From NCBI GenBank assembly GCA_016196035.1, contig JACPYM010000023.1, forward strand, positions 1-64,000: a stretch of DNA of 64,000 nt. The letters run 5' to 3'. The position numbers were made by a program, and so were the translations under genes. The notes below the pieces were generated by a model. It saw only the letters and a program-made list of their open reading frames with translations, had not been told where the DNA came from and ran no database searches. This DNA comes from Acidobacteriota bacterium. Its GTDB lineage: Bacteria > Acidobacteriota > Blastocatellia > RBC074. Within the stretch, counting starts at the first letter, position 1; each line of letters starts with the position of its first letter. Positions 1 through 64,000 of this stretch are shown here, piece by piece.

Positions 1-1
1 G

Positions 2-244
2 CGGCGCAAGTATGAAGATGCCTACAAACAACAGGCCCTGGATTTGCTGCGGCTCGGCCAATCGGTGCCGACCGTCGCCCACGCCTTGGGGGTCGGGGAG
101 GGCGTGCTCTACAAATGGAAGCAGGCGCAACGGCCGGCCGCGCTTGACCAGGAGTTGGAGCAACTGCGGCAGAAGCTCAAGCAGGTCGAGACCGAGCGGG
201 ACAGCTTAAAAAAAGCCTTGAGCATTTTTTGCCGTTCGACGTGA
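2..244 (+). CDS. IS3 OrfA (HTH_Tnp_1-type helix-turn-helix protein), 5' partial
   Basis: The reading frame is open from the window edge and encodes the C-terminal part of an OrfA: a helix-turn-helix segment (roughly QSVPTVAHALGVGEGVLYKW) followed by a leucine-zipper-like coiled coil rich in E, L and K. A run of seven A residues at 208-214 sits in the phase (A AAA AAA) expected of a -1 slippery site. Slipping there leads directly into OrfB, as in IS3 elements that make an OrfAB fusion transposase. The protein would bind the terminal repeats. The true start is outside the window. Confidence 0.8.
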   Translation, partial: RRKYEDAYKQQALDLLRLGQSVPTVAHALGVGEGVLYKWKQAQRPAALDQELEQLRQKLKQVETERDSLKKALSIFCRST

Positions 245-976
245 GCCAGGTCTACCAAGTGATCGCCACACAAGCCGCGGCTTTTGCGGTCGCCGATCTT
301 TGGCAAAGCTTGGGGGTGAGCCGCCGCGGTTACTATGCTTGGCGGCAGCGCACGCCCGTGGTTGATCCGCTGACACCGCCGGTGCGCCAGGTGTTTCAGC
401 GCCACGCGCGGCGTTATGGCGTGCGGCGCGTGACGGCGGAGTTGCAAGCGCAGGGCCACGCGATTGGGCGGCGGCGCGTGCGCCGGATGCTGCGGGCTGA
501 GCAATTGCACGCGCTTCAACCCAAAAGCTTTGTGCCACGCACGACGGACTCACGCCACGGCGGGCGGCTGAGTCCGCCTCTGCTGGCGGGGCTAACGGAC
601 TCACGCCACGGCCAGGCGTTCGTAAGCGACCTCACGTACTGGCCGCTGCAAAATGGGGGCTGGGCCTTCCTGGCGACCGCGGGTCCTCTTGGCCGCCTGC
701 GGCTGCCAACAGAGTCTGAGCCGCGCGGGCGAGACCTATGACAATGCGGTTGCCGAAAGCCTTTTCTCACGCTACAAAGCGGAGTTGCTGGAAGGCGGGG
801 CCTTCCGCGACTTGGAGGAAGCACAACTGGAAACCTGCGCTTACATTGAAGGTTACTACAACCCCATCCGCCGTCACTCGGCGCTGGGTTATCTGAGCCC
901 GGACGAATTCGCACGGGCTTATTTTCAAAGAGCGCAAACTGAACCGCGCCCTAACCAAAAAAGGATCGAGCGCTAA
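229..976 (+). pseudogene. IS3 OrfB transposase (rve integrase core), internally deleted and frameshifted
   Basis: Frame 1 from about 229 to 690 encodes the HTH_21-like N-terminus and the start of the DDE core, with the first Asp in SDLTYW. The C-terminal part (QQSLSRAGETYDNAVAESLF, then [15 protein letters not shown]) continues in another frame from about 700 to the stop at 976. Compared with normal OrfB proteins, some 60-75 residues between GWAFLA and QQSLS are missing, including the HSDRG segment that carries the second catalytic Asp. A perfect 18-bp direct repeat (544-561 and 595-612) lies inside the ORF. The catalytic triad is therefore incomplete and the gene is dead. Confidence 0.85.
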
Positions 977-984
977 GAGAATTT

Positions 985-1011
985 GGTGTCCACGAAAACG
1001 TGACCACCTCA
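985..1011. repeat. Probable right terminal inverted repeat of the IS3 element
   Basis: Read inward from 1011, the sequence starts TGAGGTGGTCACG and continues to GGACACC. It begins with the 5'-TG typical of IS3 ends and lies a few bases after the OrfB stop. The left partner is outside the window, so the exact length and any target duplication cannot be checked. Confidence 0.6.
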
Positions 1012-2504
1012 AACAATTACTTCTCGGAAGCAGCCTCGCCTGTAAAAAAAGCGTAGGCGAGAGTGAAATAACGGTGTTAATTGAAAAACGTGTTCCTAGT
1101 TTTGATCCACGCGCCAGTTCTGACTCTGCGGCGGAGCGCTTTCGGCAGCTGGTTTTTAATGGCCTCACCCGTAAGGGAGGCAACTTTGAGCCAATACCTG
1201 ATTTAGCCGAGAGTTTCGAGTGCTCTCCTGATAATAAGGTTTTTACTTTTAAGTTACGCGACAAAATCAAATTTCATGACGGACGTTCCTTTTCTTCATT
1301 GGATGTCAAATACACCTTTGAAACTATGTTAAAAGATAAAAGTTTAATCAAAGGAGCTTCATTTGATCAAGATTTGTCGGCCATAGAGGTAGTTGACCCA
1401 TTAACGATTCGCTTTCATTGTCGAAATCCATTTCCAAGCCTTCCAAACGATTTAATTGCAGTCGGTATTATTCCTGAAGGAACGTCTGGGCAGCAAGCTA
1501 AGCTGCCAGTAGGTACTGGCCCATTCAAATTTGATAGCTATATTGAAGAGCAAGAGATTGTCTTAAAAGCCAACGATCAATACTTTGAAGGCCGCCCAGC
1601 ATTTGATCGGCTACGTATCAAAATTGTCCCTGATAACAGTACCCGCGAAGGGGAATTGCGAAAAGGCTCAGCAGATCTTGCCATAAACGCGGATCTCGAC
1701 CCCGTTACTATTGAGTCACTGCAAAAAGCTTCGGGGCTAAAAGTGATCATAATAGATGGCACTAACTTAGCTCACCTAGGAATTAATCTGCTTGACCCTA
1801 TTTTGAAGGACCAGCGCGTGCGCCAGGCTATTGCCTACGCGATTGACCGAGAAACTATCATTCGTGAAGTTTTTCGTGGGCAAGCAAAGCCCGCCGCAAG
1901 CTTGTTGCCAGTTACGCAATGGGCTTATGAGCAAAGCACACATGCCTATACACATGACGTGGCCCGAGCAACCCAGTTACTTGACGAAGCTGGTTATATA
2001 TCTGTCAATGGTCAGCCTAGGCTTAAATTGACGCTCAAAACCTCAACTCTGTCCATTGCGCGTAAGGTTGGTGAAATTTTACAAGCACAACTTAAACAAG
2101 CTGGCATTAGCCTCGACTTGCAATCGCTAGAGCGACAGAAGCTGACCCAAGATATGACCGACGGCAATTTTCAGCTTTACTACAACATTATGGTAGGCGG
2201 TAATCAAAGTACTGACATGTTCCGCTTTGTGTATCATTCGCGTTCGATTCCGCCAAATGGTCAAAATCGGTCGCGTTATAAGAATCCGCAAGTTGACAAA
2301 TTGATTGATGAAGCACAGACAGCAACGCGTGAGCGTCGCCAACAAATCTTTTCACAAATTCAAAAAACACTGGCGGACGAATTACCCCAAATTTACCTTT
2401 GGTATCAATCTGGCGTTATTGTGGAGAGCGAGCGTCTGTCCGAAATTAAACCTGACCCTTCTGGAGACTGGCGTATTGTAAGTCAGTTGAAAATATTGAA
2501 ATGA
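1011..2504 (+). pseudogene. ABC transporter substrate-binding protein, family 5 (peptide/nickel type), 5'-truncated by IS
   Basis: The body is a typical SBP_bac_5 protein: an N-terminal lobe with [18 protein letters not shown] and LDVKYTFE, a PVGTGPFKF motif, then [16 protein letters not shown] and a C-terminal [11 protein letters not shown]. Such proteins capture peptides or similar ligands for an ABC importer. Reading in frame upstream of the first possible start (GTG at 1074) gives [13 protein letters not shown], the hydrophobic end and Cys of a lipoprotein signal, and this frame runs straight into the IS end at 1011. The native start codon is therefore left of the IS. Any product begun at 1074 would lack export and lipidation. 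No permease genes follow. Confidence 0.85.
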
Positions 2505-2513
2505 GGCAAAACA

Positions 2514-2936
2514 ATGGGGAAAAAGCTTAGCGGTAAATGGGCGGTTTACGTGGGGCTTGAGAAGCTCGGGCGCTTGGCGACTATTGCAGCGGATGGGATG
2601 CCACATAATACACCAGTTTACTACGCTCTTCTTGATGGTGAGATTTTCATTGGCACTCAACGCGGGCGTAAGAAGTTTCGCAACTTGCAACAGAACCCCA
2701 ATGTTTGCCTTACCATTGATTCAACAGAGCAGCCCTATAGGGGAATCATGATTCAAGGCCAAGCTGAAATCATTACTGACGAGTTGCAGCATACCAGATT
2801 TCGGGAAGCCATCATTCATCGTTACTATGGCTCGTCCGACAACCCTGCCTGGCAATATGTGCAAAGCCTCGGTGCCTCGGTGGTATTCAAAATCAATGCC
2901 GGGAAGATTTACACCTGGGATTTTTCTCCAAACTAG
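2514..2936 (+). CDS. Pyridoxamine 5'-phosphate oxidase-like (PPOX) flavin/F420-type protein
   Basis: A 140-residue single-domain split-barrel protein. The N-terminal GRLATIAADGMPHNTPVYYA strand pair, the IFIGTQRGRKKFRNLQQNPNV segment and the closing GKIYTWDF are characteristic of PPOX-class F420/FMN-binding reductases. The substrate cannot be told from sequence. It starts 9 bases after the solute-binding gene stop on the same strand, so the two were probably cotranscribed; with the upstream gene decapitated its expression may now depend on the IS or internal promoters. Only a weak purine-rich sequence precedes the ATG. Confidence 0.8.
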   Translation: MGKKLSGKWAVYVGLEKLGRLATIAADGMPHNTPVYYALLDGEIFIGTQRGRKKFRNLQQNPNVCLTIDSTEQPYRGIMIQGQAEIITDELQHTRFREAIIHRYYGSSDNPAWQYVQSLGASVVFKINAGKIYTWDFSPN

Positions 2937-2963
2937 ATTCTTGCAGAAATTAGTATCAAAAGC

Positions 2964-2992
2964 TTGACGCCGACAGTTGCGAACCATATAGT
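2964..2992 (+). promoter_or_regulatory. Sigma70-type promoter of the ROK regulator gene
   Basis: TTGACG at 2964-2969 and TATAGT at 2987-2992 are separated by exactly 17 bases, about 37 bases before the ROK start codon. It is one of the best promoter matches in the window. A palindrome overlaps the -10 hexamer (separate entry). Confidence 0.65.
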
Positions 2993-2995
2993 TCG
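2980..2995. promoter_or_regulatory. Palindromic operator candidate over the -10 box
   Basis: CGAACCATATAGTTCG has matching CGAAC/GTTCG half sites around an AT-rich centre and covers the -10 hexamer. A further GTTCGAC half site occurs at 3015-3021, just before the ROK start. Position and symmetry fit an autorepression site for the adjacent ROK protein; this is inferred from geometry only. Confidence 0.45.
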
Positions 2996-3028
2996 ACCCT
3001 CAAACAAAGAATTTATGTTCGACAGTGG

Positions 3029-4246
3029 ATGATGCGAAAGATTGATCTGACTAATTTTCAGATAGCCCGAAGTGAAACTGCGCGCCACATTAACCGTCGT
3101 GTTATGCTTAACCTAATCAGGCAGCATCAACCCGTCTCACGGGCTGATTTGGCGCGTCATTCGGGATTGCAGCGCAGTACGGTCTCCATCATTACTGAGC
3201 AATTAATCAAAGAACGGTGGGTTACTGAAGGTGCTATTGGCCACGCTTTACGGGGACGCAAACCGCGGTTCTTACATCTAAATAAAGAACGCGTTGGAAT
3301 CTTCGGGGTCAATATTCGACCCGCCACGACAACGTTCGGCTTGGCTAACTTGGATGCGCATTTTCTTATGCAAGAGTCTATGCCAACGCTGGCAGACTCT
3401 CAGCAATTCATTAATGAATTGGGTAAGCGCATACGTCATGTGCTTCAGTCACATCCCGAAATTTCATACGAAGGCATAGGCGTGAGTTTACCTGGTCGAG
3501 TGAACTTGGCCACCCAGCAATTGGTCTTTGCTCCCAACTTAGGCTGGGGAACGGTTGATTTGAAAAAAGAGTTGGAATCGGCGACAGGCCTTCCGGTTGA
3601 ATTGGAAAATGCTGCTAACGCGTGTGCCTTGGCTGAAATTTGGTTCGGTCATCATTCAGACCAAGTACAAGATCTAATTGCCGTCACAGTTTCTGAGGGA
3701 ATTGGAGCTGGTATCATGGTTAATGGGCAGCTATTACTTGGTTCAAATGGCGCGGCTGGCGAATTTGGGCATGTTACCCTTATCGAAGATGGCTTAACCT
3801 GTCGCTGTGGCAATCGCGGCTGCTGGGAAATGTATGCGTCCAACTCTGCTGCCATACGTTATTACATGCAAGCCAATTCCCGTCCGCGCAATGGTAAAGC
3901 ACACCTTGCTGATGTTGAAACAGTACCAACATTTGAAGACATTTTACGATTAGCTGAGCATGGCGCCCCTAAGGCGATCCAGGCGCTGGAAACAATGGCG
4001 AGGCATATCGGTATGGGACTCGCCATCTTAGTGACGGGATTAGCTCCAGATGCAATTGTTGTCGTCGGAGAGATAACACGCGCCTGGCAGCAAGTTGGCC
4101 CAATTATCGAAACGGAAATCAAACGGCGTTGTTTTACACACGCCAAGTTGCGTCTTCACCCAACCGATCCTGCCAGTCAGCCACGACTGAGAGGAACAAT
4201 TGCCTTGGTTTTACAGAAGCATTTTGGGGCACCGTCTGTAGCTTGA
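3029..4246 (+). CDS. ROK-family transcriptional regulator (NagC/XylR/Mlc-like)
   Basis: A 405-residue regulator. Residues about 15-75 form a winged helix-turn-helix (ADLARHSGLQRSTVSIITEQL). The rest is a ROK sugar-kinase-like domain with an ENAANACALAE segment, GIGAGIMVNGQL, the ROK signature GAAGEFGHV and a zinc site CRCGNRGCWE. Family members repress sugar-utilisation genes and are released by a sugar ligand. Being the last gene before the xylan locus and on the same strand, it is a plausible controller of that locus. The start is the ATG at 3029 because an ATG at 3013 leads to an immediate stop. Confidence 0.88.
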   Translation: MMRKIDLTNFQIARSETARHINRRVMLNLIRQHQPVSRADLARHSGLQRSTVSIITEQLIKERWVTEGAIGHALRGRKPRFLHLNKERVGIFGVNIRPATTTFGLANLDAHFLMQESMPTLADSQQFINELGKRIRHVLQSHPEISYEGIGVSLPGRVNLATQQLVFAPNLGWGTVDLKKELESATGLPVELENAANACALAEIWFGHHSDQVQDLIAVTVSEGIGAGIMVNGQLLLGSNGAAGEFGHVTLIEDGLTCRCGNRGCWEMYASNSAAIRYYMQANSRPRNGKAHLADVETVPTFEDILRLAEHGAPKAIQALETMARHIGMGLAILVTGLAPDAIVVVGEITRAWQQVGPIIETEIKRRCFTHAKLRLHPTDPASQPRLRGTIALVLQKHFGAPSVA

Positions 4247-4740
4247 TTGATGATCCCTCAAAGCTTCTTTGACAAAAAGCCGTTAACCCACGGCATTTAC
4301 TCGCTCTACCATTTCTAAGTGGGTTGAGTTTAGCCCGGTCTTTACCAAGACCGGGAAAGGGTATGCTTTGACACCGGGGTCGCCGCGAAACTTCTATCAG
4401 AAGACATTGATTGTGGTAACGCAGCGGCTCCGGTTTTGTTACAGCAACACTTACCCGATCTTGAAGGGCCAAGCTAAGGTCAACCAAACTGATTTCACCA
4501 GAGCGATGGATGTTGGCTATTTTGTTGCAGAGGCAAACTAATCAATTAACCTGCTGCTGCAAAAGCGCCTAAACAACAATTCAATTGCTGGTAGAAACAC
4601 ATTCCATACGAAGGGATGAAAAGAAGGCTGGCAGTACCGCTGACCGGCAAGCCAAAAAACGTCAAGATGAATAATCTGGGATGAATAATCAGGTTGGAGG
4701 CAACTGATTCATCGCCATTCCACCGTTCTGGAAGGAGAAA
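4247..4740. other. Intergenic region before the xylan locus, possible coding remnant
   Basis: No convincing gene. 4334-4355 is a hairpin with 9-bp arms (CCCGGTCTT/AAGACCGGG) but no T-run. A stop-free stretch at 4287-4541 on + encodes about 85 residues with protein-like composition (for example KTGKGYALTPGSPRNFYQK) but has no start or recognisable family; it could be the tail of a lost gene. GATGAATAATC is repeated directly at 4666-4676 and 4680-4690. A Shine-Dalgarno AAGGAG at 4732-4737 serves the next gene. Confidence 0.4.
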
Positions 4741-6969
4741 ATGATGAAGATGCAATGGCAAAAGATGTTGTTTTTGATGGTTGCTTTGTCTTGCCTGGCC
4801 AAGGCGCAGGTTCTTTATGGCTCGCTCACAGGCAACATCACAGACCCGGCCGGAGCGGTCGTGGCAGGCGCCAAAATTGATGTATTGAATATCAGTACCG
4901 GTGTCTCACAAAGCGCAAGTACTGATGAGCGAGGCAGTTTTCAGTTCAATAACCTGCAAGCTGGTGTTTATAAGCTGACCGTAACAGCGCCGTCTTTTAA
5001 GACGATGGTGCAGGACAATCTTAAGATTGACGCGAATACCTCCCGACGGCTTGATACACAGTTAGAGGTCGGAGATGTGAGCAGTGCCGTTCAGATCAGC
5101 TCTGATGCACCTGTGCTACAAACTGAGCGCGCCGACATCAATGTTGTTCAAACGACGCGGCAGATCAATGACCTGCCCTTAACGGGCAGCGTCGGACGCA
5201 ATTACCAAAGTCTGATGGGGCTGGTGCCAGGGGCGATTAATCAGGGGGAGCAAAACTCCGCAGCCGGTAGCCCGCAGCGTTCCATCTCATTTAATGTAAA
5301 CGGTGTATCACGCCTGCAAAACAATACTCGTATTGATGGCTCTAGTGTCATCTATCCTTGGCTACCAACTAATACTGCTTATGTCCCGCCTGCCGAAGGC
5401 ATTCAAGAAGTCAGCATTGTCACGAATTCTTTCGATGCCGAGCAAGGGCTTGCCGGCGGTGCGGCGGTCAACGTCACGATCAAGACCGGAACCAATGGCG
5501 TGCACGGCGCGGGCTGGGGGTACGACACCAATAGTGCGACGGCAGCGCGCAACTATTTTCAGACGACACCGCAAGTGCCCAAGAGTATCGTCGCACAATA
5601 CGGCTATGCCGTGGGCGGGCCGATCATCAAGAACAAGTTGTTCTTTTTCACTGATCTAGAACGTAGCACTCAGCGGAATTTTGCGCGGGTTCTCTCTTAC
5701 AGCCTGGCGCCAGCCAGCCTGCGCCCTGGTGCGTCGGGCGCGGTGGATTTCAGCAGTACCGGCGTGACGGTTTACGATCCGGCCTCCAATGCCGACCCCT
5801 CGAAGCGGACGCCGTTCGCTAACAACATCGTCCCAGCCAATCGCGTTGATCCGGCGGCGCTCGAATTCATCAAGCGGTTACCGCAACCCACCGGGTCGGG
5901 GTTTGTCAACAACTACACCCCGACCGGCGTGGCCGAATTCAACCGCACCAACATTGACAGCAAGGTCAATTACAACGCGGGCGGAAAGCTGACGGCGTTT
6001 GGGCGCTACAGCATCTCGCCGACCCTCATTATTGACCCGCCGATTCTGGGCGATGCGGGTGGCGACGCGCTCAACGGCGGTCAATTAGGCACCGCTCCCG
6101 GACGCGTACAAATTGCTGGCGCGGGCGGGACCTACACGTTCAGCCCGGCTTTGATTCTGGACGCGAACGTCGGCTACACGCGCCAGCGGCTGGGGGCAGA
6201 GGCTTTCGACATTAATTCAAACTTTGGTTTGGATGTATTGAAAATCCCCGGCACGAACGGCCCGGATCGGTTGCAGGGCGGCGCGCCGTTTTTCAACGTC
6301 AGTGGTTGGGCCAATATGGGCAATTCCAACACGGGCAATCCGTTCCTGTTCCGCGACAATCAATACGTGGGCACCGCGAACCTGTCGTGGTTTCGTGGCG
6401 CACACTCATTGCGCTTCGGCCTGGATTACCAGAATCAACAGATCAATCACTTCCAACCGCAGGGCGGCACGTTTCAGACGGTACGCGGCACGTTCCAATT
6501 CAACGGCAACGCTACCCGCTTGCAAAACGGTCCTACGCCGACAGACACACGCTATAACTCGTGGGCGGATTTCCTGCTCGGGTTGCCCAGCGGCGCGGGC
6601 AAGGTGGATCAACTGCGCAATCCGAATGCGCTGCGCATACTTTCGTATGCCTTGTATGCGCGCGATCACTGGCAGGTGAATCGCAAGCTGACCGTAACCT
6701 ATGGCCTGCGTTGGGAGCGCTATCCGTTCCCCGACAAAGACAACACAGGCATCAATCGGTTTGACCCGGCGGACGGGAATGTATACACGGGCGGATTGAG
6801 TAACGTGCCGCGTAACACCGGCGCGAGTTCCGGGCCAGGCCACTTCCTGCCGCGCTTTGGCATTGCCTGGCGCGTGAATGACAAGTTGGTCGCGCGCGCA
6901 GGGTATGGGATGTCTACCGATCCGCGCCCATTCATTGATTTCCGCAACCCCACTTTTCAAGAATCATGA
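4741..6969 (+). CDS. TonB-dependent receptor, Oar-like with carboxypeptidase-regulatory domain, C-terminally truncated
   Basis: An outer-membrane receptor of the acidobacterial type. It has a signal peptide (about 1-22), a CarboxypepD_reg-like domain (about 27-110, GNITDPAGAVVAGAKIDV), a TonB plug (about 120-250) and the first part of the beta-barrel (GLDYQNQQ, YALYARDHWQVNRKLTVTYG). Family members run to about 1000-1200 residues; this one stops at 742 shortly after GYGMSTDPRPFIDFRN, so roughly the last third of the barrel is missing. Its stop overlaps the next start by 4 bases, suggesting a deletion that joined it to the GH35 gene. The first 650 bases are less GC-rich than the rest. Import of xylan oligosaccharides is inferred from context. 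Confidence 0.82.
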   Translation: MMKMQWQKMLFLMVALSCLAKAQVLYGSLTGNITDPAGAVVAGAKIDVLNISTGVSQSASTDERGSFQFNNLQAGVYKLTVTAPSFKTMVQDNLKIDANTSRRLDTQLEVGDVSSAVQISSDAPVLQTERADINVVQTTRQINDLPLTGSVGRNYQSLMGLVPGAINQGEQNSAAGSPQRSISFNVNGVSRLQNNTRIDGSSVIYPWLPTNTAYVPPAEGIQEVSIVTNSFDAEQGLAGGAAVNVTIKTGTNGVHGAGWGYDTNSATAARNYFQTTPQVPKSIVAQYGYAVGGPIIKNKLFFFTDLERSTQRNFARVLSYSLAPASLRPGASGAVDFSSTGVTVYDPASNADPSKRTPFANNIVPANRVDPAALEFIKRLPQPTGSGFVNNYTPTGVAEFNRTNIDSKVNYNAGGKLTAFGRYSISPTLIIDPPILGDAGGDALNGGQLGTAPGRVQIAGAGGTYTFSPALILDANVGYTRQRLGAEAFDINSNFGLDVLKIPGTNGPDRLQGGAPFFNVSGWANMGNSNTGNPFLFRDNQYVGTANLSWFRGAHSLRFGLDYQNQQINHFQPQGGTFQTVRGTFQFNGNATRLQNGPTPTDTRYNSWADFLLGLPSGAGKVDQLRNPNALRILSYALYARDHWQVNRKLTVTYGLRWERYPFPDKDNTGINRFDPADGNVYTGGLSNVPRNTGASSGPGHFLPRFGIAWRVNDKLVARAGYGMSTDPRPFIDFRNPTFQES

Positions 6970-8603
6970 CCAACACACTCTGGCGCAAGCCGCAGGTGAT
7001 TGTTTTTGCCGCTGTTTGCCTGGCCCTCGCAACTTGTTTCAGCCTTGTCTGCCGCGCGCAATCATCTGCGCTGCCACACCTGCGCCAGCAAGGCACGGCA
7101 ACGCAACTGATCGTGGATGACAAACCCTTTCTCGTGCGCGGCGGCGAATTGGGCAACTCGTCCTCGTCCAGCCTCGAATACATGCGCCCCATCTGGCCGA
7201 AACTCGCCGCCATGAAGCTCAACACCGTTCTCGTGCCGGTGTATTGGGAATTGCTCGAGCCGCTGGAGGGGCAATTCGATTTCACGCTAGTGGATGGCTT
7301 GCTGCAAGACGCGCGCAAGCACGGGCTGCGGCTGGTGCCGTTGTGGTTCGGCGCGTGGAAAAACAGCATGTCGTGTTACGCGCCGGCGTGGGTGAAAACC
7401 AATCAGCAGCGTTTCCCACGCGCCGAAGACAAAGCCGGCAGCGGCATGGAAATCCTTTCGCCGTTCAGTCAGGCAAACCTTGCTGCCGATGCGCGCGCCT
7501 TCGCCGCTTTCATGCGCCACCTGCGCGAAGTGGACAGCCGCGATTACACTGTCATCCTGGTGCAGGTCGAAAACGAGATCGGCATGATTCCCGACGCGCG
7601 TGACCGCAGCGCGCTTGCCAACAAGCTATTCAGCCAAGCCGTGCCGCTTGAATTGCTGGGCTACCTCGAACAACACCGCGAATCGCTGAGGCCCGAATTG
7701 CGCACCGCGTGGGGCAACTCGCAATTCAAAACGCGCGGCACTTGGGAAGAAGTGTTTGGCGCGGGCGCAGCGACTGACGAGCTTTTCATGGCTTGGCATT
7801 TTGCGCGTTACACCAATCGCGTGGCCGAACTCGGCAAGGCTGAATATCCCTTGCCAATGTATGTCAATGCCGCGCTGATTCGTCCGAATTACCAACCCGG
7901 GCAATATCCGAGCGCTGGGCCGCTGCCGCATCTGCTGGACGTTTGGCGTGCCGCCGCGCCGCAAATTGATTTCCTGTCGCCTGACATTTACTTCCCGAAC
8001 TTCATGGAATGGGCGCGGAAATACGACCAGTCCGGCAACCCGCTTTTCATTCCAGAAGTAGGCCCCAGTCCACAGAACGCTGTCCAGGCGCTTTATGCCG
8101 TGGCGCAACACGATGCGCTGGGCTTCAGTCCCTTCAGCATCGAAAACCTCGCCGATCCAGCGCGCGGCCTGCTCGCGGGCGGTTACGATCTATTGGCGCA
8201 ACTCACGCCGTTGCTTCTTGCGCATCAAGGAAAGAAGGAGATGGCCGGACTGTTGACGGAAAGCGCCGAGCAGCGCGTGCCGCAGCAAATACGCTTGGGT
8301 GGCTACACGCTGAACGTTACATACGAGCGGGCCTCTGCTGAGGCTATTTCCGGCGGGCTGGCAATCGCCCTAGCGCCCGACGAGTTTCTCTTTGCGGGAA
8401 CAAGTCTGGTGGTTACGTTCGAGGCTCACACGCCTGGCGCGCCGCTGGTGGGTATTCTGTCCGCGCAGGAAGGCAAATATATCAGCGGTCAGTGGCAACC
8501 GGGGCGCTGGCTGAACGGCGATCAGACCCATCAAGGGCGGCATTTGCGGTTGCCGCCGGGCCGCTTCGACATTCAACGCATTAAGCTGTACCGCTACCGT
8601 TGA
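6966..8603 (+). CDS. GH35-type beta-galactosidase-like glycoside hydrolase (DUF5597-like C-terminus)
   Basis: A 545-residue exported hydrolase with a signal peptide (about 1-32, ending CRAQ). The TIM-barrel part contains GGELGNSSSSS, NTVLVPVYWELLEPLEGQFD and the acid/base Glu in LVQVENEIG; the likely nucleophile Glu is in LFIPEVG. The C-terminal 150 residues form a beta-rich domain like DUF5597. Family members act on beta-galactosides and sometimes other pentose or hexose side chains, so removal of xylan or xyloglucan decorations is a reasonable guess. The ATG lies inside the end of the truncated receptor gene and has no clear Shine-Dalgarno, which fits loss of its original upstream region. 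Confidence 0.82.
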   Translation: MTNTLWRKPQVIVFAAVCLALATCFSLVCRAQSSALPHLRQQGTATQLIVDDKPFLVRGGELGNSSSSSLEYMRPIWPKLAAMKLNTVLVPVYWELLEPLEGQFDFTLVDGLLQDARKHGLRLVPLWFGAWKNSMSCYAPAWVKTNQQRFPRAEDKAGSGMEILSPFSQANLAADARAFAAFMRHLREVDSRDYTVILVQVENEIGMIPDARDRSALANKLFSQAVPLELLGYLEQHRESLRPELRTAWGNSQFKTRGTWEEVFGAGAATDELFMAWHFARYTNRVAELGKAEYPLPMYVNAALIRPNYQPGQYPSAGPLPHLLDVWRAAAPQIDFLSPDIYFPNFMEWARKYDQSGNPLFIPEVGPSPQNAVQALYAVAQHDALGFSPFSIENLADPARGLLAGGYDLLAQLTPLLLAHQGKKEMAGLLTESAEQRVPQQIRLGGYTLNVTYERASAEAISGGLAIALAPDEFLFAGTSLVVTFEAHTPGAPLVGILSAQEGKYISGQWQPGRWLNGDQTHQGRHLRLPPGRFDIQRIKLYRYR

Positions 8604-8605
8604 AC

Positions 8606-8661
8606 AGGGCTTTTGCAAAGTCGCAGCGCGAGCGCTCGCGCTGCGACTTTGCAAAAGCCCT
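8606..8661. repeat. Perfect 56-bp palindrome without spacer
   Basis: Two perfect 28-base arms meet at 8633/8634 (arm begins AGGGCTTTTGCAAAGTCGCA and ends GCGCGAGC). It starts 3 bases after the GH35 stop and ends 61 bases before the GH67 start. It could act as a transcription-attenuating or mRNA-stabilising hairpin, or be a REP-like element. There is no T-tract, so it is not a standard terminator. Confidence 0.85.
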
Positions 8662-8721
8662 TTACCGTTGCTTCCCTCGTGAGTTTGCGGGGAACCAAAG
8701 CCCTTGGAAGGGAGAGTGAGA

Positions 8722-10872
<2,151 letters not shown>

Positions 10873-10900
10873 GGCTGCTGTAGCTGCAAATAATCTCAAC

Positions 10901-11031
10901 AGGACTTACGCAAAGATTTGCCACAGAGGCACAGAGACACAGAGCTTTTTTACAGTGTTGGTGGAGTTCTCTGTTTTCCTCTGTGTCTCTGTGCCTCTGT
11001 GGCAATCTCGCTCGCGTTTTGCGTAAGTCCT
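10901..11031. repeat. Family B hairpin element (CACAGAG repeats), copy 1
   Basis: A 131-bp imperfect palindrome. The outer arms are AGGACTTACGCAAA (10901-10914) and its complement (11018-11031). The inner arms of 27 bases (10918-10944 and 10979-11005) are built from three CACAGAG-type units beginning TTGCCACAGAGG. A 34-base loop separates them. It lies between the GH67 stop and the enolase-superfamily gene. A related copy is at 45197-45372. Confidence 0.85.
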
Positions 11032-11128
11032 ACTCAAGATGCTTTTCTTTATTACCAGACTTCGATAATAAACTTCCCTGTCAGTAGCCCGCGCGTCTGA
11101 CACGTCCCACCAGAGTCCTTTATCACAA

Positions 11129-12373
11129 ATGAAAATCACCGACATCAAAGCGACCACTGTCACTGTCCCGCTCGAAGCCCCGCTGCGCCACGGCAATGGC
11201 TGTCACTGGGGCCGCTTCGTGCGCACGATTGTCGAGGTCGAAACCGATGAAGGCATCGTTGGCCTGGGCGAAATGGGCGGCGGCGGCGAATCGGCGGAAG
11301 CCGCCTTGCGCGCGTTGAAAGCTTATCTGGTCGGCCATGACCCGGCGCGGCTGGAAGAGATGCGCTTCCTGATCGCTAATCCGACGGCGTCGCTTTACAA
11401 CAACCGCACGCAAATGCTGGCCGCACTCGAATTCGCCTGTCTCGACATCCTCGGTCAAAAGTGGGGCGTGCCGGTTTCTGAAATCCTCGGCGGACGGTTG
11501 CAGGAGCGCGTGCCCTTTGCCTCGTACTTGTTCTTTCGCTATCCAAATCCGCAAGACGGCAGCGGCGAAACGCGCACGGTCGAGCAACTCGTCGCGCACG
11601 CACGGGATTTGAAGGCGCGCCACGGCTTCACGTCGCACAAACTCAAAGGCGGCGTCTTTCACCCTGATTACGAATTGGAGTGTTACCGCGCGGTCGCTGA
11701 GAGTTTGCGGGGCGACCGTTTCCGTTACGATTGCAACGGTGTGATGTCCACGGAACAGGCGATTCGTTTTGGGCAAGCCATCGAAGACCTCAACAACGAT
11801 TATCTGGAAGACCCCGTGTATGGGCTGCACGGTATGCGCCGCGTGCGCGAGAAAGTGCGCATGCCACTCTCGACCAATACCGTTGTCGTCAACTTTGAAC
11901 AACTCGCCGCCAACATTCTCAACACTGCCGTAGATGTGATCCTGCTCGACACGACCTTCTGGGGCGGCATTCGACCTTGCGTTAAAGCGGCGGGCATTTG
12001 CGAGACGTTCCAATTGGGCGTGGCCGTGCATTCGTCAGGCGAACTCGGCATTCAATTGGCGACGATGCTGCATCTGGGCGCGGTGCTTCCGAATTTGTCC
12101 TTCGCAGCGGATGCGCATTATCACCATCTGGTGGACGACATCATCGTGGGCGGCAAGCTGAAATACGAAGGCGGTGCGATTGCAGTCCCGACCGCGCCGG
12201 GCCTGGGCGTCCAACTCAACCGCGAAAAGCTGGCCGAATACAGCGAACTGTACCAACGGCTGGGCGGCTATCCTTACGATCAAGACCCACTGCGGCCCGG
12301 CTGGGCACCGACGATTCCGAATCATCGCTGGGCTGATCCCAATGATGCGCGCAGGCCCGCAATACCTTTCTAA
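11129..12373 (+). CDS. Enolase-superfamily sugar acid dehydratase, glucarate-dehydratase-like
   Basis: A 414-residue mandelate racemase/muconate lactonizing enzyme family member. Residues 1-130 form the capping domain. The barrel carries the KLKGG catalytic lysine, metal-ligand positions in [13 protein letters not shown] and LSTN, and the catalytic histidine in [10 protein letters not shown], an arrangement typical of the GlucD subgroup. It would dehydrate D-glucarate or a related aldarate to a keto-deoxy acid. Following GH67 and preceding a hexuronate transporter, it fits oxidative use of glucuronate released from xylan. No uronate dehydrogenase is in the window. No clear Shine-Dalgarno precedes the ATG. 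Confidence 0.83.
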
Positions 12374-12432
12374 ACGCGCTGGCGGCAGCAAAAGCTGGCA
12401 AGCAATCTCGTAACTAAAGGAACTCGTCCGGA

Positions 12433-13680
12433 ATGCCCAAAATCAAAGGTCTCAGATGGTGGATGATTGGGCTGATTATGCTTGGCTCGATTATCAACTA
12501 CCTCACTCGCAGTTCGCTGTCGGTGGCGGCGCCCACGCTGAAAACGCAGCTTGGCATTGACGAGCAACATTACTCGTGGATTGTCAGCACGTTTCAGGGC
12601 GCGATCATGTTGCAACCGTTATGCGGTTATGCGCTGGACGTGATCGGCTTGAAATACGGCTACGCGCTATTTGCCGTCGCCTGGTCAATCATCAGCATGT
12701 CGCACGGGCTGGCGAGCAATTGGCAAATGCTGGCGGGTTTGCGCGGGTTGCTGGGCTTGGCGGAAGGCTCGGCAAATCCGGCGGGCATGAAAGCCACGTC
12801 GGAATGGTTTCCGGCGCAGGAACGCGGTTTGGCGGGCGGTGTTTACAACATCGGCGCTTCGTTCGGTTCGATGCTGGCGCCGCCGCTCGTGGGCTGGGCG
12901 ATTTTGGCGTACAACTGGCAAATGGCGTTTGTGATTACAGGCGCGCTGGGTTTCGTTTGGGTCGTGGCGTGGTTGTGGCTTTACGAGTCGCCAGAAAAAC
13001 ACAAAGCGCTTTCCGCTGAAGAGGCCGAATATATTTCTTCAGGACAGGAAAAGCATTTGCGGCACGATGGCACGCGGCCTTCGATCTTGGCAGTGCTCCG
13101 GCAGAGAAATTTCTGGGGTATCGCTTTGCCACGGTTTTTGGCTGACCCGACATGGGGCACGCTGACTTTTTGGATGCCGCTGTATCTGTCGCAAACGCGC
13201 GGCTGGGATTTGAAACAGATTGCGCTGTTCGCCTGGTTGCCCTTCCTGGCAGCGGACATCGGGTGCCTCTTTGGCGGGTCGTTCTCGCTGTGGTTGCAAA
13301 AACACTGGCAGATTAGCCTTATCAATGCGCGGCGGGCGGCCTTTACGCTGGGGGCTGTCACGATGTTGGGTGTCGGGTTTGTGGGCGTGGTGAAAAGCCC
13401 TTACGCCGCCATCGCACTGCTAAGTCTGGCGGGTTTCGCGCATCAAACGTTATCTGTCACTGTCATCACGATGTCGTCGGATTTATTCAAGAAAAACGAA
13501 GTCGCCACCGTCGCGGGAATGGCGGGAACCTTTGGTAATGCCGGTTTACTGATCTTTTCGCTGTTGATCGGCGCATTGGTCGTGAAGATCGGCTATACAC
13601 CATTTTTTATATGCCTTGGCTTGTTGGACATCGTTGGCGCAACGATTTTGTGGACGGTGGTCAGAGAGCCGCACACTTGA
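12433..13680 (+). CDS. MFS transporter, hexuronate/anion:cation symporter type (ExuT-like)
   Basis: A 415-residue inner-membrane protein with about 12 hydrophobic helices. The opening RWWMIGLIMLGSIINYLTRSSLSVAAP, given here in two parts as RWWMIGLIMLGSI and NYLTRSSLSVAAP, is typical of the ACS family that includes hexuronate importers. GLAEGSANPAGMKATSEWFP and ERGLAGGVYNIGASFG are conserved loop and helix motifs of the same family. It probably imports glucuronate or galacturonate by proton symport. AAAGGA lies about 10 bases before the ATG and 60 bases separate it from the dehydratase gene, consistent with one operon. Confidence 0.88.
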   Translation: MPKIKGLRWWMIGLIMLGSIINYLTRSSLSVAAPTLKTQLGIDEQHYSWIVSTFQGAIMLQPLCGYALDVIGLKYGYALFAVAWSIISMSHGLASNWQMLAGLRGLLGLAEGSANPAGMKATSEWFPAQERGLAGGVYNIGASFGSMLAPPLVGWAILAYNWQMAFVITGALGFVWVVAWLWLYESPEKHKALSAEEAEYISSGQEKHLRHDGTRPSILAVLRQRNFWGIALPRFLADPTWGTLTFWMPLYLSQTRGWDLKQIALFAWLPFLAADIGCLFGGSFSLWLQKHWQISLINARRAAFTLGAVTMLGVGFVGVVKSPYAAIALLSLAGFAHQTLSVTVITMSSDLFKKNEVATVAGMAGTFGNAGLLIFSLLIGALVVKIGYTPFFICLGLLDIVGATILWTVVREPHT

Positions 13681-13701
13681 AACCGCGCACTTGAAACAAG
13701 G

Positions 13702-14217
13702 ATGCCTATGCCGGTACAGCTAGTCGTAGCCACCGCTGAACAGGAGCCCGTGGTTGCCAACTTGATGGAATTGTATGCGCACGATTTTAGCGAAATTGCC
13801 GATCTGCATCTGAACGCCAACGGACGCTTTGGCTATCCGCCGTTGCCGTTGTATTGGCAGGAGAGCAACCGTTACCCTTTTCTGATAACGGTTGACGGTC
13901 AACTCGCCGGGTTTGTGCTGGTGAAGCAGGGTTCAGAAGTTTCCGGCGACAAAGCGGTTTGGGATGTGGCCGAATTCTTTATTGCGCGGGGACACCGCCG
14001 GCACGGTGTTGGAATGAACGCCGCGCACGAAGTATGGCGGAAATTTCCGGGGCGATGGGAAGTCAGAGTTACACCACGCAATCAGGCGGGACGAGCGTTT
14101 TGGCAACGCGCGATAGCGGCCTTTATGGGCGTTACGGTTCAGTCTGCCGCGCGCCAGATCAAAGGTAAGAACTGGCACGTCTTTTCTTTCGATACAGCCT
14201 TGGCCAAGTCGCATTGA
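13702..14217 (+). CDS. GNAT-family acetyltransferase
   Basis: A 171-residue predicted acetyltransferase. The core shows LITVDGQLAGFVLV, then VAEFFIARGHRRHGVG, matching GNAT motif A that binds the acetyl-CoA pyrophosphate (R/Q-x2-G-x-G/A), and VTPRNQAGRAFWQRAI for motif B. The target is unknown. It begins 21 bases after the transporter gene; an ATG six bases further in (13708) is better spaced from AAGG and may be the true start. It may acetylate a sugar or small molecule, but context gives no firm clue. Confidence 0.8.
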   Translation: MPMPVQLVVATAEQEPVVANLMELYAHDFSEIADLHLNANGRFGYPPLPLYWQESNRYPFLITVDGQLAGFVLVKQGSEVSGDKAVWDVAEFFIARGHRRHGVGMNAAHEVWRKFPGRWEVRVTPRNQAGRAFWQRAIAAFMGVTVQSAARQIKGKNWHVFSFDTALAKSH

Positions 14218-14270
14218 ATGTGGTTCTTCAACGCGCCGAAATGCGCCGGCTGCATAAATCATTTCACGGT

Positions 14271-15917
14271 ATGTCTGAAATCAGTCCTAAAATTCAAAAC
14301 CCAATCCTGCGCGGCTTTAACCCTGATCCATCCATGGTGCGCGTAGGCGATGATTACTACATTGCCACTTCGACGTTTGAGTGGTTTCCCGGTGTGCAGA
14401 TTCATCACTCGCGCGATCTGGCGCACTGGCGTTTGTTGACGCGCCCGCTAAACCGTCCAAGCCAGTTGAACATGCTTGGCGATCCTGACTCGTGCGGGGT
14501 TTGGGCACCCTGCCTGACGTATGACAAAGGGCTGTATTATCTGATTTATACGGATGTGAAGCGTTACGGGCGCACGTCGCAACCGGGCAGCGTGGGCGCG
14601 GGCTTGCGCGACATGCACAACTATCTGGTCACGAGTCCAACGATTGACGGCGCATGGTCAGACCCGATTTTTCTGAACAGCAGCGGCTTTGATCCATCGC
14701 TCTTTCACGATGATGACGGGCATAAATATCTGGTGAACATGCTCTGGGATCAGCGCCCGGGGCAGAATCGTTTTGGCGGCATCGCGTTGCAGGAATACTC
14801 GACTGCCGAAGGCAAACTCATTGGCCCGCGCCACAACATTTTTAAGGGCACGGCGCTTGGCTTCACCGAAGCGCCGCATTTGTACAAGCGTAACGGCTAT
14901 TACTACCTGATAACAGCCGAAGGCGGCACCGGCTGGGGGCATGCCGTAACGATGGCGCGTTCGCGTGAGTTGTTAGGGCCGTATGAACTGCATCCTGACA
15001 AGTATGTTCTGACTTCGCGCCATCGCCCGGATGCCAAATTGCAACGTGCTGGACATGCCGATCTAGTTGAAACACAGAGCGGCGACACCTATCTGGTTTA
15101 TCTGTGCGGACGCCCGCTGCCCAATCGTGGACGCTGCACGCTGGGGCGCGAGACGGCGATTCAACGGATGGTTTGGGGCACGGACGATTGGCTTTACACC
15201 GAACAGCGCGATGCGTTGCCAGCGGGTGAAACCGTTGCGCCTGATTTGCTGGCGCAGCCGTTTCCGCCAACTTCGACGCACGAAGATTTCGATAGTCTGA
15301 AGCTGCCGATTGATTTTCAATGGCTGCGCTCGCCGTGGCCGGACGAGTTGTTTAGCTTGACCGAGCGGCCTGGTTATTTGCGCCTGTTCGGACGCGAAAC
15401 GCCGGGCAGTATGTTTCGCCAAGCTTTAGTCGCCCGACGGCAACAAGCGCATTGTTACAGCGCTGCTACCGTCGTCGAATTCGAGCCGCAGTATTATCAG
15501 CAGCAGGCCGGGTTGATTTGTTATTACAACGGCTCGAAGTTTCACTATCTCTACATTTCAACAGATGAAAGCATCGGTAAACACCTACGTGTGATGACCT
15601 GTCACCCCGAATTGTCAGATATGTTCACGGCTCCAGTCCCAATCGCCACGAAGGCTCCGGTGCAGTTGCGTGTGGAAGTAGATTACGAGCGGTTGCGCTT
15701 TGCCTATCGCGTTGGCAACACAGGCTGGCAATGGTTACCGGAGCAATTCGACGCCAGCATTTTGTCCGATGAAGCTGGCCCGCCCGGGCCGCCGAATTTT
15801 ACGGGCGCATTTGTTGGGATGTGCTGTCAGGATTTGGCAGGCACGGCGCACCCGGCTGACTTTGATTACTTTGAATATCGTGAGCGGGAGTTTTGCACTG
15901 TCGTGGGTGGAGAGTAA
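14271..15917 (+). CDS. GH43 beta-xylosidase/arabinofuranosidase
   Basis: A 548-residue enzyme with a five-bladed propeller (about 1-310). The three GH43 acids are visible in NPDPSM (general base), SGFDPSLFHDDDG (pKa modulator) and FTEAPHL (general acid). A C-terminal beta-sandwich (about 330-540) containing FRQALVARRQQ matches the GH43 C-terminal concanavalin-like domain. No signal peptide is seen, so it probably hydrolyses xylooligosaccharides in the cytoplasm. The start is chosen at 14271 (MSEISPKIQNPILRGFNPDP) by the usual family N-terminus; ATG 14241 and a TTG at 14214 are alternatives. Confidence 0.9.
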   Translation: MSEISPKIQNPILRGFNPDPSMVRVGDDYYIATSTFEWFPGVQIHHSRDLAHWRLLTRPLNRPSQLNMLGDPDSCGVWAPCLTYDKGLYYLIYTDVKRYGRTSQPGSVGAGLRDMHNYLVTSPTIDGAWSDPIFLNSSGFDPSLFHDDDGHKYLVNMLWDQRPGQNRFGGIALQEYSTAEGKLIGPRHNIFKGTALGFTEAPHLYKRNGYYYLITAEGGTGWGHAVTMARSRELLGPYELHPDKYVLTSRHRPDAKLQRAGHADLVETQSGDTYLVYLCGRPLPNRGRCTLGRETAIQRMVWGTDDWLYTEQRDALPAGETVAPDLLAQPFPPTSTHEDFDSLKLPIDFQWLRSPWPDELFSLTERPGYLRLFGRETPGSMFRQALVARRQQAHCYSAATVVEFEPQYYQQQAGLICYYNGSKFHYLYISTDESIGKHLRVMTCHPELSDMFTAPVPIATKAPVQLRVEVDYERLRFAYRVGNTGWQWLPEQFDASILSDEAGPPGPPNFTGAFVGMCCQDLAGTAHPADFDYFEYREREFCTVVGGE

Positions 15918-15932
15918 GCAGAAGGAATGAAG

Positions 15933-18146
15933 ATGAAAAATACAGCCCAACCCAATTTCACTCGTAAGTTCATGTTTTCTTTCATTGCCGTTACCCTGTT
16001 GTTGGCGGTTGGAGGCGCTTTGCGCAACAGCAGCGCGCAAGCACCTGATTATCGCAATGCCACTCTGCCCATTGAACGCCGTGTCGGCGATTTGCTCAGT
16101 CGCATGACTATCGAAGAGAAAGCCGCACAGATGCAGACGCTTTGGGTCAGGAAGCCGCAGCAGCGTCGTCCCAATGGCAACTTCGGTGATCGCGGCGACT
16201 TCTCGCCGGAAGAGGCCGCTATCGTGCTGAAAAACGGTATCGGCGAGATTGCCCGCCAACGTGAGCGCACCGATGCGCGACGCGGCGCTGAATACGCCAA
16301 TGCCGTACAGAAGTGGCTGAAGGAAAACACACGTCTCGGCATCCCGGTGATGCTACACGATGAAATCTTGCATGGATTGATGGCGGTGGGCGGCACGAAC
16401 TTCCCTACTCCAATCTCGCTGGCTTCCAGTTGGGATACGGAACTTATCACGAAAGTCTTCACTGCTGCCGCGCTCGAAACGCGCCTGCGCGGCAGTCAGC
16501 ACGTGCTAGGACCAAACCTCGATCTGGCGCGTGATCCGCGCTGGGGCCGCACGGAAGAAACCTACGGTGAAGACCCCTATCTCGTTGCGCGCATGGGCGT
16601 CGCGGCGATCAAAGCGATTCAAGGGACTTCATTAGGAATTGGCGCGCCGATCATTGATGGCGAGCACGTCATGGCCACAGCCAAGCATTTCGCCGCGCAC
16701 GGCCAGCCCGAAGGCGGCACGAACACCGCGCCCGGTAATTTCTCCGAACGTATCTTGCGCGAAGTCTTCTTGCCTTCGTTTGAGGCTGCCGTGAAAGAAG
16801 CGGGGGTGTTGAGCGTGATGCCCTCTTACAACGAGATTGATGGCGTGCCGTCGCATAAGAACACTTGGTTGATTGAAAAGCTGCTGCGTCAGGAATGGGG
16901 CTTTCGCGGTTTGGTCGCGGCGGATTACAACGGCATCTCAGAACTCGTCTCGCGTCACAGAGTCGCGGTAGATCGGGCCGATGCGGCACAGCAAGCCTTG
17001 CGTGCTGGCGTAGACATTGAATTGCCCGATCCGTCTTGTTACCCGCTGCTGCCGCAACTTATCAGCGAAGGCAAAGTTTCCCTCGCGGATATTGATAAAT
17101 CTGTCGCTCGCGTGTTGCGCGCTAAATTCCAGCTTGGTTTATTCGAAAACCCTTTCGTGGAGGTCGAGCGCGCCATCAAACTGACCAACAGCCCGGCGCA
17201 TCAGCAACTCGCGGCCGAGGCCGCGCGCCGTTCCATCGTACTGTTGAAAAACGTAGGTAATCTGTTGCCGCTGGATGTTGGTAAGCTACAGTCTTTTGCC
17301 GTTATCGGACCCAACGCAGCGGGGGTGCATTTAGGTGGTTACAGCGACGATCCGCAACACGGCGTCAGCGTATTGCAAGGCGTGCGTGACAAGGTCGGCA
17401 GCAAGCTCAAGATCAATTACGCCGAAGGCTGCAAGATCACCGAAGAGGATGGCAAGTGGTGGGACGATAAATCAAACCTTGCCGATCCAGTGGAAGACGC
17501 CAAGTTGATTGCCGAAGCCGTCGCCACGGCCAAAGCCTCTGATGTGGCCTTGCTGGTCGTAGGTGGCAACGAAGACACCAGCAAAGAAGCCTGGGCCGAC
17601 AATCACATCGGCGACCGCGATACGCTGGATTTGGTGGGCCGCCAAAACGATCTGGTCAAAGCCATTGTCGAAACCGGTAAGCCGGTCGTCGTGCTGCTCA
17701 TCAACAGCGCGCCGCTTTCGATCAACTACATTGCCGAAAATGTCCCGGCCATCTTGGAAGGCTTCTATCTAGGACAGGAAACGGGCGTGGCCGTCGCTGA
17801 CGTCCTGTTCGGGGATACCAATCCGGCGGGCAAGCTGGCGGTCAGCATTCCGCGCTCGGTCGGGCAGTTGCCGATTTACTACAACCACAAACCGACGGCG
17901 CGCCGCGGCTATCTGTACACCAGCAAGGAGCCGCTGTTTCCGTTTGGTTTTGGGCTGAGTTACACGACGTTTGAATACTCCGATTTGAAAGTCGCGCCCA
18001 CGCAGATCGGGCCGCATGGACAAGCCGAAGTCAGCGTGACGGTCAAAAACACCGGTAACCGCGCGGGCGATGAGATCGTCCAGCTTTATATCCGCGATGT
18101 AGTCAGTTCCGTCCACGAAGTCACACGAAGAGAACACGAAGAATAA
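15933..18146 (+). CDS. GH3 beta-glucosidase/beta-xylosidase, C-terminus replaced by a repeat element
   Basis: A 737-residue exported GH3 enzyme with a signal peptide ending near NSSAQ. Landmarks are MLHDEILHG, GPNLDLARDPRWGRTEETYG, the KHFAAHG substrate-binding motif and the nucleophile Asp in VAADYNG. The C-terminal alpha/beta sandwich carries GGNEDTSKEAW and FPFGFGLSYTTF. A fibronectin-III-like domain begins (VTVKNTGNRAGDEIVQLYIRD) but is cut after VVSSV. The last ten residues, [10 protein letters not shown], are read from the left arm of a hairpin element, which also supplies the TAA. Some 75-85 residues are probably lost. AGAAGGA is well spaced for ATG 15933 rather than 15927. Confidence 0.9.
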   Translation: MKNTAQPNFTRKFMFSFIAVTLLLAVGGALRNSSAQAPDYRNATLPIERRVGDLLSRMTIEEKAAQMQTLWVRKPQQRRPNGNFGDRGDFSPEEAAIVLKNGIGEIARQRERTDARRGAEYANAVQKWLKENTRLGIPVMLHDEILHGLMAVGGTNFPTPISLASSWDTELITKVFTAAALETRLRGSQHVLGPNLDLARDPRWGRTEETYGEDPYLVARMGVAAIKAIQGTSLGIGAPIIDGEHVMATAKHFAAHGQPEGGTNTAPGNFSERILREVFLPSFEAAVKEAGVLSVMPSYNEIDGVPSHKNTWLIEKLLRQEWGFRGLVAADYNGISELVSRHRVAVDRADAAQQALRAGVDIELPDPSCYPLLPQLISEGKVSLADIDKSVARVLRAKFQLGLFENPFVEVERAIKLTNSPAHQQLAAEAARRSIVLLKNVGNLLPLDVGKLQSFAVIGPNAAGVHLGGYSDDPQHGVSVLQGVRDKVGSKLKINYAEGCKITEEDGKWWDDKSNLADPVEDAKLIAEAVATAKASDVALLVVGGNEDTSKEAWADNHIGDRDTLDLVGRQNDLVKAIVETGKPVVVLLINSAPLSINYIAENVPAILEGFYLGQETGVAVADVLFGDTNPAGKLAVSIPRSVGQLPIYYNHKPTARRGYLYTSKEPLFPFGFGLSYTTFEYSDLKVAPTQIGPHGQAEVSVTVKNTGNRAGDEIVQLYIRDVVSSVHEVTRREHEE

Positions 18147-18195
18147 GTGAAATCGCTTAACGGCCTCTTCGTGTTCTCTTCGTGTGACTTCGTGG
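18113..18195. repeat. Family A hairpin element (CACGAAG repeats), copy 1
   Basis: Perfect 30-base inverted arms at 18113-18142 and 18166-18195 with a 23-base loop. Each arm contains three CACGAAG units (CCACGAAGTCACACGAAGAG start). The left arm is translated as the end of GH3 and the right arm ends 16 bases before the Nif3-like start. A related copy is at 20574-20694, so the two copies bracket the Nif3-like and CE15 genes. Confidence 0.88.
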
Positions 18196-18211
18196 GAAAC
18201 GATTTCCATTT

Positions 18212-19105
18212 ATGAACATCCACGATACATCACGCCGCAACTTCCTGCTTGCTTCAATAGGACTGGCAGCTTCAAAACTGGTGCGGGCACAAGCTGCACC
18301 GCTCACCGCCGGGCAAGTGCTTGAGCGCATCAAAGCCAACGTCGGCATCCCCTGGCGCGCGCAAACCGTAGACAACCTCATTGCCGGCGTGCCTGACACG
18401 CCCGTTAAAGGCATCGCGACGACAATGATGGCGACGCTCGACGTGGTGCAACGCGCCGCTGCCGCCGGCAGGAACATGATCATCACGCACGAGTCCACCT
18501 TCTTCTCACATCAGGATCGCACCGATAACATCCAGCAAGACCCGACGTATCAGTTCAAGCTCGACTTTCTCAACAAGAACAAAATGGCCGTGCTCCACTT
18601 CCACGATCATTGGCACGGACACAAGCCGGACGGCATCGCCGTAGGGATGATGCGCGAAGTCGGCTGGGAGAAATTCGCCGACCCGCAAAATCCGAAGAGC
18701 TTTACCTTCCCCGGCATCCCGCTCGCACGGCTAGCGAAAGAACTGGAAACCAAGTTGAAGATTCGCACGATGCGCGTCATCGGCGACCCGCAATTGCCGA
18801 TCAAACACGCGCTGGCGAGTTGGGGCAATTGCAGCTTGATGCCGGGCATTCCCTTTCTCTCCCAACCCGGCGTGGACGTGCTGATTCTGGGTGAAACGCA
18901 CGAATGGGAGTTGGTCGAGTACGTGCAAGACCAGATTGTTTCCGGCCAAAAGAAAGCCTTGATCGTGTTGGGCCACGTCGTATCAGAGCAAGCCGGGATG
19001 AAGTATTGCGCCGAATGGCTGAAAGGCTTCATCAACGAAGTGCCGATTGAATTCATCGCGGCGGCAGAACCGTTCTGGCGTCCTGACAAACCAGTCTCAC
19101 GTTAA
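18212..19105 (+). CDS. Nif3-like dinuclear metal centre protein, Tat-exported
   Basis: A 297-residue NIF3/YbgI-family protein. The N-terminus has a twin-arginine signal ([20 protein letters not shown]). The core contains [12 protein letters not shown] and [15 protein letters not shown], with histidines typical of the metal site, plus GETHEWE and [10 protein letters not shown]. Family members are hexameric metal-dependent proteins of unclear activity, usually cytosolic and about 250-370 residues, so export is unusual. It lies between GH3 and the glucuronoyl esterase and may be part of the xylan operon. No Shine-Dalgarno is seen because the hairpin element occupies the upstream sequence. Confidence 0.82.
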
Positions 19106-19168
19106 TTGTGGTACGGAACAACTGGCAGTTCTGCACAACCAACCGTTAGTCAATAGAGGAACTCAACT

Positions 19169-20560
19169 ATGAAACCATCACTCGCACTCAAGCTCGGTTT
19201 TGCGGCTGTCCTAATTTTAGGAGGCGGAGCCGTTTTCGCTCAACAACCCCAGCGGCAAATGACACCGGAGCAACAGGCCGCGCTGCAAGCCCAACAAGCC
19301 GCCACCAAAGCTGATCACCAGCGCATGTTGGAACTGCTCAACATCAAAGCGCTGCGGCCCGGCGCGAATGGCAGCAATAAGGACGCGCCGAATTTCGCCA
19401 ACTATGACGAGTCAAAGGTAATTGCGTATCCGCCTTTGCCCGATCCGCTGGTGTTGAAGAACGGCAAGAAGGTGACTTCGGCCAAACAGTGGTGGGGGCA
19501 ACGCCGCGCCGAGATCGTCGAGGATTTCGACCGCGAGATGTATGGCCGCGCGCCCAAGGTCACGCCGAAAGTGAATTGGGAAGTCGTCAGCACGATGAAT
19601 GAAACGAAATACGACATGCCGGTCGTCACCAAACAACTCGTCGGCCACGTAGACAATTCGTCGTATCCGCAAGTCACCGTGGACATCAAGTTGACGCTGA
19701 CGACGCCCGCCAATGCCAAGGCCGCCGTGCCCGTCGTGATGGAATTGAGTTTTCAATTTCCGCCGCGTCCGGCGAATGCGCCGCCACTTCCAGTACAGCC
19801 GGGCACACCGTGGCAGCAGCAAGTGTTGGAGAAAGGCTGGGGCTGCGCGACGCTTGTTCCGACCAGCATTCAGGCCGACAACGGCGCGGGGCTGACGGCG
19901 GGCATCATCGGCTTGGTCAACAAAGGGCAAGCGCGCAAGCCGGATGACTGGGGTGCGTTGCGCGCTTGGGCCTGGGGTGTGAGCCGCGCCATTGATTATT
20001 TTGAGACTGACAAAGCGGTGAATGCCAAGCAGGTCGCCCTCGAAGGCCATTCGCGTTATGGCAAGGCGACGCTGGTGGCGATGGCTTACGAGCCGCGCTT
20101 GGCGGTTGCGTTTGTCAGTTCGTCGGGCGCGGGCGGAGCCAAGATTCACCGGCGTAATAACTACGGCGAGATGGTCGAGAACGTGGCCGCGCCCAGCGAA
20201 TACCACTGGATGGCGGGCAACTATTTGAAATACGCCGGGCCGCTGACGGCGAATGATTTGCCGGTGGATGCGCACGAATTGGTCGCGCTGTGCGCGCCGC
20301 GTCCGGTGTTCATCAGCGCCGGTTCGGTGGCGAATGGCGATGGTTGGGTGGATGCGAAAGGAATGTTTTTAGCGGGCGCGGGCGCGGGGCCGGTGTACAA
20401 GCTGCTCGGCAAAAAAGACATGGGCACGAGCGAGTTCCCTGCGATGGAAACGGGATTGATGGACGGCGATGTCGCATTTCGCCAACACAGCGCCGGACAT
20501 ACGCCAGGGCCGAACTGGCCGACCTTTCTGACGTTTGCCAGCCGTTACTTCAAGAAGTAG
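19169..20560 (+). CDS. CE15 glucuronoyl esterase
   Basis: A 463-residue secreted alpha/beta hydrolase with a signal peptide cleaved after AVFAQ. The nucleophile elbow VALEGHSRYGKATL with Ser in GHSRYGK, the SSSGAGGAKIHRR segment and the late HSAGHTPGPNWPTF with the catalytic His match CE15 4-O-methyl-glucuronoyl methylesterases. These cut the ester between glucuronoxylan and lignin alcohols or methyl groups. AGAGGA precedes the ATG at good spacing. It completes the set (GH67, GH43, GH3, hexuronate transport and dehydration) for glucuronoxylan use. Confidence 0.92.
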   Translation: MKPSLALKLGFAAVLILGGGAVFAQQPQRQMTPEQQAALQAQQAATKADHQRMLELLNIKALRPGANGSNKDAPNFANYDESKVIAYPPLPDPLVLKNGKKVTSAKQWWGQRRAEIVEDFDREMYGRAPKVTPKVNWEVVSTMNETKYDMPVVTKQLVGHVDNSSYPQVTVDIKLTLTTPANAKAAVPVVMELSFQFPPRPANAPPLPVQPGTPWQQQVLEKGWGCATLVPTSIQADNGAGLTAGIIGLVNKGQARKPDDWGALRAWAWGVSRAIDYFETDKAVNAKQVALEGHSRYGKATLVAMAYEPRLAVAFVSSSGAGGAKIHRRNNYGEMVENVAAPSEYHWMAGNYLKYAGPLTANDLPVDAHELVALCAPRPVFISAGSVANGDGWVDAKGMFLAGAGAGPVYKLLGKKDMGTSEFPAMETGLMDGDVAFRQHSAGHTPGPNWPTFLTFASRYFKK

Positions 20561-20573
20561 TCACAGCTATAGC

Positions 20574-20694
20574 TTTCAAGAAAAAGAAATTCTCCCACGA
20601 AGCTACACGAAGAAAACACGAAGCAGGATTGCTGGGTATTTCTTTCTTCGTGGAATCTTCGTGTGGCTTCGTGGGGAAAATCATTATCTTGAAA
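20574..20694. repeat. Family A hairpin element (CACGAAG repeats), copy 2
   Basis: A 121-bp imperfect palindrome. The outer arms are TTTCAAGA (20574-20581) and TCTTGAAA (20687-20694). The inner arms of about 30 bases (20594-20623 and 20646-20675) share the three-unit CACGAAG pattern of copy 1, with four mismatches between arms. It fills almost all the space between the convergent CE15 and trmL stops, ending one base from the trmL stop codon. Confidence 0.85.
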
Positions 20695-20695
20695 T

Positions 20696-21169
20696 CTACA
20701 ACTGGCGTAAGGCTTCGTAGAGCACGATGCCCGCCGAGGTCGCCAAGTTCAGCGAGCGAATGTTTGGGTTGGGCATGGGAATGCGCAGGCAGCGTTCCCG
20801 GTTCGCCCGCAACAACTCTTCGGGCAAGCCGCGCGTCTCGCGTCCGAAGACGAGGCAATCGTGCGGCTGATATTGCCAGTCGGTGTAAACGCGCTCGGCT
20901 TTGGTGGAGAAATAAAGAAAGCGGCTGTCTGGAAGGCTTTCTTGCAATGCTTCGAGCGAGCGATGGTGAATGATCTCGACGTGTTCCCAATAATCCAGCC
21001 CGGCGCGCCGCACATATTTGTCATCGGTGCGAAAGCCGAGTCTGCCGACCAGGTGCAGCGTCGTGTAGGTCGCTCCACACAGGCGGGCGATGTTGCCGGT
21101 ATTGGGTGGAATTTCAGGTTCGATCAGTGCGATGTGCAGGCGGGAATGTAACTCTGGCGGATAAAGCAT
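20696..21169 (-). CDS. trmL: tRNA (cytidine(34)-2'-O)-methyltransferase
   Basis: A 157-residue SpoU/TrmD-fold (SPOUT) methyltransferase, the same length as typical TrmL. The N-terminal IALIEPEIPPNTGNIARLCG, the central LVFGRETRGLP and the C-terminal RIPMPNPNIRSLNLATSAGI form the three SPOUT motifs that build the AdoMet knot. It 2'-O-methylates the wobble base of certain tRNA-Leu. The ATG at 21169 is preferred over an upstream TTG at 21178. It is convergent with the CE15 gene. Confidence 0.92.
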   Translation of the reverse strand: MLYPPELHSRLHIALIEPEIPPNTGNIARLCGATYTTLHLVGRLGFRTDDKYVRRAGLDYWEHVEIIHHRSLEALQESLPDSRFLYFSTKAERVYTDWQYQPHDCLVFGRETRGLPEELLRANRERCLRIPMPNPNIRSLNLATSAGIVLYEALRQL

Positions 21170-21231
21170 CTGATGCAAAAGGCAGAGAGCGGATGGAACA
21201 CAGCAGTTCCATCTGCTCTTTTTTTGATTGT

Positions 21232-24111
21232 CTAGTTCTGGGTGATTAACTGGCGCAACACATAAGGCAGGATGCCGCCGTGCTGGTAATAGTCAACTTC
21301 GATAGGCGTATCAATACGCAAGATCAATAGGACTTCCTGCTGGCTGCCGTCCTGCCGATGGATGGTCAGCGTGACTTCCAGGCGCGGCTTGAGGCCGGCC
21401 TCCAGCCCTGTGATGTCAAACGCTTCGGAGCCATCCAGACCCAATGATTGCGCGTTCGTGCCTTCTTTGAATTGCAAAGGCAAGACACCCATGCCGACCA
21501 GGTTGCTGCGGTGTATGCGTTCGAAGCTTTGCGCGACAACTGCTTTGACGCCGAGCAAGGCAGTGCCCTTCGCCGCCCAATCGCGCGAACTGCCCGTGCC
21601 ATATTCCTGTCCGGCAAAGATCACCAAGGGCGTGCCCGACTCTTTGTACTGCATCGCGGCATCGTAAATCGCCATCAGTTCGCCGCTGGGTTGCAACTTG
21701 GTGACGCCGCCTTCGGTGCCTGGCGCCATCAGGTTTTTGATACGGACGTTGGCAAAGGTGCCGCGCGTCATCACCCGGTCATTGCCGCGCCGCGAGCCGT
21801 AGCTATTGAAGTCAGCGGGCGCAACGCCGTGCGCTTGCAGATATAAACCCGCCGGTGAAGAAGCTTTGATCGAACCGGCAGGGCTGATGTGATCTGTGGT
21901 TACAGAGTCGCCAAAGATGCCCAACGCGCGCGCTTGCAGAATGTTGGCGGCGCTGCCTGCCTCCATCGAGAAGTTTTCAAAGAATGGCGGCGGCTGGATG
22001 TAAGTTGAAGATTCATCCCATTCGTAGACATTGCCGACGCTCGCCGGAATGTCGTTCCAGAGCGGGTTCTCAGCGGTGAAATCCGAGTAAAGCCGTTCAT
22101 AAGTGGCGGCATTCGTCGCGGCGTCCAAAACAGCGGCGATCTCTTGCGAAGATGGCCAGATGTCCTTGAGGAAAACTTCCTGATCTCCCCGGCCAATGCC
22201 GAGCGGCTCTTGCGTCATATCAATGTTGACGCGCCCGGCCAGCGCAAAGGCGACAACCAGTGGCGGACTCATCAGGAAATTCGCCTTGATGTTCTGGTGC
22301 ACCCGCGCCTCGAAGTTGCGATTGCCCGAAAGCACACTGGCGGCGATCAAGTCATTTTGGGTTACAACTTCTTCAATCTTCGGATCGAGCGGGCCGGAGT
22401 TGCCGATGCAGGTCGTGCAGCCGTACCCGACAACTTGGAAGCCGAGTTGATCGAGGTATTCTTGCAGCCCTGTTTCATGCAAATACTCCGTGACAACGCG
22501 TGAACCGGGGCCGAGCGAAGTCTTGACTTGCGGCTTTACCCGCAGTCCCTTTTCGACAGCTTTCTTGGCCAGCAATCCGGCGGCAAGCATGACGCTGGGA
22601 TTTGAAGTGTTAGTGCAGGAAGTAATGGCCGCGATCAATACGTCGCCGTGACCAAGTGTCGCCGAAGCGGCAGGAAACGCCTGCGGCGGAACATCCTCCA
22701 CGCGGTCAGGCGTGGGGCGGTTGTTCATCATTTCGACTTCAGATTGCGTGCTGGTATTTTTTGGACTGAGGTCATTGCCCTTTGCGTGGGGTGCTGTCGC
22801 GGGTTCCTGTTCCCCACCTCCGGTCAAGGGTTCAGCAACGCGCCCACGCACACCGATGATCGCTTCGTAACGCTGGTCGAGATCGGCGGCAGATTTGGCG
22901 TAGCCGTTTTCTGAGACAGGGCGTTGGAACAGGTCGAGAAACTTTTCTTTGAGCTTAGCCAACTCGATGCGGTCTTGCGGGCGTTTGGGGCCAGCCACGT
23001 TCGGCGTGATGGAAGAAAGATCGAGTTCGAGCACTTGGCTGTATTCGATTTGGCCTTGCTTGGGAATGCCAAATAGCCCTTGCGCCTTGAAGTAATTGCG
23101 GAAGGCCTCCACCTGCGCCTGCGTGCGTCCGGTGGCTGTGAGGTAGTTGCAAGTCTCTTCATCCACACCAAAGAAACCCATCGTGGCGCCGTATTCAGGA
23201 GCCATATTCGCGATGGTTGCGCGATCCGTCAGCGAAAGCGAGGCCGCACCTTCCCCGAAGTATTCAACGAATTTGCCGACGACTTTGGCTTTGCGCAGCA
23301 GTTCGGTGCAATGCAAAACGAGATCGGTAGCAGTTACACCTTCTTTCAGTGTACCCGTCATGTGGACACCAACAACATCAGGGGTCAGGAAATAAACTGG
23401 CTGCCCTAACATTCCAGCCTCGGCTTCGATACCGCCGACACCCCAGCCAACTACGCCCAGGCCGTTGATCATCGTTGTGTGGGAATCTGTTCCGACTAAG
23501 GTATCGGGATAATAAACGCCATCTTTCTCGAGCACGCCTTTGGCGAGGTATTCGAGATTCACTTGATGAACGATGCCGATGCCGGGCGGAACGACTTTGA
23601 AGGTATCGAAGGCTTGCATGCCCCATTTTAGGAATTCATAGCGCTGGCGGTTGCGCATGAATTCAATCTCCATGTTTTTCTGCAAGGCGTCGGCGGTTCC
23701 CGCGATGTCTACTTGGACAGAGTGGTCTACCACCAAGTCAACGGGCACGAGCGGCTCGATCATTTTCGGGTTCTTCCCCAACGTCGCGACGGTCGAACGC
23801 ATAGCCGCGAGGTCAACCAGCAAGGGGACGCCGGTGAAATCCTGCAAGACAATTCTGGCGACGACAAAAGGGATTTCGGCGGTGCGCTCAGCCTGCGATC
23901 TCCAATTGGCAAGCGCTCGCACATCTTCTTCGCGGACTTTTTTGCCGTCAAAGTTGCGGAGGACTGATTCGAGCACAATACGAATGCTAATGGGCAATTT
24001 CGAGATGGGGCCAATGCCTGCCTGTTCGAGTTGCGGGAGTGAGTAATAATGGCCTTGTGAGCCGTTACCCAGCTCAAAGCTTTGTAAAGTGTCAAAGAGA
24101 TTGTGTGGCAT
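21232..24111 (-). CDS. acnA: Aconitate hydratase AcnA
   Basis: A 959-residue monomeric aconitase/IRP1-type enzyme interconverting citrate and isocitrate in the TCA cycle. The 4Fe-4S ligands are in [13 protein letters not shown] and [14 protein letters not shown]. The substrate region [16 protein letters not shown] and the C-terminal swivel domain with [13 protein letters not shown] are present. A 55-60 residue low-complexity stretch ([14 protein letters not shown] onward, around residues 430-490) lengthens the linker before the Cys ligands. Its upstream region carries a family C hairpin element. The gene is housekeeping and not linked functionally to the xylan cluster. Confidence 0.95.
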
Positions 24112-24247
24112 AGATGGGGTTCACCTGATGAATTGTTGATTTGATGGCGGTAAGCCGGGAGTTTACGTGTCGTTCATGGGGAACGTCAAGGTGGTTGGGC
24201 GGGTGGGTGTGCGTCAAAGTTTTGCGCAGGCGGAAACGAACGTTTCA

Positions 24248-24345
24248 GCGCGCGTAGCGCAACCTGCCGAGTTGCGCGGTGTCGCACGTGAAGCCTGGGC
24301 CGTAGCTATGACACCGCGCAACTCGGCAGGTTGCGCTACGCGCGC
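24248..24345. repeat. Family C hairpin element (GTAGCGCAACC type), copy 1
   Basis: Perfect 36-base inverted arms at 24248-24283 and 24310-24345 (arm begins GCGCGCGTAGCGCAACCTGC) with a 26-base loop. It lies in the divergent region between acnA and the giant secreted-protein gene. A related copy with the same GTAGCGCAACC..GCCGAG..GTTGCGCGG layout is at 40902-41024. Confidence 0.88.
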
Positions 24346-24847
24346 CGCCGCCGCCCGGCTGGCCTTTGTACCAAACTTTGACGCACAGCCGGGGCGGGCC
24401 GGACAGTGAAGGTTGTTGTGTGTGAATGATTCCTGGGCTGCTTTCGGTTTTCATCGAGCTTCAATTTTGCGTGAACAATGATGCTAGATTTGTTATCAGC
24501 CGCAAGTCTATTCCGCAAGAGGAGCCGGGTTGTTGCACTGAATGTGAGCAACATTATGTTCAGCGTTTTGGGCCGTTGCGCTAGACGAATGGATTCAAAA
24601 TCCGTACACTCCGTTTGCTTGTTCGACGACCCGGCTAAGTCTTGTGCGAACAACACGCCCGATAACGTGCATTGCCTTTCACTGGAATTTCGCGGCGCGG
24701 CACACTTTAACCAAAACAGCAATTACAGGTTGATGAAATTGAAATCAGTTCAGCCATGGGCAGGCGGTTTCTTTCGCAACGGCTGAGTTGAGAGCGCGGG
24801 TTGTTCTAGATCAGCGCACATCTAAACTACACATCCGAGGATTGACC
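24346..24847. other. Upstream region of the giant secreted-protein gene
   Basis: No gene is supported. TTGCAC at 24533-24538 and TATGTT at 24555-24560 with a 16-base spacer form a moderate promoter candidate on +. A stretch at 24581-24626 resembles the D-loop, anticodon arm and TTCGA of a tRNA-Leu(CAA) but does not fold as a tRNA. The Shine-Dalgarno GAGGA at about 24837 fixes the start of the next gene at 24848. Confidence 0.35.
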
Positions 24848-27800
24848 ATGTTTTTTCGCATCCTTCTATCGTCAATAAATCGCTCGCGCTCACTTGGCCA
24901 GACTTATCTACACACGAGCCAGCGGCGTTCACGTGCCGTGTTAGCAGTGGCATGTGTATTGACGACTCTTTTCGCTTGGCACTTGGCAGCGGCATGGGCC
25001 GCCTCGGGTACGCCAGTCAGCTTAACCGTCATCAACTCTGCTTATACACAAAACTTCGATACGCTGGCCAATACAGGCACGTCCAGCACAGTGCCGACGG
25101 GTTGGGCCTTCAGCGAGTCGGGCACGAATGCCAATACCACCTACACGGCGGGGACAGGCTCAAGCACGACCGGCGACACTTATAGTTTCGGCGCGGCGGC
25201 CAGCACTGAGCGCGCGTTCGGCGGGTTGCAGAGCGGTAGTTTAGTGCCGACCATCGGCGCGTGCTTCACCAATAACACGGGCACGACGGTCACCAGCCTG
25301 CTCATCAGCTACACCGGCGAGCAATGGCGTTTGGGCACAGCGGGGCGCGCCGACCGCTTGGATTTTCAGTACAGTCTGGACGCGACGAGTTTGACCACGG
25401 GCACGTGGACGGATGTGGACGCGCTGGATTTCAACTCGCCGTTCACGACCACGATTGGCGCGCTGGATGGCAACGCGGCAGCCAACCGCACCGCCATCAG
25501 TTCTACCATTACCGGACTGAGCATCGCCAATGGCGCGACCTTCTTCATCCGCTGGAACAGCTTCGACGCGACCGGCGCGGATGATGGCCTGAGCGTTGAT
25601 GATTTCTCGCTCACGCCGCAGGGCGCGGGCGGCGGCGGCAATACGCTCACGCTCACCTGCACGCCTGCAACGTTCTCCGAAGCCGCTGGCGCGAGCGCTT
25701 CAACTTGCACGGTCACGCGCACGGGCAGCACGGCCGCGTTGCTGGTGGTCAACCTGGCGAGCAATGACACGAGCGAAGCAACTGTCTCTGCCCCTGACAT
25801 CGGGATTCCAGTGGGACAGGCGAGCACGACGTTCACCCTCGATGCCGTGGACGATCTGATTTTTGATGGCACGCAAACCGTGACAATCACGGCTGCGGCC
25901 AGCGGCTTTACCAGCGGCACCTTCCAGGTGATGGTGACGGATAACGAAACCTTTGCTTGCACGCCGACGCACACGATCGCGCAGATTCAGGGCAGCGGGA
26001 CGGCTTCGCCCGTGGCCGCGCAATCCGTCACCACCAGCGGCATCGTGACCGGCCTCAGGTCGAATGGCTTTTTCATGCAGATGCCCGCGCCCGGCGATGG
26101 CAATGCGGCGACTTCGGACGGCATCTTTGTCTTTACTTCCAGCGCCCCCCCGGCGGCGGCGGCGCTCGGCAACAGCGTTTGCGTCAGTGGGACGGTGCAG
26201 GAGTTCGTGCCTTCGGCGGATCCGCTCAGTCCACCGATCACCGAAATTTCAGGCACACCCGTAGTGAATCTGCTTTCCACCGGCAACGCGCTGCCGACGC
26301 CGATCACGCTGACTTCCACGGATACGGGCACGGGCGGCGTCAATGTGGGTTCGATTGAAAATCTGGAAAAGTATGAAGGTATGCGCGTCGCAGTTGCCTC
26401 GCTCACCGTGGTGGCGCCGACAGGCGGCACGGTCAGCGAAGCCAATGCGACTTCGACCTCGAGCGGCACCTTTTACGGCGTCATTACAGGCGTGGCGCGT
26501 CCCTTCCGCGAAGCGGGCATTCAGGCTAATGATCCTGTGCCGGCGGGCAGCGGCGTGACGATTCCGCCGGTGCCGCGCTTCGATTTCAATCCGGAACGCA
26601 TTCGCGTCAACAGTTTTGGGCAAACCGGCGGCGCGGCGATTGATGTGACCACCGGCGCGACGGTCACGAATCTGGTTGGCCCGCTCGATTATTCCTTCCG
26701 CACCTACACGATTCTGCCCGATCCGGGGTCGCCGCCCACCGTCGCGGGCAACGTCACGTTCAGCGCCGTGCCTGCGCCGTTATCGAACGAGTTCACCGTC
26801 GCCTCATTCAACCTGGAACGCTTCTTCGATACGGTGGATGATGCGGGCGTCAGCGATGTCGCGCTGACCACGACGGCCTTCAACAATCGTTTGAACAAGG
26901 CCTCGCTGGCGATTCGCAATGTGCTACGCGCGCCCGACATCATCGGCGTCGAAGAGATGGAGAACCTCACGACGCTGCAAGCGCTCGCCACCAAGATCAA
27001 CAACGACGCGGTAGCGGCCAGCCAGCCCAATCCGAATTACACCGCGTTCCTGGTCGAAGGCAACGATGTCGGCGGCATTGATGTTGGCTTCCTGGTCAAA
27101 ACAGCTTTTGTGGTCGGCAGCACGCCGCGCGTGACCGTCGTGGATGTAACGCAGGAAGGCAAGACCACGACTTACACGAATCCCAACAATGGCGCGCAGG
27201 AAACACTGAATGACAGGCCGCCGCTGCGCTTAAGTGCCGTGGTCAATCATGCCGATGGCCGCACGTTCCCCATCACGGTCATCGTCGTGCACCAGCGTTC
27301 GCTGAATGGGATTGATGATGAAACGGTGGACGGCACGGGCACAGCGGGCGGGCGTGTGCGCGCCAAACGCCGCGCGCAAGCCGAGTTCCTGGCGAATCTG
27401 ATTCAGGCACGCCAGGTAGCCACGCCCACCGAACGCATCATTTGCGTCGGTGATTACAACGCCTTCGAGTTCAATGACGGCTTTGTAGACGTCATCGGCA
27501 CGGTCAAAGGCGCGCCGACGCCCGCCAATCAGGTGGTGCTGGCGAGCAGCGATTTGGTCAATCCCGATCTGACCGATTTGGTTGCGCTGGCGGCGGTGGG
27601 GCAAAACTATTCATACAGTTTCGACGGCGATGCGCAGGCGATTGACCACGAATTGGTGAATGCAGCCTTGATGACTTACTTCAGCCACATCAACTTCGGG
27701 CGCAACAACGCTGACTTCCCCGAAATCTATCGCAGCGATTCCACGCGCCCCGAACGCATTTCGGATCACGATCCGGCGGTCGCGTACTTCACCTTCCCTG

Positions 27801-30800
27801 CCGCGTGCCCAACGATCACGGTCACGCCGAGCACCGTTCCGGCGGGCACGGCGGGTTTGGCTTATGGCCCGGTGAATTTCATGCAAACGGGCGGCAGCGG
27901 CACGATCACCTGGAGCGTGAGCAGCAATAACCTGCCCGCCGGATTGATGCTCAATTCGTCCACGGGCGTGCTCAGCGGCACGCCAACCATCGCGGCGGGC
28001 GTCAACGTGACCATCCGCGCCACCGACGTGAACAACTGCTTTGGCGAAGTCATCGTCACTTTGCAGATCAGTTGTCCGACCATCACGCTCAGCCCATCGA
28101 GCGGCTCGCCCACCACATTGAGCAGCGGAACCGTCGGACAGATGTACAGCCAGACGTTCACCGCCGCGCCCGCTGGCGGCAGTTACACCTACTCAATTCC
28201 GCTGGCAGCGATCCCGCCGGGCTTGACGTTCAACACTGCCACCGGCGTATTGAGCGGCACGCCAACCACCAGCGGCACGTTCGGTTTCACGGTCACGGCT
28301 ACTAATTTTGGTACTTGCACCGGACAGCAGACGTATGCACTGCCGATCATTCCAGGTTGCCCCAGCAGCTTCACGGTCAACGATCTGGGCGATGCGCCTG
28401 ATCAGACACCGGGAGACTTTCTTTGCCAGGCGGCCAGCGGCGCTTGCACCTTGCGCGCGGCAATTCAGGAAGCCAACGCCATTACAGCCTGCACGCCGTT
28501 GACGATCAACTTCAGCGTGACGGGCACGATCAATTTGGCGACGGCGCTACCCGCGCTAAATCATCCGAATCTGACCATCAACGGCAATGGCGCGGCGAAC
28601 AGCATCATCAGCGGCAATGATGCCGTGCAAGTGTTCAGTGTGAATGCGGGCGCGAATGCGACGCTCAGCGGACTGGCCATCACTCATGGGCGAGCCAGCG
28701 TTGGCGGTGGCATCCTGAACAACGGCACGCTGACGGTGACCAACTCCACGATCAGCAATAATGCGGCGACCTCATCTGGCGGCGGCTTCGCTAACGACAA
28801 CAACGCGACGCTGACGGTCACGAACAGTACGATCAGCGGCAATACGGCGGTTTTCGGAGCCGGTGGTATCTATCACTTCTCAGGTACGCTGATCTTGACC
28901 AATAGCACGGTCAGCGGAAACACCGCTTCCACCAGTGGAGGCGGCATCTACAATGCCTTTGGGATGGTGACGGCGACCAACAGCACGATCAGCGGCAACT
29001 CCTCTGCCACGAGTGGCGGCGGCATCTATAACGACTCAGGCACGTATAATCTCAGTAACACCATCGTTGCAAACAGTGCCAGCGGCATGGACTGCAGTAG
29101 ATTCGGTGGCACGCTCAACGCCCAGTTCAGCTTGATCAAAGATGGCTTGGGCTGCGTCAACGGAACGAACCTCAATAACCTGACGGGCGACCCTAGACTA
29201 AGCCCGCTTGGCAATTTCGGCGGCCCAACCCAAACGCACGCGCTGCTGCCCGGCAGTCCGGCGATCAATGCAGGCACGAACACCGGCGCGCCAGCGACAG
29301 ACCAACGCGGCATCGCGCGCCCGCAGCAAACGATGGTGGACATCGGCGCGTTTGAATCACGCGGCTTCACGCTCGCCCTTGCGGGCGGCAACAACCAGAG
29401 TGCTTTCGTCAATACGGCCTTCGCCAACCCGCTCGCGGTGACGGTCACGGCGATTGATCCGAGTGAACCAGTCAATGGCGGCAAAGTCACCTTCACCCCG
29501 CCGGGCAGCGGCGCGAGCGCCAGCATCGCGGGCAATCCGGTCACGATCAGCGGCGGCACGGCATCCGGAACCGCGACCGCGAATGGCACAGTCGGCGGGC
29601 CTTACACGGTCGCGGCCAGCGCTAACGGCGCTTCGCCTACGGTCAACTTCACGCTCACCAACACCAACCCGCCGCCGATGATTACGGCGGGCGCGGCACT
29701 GACGCGGCAACAAGGCACGGCGGCTGCCAATTCAACGATTGCCACGGTCAGCGATGCCAACCAGACGGCGGGCACGCTGACCGTCACAGCCACGACGGTT
29801 CCGGCGGGCCTCACGGTGACGAACATCGTCAATACCAGCGGCACGATCACCGCCAACGTGGCTGCTGCTTGCAATGCCACCGTGGGCGCAAACACCGTCG
29901 TGCTGACGGTGACGGATAGCTTCGGCGCAACGGCGACCGCCAATCTGACGGTCAATGTCACGGCGAACACCGCGCCGACTGTGGTATACGCCACACCTCA
30001 AAGCGTAACGGCGGGCGGTTCGCTCAACGTCACGCCGACGACCACAACCGACAACGGCTCAATTACCGGCTACACCATCTTCAGCGTCTCGCCCGCGCTG
30101 ACCAACGCGCCGACGGTCAATGGCAGCGGTGTCGTTTCGATCACCAGCGCCGCCCCAGCAGGCAGTCACACCATCACGACACGTGCGACCGACAATTGCG
30201 GAGCGACTGCCGATGCGACGTTCACGCTCAATGTTACTTGCCCGACGATCAGCATCACTACCAATCTGCCGGGCGGCACGGTGGGCACGAGTTACAACCA
30301 AACGCTGGGCGCCAGCGGCGGCAGCGGCGCTTACACCTTCGCGGTCACAGCGGGCAGCTTGCTGCCAGGTTTAATGCTGACCAGCGGCGGCGTATTGAGC
30401 GGCACACCGACGACGCCAGGCGGTTTCAACTTCACCGTCACGGCGACCGACAGCACCACGAATTGCACGGGCACGCGCGAATACGGCGTGATCATCAGTT
30501 GCCCGACCGTGACGCTGGCCCCCGCGAGCTTGCCAAGCGGGCAATTCGGCGTGGCTTATAGTCAAACGATTTCGGCTTCGGCAACGGGGCTGACCGGCGC
30601 GTACACCTTCGCAACGGGGGCGAATCTGCCGCCCGGCTTGATGCTGGCGGCCAACGGCACGCTCAGCGGCATGCCTACGCAACCGGGCACCTTCACCTTC
30701 ACCGTCACCGCCACGCACACGGCGAGCGGCTGCACTGGCAACGGCACCTATACCATCGGCATTCAGTGTCCAACCATCAACATCGCGCCCGTCACTTTGC

Positions 30801-32863
30801 CGAATCCGGTAGCGGGCGTGGCTTACAATCAAACGCTGACGGGCAGTGGCGGCGTGGGGCCGTACAGCTTCGCGCTGGCGAGCGGTTCGTCGTTGCCTGC
30901 CGGGTTGACGCTCTCAGCGGCGGGCGTCATCAGCGGCACGCCCACCACGACAGGCAGCGTGACTTTCACCGTCAATGTGACCGACACCATGCTGGCGGCA
31001 GGCCCGACCAATTGCGCTGGCAATCGCACCTACACCGTCAACGTCACTTGCCCGACGATCGCCGTTAACGGCCCGCTACCAACAGGCACAGTGGGCGCGA
31101 GTTACAACCAAACGCTGAGCGCCAGCGGCGGCTCTGGCACCTATACCTTTGCGGTCACGGTGGGCAGCTTGCCGCCCGGTTTAGCGCTGGCGAGCAGCGG
31201 CGTTGTGAGCGGCACCCCAACAACAGCAGGCAATTTCAATATCACCGTCACGGCGACCGACAGCGCCACGAATTGCACAGGCACACGGCAATATGCCGTA
31301 CTCATTGCCAATAACTGCGCTTCCTTCACTTTCGCGCCTGCCAGCTTGCCGGTGGGCATGAAAAATACTCCCTACAGCGCCAGCTTTACGGCAACGGGTG
31401 CCAATGGCGCAGTGAGCTATGCGCGCACGGCTGGGGCGCTGCCAGCCGGATTGACCCTCAATAGCAATGGCACGCTGAGCGGCACGCCGACCGTAGCGGG
31501 CAGTTTCGATTTCACTATCACCGCGACCGATGCGCAGGGCTGCACCTTCAGCCGCAGCTTCACGCTGGTGATTGACACCATCGCGGGTAGCATTGGCGAC
31601 CCGCTGGTCTGTTTGGGGCCGGGCGGTGTGGTCGCCGTCGAAGCGACCGTGACCAACGGCGGCGCAACGCCACAAACTGCCAGCTTCACCGCTGCCCTGC
31701 CGCCGGCCTTGCTGGCGCTGAATAACACCTGCACCGCCAACACCGGCGTCTGCGCCGTGGACACCGTCAACAATCGTGTCAACTGGAACGGCACTCTCAA
31801 TGCGAACCAAACCGTGACCATTCGTTATCAGTCTCAAGCGACGGATGGCGCGGCGGCGGGGGCGCAGCTTTGCATCAACTCGACGGCGACGATTGGCGGC
31901 GCGGGGCCGTTCACGGTGCAAGCCTGCACGCTCATCAACTGCCCACCCGTCGCGCCCGGCGCGGCCTATCCGTTCGCCTCGCCAATCAGCGATCAGAAGG
32001 CGGGTTCCGTATTGATCTTCAACCTTTACACTTCGGATGCGGGCGCGCCCAGTCGCCAGAACACGCGCATCTCACTGACGAACATTGATGTCTCGCGCAC
32101 GGCGTATCTGCATCTGTTCTTCGTGGACGGCGCAAGCTGTGCGATTGCCGATTCGGTCGTGTGTCTGACGCCGAATCAGACTTCGACCTTCTTTGCGTCG
32201 GATGTTGATCCGGGCACGACGGGCTATCTGATCGCCGTGGCCACGGATCGCAATGGCTGCCCGATCAATTTCAATTATTTGATCGGCGACGCCTTTGTGA
32301 AACTCAGCAGCGGCCACGCGGCCAATCTAGCGGCTGAAGCAGTGGCGGCCATCCCTGGCGGCTTTGTGCCCTGCGACCCGCAGGCGGCAGCAGTGGAATT
32401 GCGCTTTGACGACAAGATGTACAACGCCTTGCCGCGCGTGCTGGCGCTCTCGAACATCGGCAGCCGGGCGGATGGCAACAGCACCTTGCTCGTCGTCAAT
32501 CGCATTGGTGGCAATCTGGCGACGGGTGCCAGCACGCTGGTCAATGTGTTTGGGGTGCTCTATGACGACGCGGAATCGCCCTACAGCTTCAGTTTCTCGC
32601 CCGGCGTCTGTCAGTTCCGCAGCGTGATTTCCAATGCCTTCCCGCGCACCACACCGCGCTTTGAACAAGTGATTCCAGGTGGGCGCAGCGGCTGGCTGAA
32701 GCTGGGGCTGCAAGCGGATGGCGCGCTGTCAGGCGCGGCGTTGAACTTCAACGCGAATGCCGCGACGAGTTCGAACGCTTTCAATCAAGGGCACAACTTG
32801 CACAAGCTGACGCTGACGACGGCGGCCAGCGTGACGGTGCCGGTGTTTCCGCCGAGTTGCTAA
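24848..32863 (+). CDS. Giant secreted protein: EEP-type extracellular nuclease, CSLREA/beta-helix and putative-Ig repeats
   Basis: 2671 residues. The signal peptide ends near residue 50 (AWAASG). A choice-anchor-like beta domain (to about 260) and a Calx-beta segment follow. About 370-985 is an ExeM/NucH-like nuclease: an OB-fold region, then an endonuclease/exonuclease/phosphatase domain with FNLERFFD, GVEEMEN, VGDYNAF and the Asp-His pair in ISDHDPAV. About 986-1170 and 1507-2245 are He_PIG-type Ig repeats (LPAGLxLxxxGxLSGTPT). About 1171-1507 is a CSLREA-type domain with a right-handed beta-helix (NSTISGN repeats). About 2247-2671 is a region shared with the next gene. The start is ATG 24848, behind GAGGA. 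Role in extracellular DNA use or adhesion is inferred. Confidence 0.85.
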   Translation: MFFRILLSSINRSRSLGQTYLHTSQRRSRAVLAVACVLTTLFAWHLAAAWAASGTPVSLTVINSAYTQNFDTLANTGTSSTVPTGWAFSESGTNANTTYTAGTGSSTTGDTYSFGAAASTERAFGGLQSGSLVPTIGACFTNNTGTTVTSLLISYTGEQWRLGTAGRADRLDFQYSLDATSLTTGTWTDVDALDFNSPFTTTIGALDGNAAANRTAISSTITGLSIANGATFFIRWNSFDATGADDGLSVDDFSLTPQGAGGGGNTLTLTCTPATFSEAAGASASTCTVTRTGSTAALLVVNLASNDTSEATVSAPDIGIPVGQASTTFTLDAVDDLIFDGTQTVTITAAASGFTSGTFQVMVTDNETFACTPTHTIAQIQGSGTASPVAAQSVTTSGIVTGLRSNGFFMQMPAPGDGNAATSDGIFVFTSSAPPAAAALGNSVCVSGTVQEFVPSADPLSPPITEISGTPVVNLLSTGNALPTPITLTSTDTGTGGVNVGSIENLEKYEGMRVAVASLTVVAPTGGTVSEANATSTSSGTFYGVITGVARPFREAGIQANDPVPAGSGVTIPPVPRFDFNPERIRVNSFGQTGGAAIDVTTGATVTNLVGPLDYSFRTYTILPDPGSPPTVAGNVTFSAVPAPLSNEFTVASFNLERFFDTVDDAGVSDVALTTTAFNNRLNKASLAIRNVLRAPDIIGVEEMENLTTLQALATKINNDAVAASQPNPNYTAFLVEGNDVGGIDVGFLVKTAFVVGSTPRVTVVDVTQEGKTTTYTNPNNGAQETLNDRPPLRLSAVVNHADGRTFPITVIVVHQRSLNGIDDETVDGTGTAGGRVRAKRRAQAEFLANLIQARQVATPTERIICVGDYNAFEFNDGFVDVIGTVKGAPTPANQVVLASSDLVNPDLTDLVALAAVGQNYSYSFDGDAQAIDHELVNAALMTYFSHINFGRNNADFPEIYRSDSTRPERISDHDPAVAYFTFPAACPTITVTPSTVPAGTAGLAYGPVNFMQTGGSGTITWSVSSNNLPAGLMLNSSTGVLSGTPTIAAGVNVTIRATDVNNCFGEVIVTLQISCPTITLSPSSGSPTTLSSGTVGQMYSQTFTAAPAGGSYTYSIPLAAIPPGLTFNTATGVLSGTPTTSGTFGFTVTATNFGTCTGQQTYALPIIPGCPSSFTVNDLGDAPDQTPGDFLCQAASGACTLRAAIQEANAITACTPLTINFSVTGTINLATALPALNHPNLTINGNGAANSIISGNDAVQVFSVNAGANATLSGLAITHGRASVGGGILNNGTLTVTNSTISNNAATSSGGGFANDNNATLTVTNSTISGNTAVFGAGGIYHFSGTLILTNSTVSGNTASTSGGGIYNAFGMVTATNSTISGNSSATSGGGIYNDSGTYNLSNTIVANSASGMDCSRFGGTLNAQFSLIKDGLGCVNGTNLNNLTGDPRLSPLGNFGGPTQTHALLPGSPAINAGTNTGAPATDQRGIARPQQTMVDIGAFESRGFTLALAGGNNQSAFVNTAFANPLAVTVTAIDPSEPVNGGKVTFTPPGSGASASIAGNPVTISGGTASGTATANGTVGGPYTVAASANGASPTVNFTLTNTNPPPMITAGAALTRQQGTAAANSTIATVSDANQTAGTLTVTATTVPAGLTVTNIVNTSGTITANVAAACNATVGANTVVLTVTDSFGATATANLTVNVTANTAPTVVYATPQSVTAGGSLNVTPTTTTDNGSITGYTIFSVSPALTNAPTVNGSGVVSITSAAPAGSHTITTRATDNCGATADATFTLNVTCPTISITTNLPGGTVGTSYNQTLGASGGSGAYTFAVTAGSLLPGLMLTSGGVLSGTPTTPGGFNFTVTATDSTTNCTGTREYGVIISCPTVTLAPASLPSGQFGVAYSQTISASATGLTGAYTFATGANLPPGLMLAANGTLSGMPTQPGTFTFTVTATHTASGCTGNGTYTIGIQCPTINIAPVTLPNPVAGVAYNQTLTGSGGVGPYSFALASGSSLPAGLTLSAAGVISGTPTTTGSVTFTVNVTDTMLAAGPTNCAGNRTYTVNVTCPTIAVNGPLPTGTVGASYNQTLSASGGSGTYTFAVTVGSLPPGLALASSGVVSGTPTTAGNFNITVTATDSATNCTGTRQYAVLIANNCASFTFAPASLPVGMKNTPYSASFTATGANGAVSYARTAGALPAGLTLNSNGTLSGTPTVAGSFDFTITATDAQGCTFSRSFTLVIDTIAGSIGDPLVCLGPGGVVAVEATVTNGGATPQTASFTAALPPALLALNNTCTANTGVCAVDTVNNRVNWNGTLNANQTVTIRYQSQATDGAAAGAQLCINSTATIGGAGPFTVQACTLINCPPVAPGAAYPFASPISDQKAGSVLIFNLYTSDAGAPSRQNTRISLTNIDVSRTAYLHLFFVDGASCAIADSVVCLTPNQTSTFFASDVDPGTTGYLIAVATDRNGCPINFNYLIGDAFVKLSSGHAANLAAEAVAAIPGGFVPCDPQAAAVELRFDDKMYNALPRVLALSNIGSRADGNSTLLVVNRIGGNLATGASTLVNVFGVLYDDAESPYSFSFSPGVCQFRSVISNAFPRTTPRFEQVIPGGRSGWLKLGLQADGALSGAALNFNANAATSSNAFNQGHNLHKLTLTTAASVTVPVFPPSC

Positions 32864-33179
32864 CGATTGTTTGGCGCAGACTGGCTCAACTTGTCTGAAC
32901 GCGCCTGCTACGATACATTACGTGGCATTACAGGTTTTACATCGCTTATTGTTTTTGCCCCAAATAACATTTCGGATAGCACACGGCCGCAGACAAAGGT
33001 TCGAGTTGCACGCCAACTCGGCCGCCGTCTGGCAGGTCTTTTCGGATAACAACAAAAATAGTTTGAGGCCCTCTGGCTCGGCCTGAAACGACCTTCATCA
33101 CGCACAACCGTTTCACCAGCAAGTTGATCCTGAGCATCAACCTGGTCTTTGCCAATCAGTAAAGGAAGAAAGGAAAGCA
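32864..33179. other. Spacer between the two giant-protein genes
   Basis: 316 bases without a supported gene, terminator hairpin or hairpin element. AAAGGAAGAAAGGAAAG just before 33180 contains the ribosome binding site of the next gene. The two flanking genes are on the same strand and could be cotranscribed. Confidence 0.4.
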
Positions 33180-36100
33180 ATGCACAAACTACACACACGA
33201 ACCTGGCGTTGGCTGACACCGATCATCATCGCACTAGCCCTGGTTGTTTCCCTGGCCGGTTCGAATCGCTTTGTCAGTTGGGCCGCGCGTGCCACCGCCG
33301 CAGCCAAGACTCAAGCGCAATCAGCGGCCAAGCTGGCGCAACAAATCGTGAAGCAAGGCCCGGCCAAAAATGCCGCCGCCGCGAAAGGCGAAGAGGAAGA
33401 CGAAGCCGATCTTCCCCCCTTTGCGCGTGGCACGATTGAAAAAGACGAATACTTGAGCGCACGCGATGAATACATTCGCATGGTGCGCGGTCTGCCTTAT
33501 CCCGAAGGCGCCAACCCGCGTATCGCGGCGATCAATCAAGCAAAAATACAAGAACAAGCGCGCCCCGGTTCACTGTTGGCGGCCTGGACGCCCATCGGCC
33601 CCGCGCCCATTCCCAACGGCCAAACCACGCCGGTCGTGCCGGTCAGCGGGCGCGTCACGGCGATTGACGTGCATCCGACCAATCCCAACATCGTGTATGT
33701 CGGCACCGCGCAAGGCGGCGTTTACCGCTCGCTCAATGGCGGCACAACGTGGACGCCGTTGATGGATGATGCGTTGTCACTAGCCATCGGCGCCGTGACC
33801 ATCAGCCCCTCTGATCCCACCACTGTTTTTGTCGGCACGGGTGAGGGCAATTTTTCGGGGGACAGCTTTTTCGGCGTGGGCGTCTATGTCATCAAAAACG
33901 CTGACAGCGCCACGCCGCAATTGGTAGGCCCGCTGAACAAAGACACCAGTAACGCCGATGTCATGACCGGGCGTTCTATCGGCAAGATTCTGGTGCATCC
34001 GACCGATCCCAACATCATCTTTGTCGCGACGACTTCCGGCACCGCTGGCAATGGCGGCGGCACCACCGGTCTGACTGTCCCGGCGCGCGGCCTTTATCGC
34101 AGCGTCAATGCGTTGGCGGCCAATCCCACCTTCAGCAAGCTGACGGTCAACACGTCCAATGGCGGCGACCGCAGCATTCCCGACGCCGTCTTTGAGCCGG
34201 GCAATCCCAACAACATCGTTTGCACAGTCCTGGGCTTCAACGGCGCGGGCGATGGCGGCATTTATCGTTCGACCAATGCGCTTGATCCGACGCCCGCCAG
34301 TGTCGTTTTCACGCGCAACTTGACGCTCGGCACGGCAACGGCGACACAGCGTTGCGATCTGGCGATCAACAAAGTCGGAGCAACGGTGACGGTCATCGCC
34401 GCCACCGCCGAAAGCAGCACGGGCCGCATGCGCATCTCGACGGATGGTGGTGCTACTTTTGGCGCAACGGTGCCGGCAGCCAACGGATTCTGCGGCGGGC
34501 AATGCTTCTACGACAACGAGCCAGCGCTTCACCCGGCCAATGCCAACATCATTCTGCTCGGCGGCGCGACCACCTTCATCCGCTCGACCAATGGCGGCAC
34601 CACCTTCGCCTCAAGCGGCGCCGGTTTGCACGCCGATCATCACGCCATCGTCTTTGCCCCGTCTGATCCCACGATTTTGTACGAAGGCAACGACGGCGGC
34701 ATTTTTAAATCCACGGATACGGGCGCAACCTGGAGCAGTCTTAACAACGCCGGCTTCAGCGCCACCCAGTTTCAATCTATCACCGTCCATCCGCGCGACC
34801 GTAACTTCTCAATGGGCGGCACGCAGGATAACGGCACGAATTTCTACCAACCCAATGCGACCTGGATACGGGCTGATTTCGGCGACGGCGGTTATGCGTT
34901 AATTGATCAGAACTCTTATGACAACACGTCGGTGACGGCCTATCACACCTATTTCAATCAGACCAATGCGATGGGCTATGGCCGCATTACCAACACGGCC
35001 AACGCGCAGGAAAACGGCTGGACGTTCTTTGGCTGCGGCTTCTCCGGCACACCGAACGGGATGACCTGCGCGGCCACCAATATCCTCTTTTATGCGCCGA
35101 TGACCTTAGGGCCAGGCAATCCAAATACGTTGTATTTTGGCTCGGACGTGCTTTATCGCTCATCGAATAACGGCGCGACGATGACGAAAGTCAGCCAGGA
35201 ACCGATTGTCTCCGGCGTGGCAATTTCGACTATCGGCATTTCACCGCAGAACGACAATGTACGCGTGGTCGGATTGACCAACGGCAGGGTTTACGCCACG
35301 ACGACCGGCGCGACCACCCTGACCAACGTCACCTCGGCTTCGTTCCCGGTGCGCGGCGTCGGGCGCGTGGCGGTGGATCCGGCCAACAGCAATACGGCCT
35401 ATGTCACCTTCCTGGGTTTCGGCGTCACGGCGGGACAGCACATCTGGAAAACAACCGATCTGAATTCCGCCACACCCACTTGGGCGCCAGCGGGCAGCGG
35501 GATTCCGGATGTCCCCGTTGACGCCTTCGTGATTGACCGGCAAAACCCGAGCAATCTTTTTGCAGGCACGGATATTGGCGTTTACGCTTCGACCGACGGC
35601 GGCGCGAGTTGGCTGCCCTTTGGGACGGGGATGCCGCGCGTGGCGGTGTTCGATCTGGCGATTCAATCCAACAATCGCCTCCTGCGCGCGGCCACACACG
35701 GGCGCGGCATTTTCGAAATCAATATCCCTGGCACGACGACGCAACTCGCCACGCTGGCCAAAGGCACCGAGACGATTACCCCCATTGTTGACAATGGCAA
35801 TGGCGTGCTTGATCCGGGCGAAGACGGCTCAGTCGTGGTGCCCTTCACCAATATCGGGCAAGCGGTGGCAACGGGCATCAGTGCGACGCTGACCACCTCC
35901 ACGCCCAATGTCACGATTCTCAATGGCACATCGGCATACCCGAACATCGCGGTGAACGCGACACAAACCAACACCACGCCGTTCACTTTCCGGGTGGGCG
36001 CCGGCTTCCTATGCGGCAGCAAGATCACCTTGACGTTGACCGTTACCTATAACGATCCGGCCAGCCCTAGGGTCTATACGATCATCGTACCAACCGGAGT

Positions 36101-38171
36101 GCCGGGCATGACGCCAAGCACTTTCACCTACGCGGGCGCGCCTGCGGCAATTCCTGACAACAGCGGCACCGGCGTCTCAGTACCGCTGAACGTCAGCGGA
36201 TTGACGAGCGCTGTTTCCAAAGTCAAATTCACGATCGGCGGAACAAGTTGTAATACGACACCTGGTTCGACGACTGTGGGGATTGACCATACCTATGTTG
36301 GCGATTTGGCGATCTTCCTGGTTTCGCCTGCTGGCACGGCCGTTCAACTGACCCCGGTCAATGGAAACAATGCCGGCGTGAATATGTGCCAGACTGTCTT
36401 TGACGACAGCGCGGCCACGGCTTTCTCAAGTGTCACGTCCGGCCAGAACCCCTTCACTGGCTCGTTCCGCCCAATTCAGCCACTCTCGGCATACACCGGC
36501 GAGAACGGCAACGGTCAATGGCAAGTGGTGATCTTCGATTTAGGCCCTGGCGACGTCGGCAGTTTGCGCGCCTTCTCGCTGGAAATTACTCCGGCTGTCT
36601 GTACGAAGGCGAATTCAGCAACGACCCTGGCCTCATCGTCAAATCCCTCCATCCGCGGGCAAGCCGTCACGTTCACAGCGACTGTCGCTCCGGTGGGAGC
36701 GACAACTGGAACAGTGCTCTTTAAGATTGATGGCGTAGCAGTAGGCGCGCCTGTGGCATTGAATGGGGCCACCGGCACGGCGAGCTTCACTACATCAACA
36801 CTTACCTTGGGGGTGCACACGATCACGGCTGAATATAGCGGCGATGCGAACTACAACCCCAGCGTGGGCACGCTCACGCAGATCGTTGACAACCTCACGG
36901 TCGGCGTCAGCGATCCCCTCGTCTGCACCGGCCCAGGCAATCTGGTGAACGTGACAGCGGTCGTTTCCAACACGGCCAATGTCCCACAAGCCGTGGCCTT
37001 CACCGCGAATATTCCTTCGCCCACGCAATTGCTAGGCGTAAGCGGCAGTTGCAATCTGGCGAATTGCACCGTGACAAGCAGCACTGTCACTTGGAGCGGC
37101 ACTATCGCGGCGAATCAATCAGTGACGATTACCTACCGCGTGCAAGTGGCTGATGGAGTAGTTTCCGGCACAAACCTGTGCATCACTTCTTCAGTCAGCT
37201 TCGCAGGTGGACCGCCCGCGACGGTGACGGCTTGTGCAGTAGTCAACTGCCCACTGGCGGGTCCGGGTCTGGCGCAGCCGGCTGCGACGGCAATCAGCGA
37301 TCAAAAACCCGGCTCCATTCTGGTTTACAACCTTTACGCCTCTGACGCGGCCAATCCGAACCGGCAAAACACGCGCTTGGCTATCACCAACACCGATGCG
37401 ATACGCACGATTTATGTGCACCTCTTCTTTGTGGATGGCGCTTCATGTTCGATTGCCGATTCCATCATCTGTCTTACACCGAATCAGACGGGGGCCTTCT
37501 TCGCCTCCGACATTGATCCGGGCACGACAGGTTACCTAATCGCGGTCGCGGTGGATCGGCTGGGTTGCCCCGTCAGTCACAACTTCCTGATCGGCGACGA
37601 ATTTGTGAAGCTAAGTTCGGGCCACGAGGCCAACCTGGCGGCGGAGGCCATCGCAGCTTTGCCGAATTCAGGTGCGGCCTGCGACCCGAATGCGCCAACG
37701 GCCACGCTGAATTTCGATGGGGTGATGTACAACGCCCTGCCGCGCACACTGGCGCTCTCGAACATCGGCAGCCGTGCCGACGGCAACAACACCTTGCTCG
37801 TCGTCAACCGCCTCGGCGGCAATCTGGCGACGGGCGCGAACACGCTCGTGGGCGTTTTCGGCGTGCTGTATGACGATGCCGAATCGCCGTTCAGCTTCAG
37901 CTTCTCGCCCGGCGTCTGTCAGTTCCGCAGCGTGATTTCGAGCGCTTTCCCGCGCACGACGCCACGCTTTGAACAGGTCATCCCGGCGGGACGCAGCGGC
38001 TGGCTCAAGATTGGCACGCAAGCGGATGGAGCCATTTCAGGGGCGGCCTTGAATCTCAACCCGAATGCGGCGACCAGTTCCAACGCCTTCAATCAAGGAC
38101 ACAATTTGCACAAGCTGACGCTGACGACGGGGGCGAGTGTGACGGTCCCGATCTTCCCGCCAAGCTGTTAG
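33180..38171 (+). CDS. Large secreted BNR-repeat beta-propeller protein with P-domain and shared C-terminal region
   Basis: 1663 residues. After an N-terminal export signal (about 1-38) and an Ala/Lys-rich segment comes a Vps10/BNR-type propeller (about 140-850) with repeated NPNIVYVGTAQGGVYRSLNGG and STDGGATF Asp-box motifs. About 855-960 is a beta-sandwich (NGNGVLDPGEDGSV). About 980-1138 resembles a proprotein convertase P-domain (DHTYVGDLAIFLVSPAGT, NGQWQVVIFD). About 1142-1235 is an Ig-like repeat (GVHTITAEYSGDANYNPS). About 1242-1663 matches the end of the preceding giant protein and finishes FPPSC. Enzymatic activity is not evident; cell-surface or secreted adhesion or substrate binding is more likely. 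Confidence 0.82.
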   Translation: MHKLHTRTWRWLTPIIIALALVVSLAGSNRFVSWAARATAAAKTQAQSAAKLAQQIVKQGPAKNAAAAKGEEEDEADLPPFARGTIEKDEYLSARDEYIRMVRGLPYPEGANPRIAAINQAKIQEQARPGSLLAAWTPIGPAPIPNGQTTPVVPVSGRVTAIDVHPTNPNIVYVGTAQGGVYRSLNGGTTWTPLMDDALSLAIGAVTISPSDPTTVFVGTGEGNFSGDSFFGVGVYVIKNADSATPQLVGPLNKDTSNADVMTGRSIGKILVHPTDPNIIFVATTSGTAGNGGGTTGLTVPARGLYRSVNALAANPTFSKLTVNTSNGGDRSIPDAVFEPGNPNNIVCTVLGFNGAGDGGIYRSTNALDPTPASVVFTRNLTLGTATATQRCDLAINKVGATVTVIAATAESSTGRMRISTDGGATFGATVPAANGFCGGQCFYDNEPALHPANANIILLGGATTFIRSTNGGTTFASSGAGLHADHHAIVFAPSDPTILYEGNDGGIFKSTDTGATWSSLNNAGFSATQFQSITVHPRDRNFSMGGTQDNGTNFYQPNATWIRADFGDGGYALIDQNSYDNTSVTAYHTYFNQTNAMGYGRITNTANAQENGWTFFGCGFSGTPNGMTCAATNILFYAPMTLGPGNPNTLYFGSDVLYRSSNNGATMTKVSQEPIVSGVAISTIGISPQNDNVRVVGLTNGRVYATTTGATTLTNVTSASFPVRGVGRVAVDPANSNTAYVTFLGFGVTAGQHIWKTTDLNSATPTWAPAGSGIPDVPVDAFVIDRQNPSNLFAGTDIGVYASTDGGASWLPFGTGMPRVAVFDLAIQSNNRLLRAATHGRGIFEINIPGTTTQLATLAKGTETITPIVDNGNGVLDPGEDGSVVVPFTNIGQAVATGISATLTTSTPNVTILNGTSAYPNIAVNATQTNTTPFTFRVGAGFLCGSKITLTLTVTYNDPASPRVYTIIVPTGVPGMTPSTFTYAGAPAAIPDNSGTGVSVPLNVSGLTSAVSKVKFTIGGTSCNTTPGSTTVGIDHTYVGDLAIFLVSPAGTAVQLTPVNGNNAGVNMCQTVFDDSAATAFSSVTSGQNPFTGSFRPIQPLSAYTGENGNGQWQVVIFDLGPGDVGSLRAFSLEITPAVCTKANSATTLASSSNPSIRGQAVTFTATVAPVGATTGTVLFKIDGVAVGAPVALNGATGTASFTTSTLTLGVHTITAEYSGDANYNPSVGTLTQIVDNLTVGVSDPLVCTGPGNLVNVTAVVSNTANVPQAVAFTANIPSPTQLLGVSGSCNLANCTVTSSTVTWSGTIAANQSVTITYRVQVADGVVSGTNLCITSSVSFAGGPPATVTACAVVNCPLAGPGLAQPAATAISDQKPGSILVYNLYASDAANPNRQNTRLAITNTDAIRTIYVHLFFVDGASCSIADSIICLTPNQTGAFFASDIDPGTTGYLIAVAVDRLGCPVSHNFLIGDEFVKLSSGHEANLAAEAIAALPNSGAACDPNAPTATLNFDGVMYNALPRTLALSNIGSRADGNNTLLVVNRLGGNLATGANTLVGVFGVLYDDAESPFSFSFSPGVCQFRSVISSAFPRTTPRFEQVIPAGRSGWLKIGTQADGAISGAALNLNPNAATSSNAFNQGHNLHKLTLTTGASVTVPIFPPSC

Positions 38172-38189
38172 CAGGTTGGGAATCCCACC

Positions 38190-38236
38190 AAAGGAAAGAG
38201 GGGCTGGAAGATGATCTTCCAGCCCCTCTTTCCTTT
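38190..38236. terminator. Bidirectional intrinsic terminator
   Basis: A perfect 23-base stem around a single central G at 38213 (arm AAAGGAAAGAGGGGCTGGAA plus GAT). The A-rich and T-rich ends suit termination of the + strand giant-protein gene, and the convergent reductase transcript in the other direction. Confidence 0.85.
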
Positions 38237-38363
38237 TCGGCTGTCAAGCTTGCCCACAGGGGCTGACAACTACAACCCCATTGGCACAAGTCTCTCAATT
38301 CAGGTGTAAACCAAATGCCGAACACTGTGCGGCGACAATCCGCTATCCAGCTAAAAACCACCT

Positions 38364-40532
38364 TCAACCGGCAGCGAATTTTTCGCAGTAACTGACAAAT
38401 TCCTGCGCCTGCTCCAACGCCGCGTTCGCGCTGAGTTCAGCGGGGCTGTCGGTTTTCAGGCTCTCGAAGCTGGCGGACAAGGCGTGCCAGGAACCGCCGG
38501 TTTGACCGGAAAGCACGAACAGGTTTTCAAATTCCCACAAGGCTTCCAACGAAGTGAACGGGTCAACCAGCTTTTGATAGAGCGGCACGCGGGCGGCGGC
38601 GGCGGCGGCTTCATAAGCTTCGAGCAAGGCTTGTTCGTAGTTGCCGTGTTGAATATACGCCGCCGTCTGCGCCAGCCGCGTGTGGGCTTTGTCGAAGGTG
38701 GGAACGACTTCGGCAATGGTCGTGCCAGCGCATTCGCCGCGCACGCCGGAGCGCACGGTGAAGCGCTCATTCTCATGCCCATAATCGTCATAAAACTGTG
38801 GATCGTCCTCAAAGGCCGGGATCGCTTTGTGCGGCTCAAGCGCTTCTTTCACACGCTGATCGCCGATGCGCGCGAGGAAGGCGTTGAAATCCTCGCCCGG
38901 TTGCTTTTCGGTGTCGTGCAAAGTCAGCAAGGCTTCGACGACGTTGATGGCATTGCGGGCTGGGAAGCGGCCAAAGACTTTGGCCGCGCGCGGCTTGCCG
39001 TGATTGGCTTGGCCGCCCAGGAAAAGCAGATGCGCGGGCAGATTGTGTCCGTTCTGTGTGACGGCAGCGGCGTGAAAGCCGATGTTGGCCACGGCGTGTT
39101 GTGCGCAACCATTCGGGCAGCCGGAGATTTTGATGCGCAAGTCGCGGTGCGCTTCAAAATGCGGCGCGAGCTTGCCGTTGAAAAACGAATCGGAAATAGC
39201 TGTACCCAGCCCTTTGGCCGAGGCGATGCCCAGGCGGCAGGTGTCAGCGCCGGGGCAAGCCGTCACATCGGCGATGGTTTCGGCTCCGGCATCCGCCAGC
39301 GCAACGGTTTTGAGCGCGGCGTACAATCCCGGCAAGTCAGTCACACGCACCCAGGGCAGAAATAGATTTTGTTCAATCGAAACGCGCAGTTCGCCAGCGC
39401 TGTATCGGCGCGCGAGGTCAGCTAATGCACGGGCGTTATCAGACGTAAGGTCACCGAACTTGGTGCGCACGTGCACGCCGCGCAGGTTTTCGACGCGATG
39501 GGCGATGACCGAATCGCGCGCCCATTGCTGATACTGCAGGTCATTCGTCAGTGGGTTCAGCACGTTGAGCGAGGTCGCAGTTTCGGCCAGCACCGGTGTG
39601 GTGGCTGCTTCCAAAAAATCTGTCAACGGCGGCAGCGGATCGAGGGCCGCACGTTCGGCATCCACCGCCGCGCGAAACTTTTCCCAGCCCATGGATTGCA
39701 CCAGAAACTTCAGGCGCGCTTTCATCCGCTGCTTGCGCTCGCCGTAGCGATCGAAGATGCGAATCACCGCCGTCGTGAAATTGAACAGCTCTTCGACCGG
39801 CAGGAAGTCGCTGTAAATGTGCGCAAGGTGCGGGCCGCTGCCCATGCCGCCGCCGACGTGCACGCGGAAGCCGCGTTGCACCTGCCCGTTCTCTTCGCGG
39901 ATGACGGCGTGAAAACCCAGATCGTGAAAGGCCAGCGCGGAGTGGTCCGCGGCGCAACCTTCAAAGGCGAATTTCATTTTGCGCCCCATGTTCTGGTTGT
40001 GTTTGTTGCGCAGCAAAAACTTAAACAACGCTTGGGCGTAGGGGTAAACGTTGAAGACTTCGTCGTGCGCAACGCCTGCGCGGTAACAGGCCGTGATGTT
40101 GCGCACGGTATTGCCGCAAGCCTCGCGCGTGGTGATCCCGACTTCGGCGAGTTCGCGCAGCAAGGCGGGCGCGTCTTCTAATTGCAAGTAATAAAGCTGG
40201 GCGTCTTCGCGCGTGGTGAAATGGATAAAACCGCTGGCATAGCGGTCGGCGGTATCGGCCAGGCGCGTCAATTGGTCGGCATTCAAATAACCGCCCGGGA
40301 TTTTGATGCGTTGCATCTGCACGCCATCTTGCCGTTGGGCATAGGTACCGAACTGTAGGCGGAACTTTTGCATCTTGGTTTCACCCAGTTCACCGGCGCG
40401 GTATTTTTTGATTTGCTTTTGGTACAGCGCCAACTCTGCTTCGATGGTGGGAGAGAGCGGTTGCACAGCGAGAGGTTGGACTGCCAATGAGGGGGCGCTT
40501 GATTTTTCTGCCTTAACTGAAATCGCGTTCAT
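38364..40532 (-). CDS. Ferredoxin-type siroheme sulfite/nitrite reductase with C-terminal helical extension
   Basis: 722 residues. Two ferrodoxin-like half domains with parallel-beta siroheme domains are visible. The 4Fe-4S/siroheme cysteines are in TACPGADTCRLG and KISGCPNGCAQH. NTVRNITACYRAG and GFRVHVGGGMG are further family motifs. The enzyme reduces sulfite to sulfide (or nitrite to ammonia) with six electrons. The last 140 residues (from about 580) form an Ala-rich, HEPN-like helical extension beyond the usual end. The ATG at 40532 follows CAGGAGCATC; longer starts lie inside the attenuator. The cysteine-codon leader upstream favours a sulfite, that is cysteine-biosynthetic, role. Confidence 0.9.
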   Translation of the reverse strand: MNAISVKAEKSSAPSLAVQPLAVQPLSPTIEAELALYQKQIKKYRAGELGETKMQKFRLQFGTYAQRQDGVQMQRIKIPGGYLNADQLTRLADTADRYASGFIHFTTREDAQLYYLQLEDAPALLRELAEVGITTREACGNTVRNITACYRAGVAHDEVFNVYPYAQALFKFLLRNKHNQNMGRKMKFAFEGCAADHSALAFHDLGFHAVIREENGQVQRGFRVHVGGGMGSGPHLAHIYSDFLPVEELFNFTTAVIRIFDRYGERKQRMKARLKFLVQSMGWEKFRAAVDAERAALDPLPPLTDFLEAATTPVLAETATSLNVLNPLTNDLQYQQWARDSVIAHRVENLRGVHVRTKFGDLTSDNARALADLARRYSAGELRVSIEQNLFLPWVRVTDLPGLYAALKTVALADAGAETIADVTACPGADTCRLGIASAKGLGTAISDSFFNGKLAPHFEAHRDLRIKISGCPNGCAQHAVANIGFHAAAVTQNGHNLPAHLLFLGGQANHGKPRAAKVFGRFPARNAINVVEALLTLHDTEKQPGEDFNAFLARIGDQRVKEALEPHKAIPAFEDDPQFYDDYGHENERFTVRSGVRGECAGTTIAEVVPTFDKAHTRLAQTAAYIQHGNYEQALLEAYEAAAAAARVPLYQKLVDPFTSLEALWEFENLFVLSGQTGGSWHALSASFESLKTDSPAELSANAALEQAQEFVSYCEKFAAG

Positions 40533-40569
40533 GATGCTCCTGAAAGTGTGATTGCCCTGCGCACAAAGC

Positions 40570-40608
40570 AAAGCGCCCCGGCTCCTGTGGTTGGAACCGG
40601 GGCGCTTT
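40570..40608 (-). terminator. Attenuator-type terminator hairpin before the sulfite reductase gene
   Basis: A 12-bp GC-rich stem (40570-40581 with 40597-40608), with three further inner pairs and a 7-base loop. On the minus strand it is followed by TTTGCTTTG. It ends 37 bases before the reductase start and begins 20 bases after the leader-peptide stop, so it would stop transcription before the structural gene unless an alternative fold forms. Confidence 0.7.
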
Positions 40609-40628
40609 TGCTAAATCCGTGCGGCATC

Positions 40629-40697
40629 TCAATTCTGCGTGATGCGGCGCTTAGGCGACCAGTTCCACTTGGCTTTAGCCTTACAACAACAACACAT
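40629..40697 (-). CDS. Cysteine-rich leader peptide of the sulfite reductase attenuator
   Basis: A 22-codon ORF whose product starts MCCCCKAKAKWNW: codons 2-5 are four consecutive TGT cysteine codons. It lies between a good promoter and a terminator hairpin upstream of an assimilatory-type siroheme reductase. The RNA for codons 11-13 (UGGAACUGG, 40659-40667) can pair over 9 positions, one a G-U, with CCGGUUCCA (40592-40600) in the 5' arm and loop of the terminator. Stalling at Cys codons when Cys-tRNA is scarce would leave this antiterminator free. No strong Shine-Dalgarno precedes the ATG. Function is inferred from architecture. Confidence 0.65.
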   Translation of the reverse strand: MCCCCKAKAKWNWSPKRRITQN

Positions 40698-40800
40698 CGT
40701 CAATGCGCGGCATTTGGCGCTTGGTTGTTCGGACGTATGTGGAAAGGAAAAGTAAAGGTTCACGATCTGCCTACCGATAAATTGAGAATTGGACTGACCG

Positions 40801-40829
40801 AAAATACTGGCGCGTCGCAGGATTGTCAA
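40801..40829 (-). promoter_or_regulatory. Sigma70-type promoter of the leader/sulfite reductase transcript
   Basis: On the minus strand, TTGACA (40829-40824) and TATTTT (40806-40801) are separated by 17 bases. Transcription would start near 40794, giving about 97 bases before the Cys leader ATG. Confidence 0.65.
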
Positions 40830-40901
40830 AGGGGCGCGCACAAAAGGATGTTCGTCAATCTTTTCTTTGAAGTTGCGACACAACGAATCAATAGACGGCA
40901 C

Positions 40902-41024
40902 GGTGTCAGTAGCGCAACCCTGCCGAGGTTGCGCGGCTTCCGCGCTTACTTAACTGACAGTTCAACTGGCGGCTCAGGTAGAAGTGCCTGAAGCCGCGCA
41001 ACCTCGGCAGGGTTGCGCTACACC
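40902..41024. repeat. Family C hairpin element (GTAGCGCAACC type), copy 2
   Basis: Perfect 32-base arms at 40909-40940 and 40990-41021 (arm begins GTAGCGCAACCCTGCCGAGG) around a 49-base loop. GGTG/CACC extends the arms outward with a 3-base insertion on the left. Further out, TGCGACA (40874-40880) and TGTCGCA (41031-41037) are also complementary. It separates the reductase promoter from the metalloprotease gene. Confidence 0.85.
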
Positions 41025-41211
41025 AGCGAATGTCGCACGTCCTTCTAAGAACACCTGTTGCAACCTTAGACGTTACACGAAATTTTGTAGGAGTTGCCAT
41101 CCTTCAGCCGTTGGCGTGCTTTCCCTCTTACGCTTGTATCAAGTATGCTGCGCGCGTTCGCATGGACTTTCACTAACAACTCTCAAACAAATTCGAAGAA
41201 GGAATTCACCT

Positions 41212-43815
41212 ATGAAAAAGATTGCCAGGCAATGTTATGCGTTACTGCTCGGCGGGGCCATCGGCATGGCACTCGCGGGCGGCGCGGGCGTTTTGGCGCA
41301 AGACCCACCCGCAGGCGGCGGCCAGGAACGCCCGGCTGGCGCGGCGGGCGGCGGTTTCGGCCAGCAACGTGAACCGGAAATCAAACCCTATGACAAGGTC
41401 ATCACTAAAGAGGCCAAATCGGATGAAGGCGTCTTCACCGTGCATCGCATCAAGGACAAGCTCTATTACGAAATCCCCAAGCAGGAACTGGGCAAGGAAT
41501 TTTTGTGGGTCAGCCAGATCGCGCGCACAACGTTGGGTGTGGGCTATGGCGGCCAGGCGATGGGCAATCGCGTCGTCAAATGGGAGCGTCGCGACAATCG
41601 TGTGCTGTTGCGCAGCGTTTCGTATGAAGTGGTCGCCGACCCGAAAGAGCCGGTAGCCAAGGCCGTGCAGGCGGCCAATAACAACGCCATCATCATGTCG
41701 TTCTTTGTCGAAGCCCTCGGCAAAGATGATGCGCCAGTGATTGAAGTGACGCGGCTTTTCACGACTGAAGTCACCGAATTCAACGCGAAAGCACGCTTGC
41801 GCGCGCGCGTGTTCGACGCCTCCCGTTCATTCCTCGAACGCACCGTTTCCTTCCCCACCAACATCGAGATCGAAGCGACGCATACGTTCAGCAATCCAGC
41901 CGATGCCACACCCGCAGGCCCCGCCGCGCCGCCCAACCCCTTTCAAGGCGCAGGCATGGGCACGGGCAGCGCTTCGGTGGTGATGCATTACTCGATGGTC
42001 AAACTGCCTGAGAAGCCGATGCAGCCACGCCTGTTCGATGAGCGCGTCGGCTACTTCACGACACGGCAGATGGATTACAGCAAAGACGAACATCGTGCGC
42101 CGCAACGCACCTTCATTACGCGCTGGCGTTTGGAAAAGAAAGACCCAAGCCTAGCGTTATCAGAACCAGTTAAACCGATCATCTATTACATTGACCCGGC
42201 CACGCCGACGAAATGGGTTCCCTACTTGAAAAAAGGCATCGAGGATTGGCAACCGGCCTTTGAAGAAGCCGGATTCAAACGCGCCATCATCGCAATGGAG
42301 GCACCCAAAGATGATCCCGATTGGAGCCCTGAAGATGCGCGTTACTCGGTGATTCGCTGGCTGCCGTCCACGATTGAAAACGCTTCAGGGCCGCACATTC
42401 ACGACCCGCGCACGGGCGAGATTTTGGAATCGGACATCCAGTTCTATCACAACGTGATGAACCTGGCGCGCGACTGGTACTTCACGCAGGTTGGCCCACT
42501 CGATCCGCGCGCGCAGAAACTTCCCTTCCCGGATGACCTGATGGGCGAGTTGATCCGTTATGTCGTCGCGCACGAAGTCGGGCACACGCTCGGGTTTCAA
42601 CACAATATGAAAGCCAGTTCGCTGTATCCAATTGAAAAAGTCCACGACCGCGAATGGGTCAAGAAAATGGGCCACACGCCGACGTTGATGGATTACTCCC
42701 GCTTCAATTATGTCGCGCAACCCGAAGACAAAATTGCCGTCGAAGACCTGATCCCCAAAATCGGGCCGTATGACAAATGGGCGACGATGTGGGGTTACAA
42801 ACCCATCCCCGAAGCCGGTTCCGCCGACGCCGAGAAAAAGACGCTGGATCAATGGGCGTGTGCGCAAGACAGTACGCCCTGGCTGCGTTTCTCGACAGCT
42901 AAATCGCGCGGTGCCGACCCAGGCGAAAATACCGAAGCAGTGGGCGATGCCGACGCCGTCAAAGCCACTGAATTCGGCGTGAAGAATCTGAAGCGCGTGG
43001 CGAATATGCTGCTGGCCGCTTCTTCGACTGAAACGGGCGAACCATACGATGAGCTGGATGAATTGTATGGCCGGATGCTCGGCCAATGGCGGTTGGAGAT
43101 GGGACACGTCACCCAGTTAGTGGGCGGGTTCTGGTCACAGCAAAAACACATCGGTCAGCAAGGTGTGTTGTTCACGCCAGTGCCCAAAGAGAAACAAGCC
43201 GAAGCCGTGCGTTTCCTGAATGACAATGCTTTCACCACGCCAATGTGGATGGTCAAGCCTGAAATTTTGCGGCGCATTGAAACCAACGGCGTCACAGATC
43301 GCCTCAAGACCGCACAGCAGGGCTTACTCAATCAATTACTGAGTTCTGCGCGCTTTGCCCGGTTAACCGAGCAAGAGGCGTTGGACGGTAACAAGGCTTA
43401 TCGCGCTGTTGATATGCTGGCCGATCTGCGCAAAGGCGTGTGGAGCGAGTTGAACGGCACAGGCGCGTTGAAAGTTGAGGTGTTCCGCCGCAATTTGCAA
43501 CGCACCTACCTGGAAGTCTTGGCCGAAAAACTAAATGGTCGTAACGCGGTGACCGACGAACAACGCCCGCTCATTCGCGGTGAGTTGCGCGCGCTAAGCG
43601 CCGAAGTTACACGGGCCATCCCCCGTGCCACCGAACGCGCGACACGCGCGCATTTGGAAGACGCGCGTGATCAAATTGCCAAAATTCTCGATCCCAAATT
43701 TGCCCAGCCAGCGCCAACTACGCCGGCCTTGGGTGGATTTGGGCGCGGCGGGTTTGAGGATTGGAACGACCTGCAATGCTGGCCGGATTATTCAATTCGT
43801 AATCCGCGTCAGTAA
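41212..43815 (+). CDS. Exported zinc-dependent metalloprotease (DUF5117/DUF5118 type)
   Basis: 867 residues with a signal peptide (about 1-30, ending VLAQD) and a Gly/Gln-rich linker. The central protease domain carries the zinc-binding [12 protein letters not shown] (HExxHxxGxxH) near residue 460, preceded by [14 protein letters not shown] and followed by [16 protein letters not shown] with the Met-turn-like MDYSRFNY. N-terminal DUF5118 and DUF5117-like beta domains precede it, and a helical C-terminal domain follows. Such proteins are periplasmic or secreted zincin-like peptidases of unknown substrate. The start is ATG 41212 with GAAGGA upstream; an open frame running further up enters the hairpin element. 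Confidence 0.9.
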
Positions 43816-43834
43816 CAAGTCGTGGGGTCATCGG

Positions 43835-43873
43835 AAAAGCGGCAGCGCCAGAACATCTGGCGCTGCCGCTTTT
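43835..43873. terminator. Bidirectional intrinsic terminator
   Basis: An 18-bp perfect stem with a 3-base loop (AAAAGCGGCAGCGCCAGA, ACA, then the complement ending CTTTT) between the metalloprotease gene and the convergent TIGR03437 gene. Confidence 0.88.
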
Positions 43874-43948
43874 CATTTGGAGCCTACTTGCCGCCAATAT
43901 TCATATTCCCAATCGACTTGATCTGTAGCACGGCTTGCGGCAGGCCTT

Positions 43949-45007
43949 TCAGGGCGTTTGGTAGGTAAACACTTGGCCTTTCTCACTGCAACGATCTGCA
44001 TCATCGGAACCAGTGCAGATATGAATCGAGACAAGCTGCCCGGCGCTCAGTGGCAAATATGGCACCGCAAAATTTACTTGATCCACGCCGACCAGCCCCG
44101 GCATACGCCCGGCAAACAGATACCCGGCGCGCAACAGACGCGCACCGCTGCTGTTACGATACTCGACGTAAGTCAGATACGGCGTCGTCCACGGTGGTGT
44201 CGGCGCAGCATAGCCCTCAGGTTCATGATCGGAGATTTTGCCGAGACCGGTGAGCGTCGCCACCATCACTTGGCCCGGCTTGACCAGCGCCGGGGTCTGC
44301 CAGCCAGGATATTCAACCAACCCGTTCGTAAAGAATTCCGGCGCATGCGAATTGACCTTTAGCTTAAACGTGTTCGAGCTAACTTTGGTCACGCCATCAC
44401 GCAACACAGCCAACACAATAAATTCGTAATCGCGGCCTTCAAAGTTGGCAAACCGGCTGTAACCATTGCCGTCTTCTTCGCTGAACGGCTTATAAAAAAA
44501 CATCGGCACCTGAAAATTGATCTGATTGGGACCGACATACAACAACGGCGCCGCCCGCCAACCACAACGATTCTGCGAACCGGAGATGGTGCTGTCCCAA
44601 TCCGCCGCGCGCCACAAAACCTGCACCCTGCCCAGCAAGCGCGCCAGCGGCGTGCTAGTGGCTGCATACTCTTCTCCAATTTCGGTAAAACGTGTTCCCC
44701 ATAAAACCGCCAACCCGCCTGGAGCAATGCGATTGGTAAAGTCGGCGGCATTGGTGATGGCAGCGAGTTCGGGGCGAACACCGCTGCTGCCTTTCTTGAT
44801 TTCGACACAAGACTCGGTACCGTCCAGCACAAATTCATTTAGCCGGCCAGCATAAGCATCTGCGGCTGTGCCAGGGTCTTGCGTTGGTTCTATTTGGAAA
44901 TGGCCGGGCCGAACATCACTGTCCGGGTAACGGGAAGTGGCCCATGTAACTGCAACAAGGCTGAGAACAGCACTAATCGCCCAAAGGAAAAGTCGAGAGA
45001 AACGCAT
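43949..45007 (-). CDS. Secreted TIGR03437-family (Solibacter-type) protein
   Basis: 352 residues with an N-terminal signal or anchor helix (about 1-23). The motifs ITNAADFTNRIAPGGLAVLWGTRF, in parts ITNAADF and IAPGGLAVLWG, and VGPNQINFQVPMFF followed by a second GVDQVNFAVPYLP are the hallmark of the C-terminal domain TIGR03437, abundant in Acidobacteria secreted proteins. Here two such half-repeats make up nearly the whole protein. No enzymatic residues are apparent. AGGAGG precedes the ATG at 45007. It is convergent with the metalloprotease gene and has no obvious functional partner nearby. Confidence 0.82.
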   Translation of the reverse strand: MRFSRLFLWAISAVLSLVAVTWATSRYPDSDVRPGHFQIEPTQDPGTAADAYAGRLNEFVLDGTESCVEIKKGSSGVRPELAAITNAADFTNRIAPGGLAVLWGTRFTEIGEEYAATSTPLARLLGRVQVLWRAADWDSTISGSQNRCGWRAAPLLYVGPNQINFQVPMFFYKPFSEEDGNGYSRFANFEGRDYEFIVLAVLRDGVTKVSSNTFKLKVNSHAPEFFTNGLVEYPGWQTPALVKPGQVMVATLTGLGKISDHEPEGYAAPTPPWTTPYLTYVEYRNSSGARLLRAGYLFAGRMPGLVGVDQVNFAVPYLPLSAGQLVSIHICTGSDDADRCSEKGQVFTYQTP

Positions 45008-45196
45008 CGTTGAACCTCCTATGACTAGCGGCCATTATAGGGATGATGCGTGACAGGTAAAAGCAAAGCTCGCCCTCTCAGGTACCTGAATATGAAAAGC
45101 ATATGCGTCAAGTAACGGCACCGACGTGAGCTTAAATGATTGGAGTGAATCAACTGTGGCTGTCAGGACAAATCAAGACGTTATGCTATCGAGTAG

Positions 45197-45372
45197 TGTC
45201 CTGATAAAAAGTTGCAATTCAGTGAAGACTTCAAATCAGCCACAGAGGCACAGAGTATTTTTGAGCAATCTCGCCAATCCTTGTGCTTCGCCTCTGTGCC
45301 TCTGTGCCTCTGTGCCTCTGTGCCTCTGTGCCTCTGTGGCTGATTTTGTAAACGCAACTTGCTAGTAGGACA
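45197..45372. repeat. Family B hairpin element (CACAGAG repeats), copy 2, expanded
   Basis: A 176-bp imperfect palindrome. The outer arms are TGTCCT (45197-45202) plus AAGTTGC (45209-45215), complementary to GCAACTT (45354-45360) and AGGACA (45367-45372). The inner arms are 23 bases (45233-45255 and 45324-45346) starting AAATCAGCCACAGAGGCACA. It occupies much of the space between parB and the TIGR03437 gene. The remaining sequence of this 420-bp gap holds nothing I can assign. Confidence 0.82.
45291..45338. repeat. Six tandem copies of CCTCTGTG
   Basis: Six exact consecutive 8-base units form the right part of the family B element, while the left arm holds only about two units. The excess looks like slippage expansion. 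There are no spacers, so it is not a CRISPR array. Confidence 0.9.
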
Positions 45373-45429
45373 TCACCTGCTATCGGCTGTAGCAACATAA
45401 TAGAACAGCCCTTGCAGTTTTTGCAGTTG

Positions 45430-46257
45430 TCATTCAGTGCGCTGCTCGGCATCTTCCAATGCAACTTGCATTGCCTTCATCAATTCGTCACGAGATACAC
45501 TGGAACGCTTGAACTTTACTTCCAACACGAATTCCCGATTGGCAGCTTGGTAGCGGTAAACAAATGGTTGTGAGCGGGGCTGTTTTTTTGAACGGGCTTT
45601 GCGCGCCTCATCACGCGTCAAACCTTGCTCGGCAATGCGCGTGACAAATTGGCGCATAATTTCTATATTCGGCTGGCGAACTACTTGTAAGAGCAGCGAC
45701 TTAGAGCTAATGTCGGCACGACGACATTGCTCCTTTACATCGTTCGGCAGGGTGGCAATGGTAAGCGCTTCAGTGACCGTCGAACGCGACTTGCCAATTT
45801 TTTTGGCAATTTCGTCATGGGTGTAGTCAAAGCGCTCAGCCAATACCTGTAAGCCCTCAGCTTCTTCAAAGGCGGTGAGGTCCTTACGTTGCAGGTTCTC
45901 AATGAGCGCAATCTCGGCGACGGCGCGGTCGTCTACGTCCATTTCGATACAGGGGAGTTCGGTCAAGCCGACTTCCCGCGCTGCCCGAAAGCGCCGCTCG
46001 CCTGAAATGATCATGAACCGCCCGCCGACTTGCGAGGGACGCACCAACAATGGTTCCAAAACGCCTTTTTCACGGATCGAAGCAATCAATTCTTCGAGGT
46101 CGCCGAATTCAATCCTTGGCTGTTGCGGATTTGGTTCAAGCCGGTCAATCGGAATCATGCGACCAATCGGCGCTCCCCGTAAGGAAGCCAACTCTTCCAC
46201 ATAATGGCGATCGTGCCGCATCTTTAAAGTCGTTGGCAATCCTCGTTTAACTGACAC
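45430..46257 (-). CDS. parB: ParB/Spo0J-family chromosome partitioning protein
   Basis: 275 residues. The ParB N-terminal CTPase domain has [23 protein letters not shown] and the [12 protein letters not shown] box, with [11 protein letters not shown]. The central helix-turn-helix ([20 protein letters not shown]) would bind parS. A basic linker and short C-terminal domain follow. The start is a GTG at 46257, giving the typical opening VSVKRGLP; it overlaps the end of parA by 11 bases, so the two are translationally coupled. A longer frame upstream runs through parA and is not used. No parS-like site was recognised nearby. Confidence 0.9.
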
Positions 46258-47014
46258 GACGTAATACCTCTTCGCAAAGTTTAGCGTATTCGATAGCACC
46301 ACTGGAGTTGGGTGCGAAGGTGAAAATGGATTCGCGGTACGCAGGGCTCTCTTCCAATCTCACGGAACGTGAGATGGTAGTCTCAAATACTTTATCTCCG
46401 AACACCTGGCAGATTTGATCGAAAATGTCTTTTGATAGTGTCGTTCGCTTATCATGCAAAGTCACTAGCACACCTAAGACTTCTAGCTGCGGATTTGGGC
46501 GCGCTTTAATGCGCTCTACTGTTTCCAACAGATCGTCTGTTCCTTCAAGTGCAAAGTAGGACGACTGAATCGGGATAATAAGATGCGTGGAGGCCACTAA
46601 TGCATTCACCGTGATGAGACCAAGAGTGGGCGGGGTATCAATCACGACGACATCATAATTGCGCGTGACCGGGTCAAGCCGATCTTTGAGCCGGAAAGGT
46701 GCATCAAGTTCCCCAACCAATTTGCCTTCGAGTTTAGCTAGGCTGATCCGAGCCGGCAATATATCAAGGGTCTCGATTTTGGTGCGCTTGACGACTTCGG
46801 AAAAAGGTAATGAAGGCTCAGTCAATAAATCATAAGCTGAGAGATCAACTTCCTGTAAGTCAAGGAAAGAAATGGTACTGTTGGCCTGAGGATCAAGATC
46901 AGCCAAAAGCACTCGCTTCCCTTTTTGAGCCATAGCGGCCGCCAAATTAAGCGCGGTTGTGGTTTTCCCAACACCGCCTTTTTGGTTGGCAATGGCAATC
47001 TTTAATCCTTGCAA
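46247..47014 (-). CDS. parA: ParA/Soj-family partitioning ATPase
   Basis: 255 residues of a Walker-type ATPase: deviant Walker [25 protein letters not shown], and Walker [12 protein letters not shown]. It drives segregation of ParB-parS complexes on the nucleoid. The start is TTG at 47014 (TTGCAAGGATTAAAG), supported by GGGGGAG eight bases upstream and by the family N-terminus IAIANQKGG. It is followed directly by parB. Confidence 0.92.
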
Positions 47015-47177
47015 CGGCTTGCTCCCCCGCTACCTAATAAAGACGGGCCTATTGAAATCTGCTTTAACTGCTAAATGCTAATAAAAGGGTGGAATTCAAA
47101 CTGCGGCATAATCCTATGTCATCCTGGAGAGTGCTGTCAACTGCCCTTCGAGTTACTCATCTTATCTCTATGAAATA

Positions 47178-47663
47178 CTACATCTTATAATCGCTAATAT
47201 CACCTATTTCCTCAGGCCATTCGACCTCTTCATCGGCGTCTAAATCTTCATCTGAATTCTCAGCTTGGGCGTGATGTGACGCTTGAATTACTTCTTCGCG
47301 CACAAAAATAGGACAATCGGCCCGCAAAGCCAGCGCGATTGCGTCACTGGGACGAGAGTCAATAAAAACGTCTGAATCGTTTACCGCAACTTCGATTACC
47401 GCATAAAAGGTGTTGTCTTTTAATTCAGTTACGATTACACGCTTAATATAGCCACCCAGTTCAGTGATGACATTCTTTAAAAGGTCGTGCGTCATCGGGC
47501 GTTGAGGGGCTATTTTCTCTATCTCAGAAGCGATTGAATTCGCCTCAAAGGGGCCAACCCAAATAGGCAGCATCATTTCGCTTTCCAGGTCCTTGAGCAG
47601 AACGATTGGCGAGTTGGTGGTCGGGTCCATCAATAAGCCGCGTATCTTCATCTCTCTTTCCAT
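47178..47663 (-). CDS. Bifunctional nuclease family protein (DUF151)
   Basis: 161 residues. The DUF151 core shows VLLKDLESEMMLPIWVGPFEA, RPMTHDLLKNVI and DSRPSDAIALALRADCPIFV, followed by a strongly acidic C-terminal tail (SDEDLDADEEVEWPEE). Relatives have been reported with DNase/RNase activity or as regulators. The ATG at 47663 has AAAGGAG eight bases upstream. It follows miaB on the same strand, 76 bases away, suggesting cotranscription. Confidence 0.88.
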   Translation of the reverse strand: MEREMKIRGLLMDPTTNSPIVLLKDLESEMMLPIWVGPFEANSIASEIEKIAPQRPMTHDLLKNVITELGGYIKRVIVTELKDNTFYAVIEVAVNDSDVFIDSRPSDAIALALRADCPIFVREEVIQASHHAQAENSDEDLDADEEVEWPEEIGDISDYKM

Positions 47664-47739
47664 ATCAGATACTCCTTTTCTCCATCGCATCCAACACTGC
47701 CTGCTTAACCCTAGGTTGCTCTATGGTCATAATTGCGCC

Positions 47740-49134
47740 TTAGATAATTTCTTTGGCTTCACTGTTCAGGGTAATTACGCCCCGCAAACTATTTGCGCTG
47801 ACACCATCAATCACAACCTGTACCAATTCCCCAAGAGCACCGGCAGTTTTAGGGAAATTAACCACCTTATTACAGCGGGTATGTCCTGTGTATTCATTGT
47901 CAGAACGCACGCTTTCTCCTTCAACTAGAACTTCAACTACTTTGCCTAAATACCTGGCATAGCGCTGCTTTTGAATACGAGATTGTAACTCCTGCAAGCG
48001 CACGAAGCGATCTGTCTTCGTTTCCTCTGCAACGGTGTCAGTATAGGTAGCTGCCGGGGTTTTTGGCCGGGGCGAATATTTAAAGATATATAAGCCATCA
48101 TATTCAACCTCGGCCACAAGGCTCAAGGTTTGCTGAAAATCCTCTTCTGTTTCACCTGGAAAGCCAATGATAATGTCACCGGTAATTGAAAAATCGAGCT
48201 TGGAGTTCCGCATCAAGGCGATTTTTTCTAAATAATCCTTACGCGTATAGCCACGCCGCATAGCTCGTAGCACACGATCACTACCGGATTGCACAGGCAG
48301 ATGTACCCATGCGCAAAGGTTATGGTGCTTCTCAATTGCCGAAACTATATCAGCGCCAAAATCACGCGGGTAAGACGTCGTGAACTTAATACGAGGAACG
48401 CCGCTTTCAAGGGCGACACGTTCTAGCAAGCGAGCGAAGGTGACCTGATCTGGTGGTAGTGCCTGATTCTTCTGGGACAAGGAACTGGTCAAGCGCCCGC
48501 TTAAACCGTAGCTATTCACGTTTTGACCAAGCAAGTGAATTTCTTTGTACCCTTGTCCAGCCAAGCGCGACGCTTCCTCAACGATGCTGTCAGCCGACCG
48601 GCTGCGCTCACGCCCGCGCGTAAACGGCACGATGCAGAACGAGCAAAATTTATTGCACCCTTCGGTTATCGTGAGGTACGCGATGTGTTCGGTAAGACGT
48701 GAATCAGCCTGCAATTCAAAAAACTCAGCGTCTTTACTCAATCGCACATCAATCGCTCGTGGAAATCCTTGTTCTAACTGCCCGACTAATTCAGGCAATT
48801 TACTGATAGCTTGAGTGCCGAGGACCAAGCGCACATCCTGGCTACGCGCAAATAAACGATCTGCCTCGGCTTGTGCCACACATCCCATTACGCCAAAAAT
48901 CGGGAGAGGCTTTTTCGTTCCTTGCTTTCGCCGCGCAGACTTAAATTCCCCAATACGGCTATATACTTTACGTGCGGCCTTTTCCCTGACCATACACGTA
49001 TTGAGCAAGATCAAATCGGCTTCGGCAGACTGCTCAGTCAACTCATATCCGGCTTCACCTAAGATAAAGGCTGCTTTTTCGCTATCGTGCACGTTCATTT
49101 GGCAGCCGAATGTTTCCAGGTATAGCTTCTTCAT
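47740..49134 (-). CDS. miaB: tRNA-2-methylthio-N6-dimethylallyladenosine synthase MiaB
   Basis: 464 residues of a radical-SAM methylthiotransferase that adds the methylthio group to i6A37. The N-terminal UPF0004 cluster ligands are in ETFGCQMN, LLNTCMV and GVMGCVAQ. The radical-SAM CxxxCxxC is in GCNKFCSFCIVPFTRGRERS. The C-terminal TRAM domain (about 395-460) is present. Length and motif order are standard. It lies at the head of a run of housekeeping genes on the minus strand. Confidence 0.96.
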   Translation of the reverse strand: MKKLYLETFGCQMNVHDSEKAAFILGEAGYELTEQSAEADLILLNTCMVREKAARKVYSRIGEFKSARRKQGTKKPLPIFGVMGCVAQAEADRLFARSQDVRLVLGTQAISKLPELVGQLEQGFPRAIDVRLSKDAEFFELQADSRLTEHIAYLTITEGCNKFCSFCIVPFTRGRERSRSADSIVEEASRLAGQGYKEIHLLGQNVNSYGLSGRLTSSLSQKNQALPPDQVTFARLLERVALESGVPRIKFTTSYPRDFGADIVSAIEKHHNLCAWVHLPVQSGSDRVLRAMRRGYTRKDYLEKIALMRNSKLDFSITGDIIIGFPGETEEDFQQTLSLVAEVEYDGLYIFKYSPRPKTPAATYTDTVAEETKTDRFVRLQELQSRIQKQRYARYLGKVVEVLVEGESVRSDNEYTGHTRCNKVVNFPKTAGALGELVQVVIDGVSANSLRGVITLNSEAKEII

Positions 49135-49214
49135 AGTTCAGACCCACAGACTTTATCAGACCAGCATAGATTGATTATGCAAAACGAAATCCGATCTGGC
49201 AACGAGGCTAAGTC

Positions 49215-50933
49215 TTAACGTGATTTCAATAGCTCACGCGCATGTTTCTTCGCGGTCACAGTGATTTCAGTACCCGCCAACATGCGTGCCAGTTCTTCGA
49301 TCTTTCCTTGCTGACCTAAAGCCTCTACAAAAGTCTTTGTACGTTTTTCTCCCACTTCTTTACTGACCAGAAAATGCGTGTCAGCATAGCGGGCAATTTG
49401 CGCTTGGTGCGTAACACAAAGAACCTGATTTGTCGCCGCAAGTTTCTTCAGGCGCATCCCAACAGCATCCGCTACGCGCCCCCCAATCCCCGTGTCAATT
49501 TCATCAAATATCAATGTGCGGGGAAACTGAGTAGGGGCAATGATGGTTTTTAACACCAACATCAACCGCGACAACTCGCCGCCTGAAGCAACATCACGAA
49601 TTGGCCTTAATTCTTCACCCGTATTCGCTGAAAAATAAAATTCAATGGCTTCTTGCCCAAACCGACCAATTGCACCTTTTGCGTGCAATTCGACTGAAAA
49701 GCGACTGAGGCGGTCTCTCATGTCAGAAGGAAAGGAGTGCTCAAAATTGACCTTAAAACGTGCGTGTTCAAGCGCAACTTGAGCTAGTTCACTAGCCGAT
49801 AATTTCTCAAATTTCTTACTGTTAGCCTTACGTTGTTCACTTAGCTGATTAGCAACTGAAGCATACGATGCCAAGGCCGACTTAATCTCGTCAATTAGCC
49901 TTTGCGCTCTAACATCGTTATTTTTCAACGCATCATATTTAAGCTCCAAAGTGCTAAATGTTTCAAGTATTGACTCGATTGAACCGCCATACTTCTTTTT
50001 TAACCGTTCAATTTCAACAAGACGGTCCTCAACTATTCGCAATCTCTCAGGTGAAGCTTCAACTGACTCAGCATAATTCCTAATAAAATAAGCAATATCT
50101 TCTAAGGTGTATTTTATGCTTGCTAGTTGCTCACGATATTGTTCAAAGGTTATATCTACTTGTGCCAACTCATCTAAGCGTCGCTGAGCCTGGCTTATTT
50201 GAGAAAGTGCAGATTCTTCATTGTCATAAAGAATGCTATATGACTCATCGCAAAGCATAGCTAGGCGTTCAGCATTAGCCAGGATATTGCGCTCTTGCCC
50301 TAAAGAATCATCTTCATTTCGGATGAGACTGGCCTTCTTAATTTCTTTCAGTTGATACTCAAGCAGGTCGAGCAATTGCAAGCGCTCAGATTCGGAGCGT
50401 TGTGAAGACTCCAGTTCACCAACCAGGCCAAAGATTTGCTCATAAGCAGCTTCTACTGTATGCCTTAGCGTTGTTACGTTAATAAATGAATCAAAGATTC
50501 TCAGGTGGTTTTCAGATGCAAGCAGACTCTGTTGGTCACCTTGGCCATGAATGTCTATGATATGGGGTTGTACCTGCTTTAACAGCGAAAGAGTTGCAGA
50601 CTGATTATTTACGAAGACACGCCCGCGACCGCTAGTAGATATCTCGCGTTTAATGACAATCTCATCGCTGTCAACCTCGATCCCGGCGTCTGCGAGTAAT
50701 GCAAACAAGGGTGTATTACCTGCAATGTCAATGACCCCTTCCACAAACGCCTTTTCTTCGCCAGTACGAATAAGCTCTTGCGTTACCCGATTACCAGAAA
50801 GGATACCTAAGGCATCAACGACAATAGATTTGCCAGAGCCGGTTTCCCCACTCAAAATGTTAAGGCCGGAGCCGAATTCGATTTGCAAGCTATCAACGAC
50901 TGCGAGGTTAGAGATATTCAGTAGTTTGAGCAT
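49215..50933 (-). CDS. recN: DNA repair protein RecN
   Basis: 572 residues, an SMC-like ATPase for double-strand break repair. Walker A is in LSGETGSGKSIVVDAL, the Q-loop region follows (QPHIIDIHGQGDQQSLL), long coiled coils fill about 150-480, and the signature and Walker B are ASGGELSRLMLVLK and LIFDEIDTGIGG. The start ATG at 50933 gives the conserved MLKLLNISNLAVV opening; an upstream alternative start adds 19 residues without homology. It is divergent from the cpoB-like gene. Confidence 0.94.
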   Translation of the reverse strand: MLKLLNISNLAVVDSLQIEFGSGLNILSGETGSGKSIVVDALGILSGNRVTQELIRTGEEKAFVEGVIDIAGNTPLFALLADAGIEVDSDEIVIKREISTSGRGRVFVNNQSATLSLLKQVQPHIIDIHGQGDQQSLLASENHLRIFDSFINVTTLRHTVEAAYEQIFGLVGELESSQRSESERLQLLDLLEYQLKEIKKASLIRNEDDSLGQERNILANAERLAMLCDESYSILYDNEESALSQISQAQRRLDELAQVDITFEQYREQLASIKYTLEDIAYFIRNYAESVEASPERLRIVEDRLVEIERLKKKYGGSIESILETFSTLELKYDALKNNDVRAQRLIDEIKSALASYASVANQLSEQRKANSKKFEKLSASELAQVALEHARFKVNFEHSFPSDMRDRLSRFSVELHAKGAIGRFGQEAIEFYFSANTGEELRPIRDVASGGELSRLMLVLKTIIAPTQFPRTLIFDEIDTGIGGRVADAVGMRLKKLAATNQVLCVTHQAQIARYADTHFLVSKEVGEKRTKTFVEALGQQGKIEELARMLAGTEITVTAKKHARELLKSR

Positions 50934-51048
50934 GGTTAGATTTCGTGGAAGTTCTCCTTTGTTGATCTGCACCACTAACCAAGTCCGCACAATTCCATTT
51001 CATCAGTTGTCACTTTCGGTAGGTTCTTTTGATAAACGAGACAAACCA

Positions 51049-51077
51049 TTTACGCAACCCTTCGGAGCGATTATACT
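51049..51077 (+). promoter_or_regulatory. Promoter of the cpoB-like gene
   Basis: TTTACG (51049-51054) and TATACT (51072-51077) are spaced by 17 bases, about 80 bases before the ATG at 51158, in the divergent recN/cpoB-like intergenic region. Confidence 0.5.
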
Positions 51078-51157
51078 AACCAGCGTCTGGCAAAATCTTT
51101 TACCCCTTGTTTAGAGACAGTCCAACAACCACATTTTTACTACAGGAGTGAGGGAAT

Positions 51158-52075
51158 ATGAAAGAACACGCGCCTTGGATCATAGTATCGGCCTTGGTCG
51201 TCCTCTTGGGTGCCAGTTCTCCGGCCAGCGGAGAGAAAGAATTGATTATCCGGCTACAGGGCGAAGTGCTCGTATTGCAGCGGCAGTTGAGAGATTTACA
51301 AGAGTCTTTCGATAAGGCACAAGGCCAATCTAACGCATCCTTACAAAAGCTTGCCGATTCATCGGAAGGTTCACAACGCATCTTAGCTGGCATTGAGGAA
51401 AGTTTTAAGACGACCCAAACCTCACAAACCAACAATCTTGCCGGCACAAACGCCCGATTGAATAAAATCATTGATCAGTTGACTACCAATGAGCAGAAGT
51501 TCAATCAACTAGGCCAGCAGGTTCAGGGGCTTAAAAGCACTGTCGAGCAGTACCAGCACCGGTTGGACACAGTAAATGAGGAACAACGCGAACGTGAGAA
51601 GAAACAGGCTGACGCGGTTCCGACTATTACTGGGCCTGAACAACTTTACTCATTCGCCTACAACCAATTTAGTCAGGGTAAATACGATCAGGCAATTGCC
51701 AATTTCCGCCGCTACCTCAATGGCTATGGTCAAACGGAAGCTGCCGACAATGCGCTCTTTTGGATAGCCGAGAGCCTGACTGCACAAGGCAAAATCGCTG
51801 AGGCATTACGTGAATACGAGCGCTTGCTGATTGATTACCCTAACTCTGATCGCGGGGCATCAACCACATTCAAAAAAGGCGTCTTACTACTACAACTTGA
51901 ACGGCGTGAAGAGGGTGTAGGCGCTTTACGTTCGGTTATTGCCCGATACCCCGCATCACCAGAAGCTAGCCAGGCAACGCAAGAATTAACACGGCTGGGG
52001 GAGAGCCTTACGCCTCCAGCACAACCGGCAACCAAACCAAACACCCGCATCAGGAGTGGGAAACCCACGCCCTAA
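51158..52075 (+). CDS. CpoB/YbgF-like periplasmic TPR protein
   Basis: 305 residues. A signal peptide (about 1-25) is followed by a long coiled coil (about 30-145, rich in Q, L and E) and C-terminal tetratricopeptide repeats (LYSFAYNQFSQGKYDQAIANF, given in parts as LYSFAYNQFSQGKYDQ and AIANFRRYL; NALFWIAESLTAQGK). This order is that of CpoB, which coordinates outer-membrane constriction with peptidoglycan synthesis in Tol-Pal systems. No tol or pal genes lie in the window. ACAGGAGTGAGGGAAT precedes the ATG. Confidence 0.85.
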   Translation: MKEHAPWIIVSALVVLLGASSPASGEKELIIRLQGEVLVLQRQLRDLQESFDKAQGQSNASLQKLADSSEGSQRILAGIEESFKTTQTSQTNNLAGTNARLNKIIDQLTTNEQKFNQLGQQVQGLKSTVEQYQHRLDTVNEEQREREKKQADAVPTITGPEQLYSFAYNQFSQGKYDQAIANFRRYLNGYGQTEAADNALFWIAESLTAQGKIAEALREYERLLIDYPNSDRGASTTFKKGVLLLQLERREEGVGALRSVIARYPASPEASQATQELTRLGESLTPPAQPATKPNTRIRSGKPTP

Positions 52076-52122
52076 CAACTTGGCGGAAACCTTCAACCCC
52101 AAATATGATCGGAGAGTAACCA

Positions 52123-52557
52123 ATGGCATCCTTCAATAAAATTACCATCGTAGGGTATTTAGGGCGCGACCCCGAGATTCGCTATACCCCCAGCGGTGAA
52201 GCGGTCTGTAACTTCTCGGTCGCTACGACCGAGCGGCGTAAAGATGCTTCCGGCGAATTTCAGGACCTAACGACCTGGTTCAAGATTACCGTATGGCGCA
52301 GGCAAGCAGAAATTGCCAACCAATATCTTTCAAAAGGCAAGCAAGTCTATGTTGAAGGCCGCTTGCGTCAGACTGAATATACTGACCGCGATGGCAACCG
52401 TCGCACAGCTTTGGAAGTAACGGCTTCGGACATTCAATTCCTCGGAGCCAAGGGCGAGGAGAGCGGAACGCCTTCAACTGTCAAGCCAGTCGCCCGCTCA
52501 GCTACCCCCGACAGTGGCTTCGACGCGCCCGTCAACGACGACGAAATACCATTCTAG
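52123..52557 (+). CDS. ssb: Single-stranded DNA-binding protein
   Basis: 144 residues: an OB-fold (about 1-108) with NKITIVGYLGRDPEIRYTPSG, TTWFKITVWRRQAE and KGKQVYVEGRLR, then a flexible tail ending in the acidic tip DDEIPF that recruits partner proteins. It binds single-stranded DNA in replication and repair. It follows the cpoB-like gene by 47 bases and ends at a strong hairpin. Confidence 0.96.
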   Translation: MASFNKITIVGYLGRDPEIRYTPSGEAVCNFSVATTERRKDASGEFQDLTTWFKITVWRRQAEIANQYLSKGKQVYVEGRLRQTEYTDRDGNRRTALEVTASDIQFLGAKGEESGTPSTVKPVARSATPDSGFDAPVNDDEIPF

Positions 52558-52567
52558 TTTCAAGAAA

Positions 52568-52603
52568 TTAGGCTGTATGTCGGCGTGCCGACATACAGCC
52601 TAA
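52568..52603. terminator. Hairpin between convergent ssb and accA
   Basis: A perfect 17-bp stem (TTAGGCTGTATGTCGGC) with a 2-base centre, lying 10 bases after the ssb stop and 30 bases beyond the accA stop. There is no long T-run, but position and stability fit a shared terminator. Confidence 0.7.
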
Positions 52604-52633
52604 TCAGCCCGAACCAGCGTCTGTTCAGCCCGA

Positions 52634-53461
52634 CTAAATCTCTAAAAACTGCCCCATGTAGCGAAACTTTTTATAGCGAAGAGCGTTTCGCTCCGCTACG
52701 CTCAATTCTTCCACTTCACTAAGTGACTGTCGCAGGCTTACCGCAAGGAAGGACGCTGCCGCATCCCAATCTTCGTGTGCGCCTCCAGCAGGTTCTTGAA
52801 TAATCTCATCAACAATCCCGGCTTCAGCCAAGTCGGGGGCAGTCATTTTCATTCCCGCCGCCGCATGCGCCGACTGTCCAGCATCTTTCCATAGAATCGC
52901 GGCACAGCCTTCCGGGGTAATAACGGAATAGACCGCGTTTTCCAGAATGTTCACCCGGTCGCCCACGCCTATTGCCAACGCACCGCCAGAACCGCCCTCA
53001 CCTGTTATGGTGACAATCACCGGAACCTTGAGCTTGGACATCTCGCGCAAGTTCAACGCGATGGCCTCCCCTTGCCCGCGCTCTTCGGCGTCCAAACCAG
53101 GAAAAGCGCCGGGCGTGTCAATCAGAGTAAAGATCGGGCGATTGAACTTTTCAGCCAGCTTCATCACACGCAAGGCCTTGCGGTAGCCATCCGGTTTGGG
53201 CATACCGAAATTGCGTTCTTGCCGTTCTTTAACGTGGCGGCCTTTCTGATGCGCAATGATGGCGACCGGGCGGCCATCAAGTTTGGCCATCCCCGCGACA
53301 ATCGCAGCATCATCCAGGCACTTTCGGTCACCGTGCACTTCCTGAAAATCGGTAAAGATGCGTTCGATAAAATCCAACGCATAGGGGCGACGCTCGTGGC
53401 GGGCTAACTGCACCCGTTGCATCGGTTCTTGATTCAAAGGCTCAACGACTTGTAAGCTCAC
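52634..53461 (-). CDS. accA: Acetyl-CoA carboxylase carboxyltransferase subunit alpha, short N-terminus
   Basis: 275 residues. It carries QRVQLARHERRPYALDFIER, ELFGDR-equivalent EVHGDRK, the KPDGYRKALRVMKLAEKF helix, IDTPGAFPGLDAEERGQGEA and GEGGSGGALAIGVGD of the AccA crotonase fold. With AccD it transfers CO2 from carboxybiotin to acetyl-CoA. Common AccA proteins are about 315-320 residues; the usual N-terminal helix before the QRVQLARH motif is reduced to about 12 residues here. The GTG at 53461 has AAGGAG five bases upstream. It follows dnaE by 23 bases. Confidence 0.92.
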   Translation of the reverse strand: MSLQVVEPLNQEPMQRVQLARHERRPYALDFIERIFTDFQEVHGDRKCLDDAAIVAGMAKLDGRPVAIIAHQKGRHVKERQERNFGMPKPDGYRKALRVMKLAEKFNRPIFTLIDTPGAFPGLDAEERGQGEAIALNLREMSKLKVPVIVTITGEGGSGGALAIGVGDRVNILENAVYSVITPEGCAAILWKDAGQSAHAAAGMKMTAPDLAEAGIVDEIIQEPAGGAHEDWDAAASFLAVSLRQSLSEVEELSVAERNALRYKKFRYMGQFLEI

Positions 53462-53484
53462 TCGCACTCCTTCGCTTTGACAAT

Positions 53485-56400
53485 TTACTCAAGCACGACT
53501 TCCCATTTCGAACAGATTTGCCCAATGCCCTCGATCAACTTTGGGGTCACCTGCACTCGTAAAAACTGATTTGCCCGCACGCGAATCAGCGACTGTTCTG
53601 CCGTTTTCAGATCAAAGAAAACGGGCGTAGGGCCTTGGCGCGCACCTAGCAATTCGCCCAACTCGGCCAACAAATCATCGCCAACTGTCTCTTCTGGCAG
53701 CTTAACCACAAAGGCTTTGGCCACCCCAGCCCGCGCGTTTTCCAATTGTTGAATCTCTTGGGCAAAAATGGTTGCCGCACCTTCGTCAGTCAATTCCAAC
53801 TTCCCTTTCACGAGCAACACCATGTCTGTTTGCAATAAGGTCTTGTACCTGTTGAAAGATTCTGGCCAGCAAACAATCTTGATCGAACCGAATTGATCTT
53901 CAATGCGAAACAATGCAAAGCGGTCACCCTTCTTGGTGGTCTTGATCGCCAAATCAACAACCATGCCGCCCAACGCGATGATCTCGCCATCTTCACGCTC
54001 GGTGAGGTTTCCAGCATCCGTGTTCGTCAGGCTTTGGATGGATTCGGAGTAGTCTTCTAAGGGGTGCCCACTGGCATAGAATCCTAGTGCATCTTTTTCG
54101 TATGCCAGCAGCTCCCTACGGCTCCAGGGCTTGACTTCAGTCAATGGTGGATCAACTGATTCAGGATTATCAGCCTCGGTAAAAACAGCGAATAATCCTG
54201 TTTGCCCGGAGGCCTTATCCTTTTGTGCCCGAGTGCCATTTTCAATCGCACGATCCACTGCGGCCAACATCGCCGCACGATTGGCCGCTTGAAAATCGAA
54301 GGCCCCCGCTTTGATTAGCGATTCAAAGACGCGCTTGTTCGCAGCCCGTGAATCAACACGTTCAGCAAAATCAAAAATTGAGCGGAATGGCCCATCGGCG
54401 CGTGCCTGAATAATCATCTGCACAGCACTGGAACCGATGCCCTTGATCGCCGCCAACCCGAACCGAACGGCATTGCCGACCGCCGTAAAGCCTTCGTGAC
54501 TGGTATTGACATCCGGTGGCAGAACCTGAATTCCAAAGGACTTCATCTCACTGATATAACGCGATAATTTCTCGGTGTTCGAGGCTTCGTTGGAGAGCAC
54601 TGCCGCGTAAAAATGAGTAGGGTAGTGGGCTTTGAGAAAGGCTGTTTGATAGGCAAGGTATGCGTAAGCAAACGAATGCGAGCGGTTAAATCCATAATCG
54701 GCAAACTGCGCCATCAAGTTAAAGACAGTGGCGGCTTTCTCCTTGGCAATCCCACGCTCAATGGTGCCATTGATAAATTTCTCTTCGTGGGCCGCCATCT
54801 CTTCCTTCTTCTTTTTGCCCATGGCCCGGCGCATCAGGTCAGCTTCGCCTAGCGAGTAGCCTGCCAGCTTTTGCGCCAACTGCATGATCTGTTCCTGGTA
54901 AACGAGAATGCCATAGGTATTTTCCAGGATGTCCTTCATTTGCGGCACAATATAGGTAACTTTTTTGCGTCCGTGCCGACGGTCAATGTAATCGTCCACC
55001 ATGCCACCATCGAGTGGGCCAGGGCGATAAAGCGCGTTGAGCGCAGAAAGATCCTCCAATCCTTGCGGACGCATCTTCCGGCAAATTTCGACCATGCCGG
55101 AGCTTTCAAACTGGAACACCGCATTCAGCAATCCGTCAGAGAATAGCTTCAGGGACTTTTCATCATTTAAGGGTATCTTGGCCAAGTCTGGCCGATGTCC
55201 ATGCTCCCGTTCAATCGAGCGCAGACAGTCTTCGATAATCGTCAACGTCGTCAACGCCAAAAAGTCCATCTTGAGCATGCCCGTCTTTTCAAGATCGGAC
55301 ATGACAAATTGCGTGGTGAGCTCGTCGTTCTGCCCTTTGCAGACCGGGATCAATTCATGAATAGGCCTAGGGGAGATGACCACGCCGGCAGCGTGAACGG
55401 AGGTGTGCCGCGCGTTACCTTCCAACTTACGCGCTACTTCAATCAACTCAGCAACCTTCTCGTTGGTTTCAATGGCCTGCTTCAAGTCAGGATTTTGAGC
55501 AATCGCATCCTCAATAGAAACGTTCCGACCACGTACAGGTGGTGGGATCATCTTGGCGACTTTTTCCACCTCGCCATAATCCATTCCCAAAACCCGACCA
55601 ACATCCTTAACGACTGCGCGTGATGCCATTGTCCCAAAAGTGATGATTTGAGCTACATTTTGACGCCCGTAAAGGTCGCTCACGTAATTTATGACTTCAG
55701 CGCGCCCTCGCACACAGAAATCAACGTCAACGTCTGGCATACTTACGCGCTCCGGATTCAGAAATCGCTCGAAGAGTAGATCATACTGAAGCGGGTCAAC
55801 GTCCGTGATCTTCATGCAATACGCGACCAAGCTGCCAGCAGCAGAACCTCTTCCTGGTCCTACAGGTATTCCATTTTTCTTCGCGTAGTTTATGAAGTCC
55901 CAGACAATCAGAAAATATCCGGGAAACCCCATCTTTTTAATCGTAGCGATCTCGTGGGCCAAGCGCTCCTTATATTTCGTCACGGAGTAGCGCAACGACC
56001 CGGCACCCTCTAAAGCCAGCCAAACCTCTTGATACCTTGTTTCGAATCCATCCCAAGCAGTCTTCTCAAAATAGCTTTCAATGGTGAACCCTTCCGGTAC
56101 GGGGTAAACAGGAACCTGATCAATGGTTTTCGGAAATTCCAAGTTGCATTTTTCGGCGATCTCCAAGGTATTCTGTAAAAGCTGAGGTTCTTCGCCAAAA
56201 AGTCCCCACATCTCGTCCGCGCTAGTGAAGTAAAAATTGGGAGTCCCATATATCGGGGTACTGATTTCGCTGATCTTTTTGCCACGGCCAATACAAAGCA
56301 GCGCATCGTGCGCCTTCACATCCGCCGCATTTAAGTAATGGGAGTCGTTCGTGCCAACCAACGGCACACCCGTCTTCTTTGATAACTCAACCATGGGCTT

Positions 56401-56976
56401 TCGGATACGGCGCTGTGCATCAAGCCCATGCTCCTGAATTTCCAAGTAGTAATTTCCTTTGCCGAGGATGTCTTGAAATTCAGTCGCAGCAGCCACGGCC
56501 TCATCAAATTTGTCGCGTAAAAGAAGGGCTGGCGGGACACCGCTAATACAGGCTGACAATCCAATCAGGCCAGCGCTGTGCTGAGCCAACAATTCCTTAT
56601 CAATCCTTGGCTTGCGCCAGAAACCTTCAGTAAAAGCGAAGGAAGAAAGCTTGACTAAATTGTGATACCCCTCAAGGTCTTTGGCCAAAAGCACAATATG
56701 ATTCGTGCCTTTTTCGCCTGGCTGTAAATTATCGTTACCACGATCATGCCTGCTACCTCGTGTGATATAGGCTTCAATTCCAATAATGGGCTTCACACCC
56801 ACAGCTTTCATTTTGTGGTAAAAGGAGAGTGAGCCATAAAGATTCCCGTGGTCGGTAATCGCCACTGCGGGCATTTGCATCTCTGCCGCTCGCTTAGCAA
56901 GCGGACCGATCTTGATGGCCCCATCAAGCAAGCTATAATCAGTGTGCAGATGTAGGTGGACAAACTGTTTAGTCAT
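53485..56976 (-). CDS. dnaE: DNA polymerase III subunit alpha
   Basis: 1163 residues, standard for DnaE1. The PHP domain (HLHTDYSLLDGAI, ITDHGNLYGSLSF) opens the protein. The palm has GPGRGSAAGSLVAYCM and the catalytic aspartates in PDVDVDF. The finger and beta-binding regions follow (SHSFAYAYLAYQTAFLKAHY in part), then a tandem HhH motif and an OB fold (about 990-1080, GDRFALFRIEDQFG). It is the replicative polymerase core. It starts at ATG 56976 and is followed by accA, probably in one operon. Confidence 0.97.
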   Translation of the reverse strand: MTKQFVHLHLHTDYSLLDGAIKIGPLAKRAAEMQMPAVAITDHGNLYGSLSFYHKMKAVGVKPIIGIEAYITRGSRHDRGNDNLQPGEKGTNHIVLLAKDLEGYHNLVKLSSFAFTEGFWRKPRIDKELLAQHSAGLIGLSACISGVPPALLLRDKFDEAVAAATEFQDILGKGNYYLEIQEHGLDAQRRIRKPMVELSKKTGVPLVGTNDSHYLNAADVKAHDALLCIGRGKKISEISTPIYGTPNFYFTSADEMWGLFGEEPQLLQNTLEIAEKCNLEFPKTIDQVPVYPVPEGFTIESYFEKTAWDGFETRYQEVWLALEGAGSLRYSVTKYKERLAHEIATIKKMGFPGYFLIVWDFINYAKKNGIPVGPGRGSAAGSLVAYCMKITDVDPLQYDLLFERFLNPERVSMPDVDVDFCVRGRAEVINYVSDLYGRQNVAQIITFGTMASRAVVKDVGRVLGMDYGEVEKVAKMIPPPVRGRNVSIEDAIAQNPDLKQAIETNEKVAELIEVARKLEGNARHTSVHAAGVVISPRPIHELIPVCKGQNDELTTQFVMSDLEKTGMLKMDFLALTTLTIIEDCLRSIEREHGHRPDLAKIPLNDEKSLKLFSDGLLNAVFQFESSGMVEICRKMRPQGLEDLSALNALYRPGPLDGGMVDDYIDRRHGRKKVTYIVPQMKDILENTYGILVYQEQIMQLAQKLAGYSLGEADLMRRAMGKKKKEEMAAHEEKFINGTIERGIAKEKAATVFNLMAQFADYGFNRSHSFAYAYLAYQTAFLKAHYPTHFYAAVLSNEASNTEKLSRYISEMKSFGIQVLPPDVNTSHEGFTAVGNAVRFGLAAIKGIGSSAVQMIIQARADGPFRSIFDFAERVDSRAANKRVFESLIKAGAFDFQAANRAAMLAAVDRAIENGTRAQKDKASGQTGLFAVFTEADNPESVDPPLTEVKPWSRRELLAYEKDALGFYASGHPLEDYSESIQSLTNTDAGNLTEREDGEIIALGGMVVDLAIKTTKKGDRFALFRIEDQFGSIKIVCWPESFNRYKTLLQTDMVLLVKGKLELTDEGAATIFAQEIQQLENARAGVAKAFVVKLPEETVGDDLLAELGELLGARQGPTPVFFDLKTAEQSLIRVRANQFLRVQVTPKLIEGIGQICSKWEVVLE

Positions 56977-57077
56977 AACTCTTAAATTTGGCAGGGGAAC
57001 AGCTTAAGCAAAGCGCGTTTTAATGCCCTACCTGCTTAACTCTTTAACCTTAACGCTTAAGCAAGCTAAGCGTTCGC

Positions 57078-58619
57078 CTATTCCCACTCAATCGTACTCG
57101 GAGGCTTTGAACTAATATCGTAAACAACTCGATTAACCCCCCGCACCTCACTGATAATCCTTTGACTAAGCCGCGCGAGCAAGTCATAAGGTAAGCGCGA
57201 CCAGTCTGCCGTCATTCCATCTTGGCTTTCAACTGCGCGGATGGCGATAACGTTTTCATAGGTGCGCTGATCTCCCATAACGCCAACCGTGCGTACTGGC
57301 AACAAAACAGCAAACACTTGCCATAGTTTATGATAGAGGCCAGCATCACACACTTCTTCCTGAATTATCTGATCCGCATCTTGTAAGACCCGAACTTTAT
57401 CCGCGTCAATATCGCCCAATATTCTTACGGCTAAGCCTGGGCCTGGAAAAGGGTGACGATCTACCAAATCAGAAGAAAGCCCCAGCGCACGACCAACAGC
57501 CCTGACCTCATCCTTAAACAGTTCGCGTAATGGTTCTATAAGTTTAAGGTGCATCTTTTCAGGCAAACCGCCCACATTGTGATGACTCTTGATCACTGCC
57601 GACGGCCCTTTAACCGATTGTGACTCAATCACATCGGGATAGAGCGTTCCTTGCACCAAAAAATCAACCTCACCCAATTTGACGGCTTCTTCCTGAAACA
57701 CTTCGATAAATTCATTGCCGATGATCTTTCGTTTGCGCTCCGGGTCAGATTCTGCTTTAAGCGAATTCAAAAAGCGCCCCCCCGCCGCGACTCCGACGAT
57801 TTGCAAATCATCAATTTGCTTAAACGCCTTAAGCACATCCTCAAATTCGTGCTTACGTAAGACCCCATTATCAACAAAGACACAGGTTAAGCGTTTGCCT
57901 ATAGCTTTTGAGACCAGCGCTGCGGCTACTGAAGAATCAACCCCGCCGGAAAGGCCGCAAATAGCCCTCCCCTCGCCAACTTGCGCACGAATCTGTCGAA
58001 TTGCATCTTCGATGAAGGACTCAGACGTCCAATCCCCCTTACAGCCACAGATGCTTTTGACAAAATTCTCTAGAATGTGGCTGCCATCAGGCGTGTGCGC
58101 GACCTCAGGGTGAAACTGAATCCCATACCAGGATTTGGCGGTGCAAGCCACTGCCCCCAACGAATTCTCACTTGCGGCAAGCACTTCAAACCCTGGCGGC
58201 GCAACTGTGACGTGATCTCCATGACTCATCCAAACCGGAAATTCGGTTGGAACATTAGCAAATAAGGGGCTGGTAGCTGTAATGCGTATCGTTGCGGCAC
58301 CGAATTCACGCCGGGCCGAAGGTTCAACCCGTCCGCCAAGAAAGTAGCTGAGCAGTTGTAAGCCATAACAAATGCCGAGAACCGGAGCACCTAGATGCAA
58401 AACCTCAACGGACGAATGCGGAGCATCCTTGTCATACACAGAACTCGGCCCGCCGGATAAAATGACCCCCTTGAGATTTCTTTGTTTCAGCAGTTCGGTT
58501 GATTGATTGTAGGGGTGGATTTCGCAATAGACCCCCAGTTCTCGAATGCGCCGGGCGATCAACTGCGTGTATTGCGAGCCGAAGTCCAGTATCACAATAG
58601 TTTCGAATGAATTGGACAC
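57078..58619 (-). CDS. guaA: GMP synthase (glutamine-hydrolysing)
   Basis: 513 residues. The N-terminal class I amidotransferase has the nucleophile Cys in [15 protein letters not shown] and the His-Glu pair in [10 protein letters not shown]. The ATP-PPase domain has [17 protein letters not shown], and the dimerisation domain ends in the conserved PPSTIEWE. It converts XMP to GMP. The GTG at 58619 ([16 protein letters not shown]) has GAGG eight bases upstream and is preferred to a GTG three codons earlier. Confidence 0.96.
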
Positions 58620-58741
58620 TCTTTGCACCTCAGTATTTTTCTGATTGAAGATAGGTAAGAGGCCGTGAGTATACGCGAGCCATAACCAGAGAACAACCAG
58701 CCTGGCTGAAGCTTGACTGCAAGAACGGTGGCAGGGCTAGC

Positions 58742-59632
58742 TTATACTTCGATAGAGCCAGATGCTTCATTCGTCTTGCTTTTAGACGGTTGCCGCAGGC
58801 GCCCAAACAATCCTAGTAATTTCAAAAGCGGGCCGTGGATGACATACCCAAAACTCAGTACCAACAGCATCAGTTGAGAGTGAAACCAGATCAAAGCCAA
58901 TAAGAGAGAGAAAAGCGGAAGGGCGATAAATGGCTTGTTTGATTGAAAGCCAATGTCTTTAAAACTGGTATACCGTAACGTACTCACCATTAAGACAGCT
59001 AAGAACCCCATCCCTGCAAGTAGTGACCAACTCAAGAACTCTTTTTGTGGTGGCGAATACATGGCAATCGGCAAAGGGGCAAAATGAACTACAGCAGCCA
59101 GCATTCCTGCGGCTGGGGGGATGGGTAAGCCAACAAAATAACGTTTATCCAGCTTAGGAGTATTGCCGGGTTGAGCAAATTTCGGAGACCTCGCCATCAC
59201 ATTGAATCGGGCCAGGCGCAAAGCTCCGCAAATCAGGAAAAAAAACGAGATGGCCCAACTCCATTTTTCCAGGCCGATCGTTGAGCCATACCCCCAGGTG
59301 TAGGCCAAAACTGCAGGAGCAACTCCGAACGTCACCACATCCGCGATACTGTCCAATTCAACGCCAAATTCACTGGTGGTCTTTGTCATGCGGGCAATTC
59401 GGCCATCTAAGCCATCGAAAAGGACAGCGACCCCAATCGCAATCGCGGCCTTATCAAAAAGGTGCGCCGCTTCCGGAGCGGCCAGGTTTTGAAAAGCTTT
59501 GGCAGAGTTTATCACTGCGTAAAATCCGCACAAGATATTCCCAATAGTGAATGCACTCGGAATGATATAGATACCTTTCCGAATGCCTCGGCGCGGGGGA
59601 TTGCCTAGATTCGTTTCACTTGTATTCGTCAA
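58742..59632 (-). CDS. pssA: CDP-diacylglycerol-serine O-phosphatidyltransferase
   Basis: 296 residues of a multi-span membrane enzyme. The CDP-alcohol phosphotransferase signature DG-x2-AR-x8-G-x3-D-x3-D is intact (starting DGLDGRIAR, ending GVELDSIAD), and about seven hydrophobic helices follow. It makes phosphatidylserine, the precursor of phosphatidylethanolamine. No decarboxylase gene is adjacent in the window. A TTG at 59632 (MTNTSETNLG) with GGAG seven bases upstream is the preferred start; another TTG lies five codons upstream. Confidence 0.9.
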   Translation of the reverse strand: MTNTSETNLGNPPRRGIRKGIYIIPSAFTIGNILCGFYAVINSAKAFQNLAAPEAAHLFDKAAIAIGVAVLFDGLDGRIARMTKTTSEFGVELDSIADVVTFGVAPAVLAYTWGYGSTIGLEKWSWAISFFFLICGALRLARFNVMARSPKFAQPGNTPKLDKRYFVGLPIPPAAGMLAAVVHFAPLPIAMYSPPQKEFLSWSLLAGMGFLAVLMVSTLRYTSFKDIGFQSNKPFIALPLFSLLLALIWFHSQLMLLVLSFGYVIHGPLLKLLGLFGRLRQPSKSKTNEASGSIEV

Positions 59633-59745
59633 TGCGTGTCTCCGCAAATAAATTACACCTATCCAACCTGCGAGGCTCTACTCAACAGATAGTCCCAGGT
59701 TATGCACCTTAATCTGGTTAATTGATGGCGTGGATTCTAACACGA

Positions 59746-59779
59746 AGAGGGCGGAAACGCTGCTGCGTCTCCGCCCTCT
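59746..59779 (-). terminator. Hairpin after the ydcH-like gene
   Basis: A 15-position stem with one mismatch and a TGCT loop (AGAGGGCGGA-AACGC against GCGTC-TCCGCCCTCT). It lies about 40 bases after the ydcH-like stop and before pssA on the minus strand. The following TTCGTGTT is only weakly T-rich. Confidence 0.5.
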
Positions 59780-59815
59780 CAACTCTTGTTCACATATTTT
59801 GCCAAACCAGCCAGC

Positions 59816-60058
59816 TTAATGCGAGGTATTGCTCGACTTATACTTATGGACGATAGCCTCCATCTGATCTTTCAGATGGAGCTTTTTCTTTTTAAGCAAT
59901 ATCTCTTCCATTTGTTCATCAGTGTTTGGGAAGGATAATTCGGAAAGTTCATGTAATCGTTCATCGTATTGATGATGTTCACTCGCCAAAGCACGATAAT
60001 GCTCGTCATTAGCGAGAAGAAATTCTTTCAAGGATGTTTCAGTTGCTGGAATGCTCAT
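59816..60058 (-). CDS. YdcH-like small protein (DUF465)
   Basis: 80 residues, mostly helical: ALASEHHQYDERLHELSELS followed by EEILLKKKKLHLKDQMEAIV matches the short coiled-coil DUF465/YdcH family. The molecular role of the family is unknown. A strong AAGGAGGACAAGCCG precedes the ATG, indicating efficient translation. It follows rimI on the same strand by about 100 bases and is followed by a hairpin. Confidence 0.85.
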   Translation of the reverse strand: MSIPATETSLKEFLLANDEHYRALASEHHQYDERLHELSELSFPNTDEQMEEILLKKKKLHLKDQMEAIVHKYKSSNTSH

Positions 60059-60156
60059 CGGCTTGTCCTCCTTATAGGTAAGAGTTAGCGTTTAGGCGTC
60101 TGGTATCAGACAGGATGTGCAGATGGGCCGGATAATAATCCAAAGCCATTCGGTTT

Positions 60157-60660
60157 TCAAGATAGTCTCAAATTCAAATCGTGCTCTGCGTCCAAAATCT
60201 CAAGTCGAAAAAGGAGTGCGTCTTCTGGCGGGTCTCTGTAATAATCACGTCGTTTGCCAACCAGTACGAATCCGATGGATTTGTATAAACAGGTTGCTGC
60301 CAAATTGCTTTCCCGGACTTCTAAAAACGCTTGTCTGACTCCGCACTGCCAAGCCTGCCTAATGGCTACTGTCATCAGAGCCAACCCAATTCCCTGTCGG
60401 CGTGCAGTAGCAGCCACTACCAAGCTGTCCACTTCCAATTCATCAGGAACAATATACCCCGAAAACATCCCAATTAAGCTTCTGGAAGATCCCGAATCAT
60501 GGACTTCTATAGCAGTTAAAAGCAATGATTGAGAATTGGAGACCCGCCGCAATAGAGCCGCTTCACCTAGACTTTGCAGTCCTGAATCAATTTCGAGTTG
60601 GCAAGCGGCGGCAACGTCGGGCGCTGAGAGCAGTTCAATTTTATATGCTTTTTTTTGCAT
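60157..60660 (-). CDS. rimI: Ribosomal protein S18-alanine N-acetyltransferase-like GNAT
   Basis: 167 residues. GNAT motif A is clear in VDSLVVAATARRQGIGLALM (R-R-Q-G-I-G), with LEVRESNLAATCLYKSIGF for motif B and YYRDPPEDALLFRLEI at the end, as in RimI. It would acetylate the N-terminal Ala of S18 or related proteins. The ATG at 60660 overlaps the end of tsaB by 20 bases, the usual tsaB-rimI coupling. Frames starting further upstream only duplicate tsaB sequence out of frame. Confidence 0.88.
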   Translation of the reverse strand: MQKKAYKIELLSAPDVAAACQLEIDSGLQSLGEAALLRRVSNSQSLLLTAIEVHDSGSSRSLIGMFSGYIVPDELEVDSLVVAATARRQGIGLALMTVAIRQAWQCGVRQAFLEVRESNLAATCLYKSIGFVLVGKRRDYYRDPPEDALLFRLEILDAEHDLNLRLS

Positions 60661-61318
60661 ATTTGATCTCTGCGTCTGAAGGTCTGAGGTAATAAGCATG
60701 CAGTTCGGGATTGGGGTCATTTTCAAGAAAGTCATCCGCGTACAGTGCGAGCGTGACTGCCAGCGATGATTCCGGCCATTCGCATCGCTGCAAATAGTTA
60801 AGGGTAGACCGAAGGGACTCCGGGCCAATTATCGAAGCGCCCGAAGTTTCTGCACTCAGAAGTTCTGACAATTCAGTAATAGGCACGACCACATCGGGCG
60901 CGATCGTTTGAATGGGCATACGATGGCTTACAGACCGTTTCGCAACAATGACTTCATTTCTGCCTGCCTCAAGCACCACGATAAATTCACCCGGCACGCC
61001 TACTGAAAGGGCGGTAAGATCAATGGTATTCACTCCCAGAATGCGGCACTGTGCGGCTTGGGCTAAGCCCTTGAGAGCAGAAAGCCCAACTCGCAGCCCG
61101 GTAAAACTACCAGGCCCGGTGACTCCGGCAAAAAGATCTATTTGCGTTAGGCTTAATCCCGCCTTAGTTAATAGAGTTTGCAAATTACCAAAAAACGATT
61201 GTGAATGTGGGGCCTGGCTTTCATTGCATAGCGCAGCGATTAACGTGCGGTTTCTTGCCACAGCATAACTAGCCAGGGCTGCCGTTGTATCCACAGCAAG
61301 TACAATTTTCCCATCCAT
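60641..61318 (-). CDS. tsaB: tRNA threonylcarbamoyladenosine biosynthesis protein TsaB
   Basis: 225 residues of an ASKHA-fold protein: ILAVDTT-like IVLAVDTTAALASYAV, SQSFFGNLQTLL, and the signature GVTGPGSFTGLRVGLSALKGLA. With TsaD and TsaE it supports t6A37 formation in tRNA. The ATG at 61318 (MDGKIVLAV) with AAAGGA upstream is preferred to an in-frame ATG at 61348. It is divergent from mutS, sharing a 130-bp intergenic region. Confidence 0.93.
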   Translation of the reverse strand: MDGKIVLAVDTTAALASYAVARNRTLIAALCNESQAPHSQSFFGNLQTLLTKAGLSLTQIDLFAGVTGPGSFTGLRVGLSALKGLAQAAQCRILGVNTIDLTALSVGVPGEFIVVLEAGRNEVIVAKRSVSHRMPIQTIAPDVVVPITELSELLSAETSGASIIGPESLRSTLNYLQRCEWPESSLAVTLALYADDFLENDPNPELHAYYLRPSDAEIKYAKKSI

Positions 61319-61350
61319 ATATCGGTCGTCCTTTAACTGATTTGGCATGT

Positions 61351-61380
61351 TTGACAGCCCTGTAAATCAAATTATATATT
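61351..61380 (+). promoter_or_regulatory. Promoter of mutS
   Basis: A consensus TTGACA at 61351-61356 is followed after 16-18 bases by TATATA/TATATT (61373-61380), about 70 bases before the mutS ATG in the tsaB/mutS divergent gap. Confidence 0.65.
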
Positions 61381-61448
61381 GCGCTCGACCTGACAACAAT
61401 CAGCCGGATTTGCAACCCCTTTTCGCAAAGAATGATAGGATAAGTAAC

Positions 61449-64000
61449 ATGAGATCAACCGAAAAGGCTCCACAGCTTACTCCCATGCTAAGGCAATATC
61501 ACGAGATAAAAAGACAGTACCCCGGAACGCTACTTTTTTTTCGTTTGGGTGACTTTTACGAGTTGTTCTACGACGATGCTTTAATCGGTTCGCGCGAGAT
61601 GGAAATCACGTTGACGGCACGCCACAAGGAGCGCGGCTCGCCCGTGCCGATGTGCGGAGTACCCTATCACGCGGCGGCCAATTACATTGCCAAGCTGGTC
61701 AAGAAAGGCTACCGCGTGGCAATTTGCGACCAAGCCGAACCGGCACAAACCGCCAAACTGGTCAGACGCGAGGTCGTGCGCGTGATCACGCCCGGCACGG
61801 CGCTGGAAAACCAGTTACTAGAAAGTAAGCAGAACAATTATCTGGCTTCAGTCTGCGGGTCGGGCGAGGGGATGGGTTTGGCCTTGCTGGATATTTCTAC
61901 CGGCGAATTCCTGACCACACAGTTTCGCGGAGCCGAAGCGTGGCAACAGCTTCAGGAGCAACTGGCGATTTTTGCGCCGAAAGAGATCATCCTGCCGCAC
62001 TCCCTGTCACCTCTCTTTGCCAAACCAAAAAGTGCCGAACCCGCGCACACATCAGTCATCCCAACGGAAACAACCAATCCCCAAATATCAAGCGAATCAA
62101 AAACCACCCCGTTATCAGACTATCGAACTGCCAGCGAACAGGCGGCCTTGACCCATTTGGACGATTGGCTGTTCGGCTTTGAGCATGCGGAGTCTTTGTT
62201 GCGCACCCAATTGGAAGTGATTTCACTGGACGGGTTCGGGTTAGCGGGCAAAACCTTTGCCATCTGCGCGGCGGGTGCTGCGGTACATTATGTCAACGAA
62301 ACGCAGCGCGCACAGGCGACGCATTTGAGCGAGATCACATTCTTCGAGCAACACGACGCGCTGATTCTCGACGCACCGACGGTCAGTAATTTGGAGTTGG
62401 TCAGTGCTTCCAACGGCAGTACTGAGGGGAGCCTGTTTGGAATTCTGGATGAAACGATGACCGGGATGGGGGCGCGGTTGTTGCGGCAATGGCTATTGCG
62501 GCCGTCGGTCAAGCTGGGCGAGATCAACACGCGTCTGGATGCGGTCGAGGAATTGAAAACCGCGCCGATCAAACGCGATCAGATTCGGCGGCAGTTGGAG
62601 CCGATGGGCGACCTGGAACGGCTGGCCGGCAAGGTCACGCTGGGGCGGGCGAATGCGCGCGATCTGGTGGCGTTGCGGCAATCGCTGGAGGTCATTCCCA
62701 CGCTGCACCACACCATCGCCGAATCGCGGACTTCCCTGTTGCAGGTGTTGGCCGAAGGGCTGGATGAATTGGAAGACGTGCGTACCCTGATCACCGAAGC
62801 CGTCGCCGAGGAACCGCCCGCCGCCAGTAATGAGCCGGGGATGATCCGCGCAGGGTACAACCCTGAACTGGATGAGTTGCGGAATCTGGCGCAGAGCGGC
62901 AAAAGCTACATCGCGGCCATCGAAGCGCGCGAGCGGGGCCGTTCAGGTATCGCTTCACTCAAGGTTAAGTATAACAATGTCTTTGGTTACTTTATCGAGG
63001 TTAGTAATTCACATAAAGATAAAGTCCCATCTGAATATGAGCGCAAGCAAACTCTTGTGAATGCAGAACGGTTTACAACACCTGAGCTAAAAGAATATGA
63101 AATTAAGGTTTTAGGCGCGGAAGATCGCATCATTCAATTGGAAATAGAGCTATTTAGCTCGATTCGCCAGAGCATCGCTCGCGAGGTCAAACGCATTCAG
63201 GCCGTGGCCCGCGTTTTGGCGGCGCTGGACTGCCTGACTTCGCTGGCCGAGGTCGCGGCGCGGCGCAATTACACCCGGCCCGCACTGCACGAAGGCGATG
63301 AGATCAAGATCATGGGCGGGCGCCACGCGGTCATTGAGACGCTGGGCGAACGCTTTGTGCCGAATGACCTGCTGGTCAACAACACGACCGACCGGTTGCT
63401 GATCATCACCGGGCCGAATATGGGCGGCAAATCGGTCTTCCTGAAACAGACCGCCCTGATCGTCATCCTGGCGCAGATAGGCAGCTTCGTACCCGCCGCA
63501 TCGGCTTCGTTGGCGCTGGTGGATCGCATCTTCACGCGGGTGGGCGCGTCGGACAATCTGGCGCTGGGCCGTTCAACCTTTATGGTAGAGATGACCGAGA
63601 CCTCGAACATCCTCAACACCGCCACGCCGCGCAGCTTGGTGCTGCTGGACGAGGTCGGACGCGGGACGGCGACCTTCGACGGATTGTCGCTGGCCTGGGC
63701 GATTGCCGAATACCTGCACGACCACGGCCAGCACAATGCCAAGACGCTCTTCGCCACGCACTACCACGAACTAACCGAACTGGCGAAGCTGCGCCCCGGC
63801 GTGCGCAATTATCAGGTCGCCGTGTCCGAAGCCGGCGGCGACATCGTCTTCCTGCGCCGCGTCGTGCCGGGGAGCGCGAGCAAAAGCTACGGTATAGAAG
63901 TCGCACGGTTGGCCGGGTTGCCGAAAACGGTGATCGAACGGGCGCGGGAGATTCTGACGAATTTGGAGCAGAACGAACTGGATGTGACTGGCAAACCGAA
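61449..64000 (+). CDS. mutS: DNA mismatch repair protein MutS, 3' partial
   Basis: The frame is open from ATG 61449 to the window end (about 850 residues seen). The N-terminal mismatch-recognition motif is in FFRLGDFYELFYDD (Phe-x-Glu). The connector, lever and clamp domains follow. The ATPase has Walker A GPNMGGKSVFLKQTALI near residue 655, Walker B LVLLDEVGRGTATFDGLS and the ATHYHEL switch histidine. It recognises replication mismatches. The stop codon and any mutL partner lie beyond the window. Codon use is uneven: AT-leaning at the 5' end and again at about 62955-63180, GC-rich elsewhere. Confidence 0.96.
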   Translation, partial: MRSTEKAPQLTPMLRQYHEIKRQYPGTLLFFRLGDFYELFYDDALIGSREMEITLTARHKERGSPVPMCGVPYHAAANYIAKLVKKGYRVAICDQAEPAQTAKLVRREVVRVITPGTALENQLLESKQNNYLASVCGSGEGMGLALLDISTGEFLTTQFRGAEAWQQLQEQLAIFAPKEIILPHSLSPLFAKPKSAEPAHTSVIPTETTNPQISSESKTTPLSDYRTASEQAALTHLDDWLFGFEHAESLLRTQLEVISLDGFGLAGKTFAICAAGAAVHYVNETQRAQATHLSEITFFEQHDALILDAPTVSNLELVSASNGSTEGSLFGILDETMTGMGARLLRQWLLRPSVKLGEINTRLDAVEELKTAPIKRDQIRRQLEPMGDLERLAGKVTLGRANARDLVALRQSLEVIPTLHHTIAESRTSLLQVLAEGLDELEDVRTLITEAVAEEPPAASNEPGMIRAGYNPELDELRNLAQSGKSYIAAIEARERGRSGIASLKVKYNNVFGYFIEVSNSHKDKVPSEYERKQTLVNAERFTTPELKEYEIKVLGAEDRIIQLEIELFSSIRQSIAREVKRIQAVARVLAALDCLTSLAEVAARRNYTRPALHEGDEIKIMGGRHAVIETLGERFVPNDLLVNNTTDRLLIITGPNMGGKSVFLKQTALIVILAQIGSFVPAASASLALVDRIFTRVGASDNLALGRSTFMVEMTETSNILNTATPRSLVLLDEVGRGTATFDGLSLAWAIAEYLHDHGQHNAKTLFATHYHELTELAKLRPGVRNYQVAVSEAGGDIVFLRRVVPGSASKSYGIEVARLAGLPKTVIERAREILTNLEQNELDVTGKP

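Follow-up and report, generated by a model that had tools for sequence, protein, structure and literature searches.

The ends of bacterial genes may be reshaped by mobile repeats that enter coding sequence or by losses that draw a gene into a repeat standing next to it, and the locus analyzed here raises the question of which of the two has given a glycoside hydrolase gene its present end. It lies in a 64,000-nt stretch of DNA (referred to as the window; G000:C23:1-64000) belonging to a 9.59-Mb draft genome (G000; 139 contigs, 96.9% complete). Compared genomes carry G numbers and fetched loci L numbers. The features on which the argument depends are as follows.

15927-18146, + strand: GH3 glycoside hydrolase ORF of 739 aa, truncated past residue 729; PF00933 and PF01915 matched, PF14310 without a match
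18111-18113, + strand: junction codon GTC (V729), placed by comparison with GTCACGCGC in G009
18113-18142, + strand: left arm of the hairpin, made up of three CACGAAG heptamers and translated in the GH3 frame (inverted-repeat search)
18143-18165, + strand: loop of 23 nt, containing TAA at 18144-18146 (inverted-repeat search, ORF)
18166-18195, + strand: right arm, followed by the usual GAAA edge of the CACGAAG family (inverted-repeat search, edge comparison)
18196-18211, + strand: the 16 nt that remain from the hairpin to the next ATG
18212-19105, + strand: NIF3-like (DUF34) gene, also the next gene after GH3 in G007, G008, and G009

A GH3 gene that ends within a hairpin

The inverted repeat reported here by a first-pass annotation made from the DNA letters is confirmed as perfect, with two 30-nt arms and a 23-nt gap. 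When 18105-18205 is folded as RNA, the predicted energy is -60.9 kcal/mol, whereas shuffled sequences average -24.1 (z -11.8), and as 0 of 200 shuffles did as well, the hairpin is not a chance structure. The annotation had further assigned the last ten codons and the stop to the left arm. The codons are indeed repeat derived (730-739, at 18114-18143: CAC GAA GTC ACA CGA AGA GAA CAC GAA GAA), but the arm ends at 18142 and the stop falls in the loop. Gene and repeat overlap by 1 nt at position 18113, which closes the last homologous GH3 codon as its third base and opens the left arm.

That the gene has been cut off and that the repeat supplies its new end, as the annotation had it, is borne out by homologues, which are 67 to 71 residues longer and none of which ends at the same residue. 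Of 35 loci chosen from 80 matched ones, 34 read through with a proper tail, the remaining one (L069) having been left out of the tail count on account of a start coordinate out of frame. The last D-x-VSS-like motif stands 67 to 71 residues ahead of the stop in 33 of these 34; at the other (L085) the search misplaced the motif, and TVTRPVLE is present there too. When ten homologous loci were read past the breakpoint, nine went on for 69 to 71 residues and the tenth, L064, ran off its contig. The closest homologues, in G007, G008, and G009, are 69 residues longer past this point, and the loss therefore measures 69 residues, or 59 net of the ten gained, rather than the 75 to 85 first proposed.

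The closest named matches to the protein are acidobacterial metagenome-assembled genomes (L060 and L065), which in the compared stretches are identical to G009 and G007, respectively. PF14310, the Fn3-like domain, is complete in both intact homologues (1-71 of 71), and without it the ORF described here does not belong among GH3 proteins with a complete C-terminal Fn3-like domain. Relocation of the tail, which the annotation had suggested looking for, is ruled out for this assembly: a Pfam search of the whole genome (9.6 Mb) gave no PF14310 match at E 0.001 or better, from which it follows that the tail is gone and not moved elsewhere.

Gene order in relatives and the extent of the loss

The order GH3-NIF3 is conserved in three relatives, with an intact GH3 gene in each, and only the slot between GH3 stop and NIF3 ATG varies. 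In G007 it measures 28 nt and is empty of hairpins. The other two slots are occupied, that of G008 (87 nt) carrying a hairpin of another family with 25-nt arms past a 10-nt spacer, and that of G009 (151 nt) an imperfect repeat visible by eye but not picked up as a hairpin by an exact-arm search. In G001, the one compared genome of the same genus (73% complete), GH3 gave no match and other sequence stands ahead of NIF3.

As only 16 nt separate the right arm from the NIF3 ATG in the window, the missing part amounts to at least 69 codons and a stop, or 210 bp. An insertion alone would leave those 69 codons downstream of the repeat, and since they are absent, insertion alone cannot explain the locus. 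Taken with an odd left edge described below, the absent codons leave the earlier claim that this gene gives direct evidence of repeat movement into coding sequence without support.

Could the absence be an artifact of short reads misjoined at the hairpin, the organism itself still having the tail? A draft assembly of 139 contigs and the difficulty of sequencing hairpins make such an error conceivable, but we hold it to be very improbable. The join preserves the gene order of three relatives, no contig has a PF14310 match, and the longest exact match of 18051-18260 among the other fetched copies is 22 nt, which makes a repeat-mediated misjoin unlikely.

We consider it likely instead that a deletion of at least 210 bp ran into a hairpin already standing behind an intact GH3 gene, and that no hairpin jumped into the gene. 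The starting state would have been an intact GH3 gene with a CACGAAG copy a few nucleotides past its stop. A deletion of at least 210 bp (69 codons and the stop; about 220 bp with the usual spacer) would then have taken the tail, the stop, and the spacer, together with the outermost bases of the repeat, and would have ended at the base of the hairpin. The reading frame now enters the left arm and stops in the loop. We infer the order of these events, hairpin first and deletion later, from the present arrangement. The hairpin itself may also have provoked the deletion, by folding back during replication or through hairpin cleavage. The junction has 1 nt of microhomology only, and the mechanism of the deletion is accordingly not marked by the sequence. 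Against the deletion stands the intermediate state, an intact GH3 gene with a CACGAAG hairpin behind it, which was not found in any genome compared.

A dispersed family of CACGAAG hairpins

The repeat belongs to a family that is abundant in its own genome, where the arm pattern matches 50 times in forward and 52 times in reverse orientation (102 in all; reversed-pattern control, 0). It is present in 13 of the 58 genomes searched, among them 7 of the 11 from the same bacterial family (G000, G001, and G006 to G010). The common form, from 66 clusters in the window and 60 fetched stretches of G000, is CCACGAAG NN ACACGAAG NN(N) CACGAAG, then a loop of unconserved sequence and the complement. The ends of the element are CCACGAAG with a YYKC edge, and the outer flanks are near random. 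In this genome 31 copies retain both outer heptamer pairs intact, and the arms of 21 of them are complementary at the first spacer dinucleotide (shuffle mean 6.4, maximum 15). The corresponding figure in G001 and G007 is 6 of 14 (shuffle mean 4.4, maximum 9), which is no clear excess, and arm covariation is thus not shown to be general.

The window contains a second member.

20595-20674, no strand assigned: second CACGAAG hairpin, lying 34 nt past one stop codon, with a converging stop 21 nt away

Some copies are recent, as the 138-bp unit around it (20561-20698) recurs at L206, L221, and L241 with 93 to 98% identity over 132 to 138 bp. At L221 the unit lies about 1.4 kb from a RAYT gene. The only Rfam matches, at 20583-20687, were to two animal microRNA families far below their gathering scores, and were taken as chance matches on a long hairpin.

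Position behind stop codons and the edges of the repeat

Elsewhere in G000, copies of the family are frequently found shortly past a stop codon. REPs are reportedly found within 15 nt of stop codons, with a role in translation, in work by Liang, Rudd, and Deutscher from 2015. With genes called by a simple custom caller, a converging stop is present within 600 nt of 57 of the 66 clusters, and only for the GH3 copy does the nearest such stop fall within the repeat itself (-34). With this copy left out, 22 of the other 56 sit 6 to 11 nt behind the converging stop, whereas 20,000 random placements within those gaps gave 7.3 on average and never more than 17. The preference has its limits, and two observations count against the deletion: within 16 nt of the stop the excess is modest (29 of 56 own-genome copies; null mean 20.3, maximum 34), and in G001 and G007 the stop-proximal peak was not seen, with only 4 of 43 copies in the 6- to 11-nt class.

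The edges of the GH3 copy point in the same direction as the position of the family. In G000, 43 of 47 two-armed copies have C ahead of the left arm; with G001 and G007 added, C stands ahead of the left arm in 58 of 74 and ahead of the right arm in 63 of 74. The GH3 copy has an atypical T at its left edge and the usual TTTC at its right. This is a weak signal that would fit a deletion reaching the left base. It consists of one to a few bases and odd edges occur in several other copies too, which counts against giving it weight for the deletion. Taken together, the habit of the repeat of standing behind stops, the hairpin behind an intact stop in G008, and the odd left edge make a deletion in one event the most economical explanation.

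It could alternatively be proposed that the repeat was inserted at GH3 codon 729 and that the untranslated 3' remainder was then lost, through target loss or a later deletion on the right side. Family copying has left recent traces in the near-identical units around the second hairpin, and coding sequence contains a CACGAAG copy in frame in at least one case. This copy, at L216 5001-5129 (G000:C75:42056-42184), has a 71-nt loop and both edges intact and is read within a 1541-aa TIR-CHAT-NB-ARC-TPR ORF directly past a DNVESL motif, where four compared homologues have a linker about 25 to 30 residues shorter. L216 is a better case than GH3 for a copy ending up in coding sequence, so the annotation's broader point survives there and not at the GH3 locus. 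For GH3 itself we judge insertion unlikely, as a right-side deletion should trim the right edge, whereas the right edge is normal and the left is not, and as the scenario needs, besides an unusual insertion site, that the tail and most of the gap be lost. A candidate second truncation, at L200 9741, where the stop abuts the repeat, was rejected because its periplasmic binding domain is covered to 257 of 258 and no truncation is seen.

The shortened enzyme

What remains of the ORF is open and under constraint. The pairwise comparison with G008 gives a low dN/dS (dN 0.098, dS 1.04, the latter near saturation), and residues 661-729, next to the breakpoint, are not accelerated (own-branch dN 0.025, G008-branch 0.061). 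In the AlphaFold2 model of the intact L065 protein, seven strands follow from residue 660 onward, mostly with high confidence, and by alignment the breakpoint would fall near L065 residue 707, past the third of the seven. The model of the truncated protein keeps two strands (682-690 and 701-708), with pLDDT down to 42 and 28 in the final blocks. The truncated GH3 probably retains both catalytic domains, with the Fn3-like domain reduced to a remnant.

An open and constrained reading frame that does not accelerate toward its new end, followed by a very stable hairpin, might speak for an adaptive truncation, in which the hairpin serves as a functional 3' end (terminator or mRNA stabilizer) selected together with the shortened enzyme. 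Such selection would be compatible with a history of deletion, but we think it very unlikely. A recent loss would look alike, and in the model the Fn3 remnant amounts to two strands, with little confidence in its final part. Moreover, the right arm is followed by GAAACG and not by a T-run, and a reading as an intrinsic terminator was rejected on this ground. The hairpin is also absent from a terminator scan for loops of 3 to 8 nt, a limit that its 23-nt loop exceeds.

The locus is a clean case, with three intact orthologous loci for comparison, of a noncoding hairpin repeat ending a protein. With the truncated GH3 one could find out if the enzyme can do without its Fn3-like domain, and if such deletions recur, the many gene-flanking hairpins in this group of bacteria would generate change at C-termini.

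Comparison with known repeats

In the literature, strings of the CACGAAG and CACAGAG families met with one unrelated fish paper and no bacterial occurrence, and the titles and opening lines of abstracts contain no description of such repeats in this acidobacterial group, which does not prove their absence. The closest parallel is with GTAG- and CGTC-tagged REP elements, which in the accessible part of their description are for the most part found past the 3' ends of genes, often at <20 bp, and now and then within genes, and which give genes stop codons (PMC3733652). As far as that part of the source extends, CACGAAG resembles them as a short dispersed hairpin of many copies downstream of genes, near stops in G000, with the peak not seen in G001 and G007 (PMC3733652). 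It differs in having no conserved GTAG or CGTC end, in arms built of three heptamers at 10- to 11-nt spacing, and in that here the stop is a TAA in the loop and the host gene has lost a domain end (PMC3733652). The CGTC at 18110-18113 is part of the GH3 codons and not a repeat end.

CACGAAG hairpins also resemble REPINs and other RAYT-mobilized miniature elements, judging from the portion of that work available, in being nonautonomous dispersed palindromes (PMC3116915). Unlike in that system, as far as the same portion describes it, the repeats adjoining RAYT genes here are of other families (PMC3116915). The genome has 14 Y1_Tnp matches, and a CACGAAG hairpin occurs at only 2 of these 14 loci (L171 and L173), in the outer flank about 1.2 to 1.4 kb beyond the gene and not adjoining it; RAYT was accordingly rejected as the partner of the family.

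Hairpins are known to cause breaks and rearrangements in bacteria, according to the accessible parts of two studies, and a GH3 deletion ending at a hairpin base would be akin to such palindrome-stimulated events (PMC3315005, PMC4245961). The palindromes described in those parts differ, one being interrupted and the other a 460-bp perfect palindrome, whereas the arm here, at 30 bp, is much shorter than 460 bp (PMC3315005, PMC4245961).

A more general proposal, which goes well beyond this locus and which we regard as quite unlikely, would be that stop-adjacent hairpins act as deletion traps, with the hairpin base as a preferred endpoint and C-termini repeatedly shortened and capped by repeat codons and stops, and that CACGAAG is a REP-like class spread or maintained by a factor recognizing heptamers about one helical turn apart, with spacers paired copy by copy.

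Other hairpins in the genome

The window and the 60 fetched stretches (662.6 kb) hold 167 perfect hairpins (arms of at least 14, loop of at most 70), 137 of which are not CACGAAG. In many of these, the arms are tandem arrays of short units, AGTGGATAGTTGACAGTGG and CAGGATTGACAGGATT for example. At L189:9596-9997 and L198:6694-7392, genes end in ...VPRA with a TGA inside the arm of a GGTACCGCGCGCGTGAGC hairpin, and the stop is supplied by the repeat; neither was counted as a truncation, the domain at L189 reaching 218 of 219 and L198 having no family match. Within the window, CACAGAG hairpins at 10918-11005 and 45233-45346 share the plan of CACGAAG, their arms being built of short tandem units, but have another heptamer, and a 28-bp perfect inverted repeat without a loop stands 2 nt behind a stop codon at 8606-8661. 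The GTAGCGCAACC hairpins at 24248-24345 and 40909-41021, with perfect arms of 36 and 32 bp, are GTAG REP-like, the first of them having a match in the flank of L182, a weak Y1_Tnp locus.

Follow-up and report, generated by a model that had tools for sequence, protein, structure and literature searches.

We have found a sulfite reductase gene (sir) in Acidobacteriota which is very probably controlled by a ribosome-mediated transcription attenuator of the trp type: the leader of this assimilatory gene would sense charged tRNA-Cys. It lies in the window, as we will call the whole stretch of 64,000 nt that we have analysed. The sir leader does not appear to be isolated. In Blastocatellia-type Acidobacteriota sulfur assimilation is likely to form a regulon which senses Cys-tRNA, with two kinds of polycysteine leaders in one genome. 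Some would be terminator attenuators (sir; in relatives cysK and cobA-cysH-cysC-nirA), the others have no terminator and carry their Cys run at the end of the ORF (sat-cysC-cysH and peroxiredoxin/cysM; in relatives, ORFs which overlap the cysK start). The same design seems to recur in other Acidobacteriota lineages and in one genome each of Balneolaceae and Chloroflexi. These leaders are a concrete, conserved and testable case of attenuator function in an abundant soil phylum, and they probably explain how Acidobacteriota regulate their cysteine synthesis.

Organization of the sir locus

We will start with the window, where all elements are found on the minus strand in the order promoter, leader ORF, terminator hairpin, Shine-Dalgarno sequence and NirA/sulfite reductase gene:

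40829-40801, minus strand: sigma-70-type promoter TTGACA-17-TATTTT, read from the sequence
40763-40629, minus strand: leader ORF in its probable full length of 44 codons, starting with GTG, (M)NLYFSFPHTSEQPSAKCRALTMCCCCKAKAKWNWSPKRRITQN*, from the open frame and the ORFs of relatives
40697-40629, minus strand: 22-codon version of the leader ORF, ATG start, MCCCCKAKAKWNWSPKRRITQN*, as in the original prediction
40694-40683, minus strand: regulatory codons, four consecutive Cys, all TGT, directly after ATG 40697
40667-40659, minus strand: antiterminator strand (segment 2) TGGAACTGG, which starts 15 nt past the last Cys codon
40631-40629, minus strand: leader stop codon
40605-40593 / 40585-40573, minus strand: intrinsic terminator hairpin, GC-rich, 13 bp, dG about -29 kcal/mol, followed by TTTGCTTT
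40600-40592, minus strand: segment 3 CCGGTTCCA, a stretch of the terminator 5' arm and loop, partner of segment 2
40572-40565, minus strand: interrupted U-tract UUUGCUUU, read from the sequence
40541-40537, minus strand: reductase Shine-Dalgarno sequence AGGAG, outside the hairpin, read from the sequence
40532-38364, minus strand: sir, NirA-family siroheme 4Fe-4S reductase, 722 aa, from protein families and operon context

The promoter, the four Cys codons, the hairpin and the reductase are each present where the original prediction had placed them. Its leader of 22 codons exists as a frame starting at ATG 40697, but the real leader is probably longer, 44 codons from GTG 40763: the frame is open upstream as far as this GTG, and the closest relatives (L002, L003, L004) have an in-frame ATG 22–25 codons before the Cys run, which gives ORFs of 41–45 codons from the matching place. 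No clear Shine-Dalgarno sequence is found at the leader start codon. The upstream neighbour of sir is a divergent gene, so that the promoter at 40829-40801 is the only one seen feeding the terminator. The region which separates the two divergent genes also contains, ahead of the promoter, a long, near-perfect inverted repeat with arms of about 30 bp (TAGCGCAACCCTGCCGAGGTTGCGCGGCTTC), in positions 40910-41030.

From this anatomy and its conservation we infer leader translation, stalling, termination and a response to cysteine, as follows. Transcription would begin near 40794 and a ribosome would enter the leader ORF. With little cysteine available, this ribosome would pause at any of the four Cys codons with its footprint ending just before segment 2, which would be left free to pair with segment 3; the terminator would be prevented and sir transcribed. 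With abundant cysteine it would proceed, cover segment 2 and reach the stop codon, which is placed between the two segments. Segment 3 would then fold with the 3' arm of the terminator and transcription would end before sir. As in a trp-type attenuator, an intrinsic terminator lies between leader and gene. That segment 2 is free on a waiting ribosome and covered by a moving one is what the geometry predicts: the distances between Cys codons, segment 2 and stop codon fit the ribosome model.

Conservation of the cysteine leader

The genome has 9.6 Mb and contains 230 runs of four TGY codons. Such runs are thus common and a single locus is weak evidence; a plain search for TGY runs gives matches which are too frequent to inform. 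We have therefore compared 100 upstream regions of homologous reductases, collected by a homology search of genomes, looking for short ORFs in which 7 codons include three or more Cys, followed 25–150 nt later by an intrinsic terminator. The combination is found in 23 of them, which correspond to 21 distinct loci, far beyond chance: only 0.09 are expected from dinucleotide shuffles. Such a number of sir loci upholds the layout of ribosome-mediated attenuation tuned to Cys-tRNA that had been proposed from the window alone, with a run of regulatory codons in a leader ORF as a trp-type attenuator has. The carriers belong to the family and class of the window, to another family of Acidobacteriota, to a Balneolaceae MAG (L129) and to a Chloroflexi MAG (L144). 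Some sir orthologues lack the element. A covariance-model search of the genome of the window gives one strong full-length copy; the other matches are either terminator-only or weak, save one which falls on the window locus itself, but in the opposite strand.

Outside the cysteines the leader peptides vary: MCCCCPAK.., MVCCCCCKSH.., ..CLCPCCCMG.., ..CACICTC.., ..CVCRCTC.., ..CMCCC.., ..CSCPRMCMC.. and ..CICCC.. are found. This variation bears on the possibility that the Cys codons are incidental, with a hairpin that acts as an ordinary terminator or as the platform of a metabolite riboswitch, which we judge extremely unlikely. The abundance of TGY runs in the genome (230 places) speaks for it, as do weak SAM_alpha-like matches at some nirA homologues elsewhere, but the Cys run is kept as an ORF in 21 loci while the residues around it differ (as in CACICTC, CVCRCTC, CMCCC and CSCPRMCMC), and there is no upstream gene in need of a terminator. 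Rfam riboswitches and T-boxes gave no match at the gathering cut-off in the window and 15 homologous loci. The SAM_alpha (SAM-II) riboswitch-like sequences are below threshold and found only before other nirA genes (L022:1241-1312, L025:2446-2377); in L025 a CCC leader ORF is found ahead of the SAM_alpha-like sequence, and attenuator and riboswitch may occur there in tandem.

The position of the leader is also regular. In the window the stop codon is found 63 nt past the first Cys codon; the distance is 45–72 nt, upstream of the terminator, in 20 of 22 leaders. A similar promoter (-35 match in 5–6 of 6 positions, spacer 16–18) precedes the Cys run by 33–149 nt in 17 of the 22 homologous leaders. 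TGT represents 80% of the leader Cys codons versus 33% in the genes of the window, with differences between genomes uncontrolled; such a bias fits selection for the less-used codon.

Terminator and alternative pairings

The terminator hairpin is conserved in position and covaries. In an alignment of nine sequences its helix is 96.6% paired with four two-sided pairs, a score reached by none of 500 shuffles. The U-tract is uninterrupted in several relatives and interrupted in the window.

To locate segment 2 we looked, past the last Cys codon of each leader, for the best helix without interruption that could form with the 5' arm of the terminator; contiguous helices were used because a duplex test between leader and terminator half which allows bulges had little power at single loci. 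In the window the helix joins TGGAACTGG, which starts 15 nt past the last Cys codon, and CCGGTTCCA. At 15–16 nt, close relatives have GAAACCGG/CCGGTTTC, GGGAACCGG/CCGGTTCCC and similar pairs. In other leaders the segments are unrelated in sequence (CCGGTAGTGGGC/GCCCGCTATCGG, for example) and begin mostly 4–20 nt past the last Cys codon, and the same geometry is built from unrelated sequence in other lineages, for example CTCTCCGGCGGTGG with CCACTGCCGGAGAG before cysK. For most leaders the start of segment 2 falls 9–18 nt past the last Cys codon, and in the nearest relatives 15–16 nt, as would be expected from the footprint of a ribosome. Leader and terminator are more complementary than with shuffled leaders (Fisher combined P about 1e-11 in 14 representatives, an indicative value as they partly share ancestry).

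The antiterminator helix is 92% paired in the alignment of nine sequences, with two two-sided pairs, and the values drop at most slides. Its covariation is modest: 13 of 500 shuffles match the covariation score, 28 of 500 are paired to the same percentage, and covariation is higher at the -1 slide. As judged from the sequences compared, the predicted main pairing, in which the leader UGGAACUGG joins the 5' arm of the terminator, is kept with compensatory changes, and the segment changes together with the terminator. A competing segment for the 5' arm is thus found as in trp-type attenuators; a few leaders have only a weak one or none, and in L010, L114 and L072 we did not find a strong 2:3 helix. 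In this way the comparison of orthologous upstream regions suggested with the original prediction has confirmed the Cys mini-ORF, the terminator and, among the alternative stems, the main pairing (40667-40659 with 40600-40592). A second pairing had been proposed between AAGCGCC (40652-40646) and GGCGCTT of the 3' arm. It exists in the window but is not conserved: 56% of the cells are paired, which does not exceed shuffled sequences.

The segments differ completely from one lineage to another while their spacing is kept, so that they constitute a natural experiment on the evolution of attenuators.

Nature of the reductase

The protein has the two NIR_SIR families of Pfam. It belongs to the NirA family, whose members are easily annotated as nitrite reductases, and we have identified it as a likely sulfite reductase. 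An assimilatory nitrite reductase, with a Cys leader that senses the general state of translation or redox instead of the cysteine supply, seems to us highly improbable. Its best matches among solved structures are indeed tobacco nitrite reductases, and in NCBIfam the NirA family scores best; it stays below its cut-off, as does the ferredoxin-nitrite reductase model. The active-site motif is RKMK, however, versus RKWN in the wild-type tobacco enzyme, and we take the last residue of this motif to separate sulfite (Lys) from nitrite reductases (Asn). Another close match, NirA of M. tuberculosis, is a sulfite reductase.

The genomic context points in the same direction. Orthologues without a leader are found directly behind the APS kinase gene cysC (L115) or the siroheme methyltransferase gene cobA (L134), and a more distant NirA-family gene forms part of attenuator-cobA-cysH-cysC-nirA (L281). 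The same genome has a separate NirB-like gene (C102), and no CysI-type reductase was found. The product of sir is most likely an assimilatory sulfite reductase for cysteine, by its operon context and active-site lysine, so that the predicted target makes the amino acid sensed, as in trp-type attenuators. A role in cysteine biosynthesis had been argued from the leader; it is supported by the orthologues in cysC/cobA/cysH operons and by the other polycysteine leaders on cysteine-pathway genes. The reductase also has a C-terminal extension of about 150 residues (window 38364-38840) without any Pfam match, which distant homologues seem to lack.

Other cysteine leaders

The genome of the window has at least three polycysteine leaders on transcription units of the cysteine pathway, one of which is sir; the search was made gene family by gene family and the count is a lower bound. 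The other two are:

G000:C99, L261 reverse-complement coordinates 6650-6811, minus strand: sat leader ORF, the Cys codons of the run are all TGT
G000:C84, L275:4982-5113, plus strand: peroxiredoxin leader ORF

The sat-cysC-cysH leader is a 53-codon ORF which ends in CCCCCRCCC* and has its own TTGACA-17-TATTTT promoter. This type is kept in five relatives, with the endings CCCCCCCR*, CCCCCCCC*, CCCCCRCCC*, CCCCCR* and CCCHTCCCS*. The other ORF, which ends in ..CCCSRTETCTCCCR*, precedes a peroxiredoxin gene upstream of cysteine synthase (cysM/cysK). A small hairpin is found round its stop codon, seemingly compensated between species (GTCGG/CCGAC versus GCCGG/CCGGC). Neither of these two leaders has an obvious terminator in this genome and their Cys codons are found at the stop codon.

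In relatives both kinds of leader are found. Those with a terminator are found ahead of cysK (L255-L260; segments 2 and 3 form a 14-bp helix in three of them) and ahead of operons of the cobA-cysH type (L202, L209, L290). The cysK/cysM genes of L255-L260, L264 and L271, which lie behind Cys leaders with intrinsic terminators, belong to other Blastocatellia families. Short ORFs which end in CCCCR* or CCCCC* reach or overlap the start of cysK (L277:2549-2596; L278, minus strand, 999-1064) and suggest translational coupling. In the same genus (G001, L110:2441-2584) an ORF which ends in NCCCCCMCCRCC* lies upstream of a different gene of the NirA family, at a distance of about 330 nt.

The leaders without terminator raise the possibility that sir is controlled by translational attenuation, as in mycobacterial polycysteine uORFs: a stalled ribosome would alter RNA folding or coupling, and the hairpin would be incidental or a barrier. 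Mycobacterial cysteine operons have polycysteine uORFs without conserved terminators (PMC1262725) and are described as cases of translation attenuation (PMC13236596); the sat and peroxiredoxin leaders and the interrupted U-tract of the window favour the same mechanism. We nevertheless consider it very unlikely for sir, where the Shine-Dalgarno sequence of the reductase (40541-40537) is outside the hairpin and the Cys codons are not beside the stop codon. Moreover, the GC-rich hairpin and U-tract are conserved in position and covary, and the leader strand targets exactly the 5' arm.

Comparison with known systems

The trp, his and leu attenuators of Enterobacteria are the classical cases of ribosome-mediated attenuation. 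They share with the sir leader a peptide with regulatory codons, a 2:3 antiterminator opposed to a 3:4 terminator and a stop codon between the segments. They differ in amino acid, phylum and target gene, and their segment sequences are unrelated.

A 2010 survey contains almost no predicted attenuators of Acidobacteria with a known function (PMC2965389). The original prediction knew of no Cys attenuator in this phylum, and we have found no description of one, nor of a cysteine regulon with a sir attenuator, in the literature searched, which mostly excludes subscription journals. Cys leaders are known in actinobacteria, as had been noted (PMC1262725), yet they are not confined to them: the uORFC-8-2 motif of Rhodobacterales, which precedes cysS and has an intrinsic terminator, is predicted to be a Cys attenuator (PMC8632094). 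It resembles the sir leader by its uORF with tandem Cys codons, its intrinsic terminator and the ribosome-mediated attenuation by Cys-tRNA supply proposed for it. Compared by its description, it differs in being found in Alphaproteobacteria, with two Cys codons and a cysteinyl-tRNA synthetase gene; here we have Acidobacteriota, mostly three to six Cys codons, and sulfite reductase and other assimilation genes.

Actinobacterial polycysteine leaders also have runs of Cys codons in short ORFs ahead of cysteine-assimilation genes (PMC1262725), and translation attenuation with leaderless ORFs has been reported for them (Canestrari et al. 2020, as cited in PMC13236596). Their Cys codons are near the stop codon and they have no conserved terminator, whereas in the sir leader an antiterminator competes with an intrinsic terminator. 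This leader does not share the mycobacterial arrangement, with Cys codons beside the stop codon and no terminator, which in this genome is found in the leaders of sat and of the peroxiredoxin gene. The presence of polycysteine leaders with and without terminator in one genome makes possible a side-by-side comparison of both mechanisms.
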